NCBI GenBank assembly: GCA_945860285.1 | Contig: CAMAQB010000011.1 | Location: forward strand, 1 to 54,938 | Length of the DNA: 54,938 bases | Source: Akkermansia muciniphila | GTDB taxonomy: Bacteria > Verrucomicrobiota > Verrucomicrobiia > Verrucomicrobiales > Akkermansiaceae | Reading direction: 5' to 3' | Part shown: positions 1 through 54,938 of the stretch, piece after piece | Position numbering within the stretch: position 1 is the first letter of the stretch | Layout of the letters: the number at the start of each line of letters is the position of its first letter | The notes under the pieces: generated by a model | The model's input: only the letters and a program-made list of their open reading frames with translations | What the model was told of the DNA's origin: nothing | Database searches by the model: none | Program-made: the position numbers and the translations under genes

Positions 1-248
1 GGCAAGGCCCCATACTAACCGTTAGATTTCCTGATATACATTAATTTCAGAAATTAGTGAAAATCAACTACCAAATCAAGTGTTAGCTCGACCTGAAAGT
101 CCACATATTGATTTTGAGCGGAATTTTAAGTCAGACAGACTGCTAGGGACAGCGATTCCTGCCTTTGAGCATCTCCCTGGCTTGATCGCCGTGAGGAAGC
201 GGATCGGGCCATGGCGCGGAGGATCTTCCCAGTTCAGCATTTTACATC
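1..248. other. Upstream intergenic region
   Basis: No convincing gene is seen. The first 150 bases are AT-rich compared with the genes that follow. A short reading frame beginning at 80 runs into the uxs gene in another frame and has no recognisable domain, so I treat it as chance. The stretch probably holds the promoter of the uxs-ugd pair, but I could not find a well-spaced -35/-10 pair. A perfect 15-base palindrome at 42-56 is listed separately. Confidence 0.5.
42..56. repeat. Short palindrome, possible operator
   Basis: TAATTTC-A-GAAATTA is a perfect inverted repeat with 7-base arms and one central base. It lies about 190 bases upstream of the first gene. The size suits a dimeric regulator site, but AT-rich palindromes of this size occur by chance, so the regulatory role is only a suggestion. 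Confidence 0.2.
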
Positions 249-1208
249 ATGAGCAACTCTCAAAAAACAGCTGTAGTAACCGGCGGTGCGGGTTTTGTCC
301 CATCTCATCTGATTGATCGTTTGTTGGGCGACGGCTTGAAAGTCGTTGCGCTCGATAACTTTGTCACGGGAAACGCCCGCAACATCGAACACCTGGCGCA
401 ACGTCCGGAGTTTTCGTTCATTGAGCATGACGTTTCCGAACCGTTCGATGTCGATGGTCCGGTGGACTACATTTTCCACATGGCATCTCCCGCGAGTCCC
501 ATCGATTACGTGCAGATTCCGCTGGAAACCCTCAAGGCCGGCTCGTATGCCACGCACAACGCCCTTGATCTGGCGTTGCGGAAAAAGGCTTCGTTTCTGG
601 TCGCTTCAACCTCGGAAGTTTACGGTGACCCCGAGCTTCATCCCCAGCAGGAAAGTTACTGGGGCAATGTCAATCCCATCGGGATTCGCAGTTGTTATGA
701 TGAGGCCAAGCGCTATGCCGAGGCCGTGACCATGGCGTATCATCGGGCTCACGGGCTCGATACGAAAATTGTCCGCATTTTCAACACCTACGGCCCGCGG
801 ATGCGTCTTGATGATGGTCGAGTCGTGCCCGCGTTCATCGGTCAGGCCCTGCAGGGGGAGCCGATGACCATCTTCGGCGATGGCTCACAAACGCGCTCGT
901 TTTGTTACGTCTCCGATCTGGTGGAGGGAATTTGGAAACTGGCCCAAAGTGATTTTCATGAACCGGTGAACTGCGGCAATCCGCATGAAATGACCATCCG
1001 CGAGTTTGCCGAGGCAATCGCCCGGCATTGTGGGATCGAACTGGTATTGGATCAACGACCGCTGCCGCCCGATGATCCAAAACTGCGGCGTCCGGATATC
1101 AGCAGGGCCAAAAGTTTGCTGGCATGGGAGCCTGTTGTTTCTTTTGATGAGGGCATCAAGAAAACGATTGATTATTTCCGCGGAATCGTCGCCGCAACAG
1201 CCATCTGA
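249..1208 (+). CDS. uxs: UDP-glucuronate decarboxylase (UDP-xylose synthase)
   Basis: Extended short-chain dehydrogenase of 319 residues, the usual length for cytosolic UXS. It converts UDP-glucuronate to UDP-xylose using bound NAD. Visible signatures are the nucleotide-binding loop [10 protein letters not shown] (11-20), the HMASPASP segment (77-84), the [10 protein letters not shown] active-site strand (120-129), the YDEAK catalytic Tyr150/Lys154 pair, and the [10 protein letters not shown] and DDGRVVPAF segments found in animal and plant UXS. Oddity: the third glycine of GxxGxxG is proline (Pro18), while everything else is intact. The next gene is the UDP-glucose dehydrogenase that makes its substrate. 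The ATG has no Shine-Dalgarno sequence. The family call is firm; the effect of Pro18 is unknown. Confidence 0.93.
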
Positions 1209-1262
1209 ATGCAGTGAGTCCCGATGCCTTGAATGGCTCGTTGCGTAATCCTACCTCCCATC

Positions 1263-2660
1263 ATGAAAGTTACCAAAATCTGCTGCATCGGCGCCGGTTA
1301 TGTCGGCGGTCCCACCATGGCGATGATTGCCTACAAGTGTCCGCACATCACTGTGAACGTCGTCGATATCGATGAAAAACGGATTGCCGCGTGGAACTCG
1401 GATCAACTGCCCGTGTACGAGCCTGGACTGGATGAGGTGGTGAATGCCTGCCGTGGGAAAAACCTGCACTTCTCCACCCGGGTTCGCGAGAACATCCGCG
1501 CAGCGGACGTGGTGTTCGTGTCCGTGGGCACTCCTACTAAAACCTACGGCGCCGGCGCGGGTCGCGCGGCGGATTTGTGCTATGTCGAATCGGCCGCCAG
1601 GATGATCGCGGAAGAAGCCGAGGGACCGACGATCGTTGTTGAAAAGTCGACCATACCGGTGCGAACGGCGGAGGCGATGCGAACCATCCTTGAATCCAAT
1701 TCCCAATCAGGAATGTTCCAGGTTCTTTCCAATCCCGAATTTCTTGCGGAAGGCACAGCGGTGCAGGACATGGAGAATCCGGATCGCATTCTGATCGGAG
1801 GTGACCAGACACATGAAGGACTCGCGGCCATCGCATGCCTGGTCGACGTCTATGCAAACTGGGTTCCGCGCGAAAAAATCCTCACCACCAATACTTGGTC
1901 GTCCGAGCTTTCGAAGCTGGTCGCCAATGCATTCCTGGCGCAGCGGATTTCCTCGATCAATTCCATTTCAGCATTGTGTGAAAAAACCGGTGCGAATGTC
2001 GAGGAAGTCGCGAGGGCGATCGGCTGCGACTCGCGGATCGGTTCCAAGTTCCTCAAGTCCTCCGTTGGTTTTGGTGGTTCGTGTTTTCAGAAGGACATCC
2101 TCAATCTCGTTTACCTGTGCGAGCACTTCGGGCTCCCCGACGTTGCGAAATACTGGAACGAGGTGATCCGGATGAATGACTGGCAGAAATCGCGCTTTTC
2201 CCAGAATATCGTCCACACCCTTTTCAATACGGTGTCGGGCAAAAAAATCGGCGTTCTTGGCTTCGCTTTCAAAAAGGACACCAACGACACCCGCGAATCG
2301 GCGGCGATCTATGTGGTGCGCGATCTGCTGATGGAAAACGCACGCGTCAGTCTTTACGACCCCAAAGTCCGGAGGGAGACGATTTTACAAGACCTGGCTT
2401 ATGTGGGTGTGCCGGAACACTTGCTGGCCAGTCATTTGCACTTTGCCAGTGATGCGGTAACGGCGCTCGACCAGGCGCACGCGATGGTCGTGCTCACCGA
2501 GTGGGATGAATTCCGCCATCTTGATTTCGCATCAATCTATCAACGCATGGTCAAACCGGCTTTTGCCTTCGACGGCCGCAACGTCCTGCCTGCGGTCAAA
2601 ATGCGTGAACTCGGCTTCCAATTGTATTGCATTGGCCAGGGGAAATCTCCTGGTGGTTGA
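1263..2660 (+). CDS. ugd: UDP-glucose 6-dehydrogenase, animal-like type
   Basis: Oxidises UDP-glucose to UDP-glucuronate with two NAD+, feeding the adjacent decarboxylase. The 465 residues resemble the animal enzyme more than the short bacterial one: [14 protein letters not shown] at the N-terminus, [10 protein letters not shown], the TPTKTYG loop, [18 protein letters not shown] with the catalytic lysine near 218, and [11 protein letters not shown] with the nucleophile Cys274. The C-terminal NAD/UDP domain contains [15 protein letters not shown] chose the ATG at 1263 over an upstream in-frame start at 1233 because the family begins directly with the KICCIGAG strand. There is no visible ribosome-binding site. 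Only 54 bases separate it from uxs, so the two are likely co-transcribed. Confidence 0.95.
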
Positions 2661-2686
2661 GTGCTGTTTTCAAACATCGGTTAGCC

Positions 2687-3805
2687 ATGGCACAGCCTAA
2701 CATGAATGTGATTCTCGCGGGCGTGGTCCCGCCGCCGGTGCACGGAGCTTCGTTGGCGACGCGGGCGTTGTTTGATGCCGATTTGTCCCCGGTTCGCAAG
2801 CATTTGCTGGAAATCCGCTCGAGCAAGAACTTGCAGGAAATCGGTCGTGCATCGTGGGGAAAGTTGTTCGGCTTGATTGGTTTGGTGGTTCGCTGCATTC
2901 GATTGAAATTCCGCAGCAAGGCGCAGGTGCTTTATTACACTCCTGGCAGCGCGGGTTTCGTGCCGTTTGTGCGCGACTTGGTTTTTTTGGGTTGCTGCCG
3001 TGTTTTTTTCCGTCGCACCGTACTGCATTATCACTCGGGCGGGTTGAATGACTATCTCGCGCGAAGTTGGTGGCGGCGCCACTGTGGCCGGTGGATCTAT
3101 GGGCGCAAGGCATGGGCACTGACGCTTTCCAAACATGTTGCTGTTCCGAGTATTGACTTCGGTGCCGAGCGCGAATACGAAGTGCCGAATGGTCTGAACA
3201 TCGATTCGCCCTCGCAGCTCAAAAAACAATCGGAATTTCTGCGGATTTTGTTTCTGGGCAATCTTTACGAAGAAAAGGGCATCTTTGATTTGTTGCTTGC
3301 TTGCCAGCAGATCGTGTCTTCGACGACGGCCAGGATCCATTTGCAATATGTCGGCAAATGGCCCGACGATGCCACTGCGGAAAAATTCCGTCGGCTTGTT
3401 GCAAAAACGCAATCGCTCGAACATCTGCAAATTCCGGAACCAACCGCGTTGTATGGTGATGACAAATGGTCGGCTTATGCACAATCCGATTTGTTTGTGT
3501 TTCCCTCTTACTACGGATCGGAAAATTTTCCTCTCGTATTGGTGGAAGCCATGGCCAGTGGTTTGCCCGTAATCGCTTCCCGTTGGCGCGGCATTCCCTC
3601 CGTAGTGGCAGAGGGAGTCACCGGCTTCATTCACGAGCCGCGTAATACAGAAGAACTCCAACAATACATTCAGAAATTCATTGATTCACCCGGGTTGTTA
3701 GCCACGATGGGCCAGGCCGCCAAAAGTGCATACCAGGAGAGATTGACTTTCGAAAAACACCGTGATCAAGTCGTGGGCATACTCCGCGATGCCTGTCTTG
3801 GCTGA
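2687..3805 (+). CDS. Glycosyltransferase family 4 (GT-B fold)
   Basis: A 372-residue GT-B glycosyltransferase. The N-terminal domain opens with a NVILAGVVPPPVHGAS strand-loop, as in GT4 enzymes. The C-terminal donor domain has the FLGNLYEEKGIFDLL segment and the FPSYYGSENFPLVLVEAMASGLPVIAS-type region with the EX7E signature (approximate residues 280-300). It should transfer a sugar from a nucleotide donor to the lipid-linked repeat unit at the inner membrane face; donor and acceptor cannot be read from sequence. The ATG at 2687 is preferred because the frame upstream overlaps the end of ugd and does not look like GT4 sequence. Confidence 0.85.
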   Translation: MAQPNMNVILAGVVPPPVHGASLATRALFDADLSPVRKHLLEIRSSKNLQEIGRASWGKLFGLIGLVVRCIRLKFRSKAQVLYYTPGSAGFVPFVRDLVFLGCCRVFFRRTVLHYHSGGLNDYLARSWWRRHCGRWIYGRKAWALTLSKHVAVPSIDFGAEREYEVPNGLNIDSPSQLKKQSEFLRILFLGNLYEEKGIFDLLLACQQIVSSTTARIHLQYVGKWPDDATAEKFRRLVAKTQSLEHLQIPEPTALYGDDKWSAYAQSDLFVFPSYYGSENFPLVLVEAMASGLPVIASRWRGIPSVVAEGVTGFIHEPRNTEELQQYIQKFIDSPGLLATMGQAAKSAYQERLTFEKHRDQVVGILRDACLG

Positions 3806-3821
3806 TTTCCCGAAATAAAGC

Positions 3822-4037
3822 ATGAACATGAATTCTGGGGCCTTGGATTTGCCGGATGACAGGCAATTGGCGATATGGAAGGAAATGACCAGGGAAAAAA
3901 AGCTTGAGGTATTCCAGGCAATCATGCGGCAGGCGAGGCAGATGAAGCGCTCCTGCCTGAGGCAGCAATTCCCTGATGCCGGCGAGGATGAGATTGACCG
4001 CAAGCTTGCCCGGATTTTTCTTTATGCAAGAACTTGA
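3822..4037 (+). CDS. Small conserved partner of a nucleotidyltransferase
   Basis: A 71-residue acidic/basic helical protein with no signal peptide or membrane segment. Its second half (RQARQMKRSCLRQQFP followed by a DEIDRKLARIFLYA tail) has the pattern of small proteins encoded directly before AbiEii/DUF6036-type nucleotidyltransferases; I recognise the pairing from memory, not from a search. It overlaps the next gene by 14 bases, so the two are translated together. A toxin-antitoxin role is inferred from the arrangement. Two in-frame ATGs, at 3822 and 3828, are equally plausible starts. Confidence 0.6.
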   Translation: MNMNSGALDLPDDRQLAIWKEMTREKKLEVFQAIMRQARQMKRSCLRQQFPDAGEDEIDRKLARIFLYART

Positions 4038-4587
4038 TCTCATTCAATGTTTTGTTCTGCCGATTGAAAATGCAGGCATGGAATATATGATATCCGGTTC
4101 TGTCGCCTCCTCTTTGCTCGGGGAACCGAGGTTCACCGCCGATATCGACATTGCCTTGTTTCTCTCTCGCGAGCAACGTGATGAATTGCCTGGTGTGTTC
4201 CCTGCGGATCATTTTTATCTTCCGCCGCGCGAGGTGATCGAAATCGAGTGCGAGCGTGAAGTTCGTGGGCATTTCAATATGATTCATCATGCAACTGGCA
4301 TGAAGGCGGATGTGTATCCCTCACGAAATCATCCATTTCTTCCTTGGGCTCTCAAAAACAAATTGCGCTTTCCGTATGGTGATTCATTGATCACTTTGGC
4401 CCCGGCAGAGTATGTGATTCTCCACAAACTTGCCTTTTTTCAAGAAAGCCAGCACGGCAAACACATCAGGGACATTGCTGCGTTATGTCGCATGCAAAAC
4501 GTTGATCGGGAATTTCTGCGCATCGCCACGCAGCAACTGCATCTGGGCAACGAATGGCATACAGTCATCTCTTCTCTTGATTCGTAA
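4024..4587 (+). CDS. Nucleotidyltransferase-fold protein, TA-type (AbiEii/DUF6036-like)
   Basis: A 187-residue protein with the minimal nucleotidyltransferase pattern: a GSVAS motif (25-29) followed by a D-I-D pair (Asp40, Asp42) inside FTADIDIAL. Later come an NMIHH turn and a KADVYPS strand seen in this family. It is unlikely to be a sugar-nucleotide enzyme, because it lacks the GGxGTRL loop. The ATG at 4024 lies inside the end of the preceding small gene, and an upstream in-frame start at 3976 would overlap that gene more. The pair resembles a two-gene addiction or defence module sitting between polysaccharide genes. The molecular target is unknown. Confidence 0.65.
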   Translation: MQELDLIQCFVLPIENAGMEYMISGSVASSLLGEPRFTADIDIALFLSREQRDELPGVFPADHFYLPPREVIEIECEREVRGHFNMIHHATGMKADVYPSRNHPFLPWALKNKLRFPYGDSLITLAPAEYVILHKLAFFQESQHGKHIRDIAALCRMQNVDREFLRIATQQLHLGNEWHTVISSLDS

Positions 4588-4629
4588 CTACTTTCCATTA
4601 CCATTTCACACAATCATTCAATCCAACAC

Positions 4630-5622
4630 ATGAGCAAAAAAATACTGGTCGCCGGCGGCGGCGGATTCATCGGAGGAGAACTCGCAAGGGTTCTTCTGAG
4701 TCGTGGTCATCAAGTCGTGGTGGCCGATATCAAACCTCTCGACAAGTGGTATCAACTGCACCCGCAGGCGGAGAATCACGTGCTTGATCTCGAGGATAAA
4801 GCCAACTGCTACAAAGTTGCGGCAGGCTGTGACGAAGTCTATAATCTCGCCTGCAACATGGGCGGCATGGGCTTCATCACGAAAAACAAAGCACTGTGCA
4901 TGCTGAGTGTCTTATTGAGCACGCACCTTTTGATGGCCGCCAAAGATTGCGGAGCGAAGCAATACTTCTATTCTTCCTCCGCTTGCGCCTATCCAGATTA
5001 TCGTCAGGAGGACTCCGCTGTCATCGCATTAAAAGAATCGGATGCTTATCCCGCGATGCCCGAGGACGGTTACGGTTGGGAAAAACTCTTTTCGGAACGC
5101 CTGTGCAAACACTTTGAGCAGGACTTCGGTATGAACATCCGGGTTTTCCGTTTCCACAACGTCTATGGCCCGAAAGGCACATGGGACGGCGGACGCGAAA
5201 AGGCACCCGCCGCGCTGTGCCGCAAGGTCATCGATGCGATCGAGAAAGGTACGATGGAAGTCGAGATCTGGGGTGATGGCGAGCAAACCCGCTCGTTCAT
5301 GTACATCGATGACTGCGTTACCGGCATCGACAAGCTCATGGCGTCGTCCTACTCCGATCCCTTGAACCTGGGTCGCAGTGAACTCGTTTCCATCAATGAG
5401 ACGCTCAGCATCATCGAGCGCATTGCCGGTGTGGAAATGAAACGCAAGTACAAGCTCGACGCGCCTCAGGGCGTGCGTGGCAGGAATTCGGACAACACCT
5501 TGATCAAGGAGGTTCTTGGATGGGAGCCCGGGATCGATTTGAAGACCGGCTTGGAGACCACCTACTGGTGGATCAAGGAGCAATATGAGAAACGGCAACG
5601 CGGAGAACGCGTTGTTCAGTAA
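4630..5622 (+). CDS. GDP-mannose 3,5-epimerase
   Basis: Extended SDR of 330 residues that fits GDP-mannose 3,5-epimerase, the enzyme that makes GDP-L-galactose and GDP-L-gulose. Diagnostic segments are ACNMGGMGFI (74-83), SSSACAYP with the catalytic-type Cys119, the Tyr148/Lys152 YxxxK pair, FHNVYGPKGTWDGGREKAPAA with the second acid/base lysine, WGDGEQTRSFMYIDDC, and GVRGRNSDNTLIKEVLGWEP near the end. These match the plant ascorbate-pathway enzyme remarkably well. The nucleotide loop is AGGGGFIGGE. The product would serve as an L-sugar donor for the polysaccharide. The next gene follows after 33 bases. Confidence 0.9.
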   Translation: MSKKILVAGGGGFIGGELARVLLSRGHQVVVADIKPLDKWYQLHPQAENHVLDLEDKANCYKVAAGCDEVYNLACNMGGMGFITKNKALCMLSVLLSTHLLMAAKDCGAKQYFYSSSACAYPDYRQEDSAVIALKESDAYPAMPEDGYGWEKLFSERLCKHFEQDFGMNIRVFRFHNVYGPKGTWDGGREKAPAALCRKVIDAIEKGTMEVEIWGDGEQTRSFMYIDDCVTGIDKLMASSYSDPLNLGRSELVSINETLSIIERIAGVEMKRKYKLDAPQGVRGRNSDNTLIKEVLGWEPGIDLKTGLETTYWWIKEQYEKRQRGERVVQ

Positions 5623-5655
5623 CACGGTCGGATAACCGGCGGATATCTGGAAATC

Positions 5656-6462
5656 ATGCTTGCATCATCGAACATCCCCCGGGCCAATGTGCTCGGGGTG
5701 GGCATCAGCGCGGTAACTCTGGATGCGGTGATCGCGGAGGTGGATCGCGCCGTCGACTCACCCGCGACTCTTGGTTATGTCACCGTGACCGGCGTTCACG
5801 GGGTCATGGAATCGCAGGACGATCCGGAACTGAAGAAAATCCACAATCGCAGTTTTCTCAGCATTCCGGATGGCATCCCGATGGTGTGGATTGGCCGGTG
5901 GCAGGGTTTCGATCACATGCGTCAGGTGTGCGGGCCCGAGTTCATGCCAGCCTACATGGCTCATGGTTTGCAACAGAACCGTCGCCACTTGCTTTGGGGG
6001 GGAGGCGACGGCGTGGTGGATGTTCTTGAGGCGAAACTGATCGAACGTCACCCGGGCATTCAAATTGTGGGAAAAATCACTCCGCCGTTCCGGCCTCTCA
6101 ATGATGAGGAGGAACAGCAGTTGGTCGAGCTGATTGTCCGCACGCGGCCCCATTGCTTCTGGGTCGGGTTGAGCACTCCCAAGCAGGAACGGTTCATGGC
6201 TTCATTCCTGGAACGACATGCGGACCGCTTGCGTTGCGCGGAGCACGGGTTGTTGTTCTTCGGGGTTGGAGCTGCCTTTGACTTCCAGGCGGGCATTGTT
6301 CCGGAAGCACCCCGATGGCTGCGGGGCTCTGGATTCGAGTGGCTCTATCGCTTGTGCACCAATCCGGCGCGACTCTGGAAACGGTATTTGAAAAACAATC
6401 CCAAGTTCATCGTGTCGGCCCTGCTTCAGCATACGGATCTGAAGTCATTCCCCATGAATTGA
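5656..6462 (+). CDS. WecG/TagA/CpsF-family glycosyltransferase (GT26)
   Basis: A 268-residue GT26 protein. The family adds a sugar, classically N-acetylmannosamine or its uronate, to a polyprenyl-linked acceptor at the cytoplasmic membrane. Recognisable segments are PDGIPMVWIGRWQG (the conserved Asp-containing acceptor loop), LLWGGGDGVVDVLEAKL, ITPPFRPL, and FWVGLSTPKQERFMA with the conserved PKQE. The C-terminus ends in a basic helix (PARLWKRYLKNNPKF) that usually mediates membrane contact. Donor and acceptor are not readable. It probably adds an early sugar of the repeat unit. Confidence 0.88.
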   Translation: MLASSNIPRANVLGVGISAVTLDAVIAEVDRAVDSPATLGYVTVTGVHGVMESQDDPELKKIHNRSFLSIPDGIPMVWIGRWQGFDHMRQVCGPEFMPAYMAHGLQQNRRHLLWGGGDGVVDVLEAKLIERHPGIQIVGKITPPFRPLNDEEEQQLVELIVRTRPHCFWVGLSTPKQERFMASFLERHADRLRCAEHGLLFFGVGAAFDFQAGIVPEAPRWLRGSGFEWLYRLCTNPARLWKRYLKNNPKFIVSALLQHTDLKSFPMN

Positions 6463-6529
6463 TTTCGCACGGCTTTTGCGCCGGGTTAAAGCCGTTGGTG
6501 CGCGACTAAATTTTCGCCCGATCTTTGCC

Positions 6530-7720
6530 ATGAAAGTTCCACTTCTGGATGTCAATGCGCAAAACCTTCCCCTTGGGAAGGAATTGCAGGATGCATTCGC
6601 CCAGGTGCTTTCGTCCGGGCAGTTCATCATGGGGCCTCAGGTCGAGGCTTTTGAAATGGAATGCGCGAAGCTGCTAGGAGTGAAGCATGCCCTCGCGTGC
6701 AGTTCCGGAACCGATGCGCTGTTGCTGGCGCTGATGGCCCTGGGCATCGGTGCCGGTGACGAGGTGATCGTCCCCACCTTCACGTTTTTTGCTTCGGCGG
6801 GAAGCATCGCCCGCTGCGGCGCAACTCCCGTGTTCGTCGATGTCTGTCCTGTCTGTTTCAACATCGACACCCGGAAGGCCGCCGCAAAAATCACCGGCAA
6901 AACAAAAGCTATCATGCCCGTGCATCTCTTTGGGCAAAGCTGCGATATGGATGCGGTTCGTGAACTGGCGGACCAGCACGGTTTGCATGTCATTGAGGAT
7001 TGCGCGCAGGCGATTGGCTCCCAGTATAAGGGCCGCTCTTGTGGATCGATGGGTGATTTCGGTGCTTACAGTTTTTTCCCCTCCAAAAACCTGGGCGGTT
7101 TTGGCGACGGTGGTTTGCTGGTGACGAACAATGATGAGCTGGCGGACATGGCGCGGATGATGCGCAATCATGGCAGCAAACCGAAATACTACCATTCCGT
7201 GATCGGCGGGAACTTCCGCATGGATACCGTGCAGGCCGCTTTGTTGCGGGTGAAATCGCTCCGCTACGACTCCTACACTGCCGGGCGCAGAAACAATGCG
7301 GACTATTACACGCGGGCGCTGCTACAACTTCCGGGCGTTGTCCAGGCTGATCCGGCTCATTGCAAGTGTGTCGACTCCCAGCGGCAATGGCTGGATGACA
7401 ACGACGCCGCAATTGTGCTTCCGGTTGCATACGCGCACAATTTCCCCATCTGGAATCAATACACAATCCGTGTTCTTGGCGCGGGGAAGCGCGATGCTTT
7501 GAAGACGCATCTGCTCGCCTACGGCATTGGTTGCGAGGTTTATTATCCGCTCACGATGGATCAACAGGAATGTTTTGCCTACACGGATGATTTCTGCCGC
7601 AGCGACTGCGAGGTGGCTCACCAGCTTGCCAATGAAGTCCTCAGCATTCCGATTTATGCCGAGTTGTCCACGCAGCAAATGGAGGCCGTGGTTGCCGCGA
7701 TTTCCGACTTCCTTGCATGA
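6530..7720 (+). CDS. DegT/DnrJ/EryC1-family sugar aminotransferase
   Basis: PLP-dependent aminotransferase of 396 residues acting on keto sugar nucleotides. It has the GTDALLLAL phosphate-binding region (60-68), PTFTFFAS, the HLFGQSCDM loop, the VIEDCAQAIGS strand with the PLP-pyridine Asp157, and SFFPSKNLGGFGDGG with Schiff-base Lys186. It therefore makes an amino sugar, unlike the related PMP enzyme RfbH downstream, where the lysine is replaced by histidine. Its keto-sugar substrate is not obvious; no dedicated 4,6-dehydratase for a UDP-amino sugar is present in the window. The ATG at 6530 gives the normal family N-terminus (VPLLDV), while an upstream start at 6476 would add unrelated residues. 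Confidence 0.9.
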   Translation: MKVPLLDVNAQNLPLGKELQDAFAQVLSSGQFIMGPQVEAFEMECAKLLGVKHALACSSGTDALLLALMALGIGAGDEVIVPTFTFFASAGSIARCGATPVFVDVCPVCFNIDTRKAAAKITGKTKAIMPVHLFGQSCDMDAVRELADQHGLHVIEDCAQAIGSQYKGRSCGSMGDFGAYSFFPSKNLGGFGDGGLLVTNNDELADMARMMRNHGSKPKYYHSVIGGNFRMDTVQAALLRVKSLRYDSYTAGRRNNADYYTRALLQLPGVVQADPAHCKCVDSQRQWLDDNDAAIVLPVAYAHNFPIWNQYTIRVLGAGKRDALKTHLLAYGIGCEVYYPLTMDQQECFAYTDDFCRSDCEVAHQLANEVLSIPIYAELSTQQMEAVVAAISDFLA

Positions 7721-7791
7721 TCCGCTTGATCTTATCTTCCTGAATGCCGCCGTCACGGACGGCATGAACCTACGCCACTATAAGACACATT

Positions 7792-8559
7792 ATGAAAGCC
7801 GTTATTTTAGCCGGGGGTCTTGGAACCCGTCTCTCTGAAGAAACCGCACTGCGTCCGAAACCGATGGTCGAAATCGGTGGACGACCGATTCTTTGGCACA
7901 TCCTCAAAATCTACAGCGCTCATGGCATCAATGATTTCATCATCTGCGCCGGATACAAGGGCTACGTGATCAAGGAATACTTCGCCAACTACTTCCTCCA
8001 CATGTCCGATGTCACATTCGACATGGCCAACAATTCGATGGAGGTTCATCACAAAAAAGCGGAGCCCTGGAAGGTCACGATTGTTGACACCGGCGATGAG
8101 ACCATGACCGGAGGACGGATCAAACGTGTCAAACCATATGTCAACGGCGAAGCTTTCTGCTGCACGTACGGCGATGGTGTCGGTGATATCGATGTCACCG
8201 CTTTGATTGAGTTCCACAAGTCATCGGGTCTCGAAGCAACACTAACAGGTGTCCAGCCGCCGGGACGTTTCGGCGCACTAAATCTGGAAGGCGATCTGAT
8301 CGCGTCATTTCAAGAAAAACCCGAAGGCGATGGTTCATGGATCAACGGCGGCTACTTTGTTCTTGAAGCATCTGTTTTTGATCGGATCGAATCCGACAGC
8401 ACCATTTGGGAGCGTCAACCATTGGAGTCCCTGGCCCACGACCGTCAGTTGGGCATTTTCAAACATAATGGATTCTGGCGACCGATGGATACGCTGCGGG
8501 ATAAAAGCGAACTCGAGAATCTCTGGGACAACCGCGTTGCTCCCTGGAAGATCTGGTGA
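7792..8559 (+). CDS. rfbF: Glucose-1-phosphate cytidylyltransferase
   Basis: A 255-residue nucleotidyltransferase that makes CDP-glucose from glucose-1-phosphate and CTP, the entry to CDP-dideoxy sugars. It has the LAGGLGTRL loop with [26 protein letters not shown] around the metal aspartate, GVQPPGRFG, and INGGYFVLE. Length and motifs match the family exactly. It is followed at once by rfbG and then, after a small antitoxin-like gene, rfbH, which is the standard pathway order. A second, divergent copy of this family lies at 16530. Confidence 0.95.
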
Positions 8560-8600
8560 GTCTTACGTTTCGAAGACTTTCTTGCCTGAACACTATCAAA

Positions 8601-9719
8601 ATGTTCCACTCCACCTACAGCGGTAAATCCGTTTTGCTCACCGGCCACACCGGTTTCAAGGGTTCGTGGCTTGCACAATGGCTTTTGCACTGCGGTGCGG
8701 AACTAGTTGGGTATGCGCTCGACCCCCAGCCTCACGAAGTTCTCTACGACCAACTCGGGATCGGGGCGCGCCTTGTGGCCGATCATCGCGGCGATATCGC
8801 CGATCTTGTCCGGTTGACAAGCATCGTGGCGGAACAAAAGCCCGACTTCATCTTCCATCTTGCCGCCCAGCCTCTTGTCCGCCTTTCTTATGAAATTCCG
8901 GTGGAAACATTCACCACCAATGTGCTCGGCACGGTTCATTTGCTCGAAGCCGTGCGCCGCAGCGGTCATCAGTGTTCGGTTGTCGTAGTCACCACGGACA
9001 AGTGCTACGAGAACCGCGAGTGGCTGCACAGTTACCGTGAGGAGGATGCGATGGGCGGGCATGATCCCTACAGCGCGTCGAAAGGTGCCGCGGAAATCGC
9101 CGCGGCTTCCTATCGCCGTTCGTTTTTCGATCCCGGCGGCAAAGTTGCGATGGCCACGGCCCGTGCCGGCAACGTGATCGGAGGAGGGGATTGGGCGCTC
9201 GATCGCATTGTGCCCGATTGCATTCGCGCGCTCCGCCAAGGCGAGGCGATACCCGTTCGCAACAAGATCGCCACCCGACCGTGGCAGCACGTCCTCGAAC
9301 CGCTTTCCGGTTACCTCTGGCTCGGGGCGGCACTCCACAACAGCCGTATAGCCGAATATCCCGACAACGCCCCTTTCCGCTCTTCGTTCAATTTCGGCCC
9401 CCGGCTTGCCAGCAATCGCACCGTTGCCCAACTCGTCGAATCCCTGATCGCCCAAACCGGCGGCGAGTGGAAGGACTGCTCCGATCCGCACGCGCCGCAC
9501 GAAGCTTCCAAGCTGAATCTCGCCATCGACAAGGCCTTTCACCTCCTGCAATGGCAGCCGGTCTGGGACTTTGAACAAACGATTTTCCGAACCGCGGAAT
9601 GGTATCTTGGTGAACAGCGCGGCGAAGCGCCCGCCGACTTGTGCAATCAACAAATCGAAGCCTACGAAACCGCTGCCATCGCGGCGGGATTGTTGTGGGC
9701 TCGAAGATCCAACGCGTAG
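8601..9719 (+). CDS. rfbG: CDP-glucose 4,6-dehydratase
   Basis: Extended SDR of 372 residues converting CDP-glucose to CDP-4-keto-6-deoxyglucose. The NAD loop is TGHTGFKGSW (14-23), typical of RfbG rather than RmlB. Also present are FHLAAQPLVRLSY, VVTTDKCYENRE, the DPYSASKGAAE YxxxK pair, RAGNVIGGGDWA and RPWQHVLEPLSGYL, all hallmark RfbG segments. The ATG at 8601 is chosen because the longer frame, starting with GTG at 8556, overlaps the rfbF stop and adds residues that do not resemble the family. A 12-base tandem duplication lies across its stop codon. Confidence 0.95.
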   Translation: MFHSTYSGKSVLLTGHTGFKGSWLAQWLLHCGAELVGYALDPQPHEVLYDQLGIGARLVADHRGDIADLVRLTSIVAEQKPDFIFHLAAQPLVRLSYEIPVETFTTNVLGTVHLLEAVRRSGHQCSVVVVTTDKCYENREWLHSYREEDAMGGHDPYSASKGAAEIAAASYRRSFFDPGGKVAMATARAGNVIGGGDWALDRIVPDCIRALRQGEAIPVRNKIATRPWQHVLEPLSGYLWLGAALHNSRIAEYPDNAPFRSSFNFGPRLASNRTVAQLVESLIAQTGGEWKDCSDPHAPHEASKLNLAIDKAFHLLQWQPVWDFEQTIFRTAEWYLGEQRGEAPADLCNQQIEAYETAAIAAGLLWARRSNA

Positions 9720-9732
9720 TCCAACGCGTAGT
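9709..9732 (+). repeat. 12-bp tandem duplication across the rfbG stop
   Basis: CCAACGCGTAGT is present twice, end to end, at 9709-9720 and 9721-9732. The first copy contains the rfbG stop codon TAG (9717-9719). This looks like a slippage or repair scar at the edge of the following inserted toxin-antitoxin-like pair. No function is implied. Confidence 0.8.
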
Positions 9733-9795
9733 TCGCCACTGCGAATCAATCGAAAATTCTTCAATCAACGTATTTTACAATCCTACCCTCGCAAT

Positions 9796-9999
9796 ATGAC
9801 TACTAAAATCAAAGCACACCTTGACGCGGGACGCGTCGTTCTTGATGAACCCATTCCAAAAGATTTTGTGGAGGGGCAAGTCTATGTCATCCTTGTCAAC
9901 AACGACTCACCCAACGCGCAGGAAATCGCGCAAAGCGAAAGTGGCTTTGCGAGGGAGGTTCTCATGAGCACAACAGAAAACATCTGGGAAAATGACTGA
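9796..9999 (+). CDS. Antitoxin-like protein preceding a PemK-like domain
   Basis: A 67-residue protein. The N-terminal half (KIKAHLDAGRVVLDEPIPKDF) looks like a short beta-hairpin DNA-binding or AbrB/DUF2281-type strand. The acidic tail ending in ENIWEND is the kind of extension that antitoxins use to mask a toxin. The last 8 bases (ATGACTGA) overlap the start of the PemK-RfbH gene, the usual antitoxin-toxin coupling. The ATG at 9796 is preferred; the frame is open upstream but only through rfbG and the spacer. The antitoxin role is inferred from position and shape. Confidence 0.6.
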   Translation: MTTKIKAHLDAGRVVLDEPIPKDFVEGQVYVILVNNDSPNAQEIAQSESGFAREVLMSTTENIWEND

Positions 10000-11839
10000 T
10001 ACATACGCTGGCAAAATCTTTCGTGTCCGGTTTCCCTTCACAGAAACCGGCGGTTTCAAGTTGCGCCCGGCTCTCGCGTTGAGTGAGCCGGATGAATATG
10101 GTGACATTCGATGGGCTTTCATTACCACCCGAACCATTCAGAGCAAACTTTCTCTGCATCTCACCGATGAAATGTTTCAAGATCAGCCGTTGCCTCGGCC
10201 GAGCTGTCTGATTCCCGATAAAATCTTCACGATTCATGCGGATCGTATCGATCGCTATTACGCGCATCTTACCGATAAGGCATTTGGTGGAATTCTTAAA
10301 TCTGGCATACTTGCGGAAACGCGCGAGTTTTCCCGCCTTGCCCACACCGCCAACCGGCCCGGCGACGATCCCGCGCGTCCCTTGTACGAAGCCGGGCAAA
10401 CCATTCCTTACGCTGGCAGGGTTTTCACCGAAGACGAAGTCGAAGCTTGCGTATCCGCCACGCTCGACTTCTGGCTTACACTCGGTCCCGAAGGCGAAGC
10501 GATGGAAAAAGAACTCGCCGAGTTCATGGGAGTGAAACATACGCTCCTTGTCAACTCCGGTTCGTCGGCAAACCTAGTCGCCTTCAGCGCGCTCACCACC
10601 CACAAACTCCCCGAGCACAAAAGGATTCGGCCCGGCGATGAAGTGATCACGGTCGCAGCCGGTTTCCCGACCACGGTCTCCCCGATCATCCAGTGCGGCG
10701 CCGTGCCGGTGTTCATCGATGCCAAGCCGCTCACGGGCAATGCCGATTGCAGTTTGCTCGAAGCCGCCTATTCCCCCGGGAAAACCAAGGCGGTGATGAT
10801 GGCACACGCACTCGGCAATCCCTTCGATCTTTCGGTGGTTCTTGCCTTCTGCAAAAAACACGATCTCTGGTTGATCGAAGACAACTGTGACGCGCTTGGT
10901 TGCACCTACACTCTTCCCCTTGAACTTGCGAAGGAGCTGGGACTTGATCATCTGATCAAAATCGCTGAAAAAGGCGGGCATCCGATCATCCGCATCGAGG
11001 ACGGTCAACTCACCGGTCCCACCGGTTCCTTCGGTGACATTTCCACGCAGTCGTTCTATCCTCCACATCATCTCACCATGGGGGAGGGCGGTGCAGTCAA
11101 CATCATCCGTCGGCCGCCGCTGAAGACCTACGCGGAAAGCTTCCGCGATTGGGGCCGCGATTGCTGGTGCGCCTCCGGCAAGGACGACACCTGCGGCAAA
11201 CGGTTCCAATGGCAACTCGGCGAACTCCCCGAGGGGTACGACCACAAGTACATCTACAGCCACATGGGCTTCAATCTCAAGCCGCTCGACACCCAGGCCG
11301 CCATCGGTCGTGTGCAGATCAGGCGTTTGCCTGCTTTTATCGAAGCCCGCAAGCAGAACTGGGAACGCCTCCGTCGCGGACTCCATGGGCTGGAGTCATT
11401 CATCGACTTCGCCCTGCCCACCCACGCCACCGCTTGGAACCCGCCGGAAGATGGTTCAGATCTCAAATCCCAAGTTTCAAATTTCTCCTGGGACTCCAGC
11501 GGCTGCCGCACGGATTGCTCGTGGTTCGGTTTCAAAATCACCATCAAGGAGGATGCACCGTTTACCCGAACCGAACTCGCGGCGCATCTCGATCTGAAAA
11601 AGATCGGCAACCGCATGCTCTTCGGCGGCAACCTCGTGCGCCAGCCCGCCTTTGTGCAGCTGCGTCGCGACAATCCCGCTGCGATGCGTGTCTCGGGGGA
11701 GCTACCCGGAGCCGACCGCATCATGAAGCAAACGATGTTCCTCGGCACGTATCCCGGCCTGACCCCGGAGATGATCGACTACATGGTCCAGGTGATTCAA
11801 GAGTTTGTGGCGGAAAAGTCCGGCGGAGAGGAAAGCTGA
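9992..11839 (+). CDS. rfbH: PemK/MazF-like toxin domain fused to CDP-4-keto-6-deoxyglucose 3-dehydrase (RfbH)
   Basis: A 615-residue fusion. Residues 1-108 are PemK/MazF-like: GKIFRVRFPFTETGG, KLRPALALS, the ITTR strand, and LPRPSCLIPDKIFTIH. From about 110 onward it is RfbH, the PMP- and iron-sulphur-dependent enzyme that removes the 3-hydroxyl of CDP-4-keto-6-deoxyglucose. Evidence for RfbH: VNSGSSANL, ITVAAGFPTTVSPIIQ, SFYPPHHLTMGEGG with His359 in place of the PLP lysine, and the cluster cysteines Cys299 and Cys391-x-Cys393-x7-Cys401. RfbH alone is about 437 residues. The extra length is the toxin domain, a family-typical insertion near 305-345, and a repeat-like insert near 476-507. There is no in-frame ATG, GTG or TTG near the junction, so RfbH can only be made as the fusion. 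The overlap with 9796 suggests translational coupling to the antitoxin-like gene. Confidence 0.9.
   Translation: MTDTYAGKIFRVRFPFTETGGFKLRPALALSEPDEYGDIRWAFITTRTIQSKLSLHLTDEMFQDQPLPRPSCLIPDKIFTIHADRIDRYYAHLTDKAFGGILKSGILAETREFSRLAHTANRPGDDPARPLYEAGQTIPYAGRVFTEDEVEACVSATLDFWLTLGPEGEAMEKELAEFMGVKHTLLVNSGSSANLVAFSALTTHKLPEHKRIRPGDEVITVAAGFPTTVSPIIQCGAVPVFIDAKPLTGNADCSLLEAAYSPGKTKAVMMAHALGNPFDLSVVLAFCKKHDLWLIEDNCDALGCTYTLPLELAKELGLDHLIKIAEKGGHPIIRIEDGQLTGPTGSFGDISTQSFYPPHHLTMGEGGAVNIIRRPPLKTYAESFRDWGRDCWCASGKDDTCGKRFQWQLGELPEGYDHKYIYSHMGFNLKPLDTQAAIGRVQIRRLPAFIEARKQNWERLRRGLHGLESFIDFALPTHATAWNPPEDGSDLKSQVSNFSWDSSGCRTDCSWFGFKITIKEDAPFTRTELAAHLDLKKIGNRMLFGGNLVRQPAFVQLRRDNPAAMRVSGELPGADRIMKQTMFLGTYPGLTPEMIDYMVQVIQEFVAEKSGGEES
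11459..11485 (+). repeat. AT-rich repeat-like insert inside rfbH
   Basis: The run GATCTCAAATCCCAAGTTTC followed by AAATTTC is low-complexity, built of CAAAT/CAAGTTT units, unlike the coding sequence around it. It encodes residues 490-498 in the middle of a segment (about 476-507) that is absent from the RfbH sequences I remember, where an acidic loop leads directly to SWFGF. It looks like an intergenic-type repeat carried in frame. Origin as a mobile repeat is inferred. Confidence 0.4.
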
Positions 11840-11891
11840 AAATTGAAATTCAGAAGGTGCCTCTTTTTTCTTTCCTCTTTCCTCTTTCCGT

Positions 11892-12419
11892 ATGCCTTCC
11901 CTCGCACGACAGCTTGGCGAAACAGCGCCGTCATCCTACCTGCTCAGGAAAGCGAGACTGCTCGGGATCGTTGGCTTGGATGCGTTGGTAGAGCTGGCCT
12001 CTTTGCGTGGATGCGATCATTATCGTCCTTCTTCGCCAAGTGGTGTTCAGGATCCTGGTCAGGAACGTTTGCCTGATGAGGAACTCACCATTCTGCTGCT
12101 GCTTGGAGAGAACGGCTATGCTCCGATGGCAGTGCGCTGTGCCGCCCAGCTTGCTCGTTCACCCAGGATCGTGGTTGGCCGTCTGGCGGACTTCGCGATC
12201 CGGCATAAAACCAGCCGGGTGCTCTCCCACATCGCTCACGCGGGCAGCCTCCATGACCCTGAAGGAACTGAGTTCTGGCAGACCCTTCTCTCCCTGCTTC
12301 CTTCCGCTTCCTTCCGCGAACCTGAAGTGGACCTTCCCCATTGGAGCCGCTTCGTCTCGATGCCGGGGTTGCAGAGGAATGGTCCCGCTCCGATCCGATG
12401 GCTCACTCCACGGGCATGA
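11892..12419 (+). CDS. Hypothetical partner of a DUF6036-like nucleotidyltransferase
   Basis: A 175-residue protein without signal peptide or membrane segments. I do not recognise a named domain. It is leucine- and alanine-rich, has a helical core (LLRKARLLGIVGLDALVELA near the N-terminus, minus the first residues; LLLLGENGYAPMAVRCAAQL in the middle) and ends in the pattern PIRWLTPRA. Its stop codon overlaps the ATG of the next gene (ATGA). By position it is the first gene of a two-gene module with the nucleotidyltransferase at 12416, so a toxin-antitoxin or regulatory role is possible. Its insertion just after rfbH interrupts the sugar pathway genes. Confidence 0.6.
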   Translation: MPSLARQLGETAPSSYLLRKARLLGIVGLDALVELASLRGCDHYRPSSPSGVQDPGQERLPDEELTILLLLGENGYAPMAVRCAAQLARSPRIVVGRLADFAIRHKTSRVLSHIAHAGSLHDPEGTEFWQTLLSLLPSASFREPEVDLPHWSRFVSMPGLQRNGPAPIRWLTPRA

Positions 12420-12979
12420 ATCACCCTGAAACCATTCTCCGGACTCTGGATCGGCATCTGACCCGCCCGGTCCAGTTGATCCTTTATGGTCGTGCCGCCC
12501 TTGCGCTCGGATTTCCATCCCCTGACCCGGAGTTTGAATCCACCATGGATGTGGATGCGATTCTTCCGCTCGTCCAGATGGAGTTGATCGAGTCCGACGA
12601 CCAGTTCTGGACGGCACTGGACAAGACCAATCAGGAATTGGAGCCGCAGGGACTCTACATCACTCATTTGTTTAGTGAGGATCAGGTAATTCTGTCACGA
12701 GGTTGGCTGGATCATCTGGTCCCCATAGAACTGGCTGGCTTGCTGCATCTCTCGCTCTTTCGCCCTTCGACCACGGATTTGATTCTCACGAAGATGATGC
12801 GGATCGATCCCCAGGATCGGGCTGATATCCGGTTTCTGTTGCAACGGTCCGAACCCGGATTCGAACGGATTATCATGGTTCCGAAAGCCATCCATTTGCC
12901 GGATATCCCGGAAATCATCAGCGCGTTCGAGGGAAACAGCAAATGGCTCCTCGAACTTCTTTCAGAGCAAACCGGCTGA
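12416..12979 (+). CDS. Nucleotidyltransferase-fold protein (DUF6036-like)
   Basis: A 187-residue protein with a nucleotidyltransferase-like start: strand LILYGRAALAL (21-31) and then a metal-type D-V-D (Asp45, Asp47) in ESTMDVDAIL. Canonical GS is replaced by GR, as happens in DUF6036 members. LTKMMRIDPQDRADIRFLL in the second half is typical of the family's helical domain. The ATGA overlap (ATG 12416, TGA ending 12419) couples it to the preceding gene. It is not a sugar nucleotidyltransferase. This is the second such module in the locus; the first is at 3822-4587. Confidence 0.62.
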   Translation: MNHPETILRTLDRHLTRPVQLILYGRAALALGFPSPDPEFESTMDVDAILPLVQMELIESDDQFWTALDKTNQELEPQGLYITHLFSEDQVILSRGWLDHLVPIELAGLLHLSLFRPSTTDLILTKMMRIDPQDRADIRFLLQRSEPGFERIIMVPKAIHLPDIPEIISAFEGNSKWLLELLSEQTG

Positions 12980-13520
12980 CTTCGAAACGCAACCTCTGCA
13001 TCTACCCTGCCCTGAAAGGCATCAAAAGGCAGGGAACGATCTCCGAGCGTTCCGGTGGGGGATGCTTGCTTCACGAGTAAACGCAACCTACCTTCACCCC
13101 CTGCATACATTCGCAAACAAAGCGAGTGAGTCAGGAAGAACCTTCGAAAATTATGAATCCCGCCCCCGACGGAATTTTCGGATAAATTACCCTGCCTGAA
13201 AGGTAACGACCGCTGATCCATCGCGTGATCTTTCGCGAAAACCCGCGCCCGGCAGGATGCCGGCCGCAGCCTGCGGGACGCAGGCGCTCCCCGGGAGAAA
13301 TTTCCCTGCCTGAAAGGTAACGACCGCTGATCCATCGCGTGATCTTTCGCGAAAAAACGCGCCCGGCAGGATGCCGGCCGCAGCCTGCGGGACGCAGGCG
13401 CTCCCCGGGAAGAAATTTTCCTGCCTGTGGCAATCTTCCCTACTTGATCGCCGCGTGGATTTCTGAATTTTTCATTGCTTCGCCCCCCGGAAATCCCTAC
13501 AAGCAAAGCAGAGCAAAATC
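12980..13520. other. Repeat-rich intergenic region
   Basis: This 541-base gap contains no credible gene. It begins with two inverted repeats: CCCTGCC/GGCAGGG at 13005-13011/13028-13034 and GGAACG/CGTTCC at 13033-13038/13048-13053. Next is a long-loop inverted repeat, CGAAAATT/AATTTTCG, at 13145-13152/13173-13180. The tandem REP-like repeat at 13191-13427 follows, then about 90 bases leading to the next gene. The reverse-strand reading frames across the repeats are by-products of their GC content. Confidence 0.75.
13191..13427. repeat. Tandem 114/115-bp repeat with paired GGA-loop hairpins (REP/BIME-like)
   Basis: Two nearly identical units (13191-13304 and 13305-13419) start with CCTGCCTGAAAGGTAACGAC, and the first 8 bases of a third unit stand at 13420-13427. 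Each unit contains two adjacent perfect hairpins with a GGA loop. In unit 1, CCGGCA-GGA-TGCCGG is at 13249-13263 and GCCTGCG-GGA-CGCAGGC is at 13269-13285. The units differ mainly by small indels (aaaaccc versus aaaaaac, and one extra base before the end). Such double-hairpin units are the signature of REP/BIME elements spread by RAYT transposases. A degenerate relative (ACCCTGCCCTGAAAGG) lies at about 13004. No RAYT gene is in the window. Confidence 0.85.
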
Positions 13521-14180
13521 ATGAGCATGACCATTACTCCTTCCGGCAATTGGAAACAGTTCCGCCGCGTTTTCATTCCCGCTGTCGCTTTGTTGTTGAT
13601 CACGGGTGGTCCCACGCGCGCTGAGGATGCGCCGGTCGGGGGCGATGTGCCGATCGAATTGATCCGCCTGCGGCAGCAGTTCCAGAGCAAAGTGGACCAG
13701 GAAATGGCGCCGTGGCAGGAAAAGTATAGCAAGGAACTTCAGAAACTGGAGGATCGGCTGATTAATGAACGGAGGTTAAGCGATGCCTTGGCGGTTAAAA
13801 AAGAAAGAGAAGCGAACACGGGCTTGTCGAGTGAGCCTGCTGAGCAAAACTCTCCCGCGATGGGAGACTCCCCAAAAACTGCGGCACAGCTACAAAAGTA
13901 TCTCTTGGACACGGTGTGGTTGGTTTATTCGATTGATGATAAAAAATCCGAAAACCTGATCGCCGTGTATCATTTTCAAGATTCCGATAATGTGGCACTT
14001 ATGTCCGCAAAAGCAGAAAAATTGAAATGGTCCTGCAAATCGAATAAAGATGTCTCGATTCCCTACCCTTCTGGAGACATAACATTTAATTTTGATGCGA
14101 TGAAGTCCACTGCTAGCTCGGAACACGTGGGAAAAAAATACACCGCAATCCTTGTCGGTCGAGCCAACAGAAACAAGTAG
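13521..14180 (+). CDS. Secreted coiled-coil protein of unknown function
   Basis: A 219-residue protein. The N-terminus carries a Sec-type signal peptide: a basic start, the hydrophobic run VFIPAVALLLITGG (about 17-30) and a likely cleavage near ARAE-type residues (TRAED, about 32-36). Residues 45-95 form a charged coiled coil (LIRLRQQFQSKVDQEMAPWQ and following) of the kind common in secreted proteins of this bacterial group. The C-terminal half (about 120-215) is a small beta-rich domain starting LLDTVWLVYS. It probably acts in the periplasm. It has no visible link to sugar chemistry and sits between a repeat array and a TA pair, so it may be passenger DNA. Confidence 0.7.
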   Translation: MSMTITPSGNWKQFRRVFIPAVALLLITGGPTRAEDAPVGGDVPIELIRLRQQFQSKVDQEMAPWQEKYSKELQKLEDRLINERRLSDALAVKKEREANTGLSSEPAEQNSPAMGDSPKTAAQLQKYLLDTVWLVYSIDDKKSENLIAVYHFQDSDNVALMSAKAEKLKWSCKSNKDVSIPYPSGDITFNFDAMKSTASSEHVGKKYTAILVGRANRNK

Positions 14181-14334
14181 TTGAGAAGTATTTGGTAAAT
14201 GATGACGGGGTACACATTGCACAGAAAATTTAACTCTCGGTGCGTAGAGTGCTAGAAACCACTAGTGTCAATGCATGCGAAAAAAGGGAAAATGGCAAAC
14301 TGCAACCAAGACCCGTCCCCTAACCTCAAAAACC

Positions 14335-14625
14335 ATGAACTCGCTTGAAACCATCATTTGCTCCATTCAATCATTGGCAAGCGACTTGCGGGGCGCAGGT
14401 GTCGCGGAACTGTGGCTCTTTGGCTCGGCCGCACGAGGAGAAGCGGATGCTAAGGACCTCGATTTCCTCGTGGAATTCACCTCTCCGCCCACCTTGAAGA
14501 GTTTCATGGGTCTCAAATTCTTGTTGGAAGAGCGGCTCCAAATGCCTGTTGATCTCTACTGCCGCAGTTCCTGCCCGGAGCGATTCATGCGGCGTATCCA
14601 AGCCGACCTACTTCATGTCGCGTGA
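14335..14625 (+). CDS. mntA: MntA-type antitoxin (minimal nucleotidyltransferase)
   Basis: A 96-residue minimal nucleotidyltransferase with the full active-site pattern LWLFGSAARGEADAKDLDF: Gly30-Ser31, Arg34-Gly35, Asp41-x-Asp43. In characterised MNT-HEPN systems this protein adds AMP to a tyrosine of the HEPN toxin and so silences it. It overlaps hepT by 11 bases, as in other such pairs. The ATG at 14335 gives the standard family length; an upstream start at 14275 adds a lysine-rich tail of low credibility. Confidence 0.85.
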   Translation: MNSLETIICSIQSLASDLRGAGVAELWLFGSAARGEADAKDLDFLVEFTSPPTLKSFMGLKFLLEERLQMPVDLYCRSSCPERFMRRIQADLLHVA

Positions 14626-14950
14626 TCCAGAACTCCGCCTTGAGGATATCCTCGATGCTTCTCTTGCGATCGAAACCTACATTCGGGGTTTGAATGATGA
14701 GACATTCGCAAAAGACCGGCGCACAGTTGATGCAGTAACCCGCAATCTCGAAATCATCGGAGAAGCGGTTAAATACCTTCCGGAGGATATAACGGATCAA
14801 TTTCCTGAAATTCCATGGCGAGCGATTGCAGGCTTGCGTGACATTTTGGCTCATGGCTATTTCCGGATTGACGATTCTATTATCTGGGACTCGGCATCGA
14901 TTCACAATCCTATGCCGGTCACCGCAGTCAAAAAGTTGCTGAGACTTTGA
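14615..14950 (+). CDS. hepT: HepT-type HEPN toxin
   Basis: A 111-residue all-alpha HEPN protein. The RNase motif RX4HXY is intact: Arg75-DILA-His80-Gly-Tyr82, followed by FRIDDSIIW as in other HepT proteins. The tyrosine is the residue modified by MntA. An earlier LEIIGEAVKYLP helix is also family-typical. The start at 14615 lies inside mntA, giving translational coupling. The C-terminus (about 92-111) is less conserved but shows no clear frameshift. The pair appears intact and presumably functional. Confidence 0.85.
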   Translation: MSRDPELRLEDILDASLAIETYIRGLNDETFAKDRRTVDAVTRNLEIIGEAVKYLPEDITDQFPEIPWRAIAGLRDILAHGYFRIDDSIIWDSASIHNPMPVTAVKKLLRL

Positions 14951-14985
14951 AAGTTCAAGGATTCCAGATCGCCTCCTATACACTG

Positions 14986-16029
14986 ATGATCACCGCATCT
15001 CCGTTACCCGCAGAGGATCTTACGCACATCCTCAAACACACCTCGCCGCTGTGGGAGGAAGCTCGCGGGAAAAGCTTTTTTATCACGGGTGGCACGGGGT
15101 TTTTTGGCATGTGGATGCTGGAGTCCTTCACTCACATCAACGATACATTGCAGCTTGGAGTCCGCGCCACTGTCCTCACTCGCGATCCTGTCGCTTTCGC
15201 TAGAAAAGCGCCTCATCTGGCAAATCGGGCTGATCTCTGTTTCATTCAGGGCGACATTCGCAACTTCGTTTTTCCAGAGGGAAACTTCGATTACCTTATC
15301 CACGCTGCTACCGAAGCCAGCGCCAAGCTCAACAGTGAGGCACCTGATGAGATGCTTGATGCCATTGTCGCCGGTATGAGTCGGACCCTTGATTTCGCGG
15401 CAGAGGCAAATGTCAAAAAATTTCTCTTCACCAGCTCTGGTGCCGTTTACGGTCGTCAGCCTTCTGCGCTCACCCACGTTCCTGAAGATTATAACGGTGC
15501 GCCTGATTGCCTCGACCCCGGCTCTGCTTACGGCGAAGGCAAGCGCGTTGCTGAACTAATGGCGGCGATCCATGTGAAACACCATCCCTGCGAAATGAAG
15601 ATCGCCCGCTGCTTCGCATTTGTCGGGCCGCATCTTCCTTTAGATTCTCATTTCGCAATTGGCAATTTCCTGCGTGATGTCATGGCCGGCAGTCCAATCC
15701 GCATCGGCGGCGATGGCACACCGTATCGCTCCTATCTTTACGCGGCAGACCTTGCCATCTGGCTCTGGACTATTCTTTTTAAGGGGAAATCACTTCGACC
15801 CTACAACGTCGGTTCTGCAGAAGACTACTCGATTGCGAGTCTTGCTTCGATCGTGAATGAAGCGCTTGGCGGCAACTCTTCGATTGAAATCGCCCGTTCC
15901 CCCGAGCCTCATTCATCTCCTTCTCGCTACGTTCCTGCCATTGTGCGTGCGCAAACCGAACTGCAACTACATTGTTGCATCCCGCTTTCTGAGAGCATTT
16001 CTCGGACTCATCGCTGGCATTACTCGTAA
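14986..16029 (+). CDS. NAD(P)-dependent epimerase/reductase of the CDP-dideoxyhexose type
   Basis: Extended SDR of 347 residues. It has the loop FITGGTGFFGMWML, strand FTSSGAVYG, the catalytic pair in SAYGEGKRVAE (YxxxK), RCFAFVGPHLPLD and GDGTPYRSYLYAADLA. The divergent acceptor region and its place after rfbFGH suggest a 4-ketoreductase making a CDP-3,6-dideoxyhexose (abequose/paratose type), or the reductase that follows a YerE-type two-carbon transfer (YerF-like). Sequence alone does not choose between these. The start at 14986 avoids a 13-residue extension. It is separated from rfbH by three inserted cassettes (11892-14950). Confidence 0.8.
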   Translation: MITASPLPAEDLTHILKHTSPLWEEARGKSFFITGGTGFFGMWMLESFTHINDTLQLGVRATVLTRDPVAFARKAPHLANRADLCFIQGDIRNFVFPEGNFDYLIHAATEASAKLNSEAPDEMLDAIVAGMSRTLDFAAEANVKKFLFTSSGAVYGRQPSALTHVPEDYNGAPDCLDPGSAYGEGKRVAELMAAIHVKHHPCEMKIARCFAFVGPHLPLDSHFAIGNFLRDVMAGSPIRIGGDGTPYRSYLYAADLAIWLWTILFKGKSLRPYNVGSAEDYSIASLASIVNEALGGNSSIEIARSPEPHSSPSRYVPAIVRAQTELQLHCCIPLSESISRTHRWHYS

Positions 16030-16051
16030 CGCACTATATTACTTTTGTTTT

Positions 16052-16258
16052 ATGACATCCAAAATTCGAGACGCTGACTACGTATTTTGCGCACTGGCAG
16101 ATCAGGGCGCAGATCACATTTTTCTCGTCAACGGTGGATGTGCGATGCACCTGAACAATGGACTGGGACGGAATCCGCTGCTACATTACGTCTGCAATCA
16201 TAAGGCGCTTGGAAGGATCCCAGCGCAGACGTCTACGCACGTCCAATATGTGCGATGA
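16052..16258 (+). pseudogene. N-terminal stub of a TPP-dependent, YerE/acetolactate-synthase-like enzyme
   Basis: A frame starting at ATG 16052 gives 68 residues. Its first 50 (DADYVFCALADQGADHIFLV, then GGCAMHLNNGLGRNPLLHYVCNH) match the N-terminus of TPP-dependent enzymes; the intact paralogue at 18696 has the same pattern (CFMLAGGGCMHL). Such enzymes are about 550-600 residues long and need a glutamate just after this point, so the gene has lost almost everything. The sequence decays after NHK. In complete rfbFGH loci a gene of this type often follows the SDR, so this is a truncated original member of the pathway. Confidence 0.75.
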
Positions 16259-16529
16259 TCTCAATCGTAAATTTAAGCGTCGCACGCGCGTTGGCGGACT
16301 CTTCCCTAACAAGACATCAGTTCTGTGCCTCGTCACAGACTTCGTAATGGAAACTTCCGAGGAATGGGAAACAGATAATGACTATCGCAATCTCACTCCG
16401 CAAAACAGCATCCCTAACACTCATAATCAACAACAGCCAGTAGCTTTAAATCAGCCACCAAATCAATTCTGAATACTTTTACAGATAAAATGTTGCTTAA
16501 TCAAAAAAATAGTTGATATCCTCTCATAA
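16259..16529. other. Decayed spacer before the second sugar module
   Basis: No gene is recognised here. The first part may be degraded TPP-enzyme sequence but shows no alignable motif. The last 60 bases are very AT-rich and probably carry the promoter of the following operon. TTGCTT near 16492 and ATATCC are a poor -35/-10 pair, so I do not place a promoter. Confidence 0.4.
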
Positions 16530-17324
16530 ATGAAATGTGTTATACTTTGTGGTGGACGCGGCATTATTGACCCGGAAACACGTCAGCGGATTCCAAAAGC
16601 CTTAATGCAGGTAGGCGGTCGTCCCTTGATCTGGCACATCATGAAAACTTTTGCTGCGGCCGGACATACCGATTTTATTCTGGCTCTGGGCGAAGGAGGA
16701 GATGCGATTCGCAGATCTTTTCTTAATAACCACATCGAGGGTCGAGACATCGAGTTGGTAGGCGGTTCCAGCGACATCCGTTACTTGACGCCCGCAGACG
16801 AAGAGTCTTGGACGATCAAATGTGTCGATACTGGCCAGAATGCGCAGACGGGCAGTCGCATCGCTCGCTGTCGGCGTTACCTGGAATCAGAGCAGTTTTT
16901 CGTCACCTACAGTGACTGTCTTTGCAATGTAGATCTGGGGGCTCTGTGCATGGCGCATCAGAAAAACGGCAATGTTATCACCGTAACCGGAGTTCAACCT
17001 CCCAGCCGTTTCGGGACGTTCATCGTTTCTGAGGAAAGCGTAACAGGATACTCACTAGAGGCCAAACTGACTGGCATCGGAGGATATCTCAACGGTGGCT
17101 ACATGGTCACGGACGAACGTGTGTTCGACTATCTTCAGGTCTTTAGCGAGTGTAATCTTGAGAGGGATGTATTACCTGCGATGTTGGCGGATCAAGCCAT
17201 CGGATTATTCCCGCACGACGGATATTGGCAGGCGGTGGACACCGAGAGGGAACTAGAGCTTGTCACTCGTTTGCATCTTGAGAATCAGCGCCCATGGTTA
17301 TCTCTGCGCAGCGGACCACTTTAA
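16530..17324 (+). CDS. Divergent sugar-1-phosphate nucleotidyltransferase (RfbF-like)
   Basis: A 264-residue relative of the rfbF product. It shares CVILCGGRG, PKALMQVGGRPLIWHIMKTF, the VTYSDCLCNVDL metal site, GVQPPSRFG and LNGGYMVTD. The activating loop is abnormal: where RfbF has GGLGTRL, this protein has GGRGIID, so the conserved Thr-Arg (12-13) is Ile-Ile, while the PK lysine (Lys23) remains at the same spacing. Nucleotide and sugar are therefore unclear, and it may be inactive or have changed specificity. It heads a run of closely spaced genes (12 bases to the next). Confidence 0.8.
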   Translation: MKCVILCGGRGIIDPETRQRIPKALMQVGGRPLIWHIMKTFAAAGHTDFILALGEGGDAIRRSFLNNHIEGRDIELVGGSSDIRYLTPADEESWTIKCVDTGQNAQTGSRIARCRRYLESEQFFVTYSDCLCNVDLGALCMAHQKNGNVITVTGVQPPSRFGTFIVSEESVTGYSLEAKLTGIGGYLNGGYMVTDERVFDYLQVFSECNLERDVLPAMLADQAIGLFPHDGYWQAVDTERELELVTRLHLENQRPWLSLRSGPL

Positions 17325-17336
17325 CTTTCCCAGCTT

Positions 17337-17864
17337 ATGATCATGAATAATAAAGCAGTAATCGTATTAGCAGCAGGCGTAGAAGACACCGAGTTCGCCT
17401 ATCCCTATTATCGCCTTCAGGAAGCTGGATTCAAAGTGGATGTCGCCACGAAGGGGGGGAAAGATACGGAGGGCAAATGGGGACTACCGATCGCTGCCAC
17501 CGTGGACGCCGAACTGATCAAGGAGAACGACTACGAGATCATCGTGATTCCAGGAGGATACGAGTCCCCGGATCGAGTACGACAGATTGATAATGTTCTA
17601 AAAATCCTACGCGATTTCGATACGAAAAGGAAGGTCATTTCAAGCGTCTGCCATGGACCGTGGGTCTTGGTTTCTGCGGGTATAGTGAGAGGCCGCCGGA
17701 TGACTTGCTACGCCGGATGCAAGGACGATCTGATCAATGCAGGAGCGCTTTACGAGGCATCCCCTGTTGTCACTGATGACAATATCGTGACAGCACCGCA
17801 CTTCCGGAACAACCCGGAGTGGCTTCGTGCCACTCTAGATGCTTACGCAGCACGCAGACCCTGA
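17337..17864 (+). CDS. DJ-1/PfpI-family protein
   Basis: A 175-residue class I glutamine-amidotransferase-like protein. The nucleophile elbow is SVCHGPWVL with Cys105-His106. A glutamate (Glu16 or Glu19, in AGVEDTEF) would assist it, and VIPGGYESPDRVR is the family's second signature. Family members act as proteases, deglycases/hydratases or chaperones; none is standard for polysaccharide synthesis, so the position inside a sugar-nucleotide operon is notable. The start may be 17337 or the ATG at 17343. It could act on a reactive keto or aldehyde intermediate (inference). Confidence 0.85.
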   Translation: MIMNNKAVIVLAAGVEDTEFAYPYYRLQEAGFKVDVATKGGKDTEGKWGLPIAATVDAELIKENDYEIIVIPGGYESPDRVRQIDNVLKILRDFDTKRKVISSVCHGPWVLVSAGIVRGRRMTCYAGCKDDLINAGALYEASPVVTDDNIVTAPHFRNNPEWLRATLDAYAARRP

Positions 17865-17885
17865 GTTCGAAACAGCATTTTGCAA

Positions 17886-18668
17886 ATGGAGCGTTCGCTA
17901 CCTACAACTCTTGTGCATCGTATTTTTCCGGGATCGGCGGATTTCGAGAATCTGTCTCGCTTTCGGACTGAGCAATCAGCCGAGGCGAACTCCTTCGATT
18001 TTTCGCGCGTCGTTGTGAACAAGCCCTGGGGTTACGAATACCTCTGGTTTCAAAACTCCTCGGTTGCAGTCTGGATGCTCCATATCGCGGAAGGTCATTC
18101 GACATCAATGCACTGCCACGCACGCAAGCGAACATCGTTGATTGTATTAGAGGGAGAAGTAGAATGCTCGACTTTCGAAAATAGATACGTTCTAGGTGCT
18201 GGTGGTGCTGTCGTGCTTGAACCCTGTGTCTTTCACGCCACCCGCTCGAAAATTCCTTCTTTCGTTTTGGAAGTTGAAACGCCACCGCTCAAGGGAGACT
18301 TGCTCCGCTACCGTGACGATTTTGGTCGGGCAGGAAGAGGATACGAAGCGGCGAAGCAATACTCGACTGACTTTTCCCAATACAATTATTGCCCCCTGAT
18401 AATTGTTGATGGACAGGCAAAGCCTATGACATTCGGCGGATTGTCTCTGGATTACTGTTCTGCGCGCACAACCGGGGATCTACTCGCTGCTCATAAAACC
18501 GGTGGGCTAATCGTTCCTTTCTTAGGGCGCCTTCTCTTCGATCGCGAATTGATTGCCGACATAGGCGAAGCCGTGGCAGCTAACGAAATACCGATGGAAA
18601 GTTGTCCGAATAGCTTTGCGCCCGTCGAGATGCTCCGCATTCACTCGTTGTCGCAATTACCAGCATAA
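17886..18668 (+). CDS. Cupin-domain protein, sugar-isomerase-like
   Basis: A 260-residue protein with a central cupin. VNKPWGYEYLW resembles the opening of phosphomannose isomerase/sugar cupins. Then come SMHCHARKRTSLIVLEGEVE, with metal-ligand histidines in an HCHxxK/R arrangement, and GGAVVLEPCVFHAT for the second cupin motif. The remaining 120 residues have no feature I can name. A role as sugar isomerase or epimerase, or a sensor of the module's intermediate, is possible. The start is the ATG at 17886; an alternative TTG lies 6 bases upstream. Confidence 0.72.
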   Translation: MERSLPTTLVHRIFPGSADFENLSRFRTEQSAEANSFDFSRVVVNKPWGYEYLWFQNSSVAVWMLHIAEGHSTSMHCHARKRTSLIVLEGEVECSTFENRYVLGAGGAVVLEPCVFHATRSKIPSFVLEVETPPLKGDLLRYRDDFGRAGRGYEAAKQYSTDFSQYNYCPLIIVDGQAKPMTFGGLSLDYCSARTTGDLLAAHKTGGLIVPFLGRLLFDRELIADIGEAVAANEIPMESCPNSFAPVEMLRIHSLSQLPA

Positions 18669-18695
18669 ATTTTCCTGCGCTTAACCTTTTTCTTC

Positions 18696-20507
18696 ATGAA
18701 CGAAATTAAATATTCTGACCTCCTCGGCGACTGGCTCAAAGAACTTGGATACACACATTGTTTCATGCTCGCAGGGGGTGGGTGCATGCACTTAATAGAT
18801 GGTTTCCGTTCGAAATTTGAGTGCATCCCTGTTGTTAATGAAGTGGCAGCAGGGATCGCCGTCGAGCATTTCAACCAGTGTAACCCACATGGTAAGAAGG
18901 CGTTTGCTTTGGTCACAACCGGCCCAGGTTTTACAAATATAACGACCGCGGTCGCTGGTGCCTATTGTGAGCGAAGAGAATTGCTCGTAATCGCTGGCCA
19001 AGTCAAATCCAGCGATTTGCTCACGCCACCTCTCCGCCAAAGGGGCATTCAGGAAGTAGATGGAACCGCACTTACACGTTCGATTTCCGTAGAAAGCACC
19101 TGCCTCACACAGCCGATTTCCCGCGCTGACTTTCGCAAAAAAGTATTGCACGGGCGCAAACCTCATCCCGGCCCGGTGATCATCGAAGTGTGTCTAGACG
19201 TGCAAGGTGCGCGAGTATCCCGTGTCGAATTGGAAGAGGATTCGGTCATAGTGAATCCACCTGTAGAGTCGAATGCCTCCTCATCTCATCTGCAACAGGC
19301 CATTTCCGTCCTTGCGGATGCCCTCAACGATGCCCAAAGGCCTGTCGTTTTGATTGGCGGTTTGGTTTCCCGCGAAATCGTCTGGTCTCATTTGAATATG
19401 CTCGAAGAAATCGGCATTCCTGTCATGACTGCCTCGTCGGCTATCGACCGAATTCCCAGTGACTCGCCTATGGATGCCGGTAGACCCGGTACTTGGGGAG
19501 GGCAGCGATCGGCGAATCTCCTCATTGCGCAGGCGGACGTGGTGGTTGCCATCGGTGTTCAGCTAGATCTTCAACAAACTGGTTTTAACTGGAACGAGTT
19601 TATCCCCAGCGGGCGTCTCTATCAAGTTTATCCCTGCGCGGCGGAGCTTGAAAAAGGTCATCCTTTGCTGGAAGCCGGCTACGAGCTCGATCCGGATGAA
19701 TGCTTCACAGGTCTACTGGCGCGGATTGAATGGGTTGATCACCTTGATTGGGGCGGATATGTGCGCAAGGTCAGAAGACTGCTTCCTACTCTGGAACCTG
19801 ATAATGCACCCCGTGCCGGTTTCCTCTCCTCTTTCGAAGTTTTGCGAAATTTGTCGTTGAGCGTCAGTGAGGAGACTATTCTCGCTTTAAGTTCTAGCGG
19901 AGGCTCCTTTACTGCTGCTCTGCAGGTTTACCATGTTCATCGCAACCAATACGCGACCAGCAGTCCCGCGTTCGCGAGCATGGGATACGGGTTGGCTACG
20001 GCAATTGGAGCGGCTTTTGCGCAACCTGGCAAGCGGGTCATCCTAGTTGAAGGCGACGGAGGTTTTGCACAGAATCTTCAAGAACTCGCCATCATCCGTC
20101 GCCACAATCTTCCGGTTAAGATCTTCATTCTAGATAACGGTGGATATGGCTCGATACGAGCGACTCAGAAAAAGTTCTTTGGCGGAGCCTATGTCGGCTG
20201 CGACGAGGCCACTGGGCTTGGCTTTCCTGATTGGATTTCTCTTTTCCAAGCATTCGGCATCAAAGCTAGTGTGCTAGCTCACGACGACGCCACTCCCGAT
20301 CGCCTCGCCATTCTTCTTTCTGGGGCGGAGCCAGAGGCGTGGCTGGTAAAAGTTGATCCTGAGCAATCAAACTGGCCTGTGGTTTCCTCCCGTATTCTGC
20401 CAGACGGACGAATGACATCCAATCCCTTATACAACATGCTTCCGCCACTCGCTCCAGAACTAGCAGCCGAAACGAGTCGTTACTTGCCTGATCGCACATC
20501 GACTTAG
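18696..20507 (+). CDS. TPP-dependent enzyme (acetolactate-synthase/YerE-like)
   Basis: A 603-residue, full-length three-domain TPP enzyme. The PYR domain has CFMLAGGGCMHL and the catalytic-type Glu49 (VVNEVAAG), followed by TTGPGFTNI. The central domain has PVVLIGG and the PP domain has EGDGGFAQN and DNGGYGSI, the Mg-TPP motif. The family condenses or decarboxylates 2-keto acids. In sugar clusters, YerE adds the acetyl unit of pyruvate to a CDP-4-keto-dideoxyhexose. The stub at 16052 is a paralogue. Substrate is inferred only. The ATG is 27 bases after the cupin gene. Confidence 0.85.
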   Translation: MNEIKYSDLLGDWLKELGYTHCFMLAGGGCMHLIDGFRSKFECIPVVNEVAAGIAVEHFNQCNPHGKKAFALVTTGPGFTNITTAVAGAYCERRELLVIAGQVKSSDLLTPPLRQRGIQEVDGTALTRSISVESTCLTQPISRADFRKKVLHGRKPHPGPVIIEVCLDVQGARVSRVELEEDSVIVNPPVESNASSSHLQQAISVLADALNDAQRPVVLIGGLVSREIVWSHLNMLEEIGIPVMTASSAIDRIPSDSPMDAGRPGTWGGQRSANLLIAQADVVVAIGVQLDLQQTGFNWNEFIPSGRLYQVYPCAAELEKGHPLLEAGYELDPDECFTGLLARIEWVDHLDWGGYVRKVRRLLPTLEPDNAPRAGFLSSFEVLRNLSLSVSEETILALSSSGGSFTAALQVYHVHRNQYATSSPAFASMGYGLATAIGAAFAQPGKRVILVEGDGGFAQNLQELAIIRRHNLPVKIFILDNGGYGSIRATQKKFFGGAYVGCDEATGLGFPDWISLFQAFGIKASVLAHDDATPDRLAILLSGAEPEAWLVKVDPEQSNWPVVSSRILPDGRMTSNPLYNMLPPLAPELAAETSRYLPDRTST

Positions 20508-20541
20508 TCCGACTTTCACATCCATCCGCTTATCCAGACTA

Positions 20542-21582
20542 ATGAACTCTCATCTTGTTTCCGCGCCCGATTTAGAACTTTGGGTCACAGATGCTTTTAT
20601 TTCAGTTGGACTTACTGAGTCAGATTCTCGTTTGGCAGCTATAATGCTCGTACAGACGAGTCTTTGGGGTATCGATTCTCATGGTGTGGCAAGGGTGCCG
20701 CATTACCTCGAACGCATCAGCACCGGTTCCATCCGAGCGGTTCCACAGATGGATTACACGGCCACGGGTGCCGCGACGGGTAGCTTGGATGGCGATCATG
20801 GGCTTGGGTTCATAGTCTGTCAGCGTGCCATGGAAGAGGCAATCACGCTGGCGCATGCAGCGGGTGTCGGCGTCGTGGGCGTGAAGAATTCTAGCCACTG
20901 TGGAGCGATTGGCCTCTACACGAGGCAGGCTGTCAAGGCTGGAATGATCGGCATTGCATTTACCCATTCGGATTCTTTTGTAGCGCCGCATCGAGGCAAG
21001 TCGGCATTTTTCGGAACCAATCCAATCTCAATCGCTATCCCATCGACATATGCCCAGCGTCCTCTTTGCCTGGATATGGCCACAAGCATCGTGCCTTGGA
21101 ACCGCATCATGAATGCACGCCGTGAGAACTGCAGCATTCCGTTTGGCTATGGCGTTAATAGACTGGGCGAGGATACGACTAATCCACACGAGGTTACAGC
21201 CGTAAAACCCATGGCAGACCACAAAGGCTACGCAATGGCTTTCCTGATCGATATGCTGTGTGGGCCACTGAACGGCATGGCTTTTGGTCCCGGGCTGACT
21301 AAGATGTATGAACAACTCGATGAACATAGAAGATTGGGTTCGTTAATGATAGCGCTGGATCCCAGACGTTTTTCCGGAGGTTTGACCCTTGCGGCCCAAG
21401 TGGCGGCAGCTATTGCAGCGGTCACCGGACAAAATCAGGGGATTCTTTATCCAGGAGAACCCGAATATCTCTCCGCCGAAATTCGCGGCCAGTGCGGGAT
21501 ACCCATTGAACCTGGCCTTTGGCAGCAGATGGAGCATTGGTCTTCGTGTATGAATATTCCCCTCCCTACAACAATACCGTAA
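20542..21582 (+). CDS. Ldh-family NAD(P)-dependent oxidoreductase (malate/L-sulfolactate dehydrogenase type)
   Basis: A 346-residue type 2 malate/L-lactate dehydrogenase fold. It shows WGIDSHGVARVPHYLERI, SLDGDHGLGFIVCQRAM, KNSSHCGAIGLYTRQAV, FGTNPISIAIP, LDMATSIVPW and the DHKGYAMAFLIDML catalytic segment. The family reduces 2-keto acids. Members also occur in surface-sugar clusters beside NeuB-like synthases, where the true substrate is unsettled. The HAD gene begins on the very next base, so they are co-expressed. Confidence 0.88.
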   Translation: MNSHLVSAPDLELWVTDAFISVGLTESDSRLAAIMLVQTSLWGIDSHGVARVPHYLERISTGSIRAVPQMDYTATGAATGSLDGDHGLGFIVCQRAMEEAITLAHAAGVGVVGVKNSSHCGAIGLYTRQAVKAGMIGIAFTHSDSFVAPHRGKSAFFGTNPISIAIPSTYAQRPLCLDMATSIVPWNRIMNARRENCSIPFGYGVNRLGEDTTNPHEVTAVKPMADHKGYAMAFLIDMLCGPLNGMAFGPGLTKMYEQLDEHRRLGSLMIALDPRRFSGGLTLAAQVAAAIAAVTGQNQGILYPGEPEYLSAEIRGQCGIPIEPGLWQQMEHWSSCMNIPLPTTIP

Positions 21583-22230
21583 ATGTCCGCAGCCATTCTC
21601 TTCGACTTCGATGGTGTCATCGCTGATACTCCACAATGGAACGCTCTCGCCTGGCAAAAAGTATTTGCTGAAAAAGGTGCGACTATTTCCCTCTTGGATT
21701 ACTTTCGCATGGAAGGTCGAGGACCAGATGCCATTGCCCGTCATTTTTGTCGAGAACATGGGTTAGCTCTGTCGCTCGAAAGCGAGCTAGTTCATCACAA
21801 AGAACAAATTATGAACGGATTTGGGCCGATAAGAATCTACACAGAAATCACACCTTTATTAATCAAGCTCGAATCTCTTGGTATTTCTCGCGCCCTTGTG
21901 ACGGGAGCCTCCCGCCACCGTATCCAAAAATCACTACCAAGCCGAATTGCAAAGCTCTTCGATGCGGTGATTACCAGCGATGATGTGGCCGAAACAAAAC
22001 CGTCACCTGAGCCCTATCTTACCGCATCCCGCTTGCTTGGAGCAAATCCCGCTCAAAGCTTTGTCGTAGAAAACGCGCCCCTTGGCATTCGATCGGCAAA
22101 AGCAGGTGGGTTTTATTGCTTCGCATTGCAAACCACCCTGCCACCTGCCGAGCTCACTGGTGCTGACCTAATCGTCAAGGATCATGAAGAGCTCATTCGT
22201 AAACTTTCAGCATTACTGAGTAGAAGATAG
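21583..22230 (+). CDS. HAD-superfamily sugar phosphatase/phosphoglucomutase-like
   Basis: A 215-residue HAD subclass IA protein. Motif I is FDFDGVIADT (nucleophile Asp near 8, acid/base Asp at +2), motif II is LVTGAS, motif III is the lysine in ETKPSPEPY, and motif IV is VENAPLGIRSAKA with Glu-Asn in place of the usual Glu-Asp. The cap is helical, as in beta-phosphoglucomutase. It would dephosphorylate or isomerise a sugar phosphate of the module, for example the phosphorylated product of a NeuB-type condensation. It follows the Ldh gene with no spacer. Confidence 0.82.
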   Translation: MSAAILFDFDGVIADTPQWNALAWQKVFAEKGATISLLDYFRMEGRGPDAIARHFCREHGLALSLESELVHHKEQIMNGFGPIRIYTEITPLLIKLESLGISRALVTGASRHRIQKSLPSRIAKLFDAVITSDDVAETKPSPEPYLTASRLLGANPAQSFVVENAPLGIRSAKAGGFYCFALQTTLPPAELTGADLIVKDHEELIRKLSALLSRR

Positions 22231-22386
22231 GTTGACTATTGTTCGGCGCACGCTGTGTTCGTAAATCCTCAATATTTATCAAATCCCATGGAAAAACAGC
22301 TCGAGAGATAATGCATTTCACGCTTATAATCGCTACACAAAATGTTTCCAGAGTTGGCACGAAGTTTAACATCTTCTGCCCAATGA

Positions 22387-22887
22387 AAAGGTTACCCCCG
22401 AATCGCCCAAAACGCACGTCCCGCGATTGCCTCGACTGGCGGCTCATTCACCAAAGAAATTGATGACCTCGTGAAATTCTCTCAAAATCGCGACATTCCT
22501 TTTGCTCTCAACGACTGCGTCCCGCTTTATCCTTTGGAAGATAGTGATCTAGAGCTAATCAGTTAGATTTTCTCCGCAATCACTTTCCGAATGTAGCGTG
22601 CAATGTCCCCCCGCAAAAAAGTAAAGAATCTTGATGCCCTAGTTCATTGGTTTTACGCCAAACGTGATCTTCCGCAAGGGTATCAAATCACGCAAGAGAA
22701 TATCTTTGAAGATTTCCACTTCGCGATCCCGCTACAGCTGGGCCGAATTTCCTGCCGGGAACTGCTGAATGGCGAGGTCATGACCAAAACTCTGGACAAG
22801 GATGCGGCTCTATCTTTAGATTTCATCAAGGGACTGTATGTCTCGAATCCATATTTGAAGAGTATCCCGTCCGAACGAGGTATTTAA
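22387..22887 (+). pseudogene. Remnant of a NeuB-family (nonulosonate) synthase with SAF domain
   Basis: Two blocks in the same frame are separated by stops at 22564 and 22594. Block 1 (22399-22563) reads RPAIASTGGSFTKEIDDLV and continues to a CVPLYPLED turn, matching the PEP-binding beta-strand and 'hCv..YP' segment of the NeuB TIM barrel. Block 2 (ATG 22603 to stop 22887, 94 codons) is the complete C-terminal SAF/antifreeze-like domain: LVHWFYAKRDLPQGYQIT, a SCRELLNGEV turn, and the family's closing YVSNPYLKSIPSERGI-type tail. The rest of the barrel is missing. A separate short SAF protein is possible, but a deleted synthase is the simpler reading. Confidence 0.75.
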
Positions 22888-22948
22888 TCTGACCAGTTCT
22901 TGATAGGGCTAACTGTCATTCATTTCAAAACGGTAGATTGTATTCCAA

Positions 22949-24316
22949 ATGCCCCTAAAATTAGCAAAAAAAATTGCAAAAACAGCAGGCTTAGACCGCT
23001 CCGTCCGCTGGTCGCTGTTAGTCCAAGGGATGCGTTTGCTGACGGGCCCAGTGACAATGGTGTTGATGCTGAAGTATCTCACCCCAGAGATGCAAGGCTA
23101 CGCGTATGCCTTCAGCAGTGTTCTCGCTATCAGCATTTTTCTGGAGCTTGGGTTCTCCCAAAACATTCTCCAGTTCGCTTCGCATGAGTTTTCGAAGCTC
23201 AGTCTCACTGCGGATCGGAAGTTAAGTGGAGACGTTGTGGCGTTGTCCCGCCTCACCTCGTTGGCACGCTTGTCCTTCAAGTATTACGGAATTGCTGCGG
23301 TTCTATTTGTGCTGGTGACCATATTTGGGGGGGCGTGGTTTTTTCGCACCAGCAAGGACGTCGGCGTAGCGTGGGAATTGCCCTGGTTGATGGCCTGTGT
23401 GGGAAGTGCGCTCTCCCTGATCATGAACCCCTGCTGGGCACTCTTGGAAGGTTGTAACCAGGTCGCAGAGATCGCGCGACTTCGTTTTTGGATATCGTTT
23501 GTCAGTTTCGTGCTGACGGTGATTGCCTATATGTCCGGATGCGGTTTGTATGTCGGTCCGATTGTCGCGCTTGCAAGCCTCGCTGTTTCAGGTGGCTATT
23601 TTATCATACGTTGGCGTGGTTTTTTTAGTAATTTCATTGCGAAGCCGACTCAAGGGATCATTTCTTGGAAAAAGGAAATCTGGCCGTTCCAGTGGCGGAT
23701 CGGAGTCAGTTGGATGAGCGGATACCTGCTATTCTCAATCGTTGTTCCAATAATTTTTCGCCAAGTAGGACCTGCTGCCGCTGGAAAATACGGTTTCACC
23801 ATGTCACTCGTGAATACGGTGGCAAGTGCGTCGGGCAGTTGGTCCACCACCAAACTCCCCCAATTTGGTATGCTCGTGGCGCAAGAAGATTGGCTTGGCT
23901 TGAAGAAGCTTTGGCGGCAATCGTCGATTCATGCGCTGCTCTTCGCGATCTTAGGAAGTATTGTTATGATTTCTGCATTCGCAGTCCTAAGCCCCATCTT
24001 TCCAATGCTAGAAGATCGCTACGCGGGGCCGCTGGTGGCCTCAATGCTCTGCGCGTGTATGGTTGCGCAGAATTTCATCAATTCCTGTGCGTATCTGCTG
24101 CGGGCGTTTAAAAAAGAGCCCTATATGTGGCCATCTGTCATTGGAGCCGTAATCAACGCGACCCTCATCTGGGTCTTTACCTCGCATTGGGGAATACTAG
24201 GGTCGGCCATCGGCTACTCCCTGTGCTATTTGCTTATGTTCTATCCGACCTATTACATTTTCAAAATAAAGCAGTTGGAATTCTTGGGTGGCATCAATTT
24301 GATGAAGCGCGGCTGA
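22949..24316 (+). CDS. Wzx-type polysaccharide flippase
   Basis: A 455-residue polytopic membrane protein with about 12 hydrophobic segments, in the MATE/MOP (polysaccharide transporter) fold. The N-terminal SVRWSLLVQGMRLLTGPVTM helix, and the repeated Gly/Ser-rich helices with GYAYAFSSVLAISIFLELGF, suit this family. It would move the finished lipid-linked repeat unit across the inner membrane. It is the only flippase in the window and precedes a GT2, a HAD protein and the polymerase. A reading as a sugar or drug MATE pump is less likely given the context. Confidence 0.82.
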   Translation: MPLKLAKKIAKTAGLDRSVRWSLLVQGMRLLTGPVTMVLMLKYLTPEMQGYAYAFSSVLAISIFLELGFSQNILQFASHEFSKLSLTADRKLSGDVVALSRLTSLARLSFKYYGIAAVLFVLVTIFGGAWFFRTSKDVGVAWELPWLMACVGSALSLIMNPCWALLEGCNQVAEIARLRFWISFVSFVLTVIAYMSGCGLYVGPIVALASLAVSGGYFIIRWRGFFSNFIAKPTQGIISWKKEIWPFQWRIGVSWMSGYLLFSIVVPIIFRQVGPAAAGKYGFTMSLVNTVASASGSWSTTKLPQFGMLVAQEDWLGLKKLWRQSSIHALLFAILGSIVMISAFAVLSPIFPMLEDRYAGPLVASMLCACMVAQNFINSCAYLLRAFKKEPYMWPSVIGAVINATLIWVFTSHWGILGSAIGYSLCYLLMFYPTYYIFKIKQLEFLGGINLMKRG

Positions 24317-24522
24317 GTGAGGGCGCAATCTCCGAATCACGTTGGGGCAGCACCAAATGGCCCGGTGTCATCATGCCCTTAATGGCCGAAATTAAATTTG
24401 GGCGGCGAAGTCTCGGACACATCGACCAATTTGGTGATGTAGCGAATCGCATAAAATATACAATTCCTTAAAAAGCATCAGGTCGCAGCGTCGCTGACTG
24501 ACGCAAACCATCAACTGTGTCT

Positions 24523-25527
24523 ATGCAAGAAAAAAAGATAAAACTTTCGATTGTCATCCCTACTTACAACAGGGCTCAGGCGATAGTTGCGAGGGTATCC
24601 GAGTTGCTCCCGCAACTGGATGATTCCGTCGAACTTGTAATCATAGACAATTGCTCGGGGACAGTTGTAGAAGATTTAATATCCAGAGAAATACCGGCAG
24701 CATCGGCAAAAATTCGCCATCTGCGTAATGTCGCAAACATCGGAGGCAACGCGAACATCTGCAGATGCCTTGAGGTCGGTCAGGGCGAATGGACTTGGAT
24801 TCTTGGAGATGATGATTTTGTCCACGTGGATGCGGTCGCAAAGATCATTTCAGAAATCGATTCAGCCCAAACAACAGTTAATTTTATTAATTTTTCGACA
24901 TCTCTCTATACACACCAGGAGAAAAAAAGCATTGCCGGCCTTCGCGACTTCACGGAAGCTATAGAAATGGCTTCGTGCCTTTCAAATTTAATGTTTATAT
25001 CTTCAAGCTGCTATAGATCGGCGGCTGCGAGGATGCATCTTTGTATTGCCTACCACATGACATATTCTTGCGCGTCGCAAGTATTGGTAATATCGTTAAT
25101 CCTCGCCGAGCGAGCCGGAGCGGGAAGGATCTCCAGTGACCGTCTCGTCGAAAGGACACCATGCCCCCCGGGCCATGCATGGAGCAGTTTGGTTGTGGTT
25201 TCGGGACTTCCTGCCTTATTAGATGTGCAGTACGTCGACTCGTCATTGTCCGTGTTCGTGGCCCGAATCATGGAGGATGTTAGGTGGAGGCCATTTATGA
25301 CCGCGGGCATCCACTATATCTTCAATGATCAAGGCCGGACGGTCCGCTTCTGGTGGATCACGCTGACGAAGGTATTCATTTGCTGCGGCATAAAGATGAA
25401 GGCGCGCTCCTTGCTGCTAATGTCGATCTTGCCCTTCGCATCGATCGGGTTGACGCGGAAAATCATTCGATCCATGATCTCGTCGGTCATTGATGCGGAC
25501 GTCAACCATGGTAAGAACAGACTTTGA
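24523..25527 (+). CDS. Glycosyltransferase family 2 (GT-A fold)
   Basis: A 334-residue GT2. It has the opening KLSIVIPTYNRAQAI, the VELVIIDNCSG strand, NVANIGGNANICRCLE and the donor-metal site WILGDDDFV (DDD). The second half, with an FSTSLYTH loop and a run of helices, is poorly conserved. It should transfer one sugar to the repeat unit on the cytoplasmic side. Base composition is visibly richer in A and T than the following gene, suggesting a separate origin. The ATG at 24523 is preferred over a GTG 6 bases upstream. Confidence 0.82.
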   Translation: MQEKKIKLSIVIPTYNRAQAIVARVSELLPQLDDSVELVIIDNCSGTVVEDLISREIPAASAKIRHLRNVANIGGNANICRCLEVGQGEWTWILGDDDFVHVDAVAKIISEIDSAQTTVNFINFSTSLYTHQEKKSIAGLRDFTEAIEMASCLSNLMFISSSCYRSAAARMHLCIAYHMTYSCASQVLVISLILAERAGAGRISSDRLVERTPCPPGHAWSSLVVVSGLPALLDVQYVDSSLSVFVARIMEDVRWRPFMTAGIHYIFNDQGRTVRFWWITLTKVFICCGIKMKARSLLLMSILPFASIGLTRKIIRSMISSVIDADVNHGKNRL

Positions 25528-25532
25528 TTCCA

Positions 25533-27434
25533 ATGCCGGTGTCCTCGTTCGATATTTTTGATACTGTTCTGACTCGCCGTCTGTGCAGGCCGATCGACGT
25601 GTTCACGCTGCTGGGTGAGCGCCTTCGTGAGGAGGGCATCCGTGTGCCGCCATTCGGACTATTCCGACTGCTGCGAATGCGCTGCGAAAGATGGTCGCGC
25701 CGTTTTGAACCGAGCCATGAAGTTATGTTACCAGACATTCACCGCCTACTCGGCAGGTTTCTTTTCTGGTCTGAAAAGGATCAACTGAGAGCAGCGGAAT
25801 TGGAGCGCGAGATCGAAGCCTCCGTGCTCAGGATTACCCCCCATGGGCGGCGGGTGCTCACGGATGCCAGGGAAACGGGAGCCCGGATCGTTTATGTCAG
25901 CGACATGTATCTTGAAGAGGATTTCCTGAGATCGATCCTGAAGCGCGAGGGCCTCTTGGAGGACGGCGATCTCCTGGCGGTTTCGGGAGAGTGGAAGGTT
26001 TCCAAGGCAGGCGGCACCATCTGGGCGCGTCTCCTCGACACCCTTGGGGTGGCTCCCGAAGTGATCCATCATCAAGGGGACAACGTTCACAGTGATGTGA
26101 AATCCCCAAGGACAGCGGGGATCTCGTCGGCCCGCTTGGGAACCGCGGAAGTCTCTCGATGGGAAGAGTTGCCAGAGCGTGATCGAGCGAAGAATCTGCA
26201 TAGGCAGGGTGGCATAGCGGCATTGAGCCGGCTTGCTAGAGCACAGTGCGAGGATCCTGATGACTACTGGACCTGTCTCGGTGCTGGAGTCCTTGGCCCG
26301 ATACTTGCGGGTTTCACCGCGTGGATGCTGCGCGAGGCACAAACAGGTGGGATCGGCACGCTTTGGTTTCTCTCTCGGGATGGCTGGCTGATGCTCGAGA
26401 GTGCCAGGTTGATGTCCCGCAAGGATACGCCGAAACTGGAGTACCTTTGTGCCGGAAGGCGACAGTTGCAGATGGCTTCCGTCGCCGCCGTGGATTTGGA
26501 TGAGCTGTTTGAAGGCAGTCGTTCCCATTCACTGCGTTTGGTGGGAAAGCGCCTTGGTCTGACAGAGGATGTTCTGGAGCAATTGGCTGCCGAGTCCGGA
26601 CTCGCTACTGTTTCCCTTGATCAGGCGCTCGATGAGGCATGTAAGGTGCGTGTCCGTTCGCTGCTGGCCAGCGAGATCTGGCAGAAACGCCTCGAACAAA
26701 TAAGGGAAACAGCGGCCCACCCAATACGGGAGTATCTGGAACAAATCAGGTCCCGGGTCAGTGGAGCTTTGGCTGTTGTGGATGTAGGCTGGCAAGGGCG
26801 TTCGCAGGACAAACTCGTTGAACTCCTGAACGGCTTGCCACCGCTGCGAGGTTACTATCTTGGTTATTCGGGGTCGTCGGTGCCTTCGGGGTCAAAAGCC
26901 GGGTGGATTTATGACTTGTCCACAGCGAAAGGGTCACGAGCACTGCACGATCATCAGCGGGTGTTTGAAGTGCTCATAGGTGGGGTGTCCGGACCGCTGA
27001 GAGGCTACACGCAGGCGGAAGGTAAATGGGAAGCTGTCTTCGATGAGGCGGAGGCAGGAGAGTTCGCTCCCGGGCGAGAGCGGGCTCAGATTGCCGCGCT
27101 GGCCTTTGTGCGTCTGGCCGCAGAGTCCGCCTATGCGGATTGGTGGACGATTGAGGATCTGCACTGTTTCAGTTCCCGCAACCTAGACCGCTTGCTTCTC
27201 CATCCGTCCCGGCAGGATGCCGAACAGTTCAGGGATTGGACGGTATCTACGGACGATGCTCATCTCGATTCCGTTCCGCTGGCGAAGGGATTCGATTTTT
27301 CCCGGATCAAGACATGCTTGAAAAAAGAACAGCCCTGGGCGTTTGTTTGGCCGGAAGCGGCACTAAGGAATTCCAGCACGCTCTGCAAATGGTTGATGAA
27401 AGCTGCTTGGTTCGCATTCAGGATGCGCAACTAA
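25533..27434 (+). CDS. Large HAD-family protein of polysaccharide clusters (COG5610-type)
   Basis: A 633-residue protein. The N-terminal HAD domain (about 1-215) has motif I SFDIFDTVLTR (nucleophile Asp7; Phe replaces the second aspartate, as in haloacid dehalogenases), motif II IVYVSDMY, motif III WKVSKAGG and motif IV HQGDNVHSDV. The C-terminal 400 residues have no catalytic motif I can name, but contain FLSRDGWLMLESARLM and VVDVGWQGRSQDKLVELL, conserved in this large-protein group. Such proteins are frequent in O-antigen clusters with unproved function. The ATG at 25533 is 5 bases after the previous stop. Confidence 0.75.
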   Translation: MPVSSFDIFDTVLTRRLCRPIDVFTLLGERLREEGIRVPPFGLFRLLRMRCERWSRRFEPSHEVMLPDIHRLLGRFLFWSEKDQLRAAELEREIEASVLRITPHGRRVLTDARETGARIVYVSDMYLEEDFLRSILKREGLLEDGDLLAVSGEWKVSKAGGTIWARLLDTLGVAPEVIHHQGDNVHSDVKSPRTAGISSARLGTAEVSRWEELPERDRAKNLHRQGGIAALSRLARAQCEDPDDYWTCLGAGVLGPILAGFTAWMLREAQTGGIGTLWFLSRDGWLMLESARLMSRKDTPKLEYLCAGRRQLQMASVAAVDLDELFEGSRSHSLRLVGKRLGLTEDVLEQLAAESGLATVSLDQALDEACKVRVRSLLASEIWQKRLEQIRETAAHPIREYLEQIRSRVSGALAVVDVGWQGRSQDKLVELLNGLPPLRGYYLGYSGSSVPSGSKAGWIYDLSTAKGSRALHDHQRVFEVLIGGVSGPLRGYTQAEGKWEAVFDEAEAGEFAPGRERAQIAALAFVRLAAESAYADWWTIEDLHCFSSRNLDRLLLHPSRQDAEQFRDWTVSTDDAHLDSVPLAKGFDFSRIKTCLKKEQPWAFVWPEAALRNSSTLCKWLMKAAWFAFRMRN

Positions 27435-27449
27435 TTTTCCATAGAATGC

Positions 27450-27478
27450 TTGCCAAAGCAAACTCGCGAACATACTAT
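27450..27478 (+). promoter_or_regulatory. Candidate sigma70 promoter upstream of the polymerase gene
   Basis: TTGCCA (27450-27455, 5 of 6 to consensus) is followed after exactly 17 bases by TACTAT (27473-27478, 4 of 6). The gap between 27434 and 27528 is the largest for several kilobases, so a new transcript may start here. Spacing and match are good but untested. Confidence 0.35.
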
Positions 27479-27500
27479 TGCTCGGACGCTTTGGAGCAAT
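27477..27500 (+). promoter_or_regulatory. Hairpin in the 5' leader of the polymerase gene
   Basis: ATTGCTC (27477-27483) and GAGCAAT (27494-27500) are perfect complementary arms around a 10-base loop. They lie directly after the candidate -10 and 27 bases before the ATG. It could be an operator or an mRNA structure; nothing in the sequence decides. Confidence 0.3.
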
Positions 27501-27527
27501 GAATCAAAATTTCTCTAACAAGCCATC

Positions 27528-29117
27528 ATGAACGGAATCAACGCCAAAGCCATCATTTCATTGCTTTTGGGGCTGGTGATGGGCATTTATGTGATGGTTG
27601 AGGTGCTGCTGGCGCGGAGCAGTTCGCTCGGCCAGCTCTACCTGTTCATGGCGATCGCTGCTTTTGTGTTCGGGCTAACGAATCCCCGGCCCGCCATGTA
27701 TGTGCTGTTGATCACAACGGTTTACATCGACGTTTTCAAGCGATTGATGGTTGTGGGTGGTCATCCGACCTTTCAAGATGTGGCCTACGTTCTGGCGATT
27801 CCTCCGCTGCTGGTGGCGGGTTCGATCATTTCGGTCTTTCTCGGAGTCACCGTCGGTCGCGGAAAAATGACCCGCGACATGTTCATTTCATTGATCGTTT
27901 CCTTCGTCGTGGTTGCGGTGACTGTGTCTGGCACCTTGAGTTCGTCTGGAAGTACGCAGGGCATCGGCAAACTCAGCGGTATAGTCAACCAGGGATTTTA
28001 TTCCTTTCTCTTTTTTACCATTCCCGCGCTCTTCCCCAGTGACGAAGAACGTCGCAAGTTGCTTCATTTCTCCTTTCTGACTTTCATTCCTTCGGTATTC
28101 TACATGTTTTGGCAGCGGAAATTTGGTTATGCCGATTTTGAAACGGCTTATCTTCTGTCAGGCCTTACGATCGAAGTCAAGAATTTCGCAGAAAGCATGG
28201 GCCAGGTCCGTTGTTTCTCCACGTTCAACGGTGCGGGAACCGCGGCAACCCTATTGTCGATTTACGTCCTCTATTGTTTTGTGCCCTTGCGACCAGGCAA
28301 TGTGGATCCGACGTTCTTCCAACGCTTTGGCAAGTGGTTGTTGGCCCCGTTGTTCATGCTCGCGGCTTATTTCACGATCGGCCGAACTGGATGGGCCTGT
28401 GGGGTTGGTTCCGTCATGGCCTACGTGATGCTGGGGAGCCGGTTCCGGGCTCGTCTGGGTGTGTTTTCAGCCGTTGGAATTTTCTTCGTGGTGATTCTGT
28501 TGGCTCCCACGATTCTCAAGGACCGCTGGTTGGCGACAATGGAAGGGCATTTGCAGGATGTGGTGCTCGCCACCACGAACGACCCGACTTTGAAACGCGC
28601 GGTCGTGCTTGGGACCGTCGGGGACCGTGTGCAGGGGTGGGCAAACCTTACCACGAATTCGATGATCTGGCAGCCGTTCGGGTTTGCTGTGTCCGGCATC
28701 AACGTGCGCAACACCACCAATGCGGACTTCAAATGGGGTCACGACGCGCTGATCGATGCGCTGATCCAGTATGGCTACGTGCCGCTTGGCTTGGGAATCA
28801 TTGTGGCGTCCTACGTGTTCAGCCGAGTGTTCAATTACATGTATAGCTTGAAACGCAGCGACCAGGCCTTCAAGAATACCCGGCTTTGTCTCGCCTTGGC
28901 ATTTGGTATTCTTGTGGGTGCCATGGGCAACGGCGCCCAGTTTCGAAATTTCCCTCAAAACCTGTTTTTCGCCATCTGGCTCGCGATTCCATTTGCCACG
29001 TATCAGGAGGCGATGCGGGCGCGGAAAGCACAACGCAGAGCGCTTCTCGACGAAGAGATGCAAGCGCTGCCTGTTCCTCTTCCCGTGGGCGGAATTGGCC
29101 GTCCCAACCACGCTTGA
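27528..29117 (+). CDS. Wzy-type O-antigen/exopolysaccharide polymerase (O-antigen ligase-like)
   Basis: A 529-residue polytopic protein with about a dozen hydrophobic helices and one long soluble loop (about 340-400), the topology of Wzy/WaaL proteins. The loop contains GDRVQGWANL, resembling the R..W polymerase loop, and a HDALIDALIQYGYVPL segment like the 'HN.yL..l...G..g' motif of the O-antigen ligase family. It polymerises or transfers repeat units in the periplasm. A second member of this superfamily starts at 53933. Confidence 0.78.
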   Translation: MNGINAKAIISLLLGLVMGIYVMVEVLLARSSSLGQLYLFMAIAAFVFGLTNPRPAMYVLLITTVYIDVFKRLMVVGGHPTFQDVAYVLAIPPLLVAGSIISVFLGVTVGRGKMTRDMFISLIVSFVVVAVTVSGTLSSSGSTQGIGKLSGIVNQGFYSFLFFTIPALFPSDEERRKLLHFSFLTFIPSVFYMFWQRKFGYADFETAYLLSGLTIEVKNFAESMGQVRCFSTFNGAGTAATLLSIYVLYCFVPLRPGNVDPTFFQRFGKWLLAPLFMLAAYFTIGRTGWACGVGSVMAYVMLGSRFRARLGVFSAVGIFFVVILLAPTILKDRWLATMEGHLQDVVLATTNDPTLKRAVVLGTVGDRVQGWANLTTNSMIWQPFGFAVSGINVRNTTNADFKWGHDALIDALIQYGYVPLGLGIIVASYVFSRVFNYMYSLKRSDQAFKNTRLCLALAFGILVGAMGNGAQFRNFPQNLFFAIWLAIPFATYQEAMRARKAQRRALLDEEMQALPVPLPVGGIGRPNHA

Positions 29118-29120
29118 TCC

Positions 29121-30185
29121 ATGCGGATACTTCTGCCGATCAGTCTGGATCGCTGGCGCAATCCCATTGCGACCTTGCTGCGGGCCTGTGTGGAGGCGAA
29201 TCCCGATTTCGAGTTCCACTCCGCGACCAATCCAATCAGCGAAGAGGACAGGCGCCTTGGCATCGATTTCTGGAGCCGGCCCAACGTCAAAAAGGGCAGC
29301 CAGGCAAAGTTGGCGACAACCCGTTTCGACATCGTTCATACCGCCTCGATCACGGCGCACAATCAGGCGGCGGTTGTCGCGGCCAAGCTTCGCAATCCCG
29401 GGCGTTGCCAGTATCTCAGCACGATCAATCTGCAAGTCCGGCCCGCTGATGGCAAGGACTGGCACCTGTTAAGAGTCGCCGAGAAACTCGCGGATGGCTT
29501 CATCGCAGTGAGCAAGGCAGCGGGCCAAGGCACATCGCTACGCTGCTCGGATCGTTTTTTGGGCATCATTCCGAACGGGTTCGATCCTGAATACTTTGAT
29601 CCGACCATCGAGGACGATGACGCATTGCCCCCCCAAATCCGCGACCTCGAGCCGGGGAGTTTCCCGTTGTGTGTGGGTGCCCTAGAGCCGCGCAAACACC
29701 CGGAATTTTTCGTCGAACTTGCCAAATCCCATCCCGACATCACTTTCGTGGGAGCGGGATACGTTCACCCCCTTGGTCGGCATTTTGAACCGATGGTGAA
29801 AGCGGTGCCGAATCTCATCTGGCTGGGGCACGTGGATCGTCGAGTCATCAGGGCGTTGTTGAAACGGGCCGGTGTGTTCCTTTTTCCTTCCGAGCGCGAG
29901 GGCCTGGCTCTATCGGTGATCGAGGCACTGGGCATGGGACTGCCGGTGATCGGTCAGCCGAAGTCTTCGATGCCAGAGTTGGTGGAGAATGGTGTGAACG
30001 GGAATTTGATCGACATTGCCGATTTGCCGTGCTGGTCGGCTGCTTTGCTTGCCCAACTGCGAATTGGTGATGACGAACGAATGCTGTTGGCTCGGGATTT
30101 TCGGGCCAAGGCGATCGACAAGTTCTCATGGTCATCGATCGGAAAGCAATATGGCGACATCTATCGTGCGATGCTTGCCGGTTGA
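29121..30185 (+). CDS. Glycosyltransferase family 4, first of a tandem pair
   Basis: A 354-residue GT-B enzyme starting RILLPISLDRWRNPIATLLR. The donor domain has LCVGALEPRKHPEFFVELA, WLGHVDRRVIRALLKRAGVF, and FPSEREGLALSVIEALGMGL with the EX7E glutamates, followed by PVIGQPKSSMPELVENGVNG. The next gene is a close paralogue with the same N-terminal ten residues. They probably add consecutive, chemically similar sugars. It starts 3 bases after the polymerase stop. Confidence 0.87.
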   Translation: MRILLPISLDRWRNPIATLLRACVEANPDFEFHSATNPISEEDRRLGIDFWSRPNVKKGSQAKLATTRFDIVHTASITAHNQAAVVAAKLRNPGRCQYLSTINLQVRPADGKDWHLLRVAEKLADGFIAVSKAAGQGTSLRCSDRFLGIIPNGFDPEYFDPTIEDDDALPPQIRDLEPGSFPLCVGALEPRKHPEFFVELAKSHPDITFVGAGYVHPLGRHFEPMVKAVPNLIWLGHVDRRVIRALLKRAGVFLFPSEREGLALSVIEALGMGLPVIGQPKSSMPELVENGVNGNLIDIADLPCWSAALLAQLRIGDDERMLLARDFRAKAIDKFSWSSIGKQYGDIYRAMLAG

Positions 30186-30236
30186 ATGCCACAGCGGTTC
30201 GATACCGCCGCTTGGATTATGTAACTTCAGAAAACG

Positions 30237-31304
30237 ATGAAAATCCTCCTTCCCATCAGCCTTGATCGCTGGCGGAATCCGATTTCCTCACTGCTGCGGG
30301 CTTGTGTGGAAGCAAATCCCCGGATTGAATTTCATTCTTTTTCCAAACCGGATTCGGAGGAAGATGTCCAAAACGGCAAAGCACTTTGGAGTCTTCCCCA
30401 ATTGAAGCGAGGCACGCATGCGACTCTGGTGAGGGAGCGTTTCGATCTTGTCCATACGGCATCGTATAGTCACGGCAATCAGATCGCCTCGATCATTGCC
30501 AAACTGAGGGGAGTCCCGCGCACGAAGGTCTTGAACACGATGAATCTGGAAGTAAAGCCGGACGATCCGGTGAGCTGGAAACGATATCAGTCGATGTTGA
30601 AAGTCGTGGACCATTTCGCCGCTGTCAGCGAGGCGGTAGCCGACTGCCTCAGACCCGATGTGGGGGATCGTTTTTGTCGGGTCATTCCCAACGGGTTTGA
30701 TCCGCAGTTCCTTGATCCTGAATTGGTGTCCCGGGCCGACCTGCCGGAAGTTTTGCGTAACGTCGCAACGGGCTCCTTTGTTCTTTGCGTTGCCGCGATC
30801 GAACCGAGAAAACGTCCGGAAGTATTGATGGAATTGGCACTGCGTCATCCTGAACTGACGTTCGTTCTCGCGGGCGCCGTCACCAGCCAGGCGAGTCCGG
30901 AGTTTCTCCAAGCCCTGTGCAAGGTGCCCAACTTGCATCTGCTCGGCAGCGTGAGTCGGCGGGAAGTCCGTGCCTTGCTGGCTCATGCGGGCGTGTTTGC
31001 CTTTCCGTCCGACCGGGAAGGCCTGCCGCTGGCGATCATCGAGGCCCTCGGCATGGGACTTCCCGTAGTTTGCCAGCCCAAGAGTTCGATGCCGGAACTT
31101 GTTAGAGAGGGTGAAAACGGCAGATTGATTGATGCCGCTGACCTGGATGCATGGGGCGCGGCGCTCGAGCATTTCGTCTCGATGGAGCCGTCCGAGCGAA
31201 GGGATTTTTCCGTTAGGCTGCGGACAGAGGCCTGTCAATTGTACAGCTGGCCGATGATCGGCCGCGCGTACGGAAGTCTTTATGAGTCGCTTTGCGGAAA
31301 ATGA
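30237..31304 (+). CDS. Glycosyltransferase family 4, second of a tandem pair
   Basis: A 355-residue paralogue of the preceding gene: KILLPISLDRWRNPISSLLR, ACVEANPRIEFHSF, then VIPNGFDPQFLDPE, CVAAIEPRKRPEVLMELA and FPSDREGLPLAIIEALGMGL with EX7E. The two proteins are alignable from end to end with no large gap, which points to local duplication and divergence rather than separate acquisition. Substrates are unknown. Confidence 0.87.
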   Translation: MKILLPISLDRWRNPISSLLRACVEANPRIEFHSFSKPDSEEDVQNGKALWSLPQLKRGTHATLVRERFDLVHTASYSHGNQIASIIAKLRGVPRTKVLNTMNLEVKPDDPVSWKRYQSMLKVVDHFAAVSEAVADCLRPDVGDRFCRVIPNGFDPQFLDPELVSRADLPEVLRNVATGSFVLCVAAIEPRKRPEVLMELALRHPELTFVLAGAVTSQASPEFLQALCKVPNLHLLGSVSRREVRALLAHAGVFAFPSDREGLPLAIIEALGMGLPVVCQPKSSMPELVREGENGRLIDAADLDAWGAALEHFVSMEPSERRDFSVRLRTEACQLYSWPMIGRAYGSLYESLCGK

Positions 31305-31346
31305 CGATTGATTGAATAATGGATCACAACTAAACAAAACAAACTG

Positions 31347-32078
31347 ATGAGTTACTACGAGGATTATTGGGAGAAAAACAGCAATTGGTCACCCAGTGCA
31401 GGCGGCCTGCGAGAAAACGAGGCGGCACTTTTTGAACGCTACTGCGGCCAGGGAGTGACGGTTCTCGACTATGGCTGTGGTGACGCCTTTCGCTACGGGG
31501 GGCGTCTTGTTGAGAGAAAAACCGATTATCGCGGATTCGACATTTCGCATGTGGCAGTTGATGCAGCCCGTGGACGCGGTATCAATGTGGGATTGCTCAC
31601 GGATGACGGGAAAACCTCTCTAACAGACGGCCAGGCTCAAACCGCCTTGTGCTTTGAGGTTCTCGAGCACTTGATGCGGCCGGACGTAGCTGTAGCGGAA
31701 ATCTACCGCTGTCTGGGAGAGGACGGGGTGTTCCTGATGAGCGTGCCCAATCCGGGTTTCATGCCGCAGCGCTTCGAATTCTTCCTGACGGGCTTTCTTT
31801 GCCCCGGAGGCAGCCCCGAGACATCCCGACGCAGCCCATGGAAGGACGCGCACATCCGCTTTTACAATACCCGCATGATCAGGAATCTCCTGAAGGAGGC
31901 GGGCTTCAAGGACATTCAGTTCATCGGTTGTCGATTTTCGATAGGCCACTTTCCCGTGATTTACCGAATTCCGGCTCTCAAGCGTTTTTTTGACATTGTC
32001 AGTTTGCCACTGAGCTGGCTTGGCAAATTGTGCCCATCCTGGTTCTCCGGAACTTTTTTTGTGAAGGCGGTGAAGTAA
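31347..32078 (+). CDS. SAM-dependent methyltransferase (class I)
   Basis: A 243-residue Rossmann methyltransferase. Motif I is VLDYGCGDAFRYGG, with FRGFDIS-type residues (YRGFDISHVAVDAA) as motif II, LCFEVLEHLMRPDVAV as motif IV and GVFLMSVPNPGFM as motif V. It lacks a sugar-specific domain. In this setting it would methylate a sugar hydroxyl or the chain terminus, but small-molecule targets cannot be excluded. It lies between GT4 genes. Confidence 0.85.
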   Translation: MSYYEDYWEKNSNWSPSAGGLRENEAALFERYCGQGVTVLDYGCGDAFRYGGRLVERKTDYRGFDISHVAVDAARGRGINVGLLTDDGKTSLTDGQAQTALCFEVLEHLMRPDVAVAEIYRCLGEDGVFLMSVPNPGFMPQRFEFFLTGFLCPGGSPETSRRSPWKDAHIRFYNTRMIRNLLKEAGFKDIQFIGCRFSIGHFPVIYRIPALKRFFDIVSLPLSWLGKLCPSWFSGTFFVKAVK

Positions 32079-32126
32079 CTCTCGCATATCGGGATCGACG
32101 AATTGCTGCACGGGAGGACGCGCCAA

Positions 32127-33305
32127 ATGAACAAGCTTATCTTCATCGATCCGCATTTCGCGCTGCGGAGTCCTTCCCTCAAGTCGACGCTGCGGGAGTT
32201 CCCAGCGAGCTTCGCGGATTTCGACGAAGTGGAGGTTTGGGCGATCGAAAGTGATTTCGAGGATCCCAAAATCCGCATCGACTGGATCTGGTGTCCGTTC
32301 AAGAGCTGGCATCTTGTTTCGCTCTGGTATTGGGTGGCAGTGCACCTGAGATTCATTTGGCGGTTTTTCATTCTCCGCCAGCCCCGACCACAGATCGTCC
32401 AGGCCACCAATTATTATTGCTACTGGGCGGACCTGATTTATTTCCATTTCTCGTTCCTGGCATACGCAAGGGTGATCAAATCGCATCGGAGCGTGTTCCG
32501 GCTCTCGTTGGCGCGACGTCTGGTGTTCTTCATGCATTACGCACAGGAATGGATTCTTTTCAAACTGGCACCGCCGAAGTGGTGGTGGGTGGTGTCACGC
32601 ACGTTGCTTGAAGAGAGCCGTCAAGAGACGTCTCTCGGTTCCAAGTTCCGCGTGCTGCCGAACAGTTACGATGGAGAAAGGTTTTCCCAGTCCGTGCGTG
32701 CTCAGCATCGCAGTGAAATGCGCAACAAGCTGGGATTCTCCGATGGCGAAGTGGTGTTCATTTTTGTCTCACTCGGTGACCTTGAACGCAAGGGTTTCAA
32801 TCTCGCCGTGCAAGCGGTCGACGGACTGGTGGCGATGGGAAAACCAGCGCGCCTGCTTTTTGTTGGAGGACCGACGGAAGAGCCGATGGACCTGCAGCCA
32901 TTTCTCGAAGCTCATGGCATCCGCAATGATGCTTTCATTCATCGGGTCGGGCGCGTGAAAGACATCGAGCGCTACATGGCGGCGGCTGACGCCCTGTTGT
33001 TCCCCTCCTACTGCGAGGCGTTTGCCTTGGTGGAAATCGAGTCCGCTGCCATGGGTTTGCGGCTGTATGTAACTCCGCATTATGGCAGCGAGATGATCCT
33101 TCGTCCGCCGGGGAATGGTCGATTCCTGCCATGGGATGTGGAGGGCATTACCAAGGTTCTGGCGGAAGACATCGATTCCGGTGCCTTGTTTCATTCCTCC
33201 GGAGAGATGGGTGAGGCCTTGGACCGTGTCGGATTTTTGTACGAATTGCGTCAGCGCTATCAGGAAATTCTTCGCGCTAAAGCGGATGCGGGTTCCGGCA
33301 CTTGA
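32127..33305 (+). CDS. Glycosyltransferase family 4
   Basis: A 392-residue GT-B protein. The N-terminal domain (KLIFIDPHFALRSPSLKSTL) is divergent and rich in aromatic residues (WYWVAVHLRFIWRFFIL, a possible membrane-contacting helix near 75-95). The donor domain has VFIFVSLGDLERKGFNLAVQ, LLFVGGPTEEP, IHRVGRVKDIERYMAAADAL and FPSYCEAFALVEIESAAMGL, with the EX7E pair. This is one of the few genes here with a clear Shine-Dalgarno, GGGAGG at 32112-32117, 9 bases before the ATG; that supports 32127 over a start at 32103. Confidence 0.83.
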   Translation: MNKLIFIDPHFALRSPSLKSTLREFPASFADFDEVEVWAIESDFEDPKIRIDWIWCPFKSWHLVSLWYWVAVHLRFIWRFFILRQPRPQIVQATNYYCYWADLIYFHFSFLAYARVIKSHRSVFRLSLARRLVFFMHYAQEWILFKLAPPKWWWVVSRTLLEESRQETSLGSKFRVLPNSYDGERFSQSVRAQHRSEMRNKLGFSDGEVVFIFVSLGDLERKGFNLAVQAVDGLVAMGKPARLLFVGGPTEEPMDLQPFLEAHGIRNDAFIHRVGRVKDIERYMAAADALLFPSYCEAFALVEIESAAMGLRLYVTPHYGSEMILRPPGNGRFLPWDVEGITKVLAEDIDSGALFHSSGEMGEALDRVGFLYELRQRYQEILRAKADAGSGT

Positions 33306-33317
33306 ATTTTGAATTCC

Positions 33318-34889
33318 ATGGCAACAGCGAATGCAACATGCCCGACGCAGCGGGGCGAATCCTTTCGGTCTGGATGGCTGATGTTTGGCATCATCGCTCT
33401 GTGGACCACGTTGTCGTATCCGTTGATCGTTCGCACCGGCAGTGTCATCGTCGATGGCTTCCAAAGTCTCGGTGCGGTGGCGGGCGCTTCAAGTCCCGGC
33501 GCTTTGCGTTGGCCGATGCTGGGAGGTTTTCTTGCTTACGATCAGACGTGGGGCTTTCATTGGATCGGCTGGCCTTTGCTGCGCTCGCTGTTGCTCCCGG
33601 TGCTGCCGTGGAATTCGACGATTGATCTGGGAATTTGTTGCATCATCTGGGGAGGCATGGCCTGGGTTTTGTTCCGGATGGTTCGAAGATACGAAGGGCA
33701 ACTGGTGGCGTTCTCTGTCGCAATCACGGCTTTGATCGCGCCGGGTTTTATAGTGGCGGCACAAAGTTATCGTCCTGAAATCCCAACGGCTTTCGCCCTG
33801 GTGATGGCCCTCTCGCTATGGAACCAGTCATCGCCATTCAAACGTAGCCTATGTTTTCTCCTTTGCGCGATCCTGCCCACTTTGCATCCCCTGGGCTTGT
33901 TGGTTCCTGGAGCCTGGTGCGGGTTTGATTTTCTTGTCGGTTGGAAACGAGAGGGTTTCATCCGTGCGTTTCGGTTCGCGACGATTCGAGCTTTGCCCCT
34001 GTTGCTTGGTTGTGGACTGCTGGTTGTCTGGTTTGTCAGCCGACCACTGGCATGGACGCAATTCAAAATGAATCTTGAAAGCCAGCGCATGATGATCGAT
34101 GGACTCGGGACGGGTTACGCGACATTTTTCCGCTGGGGTTTGGGCTCGCTGGGCTCGGTGCCACTGATCGTGTTGCTGGGCACCTCCGCCGTATTCGGGT
34201 TGTGGCGGATTACCCGATCATTCCGATCATCTGATAACGCTGAAACGGACGCCGTCGTTCTTGCGGCCGTGGGTGTTGTTATTGCTCTGGGATTCAACAT
34301 TTTGGCAAAGAATCCAAACAGCCTTCACGTGGTGGCGATTCTCCCCCTCGCGGCCTGGCTTTTTGTTTCCGCGATCCGGACTGTTTCGCCTCGGTTGTCC
34401 GGGATCAGCTTCCTTGTCCCGCTGGGATTCGCCTGGTGTGTCTTTCTGGCTTTGCCGATCAAGCAGGGTGTCAGCTTGTCGAAACATCGCGGGGTCGGCT
34501 ATCGCGATGAATTGACAGCAGGGCTGAAGTCGCTCCCCGAGACAAGATGTGTCCTCATCCCGGTGGCGATGTGGGAAGCGGCGGTTTCAGTGCCTGACTC
34601 TGCCACCAGTTACCGGTTTTCCACCTTTCCGAATCTGATGTCCAACTCCCAGCGGGCTGACTACGAACGCATGTTGTTGGCGGAAACATTGCCGGGTGAT
34701 CTCCTCGTCTGGGATGCTCTCCAGGACTACGGCGGCATTTTTAATTTTGTCACCTCCACCGCCCTCCGTCACCAGGTGATCCGTCCAATGGATGACGGCG
34801 CTGCTTGGGAGCGTTTGCCAGATTTGATGCTGCAGACCGTTTATACAAAAAATCAAACGGCCGTCTTTGAAGTGTATCGGAAGCGTTAG
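33318..34889 (+). CDS. Polytopic GT-C-like membrane protein, paralogue A
   Basis: A 523-residue protein with about 10-12 hydrophobic helices. The first outer loop has VDGFQSLGAV and then GGFLAYDQTWGFHWIGWP. Later come RPEIPTAFAL, LPTLHPLGLL and AKNPNSLHVVAILP. These marks recur in the proteins at 42699 and 44225. An acidic residue in the first periplasmic loop plus many helices is the plan of GT-C glycosyltransferases that use polyprenyl-phosphate sugars, so I suggest a periplasmic sugar (or phospho-sugar) transferase. No named family is certain. The ATG at 33318 is chosen over a TTG 9 bases upstream. Confidence 0.7.
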   Translation: MATANATCPTQRGESFRSGWLMFGIIALWTTLSYPLIVRTGSVIVDGFQSLGAVAGASSPGALRWPMLGGFLAYDQTWGFHWIGWPLLRSLLLPVLPWNSTIDLGICCIIWGGMAWVLFRMVRRYEGQLVAFSVAITALIAPGFIVAAQSYRPEIPTAFALVMALSLWNQSSPFKRSLCFLLCAILPTLHPLGLLVPGAWCGFDFLVGWKREGFIRAFRFATIRALPLLLGCGLLVVWFVSRPLAWTQFKMNLESQRMMIDGLGTGYATFFRWGLGSLGSVPLIVLLGTSAVFGLWRITRSFRSSDNAETDAVVLAAVGVVIALGFNILAKNPNSLHVVAILPLAAWLFVSAIRTVSPRLSGISFLVPLGFAWCVFLALPIKQGVSLSKHRGVGYRDELTAGLKSLPETRCVLIPVAMWEAAVSVPDSATSYRFSTFPNLMSNSQRADYERMLLAETLPGDLLVWDALQDYGGIFNFVTSTALRHQVIRPMDDGAAWERLPDLMLQTVYTKNQTAVFEVYRKR

Positions 34890-34899
34890 CCTATTTCTC

Positions 34900-35940
34900 A
34901 TGTCCGCTCAACAAGAATCCCCGCTAACTCCATCTCCGAACTGGTTTCCAGGCATCGAGTGGTTGAGGGTGATGTTCATCGCATTTGTGGTGTCGATGCA
35001 CCTGAATCTTGCTCAGGAATTCGCGCAGGCTTCAGGCAATGCACATTCGCTGACCGGATACGACATTCTGTTGAGTCAGGTTTTCTGCATGGCCGTGCCT
35101 GGGTTCCTTCTCATTGCGGTGTTCCTGCAGGCGATCAAGAATCCCGATTGGAGCAAAGTCCGCGCCCATCTTGTCGATACTTTTTTCCTCTACGCATTCT
35201 GGGTTGGTGGCTGGATTGTCTGGACCCATGGCAGGCCCGAGCATGGAGTGATCGGTTTGATCAAGTTTTTCCTCAAGGGGGGTGGCTGGGCATTTTACTT
35301 TTTTGTGATTCTTTTGATCGTTCATATCGTCTATGCAATCATTCGCAAGATTCCGAACAAGGGTTTGTGGTTTGGACTGTTTTTGGCAAGTGCACTGGTG
35401 ATGGGAGCGTTCCTGACGATGGCGCTCAGGTCTCATGCGTGGACGAGAATCGAAACGTATTGGTGGCCGATCTGTTTTCTTCCCATTCCCTTTATGGCCT
35501 TGTTGCTGGCCCGTCACTGGCCCGCACTCAGCGTGAACCGCATGCTCCATCGACGAGTTCTCCTCACCAGCATTGTCCTGGCCGTGGCCGCTGGTATCAT
35601 TGAATGGATCTGCGCCGCAGATGCCACTGATGCCGCCAAGCTGCCCCTCCGGCCCTTTCTTCCTGAATACCTTCGGATGTCGCCCATGCTGATCGCGTTT
35701 TCGGCGATTTTGGCTGCCTTGAAGTTTCCATCAGCGCCGCAGTGGATTCGGTTCATCGCCAGGAATTCACTCGGCATTTTTTGTCTTCATGTATTCATTC
35801 TCCGTGGACTTCACCGGGTGATTGCTTCGGTTGCCGGGCCATCGGAATGGTCGCTTGTTTTGACTCTTTTTGTGGTTCTTGTGGGAGGAGCGTTTGCAAC
35901 GGAATTCGTCCGCAAACTATTCCGCGAACGCCTGGTCTGA
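34900..35940 (+). CDS. Acyltransferase family 3 (OafA/NodX-like), first of two
   Basis: A 346-residue integral membrane acyltransferase. The N-terminal WFPGIEWLRVMFIAFVVSMH ends in the catalytic-type histidine of this family, followed by about ten helices. FIARNSLGIFCLHVFILRG near the end is the conserved last-helix motif. It would O-acetylate (or otherwise acylate) the polysaccharide. It starts 10 bases after the previous stop. The next gene is a paralogue, so two positions or two sugars may be modified. Confidence 0.83.
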   Translation: MSAQQESPLTPSPNWFPGIEWLRVMFIAFVVSMHLNLAQEFAQASGNAHSLTGYDILLSQVFCMAVPGFLLIAVFLQAIKNPDWSKVRAHLVDTFFLYAFWVGGWIVWTHGRPEHGVIGLIKFFLKGGGWAFYFFVILLIVHIVYAIIRKIPNKGLWFGLFLASALVMGAFLTMALRSHAWTRIETYWWPICFLPIPFMALLLARHWPALSVNRMLHRRVLLTSIVLAVAAGIIEWICAADATDAAKLPLRPFLPEYLRMSPMLIAFSAILAALKFPSAPQWIRFIARNSLGIFCLHVFILRGLHRVIASVAGPSEWSLVLTLFVVLVGGAFATEFVRKLFRERLV

Positions 35941-35998
35941 ATTCCACCAAGGGCGTTGCCCCGCTTTTTTCGCACGCACTCAGTTCTTTTCTTTCATC

Positions 35999-37078
35999 AT
36001 GTCGGATCAAACAAGCCCTGAAGCGGCAGAGATTGCACCGCCCACAAAACCCGAGGCAAAAGCGGAGAAAATCCATCTCGACGGTTTCGACTATTTGCGG
36101 GTCTTTTTCATGATGATGGTGCTGATGGGGCACGCAAATCTGTTCTGGTACATGGCGGAGCAGCGCCAACACAGCGTGGGACTGGGACCGAATGTCTGGG
36201 ACTATCTCTATTTCGAAGTACAATCCTCGGCTGTTCCGACATTCATCCTGATGTCGATGGTCTTGTTCTCCTTGCGCCCGCCAAGCTGGAGCAGAACGGT
36301 GGACCGGGTCAAAAAACTGGGATATCTCTATTGTTTCTGGGTGGGTGCCTGGGTTCTTTATACGAAAGCGAGGCCTGAGCCAGGCATTCTTGGTTGGATC
36401 GAGTTTCTCCTCAGGGGTGGAGGTTGGCTATTCTATACCTTTGCCTCCTTGATGATATTGACACCCTTCTGCTGGGTGGCAGCGAAATTGAGCAGGCGTG
36501 GTCAGTGGGTTGGTTTGGTGCTTTCCATTTTGGTCGTGCTCGCCACCTCGCTCTGGGTCTATACCGACAAGAAGTGGCTTTATCACCATTTTTACTGGGT
36601 GCCCTCCTGTTTTGCGATGATGCCTTTCGTGGCGGCCATTCTCGCCCCCCATCTCAAACGGTTTCGCGAAAGTGGCGGCATGCGGTACAAATGGATCGCT
36701 GTCATGCTAGTCGCAGGGATTGTTACCGCGCTGTTGGAGTGGAAATTTTCCGCCGCAAGTGAGCTGATCACTGGGGAAAGGCGCTGGTTGCCCAAACACG
36801 CCCGGTTCTCGATCCAGTTCAACGCCATTGCGCTGCTTATCTTCAGCCTCGGTGTCAAAAAGCCGGTTAACTGGCTGGTTTCCTTTTTCGCACGCAACTC
36901 CCTCGGCGTGTATTGTCTGCACCCGTTTATCTTGAGAGGATTCATCGAGCCCGCCCAACGTTTGATTGGCCCGTACGCCCCCGACCTCGCGATTCCGGTC
37001 GGCTGCCTGGTTGTGGCAGTTTTTTGTTCGCTGGTGACGGAGTTTTTGCGAGCTGCGTTCAAACATCGGTTGATTTAG
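35999..37078 (+). CDS. Acyltransferase family 3, second of two
   Basis: A 359-residue paralogue of the preceding protein. A 30-residue charged, Pro/Ala/Lys-rich cytoplasmic leader (TSPEAAEIAPPTKPEAKAEK) precedes GFDYLRVFFMMMVLMGHANL, with the catalytic-type His. FFARNSLGVYCLHPFILRGF is the matching last-helix motif. The ATG at 35999 is preferred because the frame further upstream overlaps the first acyltransferase. Likely role as for its neighbour. Confidence 0.83.
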   Translation: MSDQTSPEAAEIAPPTKPEAKAEKIHLDGFDYLRVFFMMMVLMGHANLFWYMAEQRQHSVGLGPNVWDYLYFEVQSSAVPTFILMSMVLFSLRPPSWSRTVDRVKKLGYLYCFWVGAWVLYTKARPEPGILGWIEFLLRGGGWLFYTFASLMILTPFCWVAAKLSRRGQWVGLVLSILVVLATSLWVYTDKKWLYHHFYWVPSCFAMMPFVAAILAPHLKRFRESGGMRYKWIAVMLVAGIVTALLEWKFSAASELITGERRWLPKHARFSIQFNAIALLIFSLGVKKPVNWLVSFFARNSLGVYCLHPFILRGFIEPAQRLIGPYAPDLAIPVGCLVVAVFCSLVTEFLRAAFKHRLI

Positions 37079-37165
37079 CCCGAAACCTGCCCTGCCTGTG
37101 TGGGCAATACTTTGCAGAAAAAACTCTTAAAGTGACATTGCGAAAACGCACGACCCACAATTGTT

Positions 37166-37194
37166 TTGACGTTGACACAATGCCGGATTATAGA
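37166..37194 (+). promoter_or_regulatory. Candidate sigma70 promoter of the secreted SGNH-like gene
   Basis: TTGACG (37166-37171, 5 of 6) and TATAGA (37189-37194, 4 of 6) stand exactly 17 bases apart in the 170-base gap before the gene at 37249. An overlapping TTGACA at 37172-37177 matches the -35 perfectly but its spacing to the same -10 would be only 11. This is the best-formed promoter I found in the window. Confidence 0.5.
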
Positions 37195-37248
37195 CTACCA
37201 AGTTTCATCCTCCTGTTTGCAATTCACAACCCTTGCTCCTAACTGTTC

Positions 37249-39453
37249 GTGAAAAAAATCATTGCTCGCATTGTTTTTTTCTGGCTTTGCGTTTGCGGCG
37301 ACGCGCCATGTCAGACCTCAACGTTGTATGTCGACTTCGGATCTTCCGCGTATACGACCGCCAGCCCTGACGCTTCAGGACACTATTGGAACAATTGTAC
37401 CGAGGCCACGCCAAATGGCCTTCCCAATTTGATTTCCGATACCAACGAACTTACGGGGATTTCGCTTGGTGTCACTGGAACAGTCCTCGTCAATCCGTTT
37501 GGCACGACCGTTCCCAATCCGGTCACGCTTGGCGGTCTTGCGGTGGCAAGCGCAACCATGGATTGGTTTTATGTGTATGATCCCAACGTGATCACCGTCA
37601 CTTTGGGCAATCTGGCACCGGATGGAATATACCGATTGTCGCTGTTTGGTTCCAGGGACAGTGAGGAAACCCGTGTTACCAAATACGATGTCGTTGGACA
37701 AACAAGTGTGGTTAGGATGTTGACGTCCAGTGGGCTAGGGCTTGGACTGGCGCCGCAAGTTAATGCAAACCGATCCAATGTTGCGCTGGTGGAAAATCTA
37801 ATTCCCGCCGCCAATGGTTCGATCACCATTTCAGTCCGCCGTGAAGTAGGCCTCTTCGGTTACCTGGGTGCTCTGAGGCTGGAGACCATGAATACGGTCG
37901 ATGGCCCTCCCACAGCGACCGGGGTGGCCGCATCCGGTGCGCCACGGGTGGGTTCGGGCCTGGTGGGTCGCTATACATACTGGGACAAGGAGGGTGATCC
38001 GGAATCGGGAACGCAGTTTTTCTGGGAGCGTGCCGATTCTCCCACCGGAACACCAACCCGCTTTGTTGAGCCATCGACAACAGCATTGACCTGTGTTCCT
38101 ACCTTGGCCGAGCAGGGTAAGTATGTTCGGTTGGGCATCATTCCCAAATCGAGCAGCGGGAGACTTCAAGGCGGTGCCGCTTTCTCCCGATGGATGGGGC
38201 CTGTTGTTTCTGCTGCGACTAAAACGACATTTCATATCGGCAGCAGTTTCACGCTATGGCCGGACATTCCGCGTCAACTCAAGCAGTTGGGGCAAACCAC
38301 AGGAGATTTGCTCATGCCAGGTGTCCAACTGACTTCTGGACGGGATTCGCGTTACCACTGGGAAAATGGTCTCGATGGCGGAGGCATTGGATCCGGCCTT
38401 CCGTCGCGGCCTGAACTTGCCACTGGCACATGGGACGCTTTGGTGCTCCAGCCGTTCAATTCGGAATGGATGCCTTGGTCGGTGGTGCAAATGAGAACCT
38501 ATGCGCAGAATTTCTATTCACTTGCTGATGCGCACGGAACACAGGTATATCTCTACTGCGCGTGGCCTTGGCGCTACCAGTCCGTCGCCACACAAAATGA
38601 CATCAATGCCGCTTTTGAGCAAGTAAGGTCGGCGATCAGCGTGGGAGGAAGCAGGCCCGCCTTGATCATCCCCGCAGGAGAGGCGCTGCGCGCGGTTATC
38701 AATTCTTCCGGTGTTGGTGCACTGTCCGGTCTTTCCCGAGAGAGTTACTACAGGTATCAGGAAAATCCCTTGGACGATCTGCATCTGAATCATCTTGGGT
38801 CGTATGTTTCCGCGTTGACCCACTACGCTACGATTTTCAAAAAGAGCCCGGTTGGTCTTCCCGCGCAAGGACTTGATGCGGGATTTTATAACGATAACAC
38901 CGTTTATTTTGATCAAGCGGTAGCCACCCGAATCCAGCGCTTGGTTTGGTGGGTGGTGGCAAATTATCCCAACTCAGGGGTGGTTGAACAGGTCTCGTAT
39001 CCGATTGATCCCGCTGGTTCGGGTTATGTTCCACCGGACATCGGTTCGGGCAACGGTCCAGGCACCGGTACGGTAACACTTCCACCCCGTCCTATCAATT
39101 ATACTCCAGCACCCGCTTTGGTTGTTCATGATGGTGTTGTCGACGACCCTGCTTTGCTCAGTCTCGCTTTCGGGCCTGCGTTGGGCGGAGGAACGATACC
39201 GCAGGAAAATCTGCCCCACTTGACGAGCGGGTCGACACCGCAGCAGATCGAGATCGAGTATACCATCAATCCAGCCGCCGAAGCGGCAATGGTCACGTTC
39301 ACGCCCGAGTGGTCGGTGGACTTGATCCACTGGACGCAAACACCGCCCCCTTCTACACTGACGATCCGCGATGGGCAGAAAGTGCGGTTTTCATGGCCGG
39401 TCACCCTGCGAAGGGAGTTCTTCCGCGTCTATTTGGAAAAACCCGCGCCCTGA
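37249..39453 (+). CDS. Large secreted protein with SGNH-like hydrolase/acyltransferase core
   Basis: A 734-residue protein with a signal peptide (KKIIARIVFFWLCVCGDAPC; a cysteine near 21 could be a lipobox variant or a normal cleavage site). Residues 25-215 form a beta-rich domain, and 220-320 resemble an Ig-like repeat. Residues 325-550 have the SGNH pattern: FHIGSSFTLWPDIPRQLKQL with the serine, WDALVLQPFNSEW, and DDLHLNHLGSY for the Asp-x-x-His pair. The last 70 residues (WSVDLIHWTQ ... REFFRVYLEK) are a tail common in secreted verrucomicrobial proteins. It starts with GTG. It may modify the exported polysaccharide by adding or removing acyl groups (inference). Confidence 0.72.
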   Translation: MKKIIARIVFFWLCVCGDAPCQTSTLYVDFGSSAYTTASPDASGHYWNNCTEATPNGLPNLISDTNELTGISLGVTGTVLVNPFGTTVPNPVTLGGLAVASATMDWFYVYDPNVITVTLGNLAPDGIYRLSLFGSRDSEETRVTKYDVVGQTSVVRMLTSSGLGLGLAPQVNANRSNVALVENLIPAANGSITISVRREVGLFGYLGALRLETMNTVDGPPTATGVAASGAPRVGSGLVGRYTYWDKEGDPESGTQFFWERADSPTGTPTRFVEPSTTALTCVPTLAEQGKYVRLGIIPKSSSGRLQGGAAFSRWMGPVVSAATKTTFHIGSSFTLWPDIPRQLKQLGQTTGDLLMPGVQLTSGRDSRYHWENGLDGGGIGSGLPSRPELATGTWDALVLQPFNSEWMPWSVVQMRTYAQNFYSLADAHGTQVYLYCAWPWRYQSVATQNDINAAFEQVRSAISVGGSRPALIIPAGEALRAVINSSGVGALSGLSRESYYRYQENPLDDLHLNHLGSYVSALTHYATIFKKSPVGLPAQGLDAGFYNDNTVYFDQAVATRIQRLVWWVVANYPNSGVVEQVSYPIDPAGSGYVPPDIGSGNGPGTGTVTLPPRPINYTPAPALVVHDGVVDDPALLSLAFGPALGGGTIPQENLPHLTSGSTPQQIEIEYTINPAAEAAMVTFTPEWSVDLIHWTQTPPPSTLTIRDGQKVRFSWPVTLRREFFRVYLEKPAP

Positions 39454-39535
39454 CACTGCTTGCAGCGAGGCTCTGCGCTGCATCAATTGATTTTACCTCG
39501 TCACGCAATTCATTGCGGCGATACTTCCAGCGCTT

Positions 39536-40999
39536 ATGTTGTTCAATTCGTGGGACTTTCTGATTCTTCTGGGAATCACATTTTTGCTCTATTACTTGCC
39601 GGTTTCACGTGGTCGTCACGGCAAGTCCTGGCAGGTGACCGTCGCCTTGGTGGCGAGCGTGGTGTTCTACGGATGGGAAGATCCGCGCCTGCTGAGTCTG
39701 TTGGTGGTTTCCTGCGTCGGCAACAGTTACGCCACCGCACGGATCATCCAACACAAACTCGGCGGCAGGGAGGAACGGGTGCGCCTATGGGTGCGGCTGG
39801 CGGTGATTCTCAACCTTTCGCTGTTGGCGGTCTTCAAATACGCTCCTTTCGTCGTGTCGATGGTGCCGGGAATTCCAACGGGATGGGTCGATTTCATTCG
39901 CTCCATTCCTTTGCCGATCGGCATTTCCTTTTACACGTTTCACGGCATCAGCATGATTGTCGATGTCGCGCGTGGCGAAGTTACAAGGGAAAGTGATGAA
40001 ATGCTCTCGAAAGGAACCCGTTTCACCAAGGGAGTGCGCGACATCGGTTTCTATCTGCTTTTCTTCCCCCAGTTGGTGGCCGGGCCGATCGTCAAGGCAA
40101 AGCAGTTCTGGCCGCAAATCGCCGCCAAGCGACTTGAGGACATTCCCTGGGGGCAGGTGCTGCGCTCGCTGATTGCAGGGTTTTTCCTCAAGATGGTGGT
40201 GGCGGACAACCTGGCGGAACAAACGGTCATGCTCACCAAACCATGGATCGTCTCGGCGGGACCACTGGATTTGATCCTGCTGCTCTATGGTTACTCGATG
40301 CAGATTTTCGCGGACTTCGGTGGCTACTCGCTGATCGCCATCGGACTTGCCGCGATGTTTGGCTACAAATTTCCGATCAACTTCGATTTCCCCTATCTCT
40401 CGACCAGCATCACGGAATTCTGGCGTCGCTGGCACATGTCGCTCTCGGCCTGGCTTCGCGATTACCTCTACATTCCTCTCGGCGGGAACCGGAAAGGGGA
40501 GGCCAGGACCTACCTGAATCTGTTCCTGGTGATGTTTCTCGGGGGACTCTGGCATGGTGCCGAATGGAAGTTCGCGCTGTGGGGAACCTTGCATGGCGTG
40601 CTTCTCGGCGTGGAGCGTTTCTGCTTTCGCAAGCGAACGCGGGAACAAGCAGCGCAAGCGCAGTCTCCTGTGCGAGCGCTGCTCGGCTGGTTCTATACCT
40701 TCCATGCCGTCACCTTGTTATGGTTGACCTTTTTGATGCCCGACCTTCATCAGATGGGAATCTTTTTCCGCGAGCTGACAATTCCCGGAAAAATGTTAGG
40801 CCCTGCGGTTTTTGTTTCCGTGGTCTTCGGCTCGGCTGTAGTTCTTTATCATGCTTTCGGCTGGTGGCGCGAACATCGAGCCGAGACGTTCTCGCAATTC
40901 CGCGGTGGCTGGCCAGAGGCATTCGCCTACGGTGTGATGCTTTTCCTGATCGCCACCAACTCGGGGGCCCCGCAAGGTTTCATTTACTTCCAATTTTAA
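39536..40999 (+). CDS. MBOAT-family O-acyltransferase (AlgI-like)
   Basis: A 487-residue membrane-bound O-acyltransferase. It opens with the family's LFNSWDFLILL and contains PIGISFYTFHGISMIVDV, FFPQLVAGPIVKA, FADFGGYSLIAIGLA, FWRRWHMSLSAWLRDYLYIPLGG and MFLGGLWHGAEW with the catalytic histidine. It moves acetyl groups from the cytosol to the periplasm for transfer to polysaccharide. The next gene is an SGNH-type periplasmic partner, giving the AlgI/AlgJ (PatA/PatB) pair layout. Confidence 0.92.
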   Translation: MLFNSWDFLILLGITFLLYYLPVSRGRHGKSWQVTVALVASVVFYGWEDPRLLSLLVVSCVGNSYATARIIQHKLGGREERVRLWVRLAVILNLSLLAVFKYAPFVVSMVPGIPTGWVDFIRSIPLPIGISFYTFHGISMIVDVARGEVTRESDEMLSKGTRFTKGVRDIGFYLLFFPQLVAGPIVKAKQFWPQIAAKRLEDIPWGQVLRSLIAGFFLKMVVADNLAEQTVMLTKPWIVSAGPLDLILLLYGYSMQIFADFGGYSLIAIGLAAMFGYKFPINFDFPYLSTSITEFWRRWHMSLSAWLRDYLYIPLGGNRKGEARTYLNLFLVMFLGGLWHGAEWKFALWGTLHGVLLGVERFCFRKRTREQAAQAQSPVRALLGWFYTFHAVTLLWLTFLMPDLHQMGIFFRELTIPGKMLGPAVFVSVVFGSAVVLYHAFGWWREHRAETFSQFRGGWPEAFAYGVMLFLIATNSGAPQGFIYFQF

Positions 41000-41012
41000 C
41001 CCAGGCTTGCCG

Positions 41013-41885
41013 ATGAACCAACCTAACAGCACGATGCGATTGTTGACGGGAATTGCGGTCGCCATGATCCTTTGTTTTTGTATTCAAGGTGTTGCCTATT
41101 TCTTCCTTCACTGGCGTACGGGTAAAACCGAGTCGAACTATTTCAGCACGATCAGCCGATTCCAAGGTGCTGTGGCGCCCGGTGCGGAAATCGCCGTTGC
41201 CGGTTCATCGATAACAGGCCGACTTCCCGGTCGCGAGGTGGGCAATACTTTAGTTGCGAATCTCGGGTCCGACGGTGGATCTCCACAAGACGGAATTTTG
41301 CTGATGACAGAGGGTTTTCTCGCCCGTCCCGAATGGCTGGTCGTCGAGACCAACACACTTTTCAACGGCGTGGGATACGGCGACACTCCCGCCGTGGGTG
41401 GAGCACGCGACCCGTGGTTCGCGATTGGCGGGCGTTTTCCATTACTGGGAGCTTCAGCCCGTCCTTCTGGCATGCTGTATTCCCGCCTTCTATCGCGAAG
41501 CTGGACGGGGACAGGCAAACCTTTTCCGCTCGGCAAAAGTCCTGAGATTGTGAATGAAGTTCGGTCGTTCGATTTCACTCCAAAAGAACGAGAAAGGCTT
41601 GAAGCGCTCATCAGCAAAATGGGGGAATTGCGGCGCTCTGGAGTGAAAATCCTTCTCGCCAAGTATCCGGCTGGAGAAATGAAGCCGCGTGATCAGGAGC
41701 GGATGGATGCGACCATCGCGAGGATATCTTCCGAACTCCGTCTGCCTTACATAGATCTCGCAGGTCAGATTCCACGCGATTCACTCGAGTTCACAGATTC
41801 CGTCCACTTGGGCCCCGCATCCGCATCTCGGTTGTTGGATACGCTTCTGGCTGTTTGTCGGGATCTCGACATTGCCAATCCCTAG
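41013..41885 (+). CDS. Membrane-anchored SGNH acyltransferase partner (AlgJ/PatB-like)
   Basis: A 290-residue protein with one N-terminal transmembrane helix (about 9-33). Then come the SGNH block I AVAGSSITGR (nucleophile Ser65 or Ser66) and the C-terminal DSVHLGPASASRL with the Asp-x-x-His pair. LGSDGGSPQDGILL provides the block II glycine. It should sit on the periplasmic face and accept acyl groups from the MBOAT protein to O-acylate the polymer. The ATG at 41013 is preferred over a TTG at 41007. Confidence 0.78.
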   Translation: MNQPNSTMRLLTGIAVAMILCFCIQGVAYFFLHWRTGKTESNYFSTISRFQGAVAPGAEIAVAGSSITGRLPGREVGNTLVANLGSDGGSPQDGILLMTEGFLARPEWLVVETNTLFNGVGYGDTPAVGGARDPWFAIGGRFPLLGASARPSGMLYSRLLSRSWTGTGKPFPLGKSPEIVNEVRSFDFTPKERERLEALISKMGELRRSGVKILLAKYPAGEMKPRDQERMDATIARISSELRLPYIDLAGQIPRDSLEFTDSVHLGPASASRLLDTLLAVCRDLDIANP

Positions 41886-41899
41886 ATTAATTCCATCCC

Positions 41900-42664
41900 A
41901 TGAAAACAGCCTTGATTGGATATACCGGCTTCGTCGGTGCCACGCTTGACTCGTGCTTGAATCCGAGTAACCGGTATCGCTCCACAAACATCAACGACAT
42001 TGCTGGACAAGCATTCGACCACGTGATCTGTGCCGGAGTTCAGGCGATGAAATGGTGGGCCAACCTTCATCCGCAGGAGGACCTCGATGGAATTGATCGC
42101 CTGCTCGATGCTCTTGCCGGGGTGCAAGCCGAGCGCTTCACGCTCATCTCCACCATCGATGTCTATCCAGTTCCCAGGGGGGTTGACGAGAACAGCCCCA
42201 TCAACAAGGAAGGCCATCACGCTTACGGTCTCAATCGACTTCATGCCGAGGAATGGCTGGCGCAGCAGTTTCCGAATATCGCCATTCTCAGACTGCCCGG
42301 ACTTTTCGGTCCCGGTCTGAAGAAGAATGTCATCTTCGACATGCTTCATGACAACAATCTTGAGAAAGTCCATCCGGGTGGCCTGTTTCAGTACTACGAT
42401 ACCCGCAGGCTGGCGGCGGACATCGAAATCGTCTGGCAGGAGGGCATTCGATTGTTGAATGTCTCATCGGAACCGGTTTCGACAGCGGAAATTCGCGACC
42501 GGTTCTTCCCAGGGAAAATTCTTGGTGGCGAAGGTCCGCCGCCACCGAGCTACGACATGCATAGTATTCATGCTGGCATCTGGGGCGGGACTGATGGTTA
42601 TCTTTATTCAAAGCAGACGTTGCTTGCCGATCTGGGCGATTGGTTGAGCGAGGCTGCCAGGTGA
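41900..42664 (+). CDS. Short SDR, NAD-dependent epimerase/reductase-like
   Basis: A 254-residue extended-SDR-like protein. The loop IGYTGFVGATL (6-16) keeps GxxGxxG, and a FTLISTIDVYP strand occupies the TSS position. In the catalytic pair the expected YxxxK is HAYGLNRLHAEEW, with arginine where lysine normally stands. The C-terminal substrate domain is short compared with dTDP/UDP-sugar epimerases. It may be a 4-ketoreductase, an NAD-binding scaffold or an inactive relative. It lies 14 bases after the SGNH gene. Confidence 0.65.
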   Translation: MKTALIGYTGFVGATLDSCLNPSNRYRSTNINDIAGQAFDHVICAGVQAMKWWANLHPQEDLDGIDRLLDALAGVQAERFTLISTIDVYPVPRGVDENSPINKEGHHAYGLNRLHAEEWLAQQFPNIAILRLPGLFGPGLKKNVIFDMLHDNNLEKVHPGGLFQYYDTRRLAADIEIVWQEGIRLLNVSSEPVSTAEIRDRFFPGKILGGEGPPPPSYDMHSIHAGIWGGTDGYLYSKQTLLADLGDWLSEAAR

Positions 42665-42698
42665 CCCACCTTGCGGGTCGTTGGGGTCGTAATTATCC

Positions 42699-44228
42699 AT
42701 GCACCAGTCAATTTCACTGTCGCGCGGGCGACTCTGCCTGGTCATCGCCGCTCTTTGCGGAATTCTTGCCTGGATGGTCTGGGCCGCCTGGCTCACGGGG
42801 CCCGTCATTTCGGATTCATGGCAAAGCATCGGACCTGCGGTGAACGCAAGAGCCCCGCTTGATTTGCGGGGGCTCTTTCTGGGTGATTTCGATGGCTTTG
42901 ACCGGGTGTGGGGACACCATTGGCCTGGATGGGCGATGGCCATGAGCCTGACACGTCCCTGGCTGCCGTTCAATCCCATCGTGGTTTTCTCCATCGAAGT
43001 CGTCCTTGTCGCACTGGCGGCCTGCATTCCATTCGAAATCTCCTCATCCACCACCGGGCGATGGTTGGCATGCCTGGTTTTCCTCACTGCGTTGCTTCAT
43101 CCGGAGATCAATGTGGCCTTGTCGTTGATGCGACCGGAGGCGCTCACTGCGCTGCTGATGGTTCTGATTGTTCGTGAACTCGTTCGTGTTGGGAAAAAGC
43201 GACTTGCAACAGGGATTGTGGCGGTCTGCTCCTTCGCGCTGCCGTTGCTGCATGTGTTGGGTGTGATTGCTCCGCCCGCGTTGGTTCTGGTGGTCGTGCT
43301 CTGGTGTCGGCTTTCTCCCCGAGCGCTCATGAAAAACGCCTTGTTCTCCCGCCTGCTTGCCCTTTCCATGGGCTGGTTGGCTGGCGCTGCGACTCTTGCA
43401 GTCTGGTTCCCCGGTGATCCCAGCAGGCTCCATCAGTTTTCCGCCAACCTGGCGGCGCAACGACTTTCCGCCCATTCGTTGATCAATTCCGCGCGTGCCT
43501 GTTTCTTTTCGGAACCTGCGGGGTTGATGATGCTGATGCTTTTCGCCGTGACGGGATTGACGGTATTCGCCGCACTCAGGAAAGGATCGCGCAGTATCAA
43601 TGTGCTTCTCTGGGCCGCCATGCCGCTTGCGGCGCTTGTGTTTTCCATCGTGGCACAAAATCCCAACAGACTCCACCTGGCAGCGTTGATCCCCTGCGCG
43701 CTGGCGGCATGTGTGAGCCATGGGTCGGCAAAAAAAGATTTGCTGACAAGGTGGATTCCACTCCTGCTGGTGCCGATCGCACTGTTCACATTTTTGTTTC
43801 AGGCCAATCGATTGCTGAAATGTGTTAGGTTTGGATCAATGGGACCACGACATGCAACCGGAGAATTGGTGAAAAAACATGACGGGGAAGGGCGGTTGTG
43901 TATTTCTCTGTCGCTGTGGAAGCCCGCCGCTGCCGTCGGTACCAAGAATGTTCGGTTTTATGCATTTCCGAATGTCGCCGAGCCTTCCTATCGCGAAGCT
44001 GCGGAACGTTCCCTTTTGAAGGATGCCAGGCCTGGTGACCGACTTGGTTTCGATGTCACCCAGAATGATGCTAACAATGATTTTTTCGAGAAGAAAGCAT
44101 TCGCTCATCTGACCTTCGTCGATCCCCATGCGCTCGGGCCCATGATCGAGGAAATCCAAGTCAAGGGGCTGTCCGGTTCAAGATTCTTCCGGGTAATCCG
44201 GATTGATCGTCCTCCTTTCCATTCATGA
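42699..44228 (+). CDS. Polytopic GT-C-like membrane protein, paralogue B
   Basis: A 509-residue membrane protein with about 11 hydrophobic helices, homologous to those at 33318 and 44225. The first outer loop has ISDSWQSIGPAV and GDFDGFDRVWGHHWPGW, then RPEALTALLMV, LPLLHVLGVIAPP and AQNPNRLHLAALIP. A soluble C-terminal domain (about 400-509) ends RFFRVIRID. Its ATG stop/start overlap (ATGA at 44225-44228) couples it to paralogue C. Function as for paralogue A. Confidence 0.7.
   Translation: MHQSISLSRGRLCLVIAALCGILAWMVWAAWLTGPVISDSWQSIGPAVNARAPLDLRGLFLGDFDGFDRVWGHHWPGWAMAMSLTRPWLPFNPIVVFSIEVVLVALAACIPFEISSSTTGRWLACLVFLTALLHPEINVALSLMRPEALTALLMVLIVRELVRVGKKRLATGIVAVCSFALPLLHVLGVIAPPALVLVVVLWCRLSPRALMKNALFSRLLALSMGWLAGAATLAVWFPGDPSRLHQFSANLAAQRLSAHSLINSARACFFSEPAGLMMLMLFAVTGLTVFAALRKGSRSINVLLWAAMPLAALVFSIVAQNPNRLHLAALIPCALAACVSHGSAKKDLLTRWIPLLLVPIALFTFLFQANRLLKCVRFGSMGPRHATGELVKKHDGEGRLCISLSLWKPAAAVGTKNVRFYAFPNVAEPSYREAAERSLLKDARPGDRLGFDVTQNDANNDFFEKKAFAHLTFVDPHALGPMIEEIQVKGLSGSRFFRVIRIDRPPFHS
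42849..42876 (+). other. Terminator-like hairpin inside the coding sequence of paralogue B
   Basis: AGAGCCCC (42849-42856) pairs perfectly with GGGGCTCT (42869-42876), and further GC pairs extend inward around a TTGATTT centre. The 3' arm is followed by TTCT. It lies 150 bases into an open gene in the sense direction, so it would act as an attenuator-like or pausing structure if it forms at all. It may equally be an accident of codons for RAPLDLRGLFL. Confidence 0.35.
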
Positions 44229-45601
44229 ATTTGTCGATCATGGATTCAGGCCCCCTGTGCAAACGCATTCTCGGTTTCGCGGTTCCGACCATCCTGTGGA
44301 TCTGCTTGTCATCCTGGGTCGGTTGGCATGCGGTTGGTCCGGGATACCCGGATGGATTTCAGAGTGTCGGCGCATCCTTCGGTGGAAGTCCCGGGCATTT
44401 GACCTGGCCAATGCTCGGCGATTTTGAGGGTTTTGACCGGGCCTGGGGTTACCATTGGTTTGGCTGGCCAATGATCCGGTCGCTGCTGTCAGTGGTTCTG
44501 CCATGGACGGCGCTGGGTGACGGAATCGCTTTGCACGGGCTCCGAGCACTTTTGGCCGTTCTTGTGGCGGAAACGGTATTCCGTCAGACGCGTTCGACCC
44601 CCGCTGCTTTTGTTGCACTCTTCATCGTTCTTCTCAACCGGGGATGGTTTTGCAGCATGGCGTTTCTTTTTCGACCGGAGACGTTTTCGGCTCTCGTACT
44701 TTGGGGCGCCGCCTTTCCGCTGATGTCAACCAGCCATCGTGGCGGGCGTATTCCAACCGCGACATCGGTGCTGTGTCTGATGCTGCTCCCTTTGCTGCAC
44801 CCGTTGGCATGGCCAGCGGCATTGATCGTGGTCGTATTTGGAACGGCATCGATGCATGGTTCGGCTGCAACCCCAAATTGGATCGTGTCTTCGCTGGTGC
44901 GGTGGTGGTTTCCTTTGATGACTGGCGTTGCTCTTTTTGCAAGCTATTATCTGATGGATCCGTTGCGTGGACAGCAGTTCATGCAGACGATTGCAACGAC
45001 CGCCCTTTTCAAGTCAGGCTTGTTAGCCACGGCGCAGCGGCTATTTCTGGAGCCGAAAAACCTCTTTTTCTCTGCTCCCGCGGCTGTGGTTCTGATTGTT
45101 GGTTTGTTTGCTCTGTGGGGGTCGATAGGGCATGCAAAATCTTGGAGCGGGGGGCTGGGGCCTTCTCTCGCGCTGGTGCTGGCTTCGTTCGTCTATCTGT
45201 TTCTTGCAGGCCACCCGAACACCGGTCATGCGGCGGTGATGGCACCTTTTGTCGGTCATGCGGCGGGCAGATTGTATGCGATGGAGTGGCGCTGGCGGCC
45301 TTTGAATTTTCTGATCCGTCCCGGCTTCATTGGTCTTGCCGTGGTGTGTTCGTTACCACTTTTGCTTGTGGCGGGTGCTTTTTCCCAGCGTCCGCCGCAG
45401 TCGCCGCGATCCATGGCCAGGATCGTTTTGTCCCGGGCTCTTGCGGACAGCAGCGGACAGGTCATCATACCACTGGCCTTGTGGGAGGCGGCAGGGGAAT
45501 TGCCTGAGGAAAAACGAAGCCGTCTGAGCTTCGCCACGTTTCCCAACTGGGTGACTGTGGATCGTCGACTGCGCTACGAAACCGGGGTGATCAATCGCTA
45601 G
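44225..45601 (+). CDS. Polytopic GT-C-like membrane protein, paralogue C, ending at an early TAG
   Basis: A 458-residue frame beginning with an ATGA overlap to paralogue B. It has YPDGFQSVGASFGG, GDFEGFDRAWGYHWFGWP, RPETFSALVLW, LPLLHPLAWPAA and AGHPNTGHAAVMAP, all shared with the other two paralogues. It ends at TAG 45599-45601, after YETGVINR. In the same frame the sequence continues for 76 codons to 45832 and keeps resembling the C-terminal domains of its paralogues. The gene is therefore either truncated by a nonsense change or read through. It lacks only part of the soluble C-terminal domain. Confidence 0.7.
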   Translation: MNLSIMDSGPLCKRILGFAVPTILWICLSSWVGWHAVGPGYPDGFQSVGASFGGSPGHLTWPMLGDFEGFDRAWGYHWFGWPMIRSLLSVVLPWTALGDGIALHGLRALLAVLVAETVFRQTRSTPAAFVALFIVLLNRGWFCSMAFLFRPETFSALVLWGAAFPLMSTSHRGGRIPTATSVLCLMLLPLLHPLAWPAALIVVVFGTASMHGSAATPNWIVSSLVRWWFPLMTGVALFASYYLMDPLRGQQFMQTIATTALFKSGLLATAQRLFLEPKNLFFSAPAAVVLIVGLFALWGSIGHAKSWSGGLGPSLALVLASFVYLFLAGHPNTGHAAVMAPFVGHAAGRLYAMEWRWRPLNFLIRPGFIGLAVVCSLPLLLVAGAFSQRPPQSPRSMARIVLSRALADSSGQVIIPLALWEAAGELPEEKRSRLSFATFPNWVTVDRRLRYETGVINR

Positions 45602-45832
45602 AAAGAAAGTGACGTGCTTGTGGTGGACGGCACACCGCCGGAACCTAGCGATCCGGCCAATGTGCTGCCATGGCCGCGAACGGATCTTTTACGAGGGGTT
45701 GGGGAGACACCATGGGTTGAAGGGGAACGTTTTCCCGCCATCGTCAACAGCACTCTTTTGTTAGGTTCCCTGCATCGCGAGGAAATGCAGCTTGGGCCAA
45801 TGCAGTTGTTTCGCTTCCAATCCAAGCACTGA
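45602..45832 (+). pseudogene. Cut-off C-terminal part of paralogue C
   Basis: This stretch is in the same frame as 44225-45601 and reads KESDVLVVDGTPPEPS onward, ending GPMQLFRFQSKH. It aligns with PGDLLVWDALQDYGG in paralogue A and PGDRLGFDVTQND in paralogue B, and its end with their VFEVYRK/FFRVIRID tails. With it, the protein would have about 535 codons, close to the 523 and 509 residues of its relatives. A short gene starting with ATG at 45614 is formally possible but needless. Confidence 0.7.
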
Positions 45833-45837
45833 TTTTC

Positions 45838-46656
45838 ATGAAGAACCCGCTTTCCGTTTCCCACATTGCCTGGCCTCCCGATCGGGAGGAGGTAATGCTC
45901 GATTTGCTTGTTGGTGCCGGGGTAGGCGTGATCGAACTCGCGCCGCTGCGGGCCTTCGGGAACCCGCTTCTCGCGAAGGAATCCGAGGTGAAGGCGAAGG
46001 CGGACTGGTATCGAGAGCGGAGCTTTCGTATCGGTTCCTTCCAAGCGCTCCTGTTCGGAGCTGAGGGCGTGTTTCTCTTCGAGGACGAGGCCTCGCGGAC
46101 GCGGATGAAGGAGTGGCTGATTGCCGTTGGAAAGGTTGCCGGCTGGTGCGGTGCGGGACCAATGGTGTTCGGTTCACCGAAGAACCGGCTCAAAGGCGAA
46201 CTTTCCCACTCCCAGGCGATTGAGAGCGCGGCCCCGTTTTTCCGCGAGGTGGGTGATGCCTGTGCGGCGGATGGCTCCTTTCTGGTCATGGAGGCAAACC
46301 CGGAAGCCTATGGCGCGGATTTTTGCACGCGCATGGAACAGGCGGCGGAACTGGTCAGTCTGGTCGATTCCCCCGGTTTCAAATTGCACGTCGATGCCGG
46401 TGGACTGGCATTGAGTGGTGAGGAATTCGAACCTGTCGTCCGGCAGGCTGCGAAATGGATCGCGCATGCCCACGCCAGCCAGCCGAACTTGATCGATTGG
46501 GAAACGCCCGACCTGGTGCACGCCAGACTTGCGTCTGTTCTGCATGAGATTGACTACTCTGGTGATGTGGCAATTGAAATGCGCGCGACCGAGCCCGTTG
46601 CGGATTCGGTGATCACTGCGATAGAAAAAGTCGCATTGATCTATCAGAAATCATGA
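45838..46656 (+). CDS. Sugar-phosphate isomerase/epimerase-like TIM barrel
   Basis: A 272-residue xylose-isomerase-like (AP endonuclease 2) barrel. Likely metal ligands are in VMEANPEAYG (Glu), LHVDAGGLAL (Asp), HAHASQPNLI (His) and VAIEMRATEP (Glu). It would isomerise a free or phosphorylated sugar; the substrate is unknown. The stop overlaps the next start (ATGA at 46653-46656), beginning a chain of coupled genes. It may work with the FAD enzyme on the same sugar or lipid-linked intermediate. Confidence 0.8.
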   Translation: MKNPLSVSHIAWPPDREEVMLDLLVGAGVGVIELAPLRAFGNPLLAKESEVKAKADWYRERSFRIGSFQALLFGAEGVFLFEDEASRTRMKEWLIAVGKVAGWCGAGPMVFGSPKNRLKGELSHSQAIESAAPFFREVGDACAADGSFLVMEANPEAYGADFCTRMEQAAELVSLVDSPGFKLHVDAGGLALSGEEFEPVVRQAAKWIAHAHASQPNLIDWETPDLVHARLASVLHEIDYSGDVAIEMRATEPVADSVITAIEKVALIYQKS

Positions 46657-47771
46657 GCGAACGGGATGTCAACGTGGTTATCGCGGGTGGCGGTTTTTTC
46701 GGCTGCACCATTGCCATGATGCTGCATCGCCGGGGACTCAGGCCGCTGGTGGTGGAAGCGGAGGATGAACTGCTCACGCGGGCATCCCGGGTCAATCAAG
46801 CCCGTGTCCACGGCGGCTATCACTACCCGCGCAGTTTGATGACCGCTTATCGGTCGCGTCACAACTACGAACGCTTCCGCAGTGTTTACAGGGAGGCGAT
46901 TGTCGACAAGTTCACGAAAATTTACGGGGTCGGCCGCCTTTTTTCCAAGGTCACGGCGAATCAATTCGAGGTCTTCATGAAACGGATCGGCGCGCCATTG
47001 AAGGAGGCGCCGGAGCGGATTTCGAAGTTGTTCAACCCCACCCTGACCGAGGCGGTGTGGATCGCCGAGGAGTGCGCTTTCGATTGCTCATTGCTCCGTG
47101 ACCGTTGTCGGCGCGACCTCGATGAAGCGGGCATTCCAATCCGCTTTGGCACCCGCGTGGAAGCCGCGGAAAAAGCTGCCGATGACAACGTGGTGGTCAG
47201 GCTCAGTGATGGCTCTGAATTGCCCGCCATGCTGGTGATCAATGCAACCTACAGCGGGCTGAACCTGCTCACGGGTGGCAGCCACCTGCCGGTGATCCCT
47301 TTGAAACACGAGCTGGCGGAAATGGCTTTGATCAAGCTTCCGGAAGAACTCGATGGCCTTTCCGTCACCATGATGTGTGGTCCATTTTTTTCTTTCATGC
47401 CCTATCCCTCGCGGAATCTGACCACGTTGAGTCATGTGCGTTACACGCCGCATCTCCAGTGGTTTGAAAAGCCTGGCGAGGCACCCTGCGATCCCTACCA
47501 ACGATTTTCCCAGCTCAAGAAGCAAAGTCACTTCGAATACATGGTCAGTGATGCCTCCCGCTACATACCGGCATTGCGGAACGCCGAACACTGTGATTCA
47601 ATCTGGGAGGTGAAAACGTTGTTGCCCCAAACTGAAGTGGATGACGGCCGCCCGATCCTGTTCCGGCGTGATCCGCTTCTGCCTGCCTTGATCCATGTGA
47701 TGGGCGGGAAAATCGACAACATCTTCGACGTCGAGGACGAACTCGATGCCATCCTTGCATTGAAAGCTTGA
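46653..47771 (+). CDS. FAD-dependent oxidoreductase (DAO-like)
   Basis: A 372-residue flavoprotein with the FAD loop VVIAGGGFFGCTIAMML (GxGxxG), the VVEAEDELLTRAS ribose-binding acidic strand, and QARVHGGYHYPRS, which resembles the FAD/substrate region of amine and 2-hydroxyacid oxidases. VINATYSGLN is the second FAD segment. No pyridine-nucleotide domain is seen, so it is not the reductase that RfbH needs. It is linked to the TIM-barrel gene by an ATGA overlap. The substrate is unknown. Confidence 0.82.
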   Translation: MSERDVNVVIAGGGFFGCTIAMMLHRRGLRPLVVEAEDELLTRASRVNQARVHGGYHYPRSLMTAYRSRHNYERFRSVYREAIVDKFTKIYGVGRLFSKVTANQFEVFMKRIGAPLKEAPERISKLFNPTLTEAVWIAEECAFDCSLLRDRCRRDLDEAGIPIRFGTRVEAAEKAADDNVVVRLSDGSELPAMLVINATYSGLNLLTGGSHLPVIPLKHELAEMALIKLPEELDGLSVTMMCGPFFSFMPYPSRNLTTLSHVRYTPHLQWFEKPGEAPCDPYQRFSQLKKQSHFEYMVSDASRYIPALRNAEHCDSIWEVKTLLPQTEVDDGRPILFRRDPLLPALIHVMGGKIDNIFDVEDELDAILALKA

Positions 47772-47794
47772 AACAACTACATCCCATTTCATTC

Positions 47795-48793
47795 ATGGAT
47801 TCTCATACGGTAGTCAGCGTGGTCGTGCCCCTCGAGAATGACGGTGCCATTCTCGAAACTTTCCTCCCTGATCTATCCCGGGTGATGGCAGCGGGTTTCC
47901 GCTTCTTCGAGATCATTCTTGTTGACGATGGATCCACGGACGATACCCGTCAGCAGGTCGATCAACTGTTGAAGTCCGTGCATCAAGTGCGCTATCTGCG
48001 CTTGTCCCGTCCCTTTGGCCGCGATGTGGCGCTCTCTGCCGGCATCGAGTCGGCGATAGGTGACTATGTGGTCACCCTTGATCCCGCGGCTGATCCTGTG
48101 GAACCGATTCCCGACATGGTCGCCCGCTGCCGCATCAATGGCGGAATTGTTCATGGCGTGGCGGAAAATCCGAGAAGCCGCTCAGGCTTGCGGGAGTTTT
48201 TTGGAGGCTTGTTTCGTGGCTATTGCAATCGACGCTTGGGTGTCGATCTCAAACGCGGCGCCGAGGATTTCCGCGTGATGAGTCGACAGGCTGTCAACGC
48301 CCTGTTGCAGATTCGCGTGCAAAGCCGCTATCTCCGGGTGTTAACCCTGACATTGGGATATCATCATGAGTTTTATCCCTATCGACGAAATGAGCGCGGT
48401 GGGGTTGTCCATCGCGGCTCGCTGGCTTCCGAATTGGCGACGGCGATTGACCTGCTCGCGGCCCACACCCGCCATCCGCTGCGGATGGTGACCGTGGCCG
48501 GCATGCTGGGAGCCGTGTTGAACCTGCTATACGCCTTGTATGTGCTCGGCATCTATCTGGTGAAACCTAACGTCGCCGAGGGCTGGACGACTCTCTCCCT
48601 CCAACTCAGCGGGATGTTTTTCTTCATCTGTCTGATTCTCGGAGTGCTCAGTGAATATGTCGGCACAATCCTCGGGGAGGTCCGCAGTCGTCCGCTGTAT
48701 TTCATCGCCCATGAGGCTAACAGTTCGGTCCTGCTCGAGGACACGGTCCAGTCCAGCATTGTGAAGGATTCTACGGAGGAGGTGGCTCGATGA
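47795..48793 (+). CDS. Glycosyltransferase family 2, polyprenyl-phosphate type (DPM1/ArnC-like)
   Basis: A 332-residue GT2. SVVVPLENDGAILETFL and ILVDDGSTDDTR form the donor site, followed by SRPFGRDVALSAGIESA and TLDPAADPVEP, where the usual DxD-type motif reads D-P-A-A-D. Two hydrophobic helices near the C-terminus (about 235-300) are typical of enzymes that load a sugar onto undecaprenyl phosphate. It may supply the donor for the GT-C-like proteins. The ATG at 47795 is preferred over a TTG at 47768. Confidence 0.82.
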   Translation: MDSHTVVSVVVPLENDGAILETFLPDLSRVMAAGFRFFEIILVDDGSTDDTRQQVDQLLKSVHQVRYLRLSRPFGRDVALSAGIESAIGDYVVTLDPAADPVEPIPDMVARCRINGGIVHGVAENPRSRSGLREFFGGLFRGYCNRRLGVDLKRGAEDFRVMSRQAVNALLQIRVQSRYLRVLTLTLGYHHEFYPYRRNERGGVVHRGSLASELATAIDLLAAHTRHPLRMVTVAGMLGAVLNLLYALYVLGIYLVKPNVAEGWTTLSLQLSGMFFFICLILGVLSEYVGTILGEVRSRPLYFIAHEANSSVLLEDTVQSSIVKDSTEEVAR

Positions 48794-49599
48794 ACGATAG
48801 TCCGGAAGTGCTCCGCGGTGATGATGTTGCAAGTCCCCGCTATGAGGTCATCTGGGAGCGACCGCGAGCGAAGCGATGGGCGATCTGCGTTTTCGTTATC
48901 AACGAGGGGGAGAAAATCCGCAAACAACTTGCCGCGATGACGCAATATTCGAAAGATGTGGATGTGATTGTCGCCGATGGCGGCAGCACGGATGGTTCTC
49001 TCGATGGCGCGCTGATGGAGGCGACCGGAGCGAAGGCTTTATTGGTGAAACGAGGACCCGGAAAGCTCAGTGCGCAGATGCGCATGGCCTTTCACTACTG
49101 TCTCGCCGAGGGCTATGACGGCGTTGTCGTGATTGACGGCAATGGCAAGGACGGGCTCGACGGCATTCCCGGCATGTTGGCCGCACTGGAGCAGGGTTAT
49201 GACCATGTTCAAGGCAGTCGGTTCATTCCCGGCGGTCATCATGAAAACACTCCCTTGACCCGCTATCTGGCAGTGAATCTGCTTCACGCACCGCTGATTT
49301 CCCTCGCATCTGGTTTCCGCTACACGGACACCACCAACGGCTTCCGTGCCTACAGTGCCAGGCTGCTGAAGGATCCTCGCATTGGCGTTTTCCGACCATG
49401 TTTTGATCGTTACCAGTTGCATTATCATCTCGCCATTCATGCGGCGAGTTTGGATTACCGTGTTTGCGAAATACCTGTCTCGCGCAGCTATCCCGCGAAA
49501 GGAAAAACCCCCACCAAAATCAAGGGCGTGTCCGGCTTGGTCGGCGTGTTGAAGCAGCTATGGGATACCTGCACGGGTGTCTACGATGTCGACCCATGA
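48790..49599 (+). CDS. Glycosyltransferase family 2 (DPM1-like)
   Basis: A 269-residue GT2 starting with an ATGA overlap to the preceding gene; GGAGG upstream is a usable ribosome-binding site. It has ICVFVINEGEKIRKQL, VIVADGGSTDGSL, VVVIDGNGKDGLDGI (metal site) and QGSRFIPGG, the last two typical of dolichol/polyprenyl-phosphate mannose synthases. It lacks C-terminal helices; the neighbouring GtrA-like gene may supply the membrane part. Confidence 0.82.
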   Translation: MNDSPEVLRGDDVASPRYEVIWERPRAKRWAICVFVINEGEKIRKQLAAMTQYSKDVDVIVADGGSTDGSLDGALMEATGAKALLVKRGPGKLSAQMRMAFHYCLAEGYDGVVVIDGNGKDGLDGIPGMLAALEQGYDHVQGSRFIPGGHHENTPLTRYLAVNLLHAPLISLASGFRYTDTTNGFRAYSARLLKDPRIGVFRPCFDRYQLHYHLAIHAASLDYRVCEIPVSRSYPAKGKTPTKIKGVSGLVGVLKQLWDTCTGVYDVDP

Positions 49600-50132
49600 A
49601 CCAGTCATCGCTGCTATCAATTCCTGCGACAATCCTGCGAGATCTGCAAGGGTTGCTTGCCGACATGCGGCTGCATGGAATCAAAAAGTCCGTTGCCGCG
49701 GTCATGCGTCCCGATGCCCCGGGTTCATGGCAATTGCTGAAATATCTCGTCATCGGCGGACTGTCGGTGTTTGTGTTCATGGGGGTGTGCGCCTTGTTCC
49801 GCATGCTGGCCATTCATGGTTTCGGAGCATCCTACGACAATCACCGGGTGTTTTGGAATCTGCTCGAAATCACGGTTGGTTTCATCCCCACCAACGCTTT
49901 CACTTATGCGACCAACCGTCGTTGGGTTTTTGTTGCCGGAAAACACCATCCGCGCAAGGAGTTTCTGTTGTTCACCGCCGCAGCGCTACTGAGCATTTTC
50001 GCGTCGGAAATTGTCGCGTATTTTTTCATCACCCATTCGTCGATCGGTGACTTCCTGATCAAGATTGCGGTGATTGTCGTTTCCACCGTGGTCAATTTCA
50101 CGTTTCGTAAAATCGTCGTTTTTTCCCGATAA
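49596..50132 (+). CDS. GtrA-like membrane protein
   Basis: A 178-residue protein with four hydrophobic helices in the C-terminal two-thirds and the family segment FIPTNAFTYATNRRWVF followed by a second soluble turn. GtrA proteins are thought to flip polyprenyl-phosphate sugars made by a DPM1/GtrB-type enzyme, and two such enzymes lie directly upstream. The ATG at 49596 overlaps the previous stop (ATGA). The N-terminal 50 residues are a cytoplasmic extension without recognised motif. Confidence 0.82.
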   Translation: MNQSSLLSIPATILRDLQGLLADMRLHGIKKSVAAVMRPDAPGSWQLLKYLVIGGLSVFVFMGVCALFRMLAIHGFGASYDNHRVFWNLLEITVGFIPTNAFTYATNRRWVFVAGKHHPRKEFLLFTAAALLSIFASEIVAYFFITHSSIGDFLIKIAVIVVSTVVNFTFRKIVVFSR

Positions 50133-50136
50133 TTTC

Positions 50137-51342
50137 ATGGAAGCTAAACCCAGTCATTCACAAGTCTCACTGCGGGCCACGATGGTTACCAACATGTTGC
50201 CTCCGTACCGCATCAGTTTCTATCAGGAAACGGCCAAGCTTGTTTCGTTTTCCTTGATCCTCGACACGCTGAGCGAATTCAACCGCAGCTGGGAGTTGCC
50301 GCACGATCTGAGCCGGTTGACGATCATCGTGCAAAACTGCCGGTCGTTCGTTTACAAGCGGTTTCGCAACGATGTCGGCTACATGGAGAAGCGCCAGTTT
50401 CAGTTCTCCGAACGGACGTTCTCCAAACTGCGCGAGACTTCGCCCGATGTGGTGGTGACCATCGAATACGGATTCAAAACTTTCTGGTCCTTGCTCTATG
50501 GTTGGTTTCACGAAGTCCCCGTGATCCTGGCTTCGGAAGGAACAATGCACACCGAGGGGCATGTGGGTTGGTTCAAGCGCTGCATCAGGAAGCTCATCGT
50601 GTCGCAGTGTTGCCGGTTCTGGTCGAACGGACCTGCATCGACGGAATTGTTGGTCACGTATGGAGCTGATCCCGCATTCATCGATGAGGGTATGACGGGG
50701 ATCGACACGGATGAGTGGCGGCATGCGGTGAATGCGTGCCTCGCGGATCGCGAACGCATCCGGCTGGAATTGGGCCTGCGAGGAAAAGTGCTGCTGTTCT
50801 CCGGTTCGCTGAGTCCGCGCAAGGGGGTTGTTCTGTTGGCGGAGGCGGTTGAACAATGGCGCAAGGAAAAACCAGGAGACGACTTCACCCTGTTGTTATT
50901 GGGAGACGGCGAATGCCGCGAGTGGCTGGAGGATTGGGCCAAGCGAAATCCTGGCATCCATCTTGTCATGCCGGGATTCCTGCAGCATCACGATCTTCCA
51001 CCTTATTTCGCCGCGGCCGACTGGGCGGTGTTGCCGACTGTGGATGACAACTGGCCGCTGGCCACTTTGGAAACACTGGTGGCCGGGCTGCCACAGTTGT
51101 TTTCGATCTACAACGGTGCAACCAGGGATCTGGGGACTTCCGCCACCGGAGTTGTGTTCGATCCGCTGGATCGCGCGGATTTCGTTCAAGCGTTGCAAAA
51201 TCTATCGAGCCTCCACAACAATCGGGTGGACGAGAATGTTATCGAACATTTTGCCCAATACTACTGCGCCCACTCGCAGGCAGTTAGGGCGAGTCGTTCC
51301 TTTTCTGCCGCCCTCGCTGCGGATGGCCTGCATAACAGTTGA
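50137..51342 (+). CDS. Glycosyltransferase family 4
   Basis: A 401-residue GT-B enzyme. TMVTNMLPPYRISFYQETAK opens the acceptor domain. The donor domain has LLFSGSLSPRKGVVLLAEAV, LLLLGDGECREWLEDWA, VMPGFLQHHDLPPYFAAADW and LPTVDDNWPLATLETLVAGL, in which the usual E-x7-E is shifted to D-x-N...E. It starts 4 bases after the GtrA-like stop. Acceptor and donor are unknown. Confidence 0.84.
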   Translation: MEAKPSHSQVSLRATMVTNMLPPYRISFYQETAKLVSFSLILDTLSEFNRSWELPHDLSRLTIIVQNCRSFVYKRFRNDVGYMEKRQFQFSERTFSKLRETSPDVVVTIEYGFKTFWSLLYGWFHEVPVILASEGTMHTEGHVGWFKRCIRKLIVSQCCRFWSNGPASTELLVTYGADPAFIDEGMTGIDTDEWRHAVNACLADRERIRLELGLRGKVLLFSGSLSPRKGVVLLAEAVEQWRKEKPGDDFTLLLLGDGECREWLEDWAKRNPGIHLVMPGFLQHHDLPPYFAAADWAVLPTVDDNWPLATLETLVAGLPQLFSIYNGATRDLGTSATGVVFDPLDRADFVQALQNLSSLHNNRVDENVIEHFAQYYCAHSQAVRASRSFSAALAADGLHNS

Positions 51343-51380
51343 TTCTTTTTGGATTTTCTGCCAATTCAATCGCCAGCAAT

Positions 51381-52811
51381 ATGGACAGTTTCAACAGGCG
51401 TGCATTCAATATCCAGGGATTGCAGATCATCGATGCTTTTCTGGTATGGCTTTCGTTTTCACTGGCGTACCTCGTCCGCGACCCTGTTGTGGATTTTTTC
51501 AATCTCATTGCGCTCCCCATTGACTGGGGCATCTACAAGCAGAATGTCGGCACCATCTATGATATCACCGCGATTCTGGTGGTGGTTGTGCCGATCACAC
51601 CGCTGATCCTGGAAGTCATGGGGTATTACCGACACCCTCTCCGCAGTAACAGGATCAGGGCATTGGGTCATGTGGCGGGGGCTGTCTTTCTGATGATCAG
51701 TTTCATCGCGCTGATGTCATTGTTTTTCAAACTGAATGCCTCGAGTCGCGCCGTGCTCGTGATCGCTGGTTTTTTCGCGTCTCTCTTGTTGTGGATCCGT
51801 TTTCTTCTCACTCGCATCTATTGTTTTTACAAAAGCGGCAAGCAGAGCATCAAGGAGTCGATTGTGCTGGCGGGCAACCCTGACGAGGTGGAGCGGTTGT
51901 ATGCGAGCATTGTCAAAGATGAGACCACGCAGTGGCGGGTGGTGGGTCGCTATGATCTTGCCAGTGAGAAGTGGGATGACTTCCAACAACTCTTGCACGA
52001 CGAAGCGGTGGAACGGGTGATTTTTGCCGCAAAACATTCGGAATTCGATAAAATCGCCACAGCCGTGGAAATGTGCGAGGTCAGGGGAATCGAAGCTTGG
52101 GTTTCCGCCAATTTCATGCAAACCCAGGTTGCCCGCCCCTCCTTTGATTCGATTCAGGGAAATCCCATGCTGGTGCTGCGCTCCACACCAGATTTGTCCT
52201 GGGAACTGGTTGCCAAGGGAATGATGGACTGGTGCGGGTCTTTGATTGCAATCCTGCTCTCCGCTCCGCTCTGGCTGATCGTCGCCATCGGCATCAAGTT
52301 GCAAAGTCCGGGGCCGGTATTTTACAGACAGGAACGCGCGGGTCGCTATGGCAAGCCGTTTTCAATGCTGAAATTCCGCACCATGGTTGTGGATGCCGAT
52401 AAAAAGTTGGAGGAATTGAAACTACAGGCGGGCAATCAAATGAGTGGCCCTGTTTTCAAACTGGAACACGACCCGCGGATTTTTCCGTTCGGTCGGATTT
52501 TAAGAAAATATTCGATCGATGAGTTTCCGCAGTTTGTCAATGTGTTCCTCGGCGAGATGAGCCTGGTCGGCCCGCGTCCGATGGCGATGTACGAACTGCC
52601 GAACATCGAGCGCTCGGAACACCGCAGAAAGCTGAGTGTGAAACCAGGGTTGACCTGCATCTGGCAAGTCAGTGGTCGCAACCAGATCAACAGTTTTGAC
52701 GACTGGGTGAAGTTGGATTTGCAATACATTGACAACTGGTCGTTGTGGCTCGACATCAAACTCATCGTGATGACGATTCCCGCCGTTCTTTTTGCCAAGG
52801 GAGCCAAATGA
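51381..52811 (+). CDS. Polyprenyl-phosphate sugar-1-phosphate transferase (WbaP/WcaJ-like)
   Basis: A 476-residue initiating transferase. Four N-terminal hydrophobic helices (about 10-140) are followed by a CoA-binding-like Rossmann segment (about 165-260). The C-terminal catalytic domain has the helix WCGSLIAILLSAPLWLIVAI, SPGPVFYRQERAGRYGKPF, MLKFRTMVVDADKK, SIDEFPQFVNVFLGEMSLVG with PRPM, and KPGLTCIWQVSGRNQ. It transfers a hexose-1-phosphate to undecaprenyl phosphate, the first step for the whole locus. The ATG at 51381 matches the family start. Confidence 0.93.
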   Translation: MDSFNRRAFNIQGLQIIDAFLVWLSFSLAYLVRDPVVDFFNLIALPIDWGIYKQNVGTIYDITAILVVVVPITPLILEVMGYYRHPLRSNRIRALGHVAGAVFLMISFIALMSLFFKLNASSRAVLVIAGFFASLLLWIRFLLTRIYCFYKSGKQSIKESIVLAGNPDEVERLYASIVKDETTQWRVVGRYDLASEKWDDFQQLLHDEAVERVIFAAKHSEFDKIATAVEMCEVRGIEAWVSANFMQTQVARPSFDSIQGNPMLVLRSTPDLSWELVAKGMMDWCGSLIAILLSAPLWLIVAIGIKLQSPGPVFYRQERAGRYGKPFSMLKFRTMVVDADKKLEELKLQAGNQMSGPVFKLEHDPRIFPFGRILRKYSIDEFPQFVNVFLGEMSLVGPRPMAMYELPNIERSEHRRKLSVKPGLTCIWQVSGRNQINSFDDWVKLDLQYIDNWSLWLDIKLIVMTIPAVLFAKGAK

Positions 52812-52812
52812 G

Positions 52813-53082
52813 ATGCTTGCCATGAAAAAGCTATTGCGCCGGATCGGTTTGGTAGTCGTGCGATTGTTCGGCAGCGATATTCACGATCTGGATGATGGCA
52901 ACGTGTTGGGCAGGGCCTTGGTCGTGGCTTTCGGTGGCCGTGTGCATTTGGTCGGCTATAACGGCCTCCCGCTCCGACCTGTCAGCGTGGCCCAGAACCG
53001 GGTGAAATACTGGCGCATCACAATCGGTTTCAAAAAGGCCGAGGTTCCTGATTACCCGAACGAGGTGGTCACACACCAGTAA
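52813..53082 (+). CDS. Small hypothetical protein
   Basis: An 89-residue protein starting 1 base after the initiating transferase; a second ATG at 52822 is also possible. It begins with a basic amphipathic helix (AMKKLLRRIGLVVVRLFGSD), then a beta-rich region (GRALVVAFGGRVHLVGYN) and a short charged tail. There is no signal peptide or membrane helix long enough to span. I do not recognise a family. Its place between two surface-sugar genes suggests a role in them. Confidence 0.5.
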   Translation: MLAMKKLLRRIGLVVVRLFGSDIHDLDDGNVLGRALVVAFGGRVHLVGYNGLPLRPVSVAQNRVKYWRITIGFKKAEVPDYPNEVVTHQ

Positions 53083-53086
53083 GAGC

Positions 53087-53824
53087 ATGCCGAAGATCGC
53101 CACGATATTGCTCACCCATCAAGGGCTTGATGAAGTGAACCGGATGCTGGCGTATTGGCGGAATCTGGATTCGGATCAGGAATTCATCATCGCATATGGC
53201 GGCGATTCGCCAATCACACCTTCCGGGAATGATTGCTGGATTCGGGTCACCGATCCCGAGTTGCGCACCAGGGATCATCCGCGGGAGCGGCAGAGTTACC
53301 TCGGGGTTTTCAAGGCGGTATCGGCCGCCATTGCCGAGCGGGGAGCCACCCATGTTCATCTTGCCGAGTATGATGAAATACCCATGGTTCCGGATCTGAA
53401 CCGGCACCTGCTGGAGTTGATGGACGCGGAAAAGTGTGATGTGCTCGGCCATCGCTTGTTGCGCGTCGATGACACCACACATCCTCATTTTCTGGATCAC
53501 CAGAAAGATCCAACGTTTCTGGAGTATTGGAAGGGAATTTCCGTTAGAGAGAAACCCGGCGTGGTTTTGTCGATGCTTGGTTGCGGGTCGTTCTGGAAGT
53601 GGGAGGTTTTTGACGCCTTGTGCCGTCTCGAGCCGACCACCAGAATTTATCTGGAGCTTTTTCTGCCAACCGCCGCCCATCATCTCGGGTATCGAGTCAG
53701 GCCTCTGGCGGGACAGGATGCGTTCATGGCGCCTGAAAAACCGAAGTCGCGCGAGGACTTGGCCAAAATGAAGGAGCAGGGAGCTTGGCGGGTTCATCCG
53801 GTGAAGGGCATGTGGGTGAAGTGA
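53087..53824 (+). CDS. Predicted GT-A-like glycosyltransferase, divergent
   Basis: A 245-residue soluble protein. The start (KIATILLTHQGLDEVNRML) is a GT-A nucleotide-binding strand. THVHLAEYDEIPMVPDL resembles the DxD region, with E-Y-D in place of DxD. VVLSMLGCGSFWKWEVFDAL is a plausible acceptor loop. It follows the small gene by 4 bases. I cannot assign a CAZy family; a donor-sugar transferase or an inactive relative are both possible. Confidence 0.55.
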   Translation: MPKIATILLTHQGLDEVNRMLAYWRNLDSDQEFIIAYGGDSPITPSGNDCWIRVTDPELRTRDHPRERQSYLGVFKAVSAAIAERGATHVHLAEYDEIPMVPDLNRHLLELMDAEKCDVLGHRLLRVDDTTHPHFLDHQKDPTFLEYWKGISVREKPGVVLSMLGCGSFWKWEVFDALCRLEPTTRIYLELFLPTAAHHLGYRVRPLAGQDAFMAPEKPKSREDLAKMKEQGAWRVHPVKGMWVK

Positions 53825-53932
53825 CCCTTTTCTGAAGCGGTCCTGTGTTTGCAAGGTGATGTTCTGGAATCAGCGGACGCGAATTTCAGCCGGAAAATGA
53901 AAATACAGCAGACGAGTAACAGTAGATAACCC

Positions 53933-54938
53933 ATGTCGTTCGTTTCCGTCATGCTGTATCTTTTGGGCATTCTGGCTGCCGGCCTTTTTGCCATTGGCAT
54001 GGATCCCTATTCCTGCGGCTTGCCCTTGCTGCTGCTGTCGGCGGCTGTAATCGTTGGTTCATGGAATCGAAAAAATACGACTCGCCTGGGTTTGGTTTCC
54101 TGCTTCGTCATCATGGTTGTTGGCTATTTCAGCTGGCGCATGGCAGTCTCGCCACTGGCCGATTTCGGCCGCAGTGATGGATTGCTGCTCTGCGGTGCCT
54201 TTCTTTCGTTTTGGTGGACGACAACCGCCGGAAACTCCGGAAAATTCACGATCTTGCTTTTTGGCTTGTGGTTGATGGCGCTCGCCAATGTGGGGGTTGC
54301 GGCGTATCAGGCCTATGTGGATGTCGATTTCTTCCCGATTTATGGCAAGCGGGCCACCATTGATTTTCCCAGCGGCTTCTATCATCACTACAATCATTTC
54401 GCCAATTTTCTGCTCGGAGTGGGGCTATTGTCGTTCGGTTATGCCATGGCGGGAACAACCCGCCGCAGCGTGCGCCTTGCGGGCTTTGGGATGTATCTGG
54501 TTTGCCTTTTCGGAATCTTCCTCGCAACCTCGCGGGGCGGCTGGTTGGCGATGGGATGCGGTTCAGCGGTGGTGTTTGTCGGCTGGTTGTCGGATCTTTG
54601 GCGCCGCAGGGTATCCTGGGCCGGCGGGGCATTGGTGGTGGCGACTGTGCTGGCACCCCTGCTGATCACCGGTGCATGGCATCTGGGGTCGAAGGCGGTG
54701 GCGAACAGAGGCGGCGGTGATAGCGGGCGTTTGGAATTCGCAAGCATGGCCCTGGAATTGATTACCGAAAAACCCGTAACCGGTGGCGGCAGCCGTTCAT
54801 TTTTCTTCGATTCGATCAAGAAGTGGAATGTTGCGGAAATGTATGTGGGCAGTGGTGACATCCAATACGTCCACAATGAATATTTGCAGGCGGCGGTTGA
54901 CTACGGATTCATTGGCCTGGGATTGCTGCTGTTGCTGT
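53933..54938 (+). CDS. O-antigen ligase/polymerase-family protein, cut by window end
   Basis: The reading frame is open from ATG 53933 to the last base, 335 codons without a stop. It has 9-10 hydrophobic helices and the O-antigen ligase domain signs: YHHYNHFANFLLGVGLL, ATSRGGWLAMG, GDSGRLEFASMALEL (the R-x-x-x-W-type loop) and VHNEYLQAAVDYGFIGL, the 'HN.yL' motif. Either it is a second polymerase beside 27528, or one of the two ligates polymer to its final carrier. The C-terminus lies beyond the window. Confidence 0.85.
   Translation, partial: MSFVSVMLYLLGILAAGLFAIGMDPYSCGLPLLLLSAAVIVGSWNRKNTTRLGLVSCFVIMVVGYFSWRMAVSPLADFGRSDGLLLCGAFLSFWWTTTAGNSGKFTILLFGLWLMALANVGVAAYQAYVDVDFFPIYGKRATIDFPSGFYHHYNHFANFLLGVGLLSFGYAMAGTTRRSVRLAGFGMYLVCLFGIFLATSRGGWLAMGCGSAVVFVGWLSDLWRRRVSWAGGALVVATVLAPLLITGAWHLGSKAVANRGGGDSGRLEFASMALELITEKPVTGGGSRSFFFDSIKKWNVAEMYVGSGDIQYVHNEYLQAAVDYGFIGLGLLLLL

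Follow-up and report, generated by a model that had tools for sequence, protein, structure and literature searches.

An intact six-gene set with a PfpI–cupin pair and a divergent YerE-like ThDP enzyme in Akkermansia muciniphila, probably for a branched surface sugar

A YerE-like enzyme combined with RfbF, RfbG and RfbH is a known route to the 4-C-branched sugars yersiniose and erwiniose, according to part of a review (PMC12247030). Both YerE-like and alpha-KADH2 (E1-type) enzymes are described as branching sugars in sections of two sources (PMC12247030; PMC4753412), and structure 8rph is identified in part of a further report as JanthE, a YerE-like enzyme (PMC12188165). For CapF, which works on the CapE product, a portion of another paper states that the cupin epimerises and the SDR domain reduces the intermediate (PMC5393024).

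The DNA analysed here (the window) is a 54,938-nucleotide stretch of A. muciniphila contig CAMAQB010000011.1. ORF analysis of the window places six intact genes, all on the plus strand, within 16530–22230, with spacings of 12, 15, 27, 34 and 0 bp in the order NTx, PfpI, cupin, ThDP enzyme (TPP2), Ldh2 and HAD (Table 1). This bears out the tight one-strand arrangement reported in an earlier note, whose domain calls also match Pfam (NTP_transferase, DJ-1_PfpI, Cupin_2, TPP_enzyme N/M/C, Ldh_2 and HAD_2, each above cut-off). The extent of 16530–22887 given there holds for the six genes, but not for 22399–22887, where the “broken NeuB” it mentioned proves to be real: two pieces, at 22399–22557 and 22597–22884, correspond to residues 137–189 and 273–368 of a 368-aa NeuB. 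Membership of NeuB in the set was rejected, as the relic lies next door and its C-terminal piece has no match in 80 genomic cupin loci. The opposite flank holds a second relic, TPP1, absent from the earlier note: an N-terminal stretch of about 46 residues (16058–16195) that is 63% identical to an intact YerE-like enzyme.

Table 1. Features of the window in and around the six-gene set.
Feature	Coordinates	Strand	Basis
RfbF, glucose-1-phosphate cytidylyltransferase	7792..8559	+	NCBIfam, above cut-off; scores 460
RfbG, CDP-glucose 4,6-dehydratase	8556..9719	+	NCBIfam, above cut-off
RfbH, lipopolysaccharide biosynthesis protein, CDP-3,6-dideoxyhexose route	9992..11839	+	NCBIfam, above cut-off
NAD-dependent epimerase/dehydratase	14947..16029	+	Profile; related loci have it beside RfbH and ThDP genes
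TPP1 relic (N-terminal ~46 residues, YerE-like ThDP family)	16058..16198	+	Similarity
NTx, nucleotidyltransferase, RfbF-like but in a subfamily of its own	16530..17324	+	Profiles, motif alignment
PfpI/DJ-1 family protein	17337..17864	+	Profiles; Cys105-His106 and E16 present
Cupin, HxH...H (H78, H80, H119) and beta-rich C-terminal half	17880..18668	+	Profile, model
TPP2, YerE-like ThDP enzyme, very divergent	18696..20507	+	Profiles, structure-library search, motifs
Ldh2-type NAD(P)-dependent 2-keto/2-hydroxy acid oxidoreductase	20542..21582	+	Profile PF02615
HAD hydrolase, beta-phosphoglucomutase-like group	21583..22230	+	Profile HAD_2
NeuB-type synthase relic, two pieces	22399..22887	+	Similarity

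Among solved structures TPP2 comes closest to 8rph (E 5e-71; second 5e-46), and it keeps the ThDP machinery (catalytic E49, G453-D454-G455 and N481). The possibility of a plain acetolactate synthase was rejected: in a listing of the 25 top-scoring families out of 53, the acetolactate equivalogs fall far short of their cut-offs. TPP2 shares 25–36% identity with the relatives examined, its end branch in the tree measures 3.48 against a median of 0.39, and it deviates at four sites (H48N, Q50V, D92E and S93R) where 28 or all of the 29 relatives from the phylum agree. Around the catalytic Glu it reads NEV and ER where its relatives read HEQ and DS, motifs not known as defining. Because of the long branch and these four departures, its activity is less certain than that of its counterparts. 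TPP2 has relatives in 58 of the phylum’s 387 sampled genomes, with the window’s own genome counted, and these relatives adjoin RfbH and, by ORF reading, NeuB-like, aldolase or HAD genes; 16 of 19 wide loci, some ending at a contig edge, show RfbG, RfbH or both. The CDP-4-keto-3,6-dideoxyhexose genes linked to TPP2 in the window (RfbF, RfbG and RfbH, 7792–11839) are complete. No match was obtained when viral contigs were scanned with TPP2 as a single protein, and tblastn searches of plasmids using the ThDP enzyme or Ldh2 as query yielded matches below 60% identity, of which the listed ones are ordinary representatives of large families.

NTx was correctly described as an altered nucleotidyltransferase. 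It scores 196.1 bits against the RfbF equivalog TIGR02623 (cut-off 300.25) and carries GGRGIIDPETRQRIPKAL where the RfbF motif reads GGLGTRL..KPKP. The change of the GTR Arg to Ile is common to 13 other cupin-adjacent rows, and the idea of a merely decayed RfbF was rejected on that account. With NTx as query, the only match among 387 sampled genomes of the window’s phylum was the window’s genome, and among 348 genomes of one Bacteroidota order it was the query’s own genome. Ldh2 matches its family profile PF02615 (332.9 bits) and reaches none of the ureidoglycolate, sulfolactate and related NCBIfam equivalogs, the best of five scoring 251.6 against a cut-off of 356.

The PfpI protein scores 156.2 bits against PF01965 and 151.1 against TIGR01382 (cut-off 139.05), and falls below the equivalogs for deglycase PfpI (NF040823, 112.6/330) and DJ-1 glyoxalase III (TIGR01383, 77.8/131.25). 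Its C105 is conserved in all 138 aligned rows, and it also has the family Glu (E16). The cupin exceeds the PF07883 (Cupin_2) cut-off narrowly (28.5 versus 27.2 bits). Its predicted model (pLDDT 92.4) resembles the three-His type of isomerase/epimerase shape, with similarity at Z 12–13 to KdgF (Z 12.9), phosphomannose isomerase, the CapF cupin domain (Z 12.6) and D-lyxose isomerase, a listing from which absent families are not thereby excluded. At the limits used, the window cupin was found in no other of the 387 phylum genomes. It belongs to a family found beside, or fused to, ThDP enzymes.

That family was surveyed in a cupin-selected sample, many of whose loci are related by descent, consisting of the best 80 of 100 viral and the best 80 of 166 genomic loci. 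With no loci dropped, a ThDP enzyme is present in 152 of 160 (YerE-like only in 75, E1-alpha/beta only in 71, both in 6), several of the 8 with neither being short contigs. PfpI is present in 137, and in 89 of these the gap between the PfpI end and the downstream cupin is below 150 bp. Restricting the sample to loci with 5 kb on each side, which removed 20 viral and 32 genomic ones because their flanks were too short, gave counts of 106/108 and 103/108, obtained with profiles built from those same loci; after removal of look-alikes they were 70/72 and 67/72. In control YerE-like viral loci lacking the cupin, PfpI occurs in 0 of 68. A single open frame encodes both cupin and ThDP enzyme in 39 of 232 loci (on 36 contigs, those behind L056, L058 and L061 each being counted twice). 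An SDR–cupin fusion is present in L239, an E1-type locus, and, by sequence, in L256. The PfpI–cupin pair thus tracks sugar-branching-type ThDP enzymes, and this association is new: in the literature searched, no described role for the pair beside sugar-branching enzymes was found. E1-like pairs substitute for the YerE-like enzyme next to the same PfpI and cupin, and since enzymes of both kinds branch sugars, the two exchangeable kinds may share this chemistry, although the E1 proteins of the partner loci (L122) are established as E1-like only and their role in sugar branching is an analogy.

Because a search of INPHARED phages with one phage-type member of this cupin family found nothing, the phage occurrence of the pair rests on IMG/VR contigs. 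Five of ten flank proteins on the viral contigs match families of phage replication or recombination (clamp loader, processivity factor, single-strand annealing, exonuclease and ParB C-terminal); a sixth matches a family of unknown function and, more weakly, a DarB-like one, a seventh matches a different family without known function, and three have no match. In related loci, the names NeuB-like, HMGL aldolase, GmhA, HldE and the HAD of L121 come from sequence reading rather than profiles.

All six families occur together in 12 of the 80 genomic loci (11 distinct, L206 and L207 being near-copies with 98% identity over 7 kb), from Verrucomicrobiota, Bacteroidota and candidate phyla, and the window’s gene order is kept in 10 of the 12. 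The six genes are therefore a linked and recurring set, and the scattered, unlinked occurrence that would have counted against the earlier note was not seen. The nearest locus by cupin and NTx, L203, has no Ldh2 within its 11.5 kb. The set is real, recurrent and unlikely to be due to chance, and it probably leads to a branched surface sugar. The statement that it matches no known pathway stands in that no published account of the six-gene set was found in the literature searched; it fails in that a YerE-like enzyme with RfbFGH follows the known plan for 4-C-branched sugars.

Intactness, linkage, conservation and family membership are established, and we infer every reaction of the following scheme. 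RfbF, RfbG and RfbH would yield CDP-4-keto-3,6-dideoxyglucose. TPP2 would decarboxylate a 2-keto acid, which agrees with the 2-keto acid chemistry suggested earlier for the set, and transfer the acyl group to the ketone at C4, so that a tertiary alcohol bearing a keto branch results. As TPP2 is closest, among solved structures, to JanthE and a complete RfbF-RfbG-RfbH lies upstream, the set probably makes a 4-C-branched CDP-3,6-dideoxyhexose, which the window’s glycosyltransferases suggest may be destined for a surface polysaccharide. PfpI and the cupin would be dedicated partners of branching, assisted by HAD and Ldh2. NTx might activate a second substrate, and it fits the scheme poorly because RfbF is already present. 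No ketoreductase is assigned to the branch. That ThDP branching takes place here, with PfpI and the cupin as its functional partners, we consider probable. How the tasks are divided is more tentative: the split that we favour has cupin and PfpI processing the keto branch or branched keto sugar, with Ldh2 setting the redox state of the branch or of the donor.

A variant of the same scheme, differing in where PfpI, cupin and Ldh2 act, assigns them to the donor: after dephosphorylation by HAD, the cupin would release or shape a 2-oxoaldehyde, which PfpI, a possible handler of a reactive aldehyde according to the earlier note, would convert to a 2-hydroxy acid and Ldh2 to a 2-keto acid, the acyl donor of TPP2. 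DJ-1 family enzymes do convert alpha-oxoaldehydes to alpha-hydroxy acids in vitro (part of PMC11301059), and the set is bordered by the remains of a ThDP gene on one side and of NeuB (a 2-keto acid synthase) on the other, with RfbFGH intact. Where the locus contains Ldh2, 17 of 20 PfpI proteins have the family Glu close to the Cys; where Ldh2 is absent, 6 of 118 do. This link, however, may reflect common descent; three phage loci with Ldh2 have a PfpI without the Glu, and Gln replaces it in 109 of 138 rows. HpaI-type aldolases, another source of 2-keto acids, lie near 9 of 108 cupins, every one in a YerE-like locus; L202 and L213, however, hold both HpaI and Ldh2, which would mean two donor sources. 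The pair is also equally constant with E1-type enzymes, described in part of the review as C2-branch specialists. We regard this variant as unlikely.

Still less probable is that NTx, HAD, Ldh2, PfpI and cupin build a second, unbranched activated block, such as a CDP-sugar acid or hydroxy acid, with the ThDP enzyme a mere neighbour in a polysaccharide locus. NTx does form a distinct cytidylyltransferase-like family, separate from the RfbF of the same loci; identities to the window across the 12 sister loci are higher for NTx (39–61%), Ldh2 (37–67%) and HAD (34–53%) than for the ThDP enzyme (27–31%); and a Rouxiella badensis plasmid carries cupin and PfpI with no ThDP match within 18.9 kb. Against this stand the cupin–ThDP fusions, the near-constant ThDP enzyme in cupin loci, and the scarcity of NTx-like matches, found in just 24 of the best 80 of 166 genomic loci (RfbF cross-matches counted) and in 0 of the best 80 of 100 viral loci. 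A chance assembly in a decaying island, with TPP2 already disused, would agree with the flanking relics, the very long TPP2 branch and the finding of cupin and NTx, at the limits used, in no other sampled genome of the phylum. It is highly improbable, given six intact, close-packed frames, the order kept in sister loci, a Spartobacteria locus in which NTx, PfpI, cupin, Ldh2 and HAD are 53–74% identical to the window’s, and the retention by TPP2 of Glu49 and GDG...N.

We lean towards the broader view that PfpI and cupin constitute an undescribed two-protein step of ThDP sugar branching, used with two unrelated ThDP kinds and distributed across many bacterial phyla as well as some archaea and uncultivated phages, that a DJ-1 superfamily protein would thus have a defined carbohydrate biosynthetic job, and that the window’s set leads to a new branched sugar. 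Roles within the DJ-1 superfamily are disputed, and the pair would hand it a testable enzymatic task. As a marker, it would sort branching clusters across phyla and viral contigs and predict which of them make a further-processed branch.

Among known systems, the clusters of YerE (yersiniose A), ErwE (erwiniose), JanthE and MMAR_2332 (caryophyllose) have, like the window, CDP-4-keto-3,6-dideoxyglucose genes beside the ThDP enzyme. TPP2 is very divergent, and PfpI, cupin, Ldh2, HAD and NTx, all five present in the window, are not named for them in the part of the review concerned (PMC12247030). The same chemistry is proposed or shown for the alpha-KADH2 (E1-alpha/beta) enzymes AviB1/AviB2 and Pau11/Pau12 in sections of two sources (PMC4753412; PMC12247030), whereas the window has no E1 enzyme. 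The modelled window cupin is similar in shape to the cupin domain of the capsule-sugar enzyme CapF, but shares 11–12% identity with it, stands as a separate protein with no SDR, and has its own C-terminal half. With DJ-1/PfpI proteins of the glyoxalase III-like kind, the window PfpI shares the family cut-off and the Cys, His and Glu; it differs in sitting within a biosynthetic operon, and most of its cupin-adjacent relatives have Gln for Glu. In contrast to NeuB/legionaminate-type nonulosonate pathways, the set includes no intact NeuB and has just a relic of that gene as its neighbour.

The six-gene set consists of six open reading frames (16530–22230), called with intergenic gaps of 12, 15, 27, 34 and 0 bp, and is flanked by glycosyltransferase genes on both sides. 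Upstream of it, RfbF, RfbG and RfbH each score above their NCBIfam cut-offs (459.9 against 300.25, 455.7 against 278.45 and 622.1 against 423, respectively), from which a full gene route to CDP-4-keto-3,6-dideoxyglucose is predicted in the window. RfbH (9992–11839), like that of locus L202 (1216–2997), has an N-terminal extension of more than 100 residues without a Pfam match. The polysaccharide locus also contains an MNT-HEPN toxin-antitoxin type module (14275–14950), comprising an NTP_transf_2 nucleotidyltransferase and a HepT-like protein. A tandem repeat is found at 13180–13427 (unit 114 bp, 2.2 copies, 95% matches).

The six-gene set and neighbouring genes and relics in the window
Feature	Position	Strand	Remark
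Epimerase gene	14947–16029	+	immediately 5′ of TPP1 relic
TPP1 relic	16058–16198	+	~46 N-terminal residues of YerE-like enzyme; sequence comparison
NTx, RfbF-like nucleotidyltransferase	first of set	+	profile match
PfpI, DJ-1/PfpI protein	second of set	+	profile match
Cupin	third of set	+	profile match
TPP2, ThDP enzyme	fourth of set	+	profile match
Ldh2-type oxidoreductase	fifth of set	+	profile match
HAD protein, beta-phosphoglucomutase-like	sixth of set	+	profile match
NeuB relic, piece 1	22399–22557		downstream of set; residues 137–189 of 368
NeuB relic, piece 2	22597–22884		downstream of set; residues 273–368 of 368

The TPP1 relic shares 63% identity with an intact YerE-like enzyme in the phylum but only 34% with TPP2. 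Within ~13 kb, the related locus L046 encodes RfbG (truncated at the sequence boundary), RfbH, an epimerase with 68% identity to that of the window, a ThDP enzyme and NeuB. The simplest history would be insertion of the six-gene set between the TPP1 and NeuB relics, with RfbFGH and the epimerase retained.

A cupin scan of named genomes returned 166 relatives, the best 80 of which were retained for neighbourhood counts. The earlier note had proposed the six genes as one system to be looked for, linked, in other genomes; all six families occur together at 12 of these best 80 of 166 loci in addition to the window, two of the 12 (L206 and L207) being near-copies. The six-gene set is real. Ten of the 12 loci keep the gene order of the window, spanning 6.3–6.8 kb compared with 5.7 kb, and leave space for one more gene, either 3′ of the ThDP gene or 5′ of the HAD gene; this is an HpaI-type aldolase in L202 and a methyltransferase in L206. 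In the two exceptions, the ThDP gene leads (L213) or the HAD gene is more distant (L204). Identity to the window across the 12 loci is 39–61% for NTx, 49–74% for PfpI, 37–53% for the cupin, 27–31% for the ThDP enzyme, 37–67% for Ldh2 and 34–53% for the HAD protein (11 of 12 loci), the corresponding values in L202 (Spartobacteria) being 61, 74, 53, 29, 67 and 53%. In the nearest locus by NTx and cupin, L203 (Cephaloticoccus), Ldh2 is missing from the 11.5 kb, although cupin, PfpI, a ThDP enzyme and a HAD protein are all present, which counts against a rigid composition of the set. In the rest of the phylum sample (386 genomes), TPP2 has matches (30–36%) in 57, while neither the cupin (E up to 1e-25) nor NTx (E up to 1e-58) has any.

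In an alignment covering the window and 12 genomic loci, NTx has G[IV][IV]D in place of the GTR motif and PKA, PKC or PKG at the KPKP site, and it retains the PK lysine and the aspartate that aligns with YSD. The NTx of L257 has a variant motif, likewise without the Arg, which the candidate-phylum members examined keep. The motif change is shared across loci and is thus conserved rather than a sign of decay.

A viral scan with the cupin gave 100 relatives, and the best 80 were retained. Across all 160 cupin loci (best 80 of 100 viral, best 80 of 166 genomic), YerE-like enzymes alone are found in 75, E1-alpha/beta enzymes alone in 71, both kinds in six and neither in eight; PfpI is present in 73/80 viral and 64/80 genomic loci. 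Requiring at least 5 kb on each side of the cupin kept 60 viral and 48 genomic loci (20 and 32 dropped), with YerE-like enzymes alone in 50, E1 alone in 52, both in four, neither in two and PfpI in 103/108. After removal of cupins 75% alike, the counts are 39, 29, two and two, with PfpI in 67/72. PfpI lies upstream, ending less than 150 bp from the cupin, in 89/137 loci, and cupin and ThDP enzyme share a single open frame in 39/232 (three contigs counted twice). A control set of 68 cupin-free viral loci, picked by ThDP enzyme, has PfpI in 0/68 and E1 in 5/68. The cupin is thus nearly always accompanied by a ThDP enzyme, and the reverse does not hold. An exception outside the 160-locus sample is L121 (NZ_CP060593.1, Rouxiella badensis plasmid): its 18.9 kb gave no match to YerE-like or E1 enzymes, and the gene order is cupin–PfpI–HAD-like–second PfpI-like–polysaccharide deacetylase.

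Sixteen genomic loci (L216, L217, L219, L221, L224, L226–L228, L230, L231, L233–L235, L237, L248 and L262) have two YerE-like ThDP ORFs, one sharing a frame with the cupin in 16/16; the cupin-fused and other kinds occupy separate regions of the tree. A B12-binding radical SAM protein is encoded within 8 kb of the cupin in 38/108 loci (e.g., L239, L256), 31 of the 38 having E1-type enzymes.

PfpI-cupin pairs with E1-type or YerE-like enzymes occur on uncultivated viral contigs (IMG/VR, L122–L201), and a family of small HAD-like proteins (128 aa in L122) is found in 44/80 viral and 0 genomic cupin loci. YerE-like enzymes are encoded by 71 IMG/VR loci (L050–L120), most adjoined by RfbH-like (DegT) proteins. 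Phage-carried branched-sugar genes may be common. The PHROGs families matched by the phage-type PfpI and the window ThDP protein are annotated as of unknown function.

The closest solved structure to TPP2 is 8rph, that of the YerE-like enzyme JanthE (PMC12188165). YerE transfers a two-carbon unit from pyruvate to CDP-3,6-dideoxy-4-keto-D-glucose, and ErwE prefers longer, hydroxylated 2-keto acids (PMC12247030). TPP2 keeps Glu49 and GDG...N, and has N, V, E and R at positions that are mostly H, Q, D and S in relatives. At 3.48, its tree branch far exceeds the median (0.39), and its placement is unsure; elsewhere on the ThDP tree, the label "beside a cupin" is strongly clustered (3 changes, compared with 46 in shuffles). 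TPP2 may have a new substrate or may be a failing enzyme.

E1-type (alpha-KADH2) enzymes form similar branches in antibiotics (PMC12247030), with AviB1/AviB2 and Pau11/Pau12 named for this type and YerE for the other (PMC4753412). That two unrelated kinds of ThDP enzyme, sharing a known chemistry, replace each other beside PfpI and cupin is, by analogy, the strongest argument that the pair would serve sugar branching, a connection of which no description was found in the available parts of the open literature. The pair could instead provide the acyl donor. DJ-1 proteins convert alpha-oxoaldehydes to alpha-hydroxy acids (PMC11301059), a product that would suit Ldh2 as partner. The PfpI Cys is kept in 138/138 aligned rows, the family-Glu position holds Glu in 23 rows and Gln in 109, and Glu occurs in 17/20 loci with Ldh2 versus 6/118 without. 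HpaI aldolases near the cupin are all in loci with YerE-like enzymes (9/9, among 108 loci), consistent with longer donors there; UxaA-like dehydratases accompany either kind. However, PfpI and cupin also accompany E1-type enzymes, for which a specialisation in C2 branches is described (PMC12247030), and we therefore prefer a role for PfpI and cupin in acting on the branch rather than in supplying the donor; either role is an inference.

The structure model of the cupin is confident (pLDDT 92.4, pTM 0.90), and H78, H80 and H119 are invariant among 61 aligned rows. An epimerase-family SDR and a cupin are joined in one protein in L239 (8083–9798, by Pfam), an E1-type locus, and in L256 (7948–9678, by sequence). 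In fold likeness only, the N-terminal half of the window cupin resembles KdgF, phosphomannose isomerase, the CapF cupin domain and D-lyxose isomerase, tied at Z 12–13; in CapF, the cupin carries out epimerisation and the SDR half reduction (PMC5393024).
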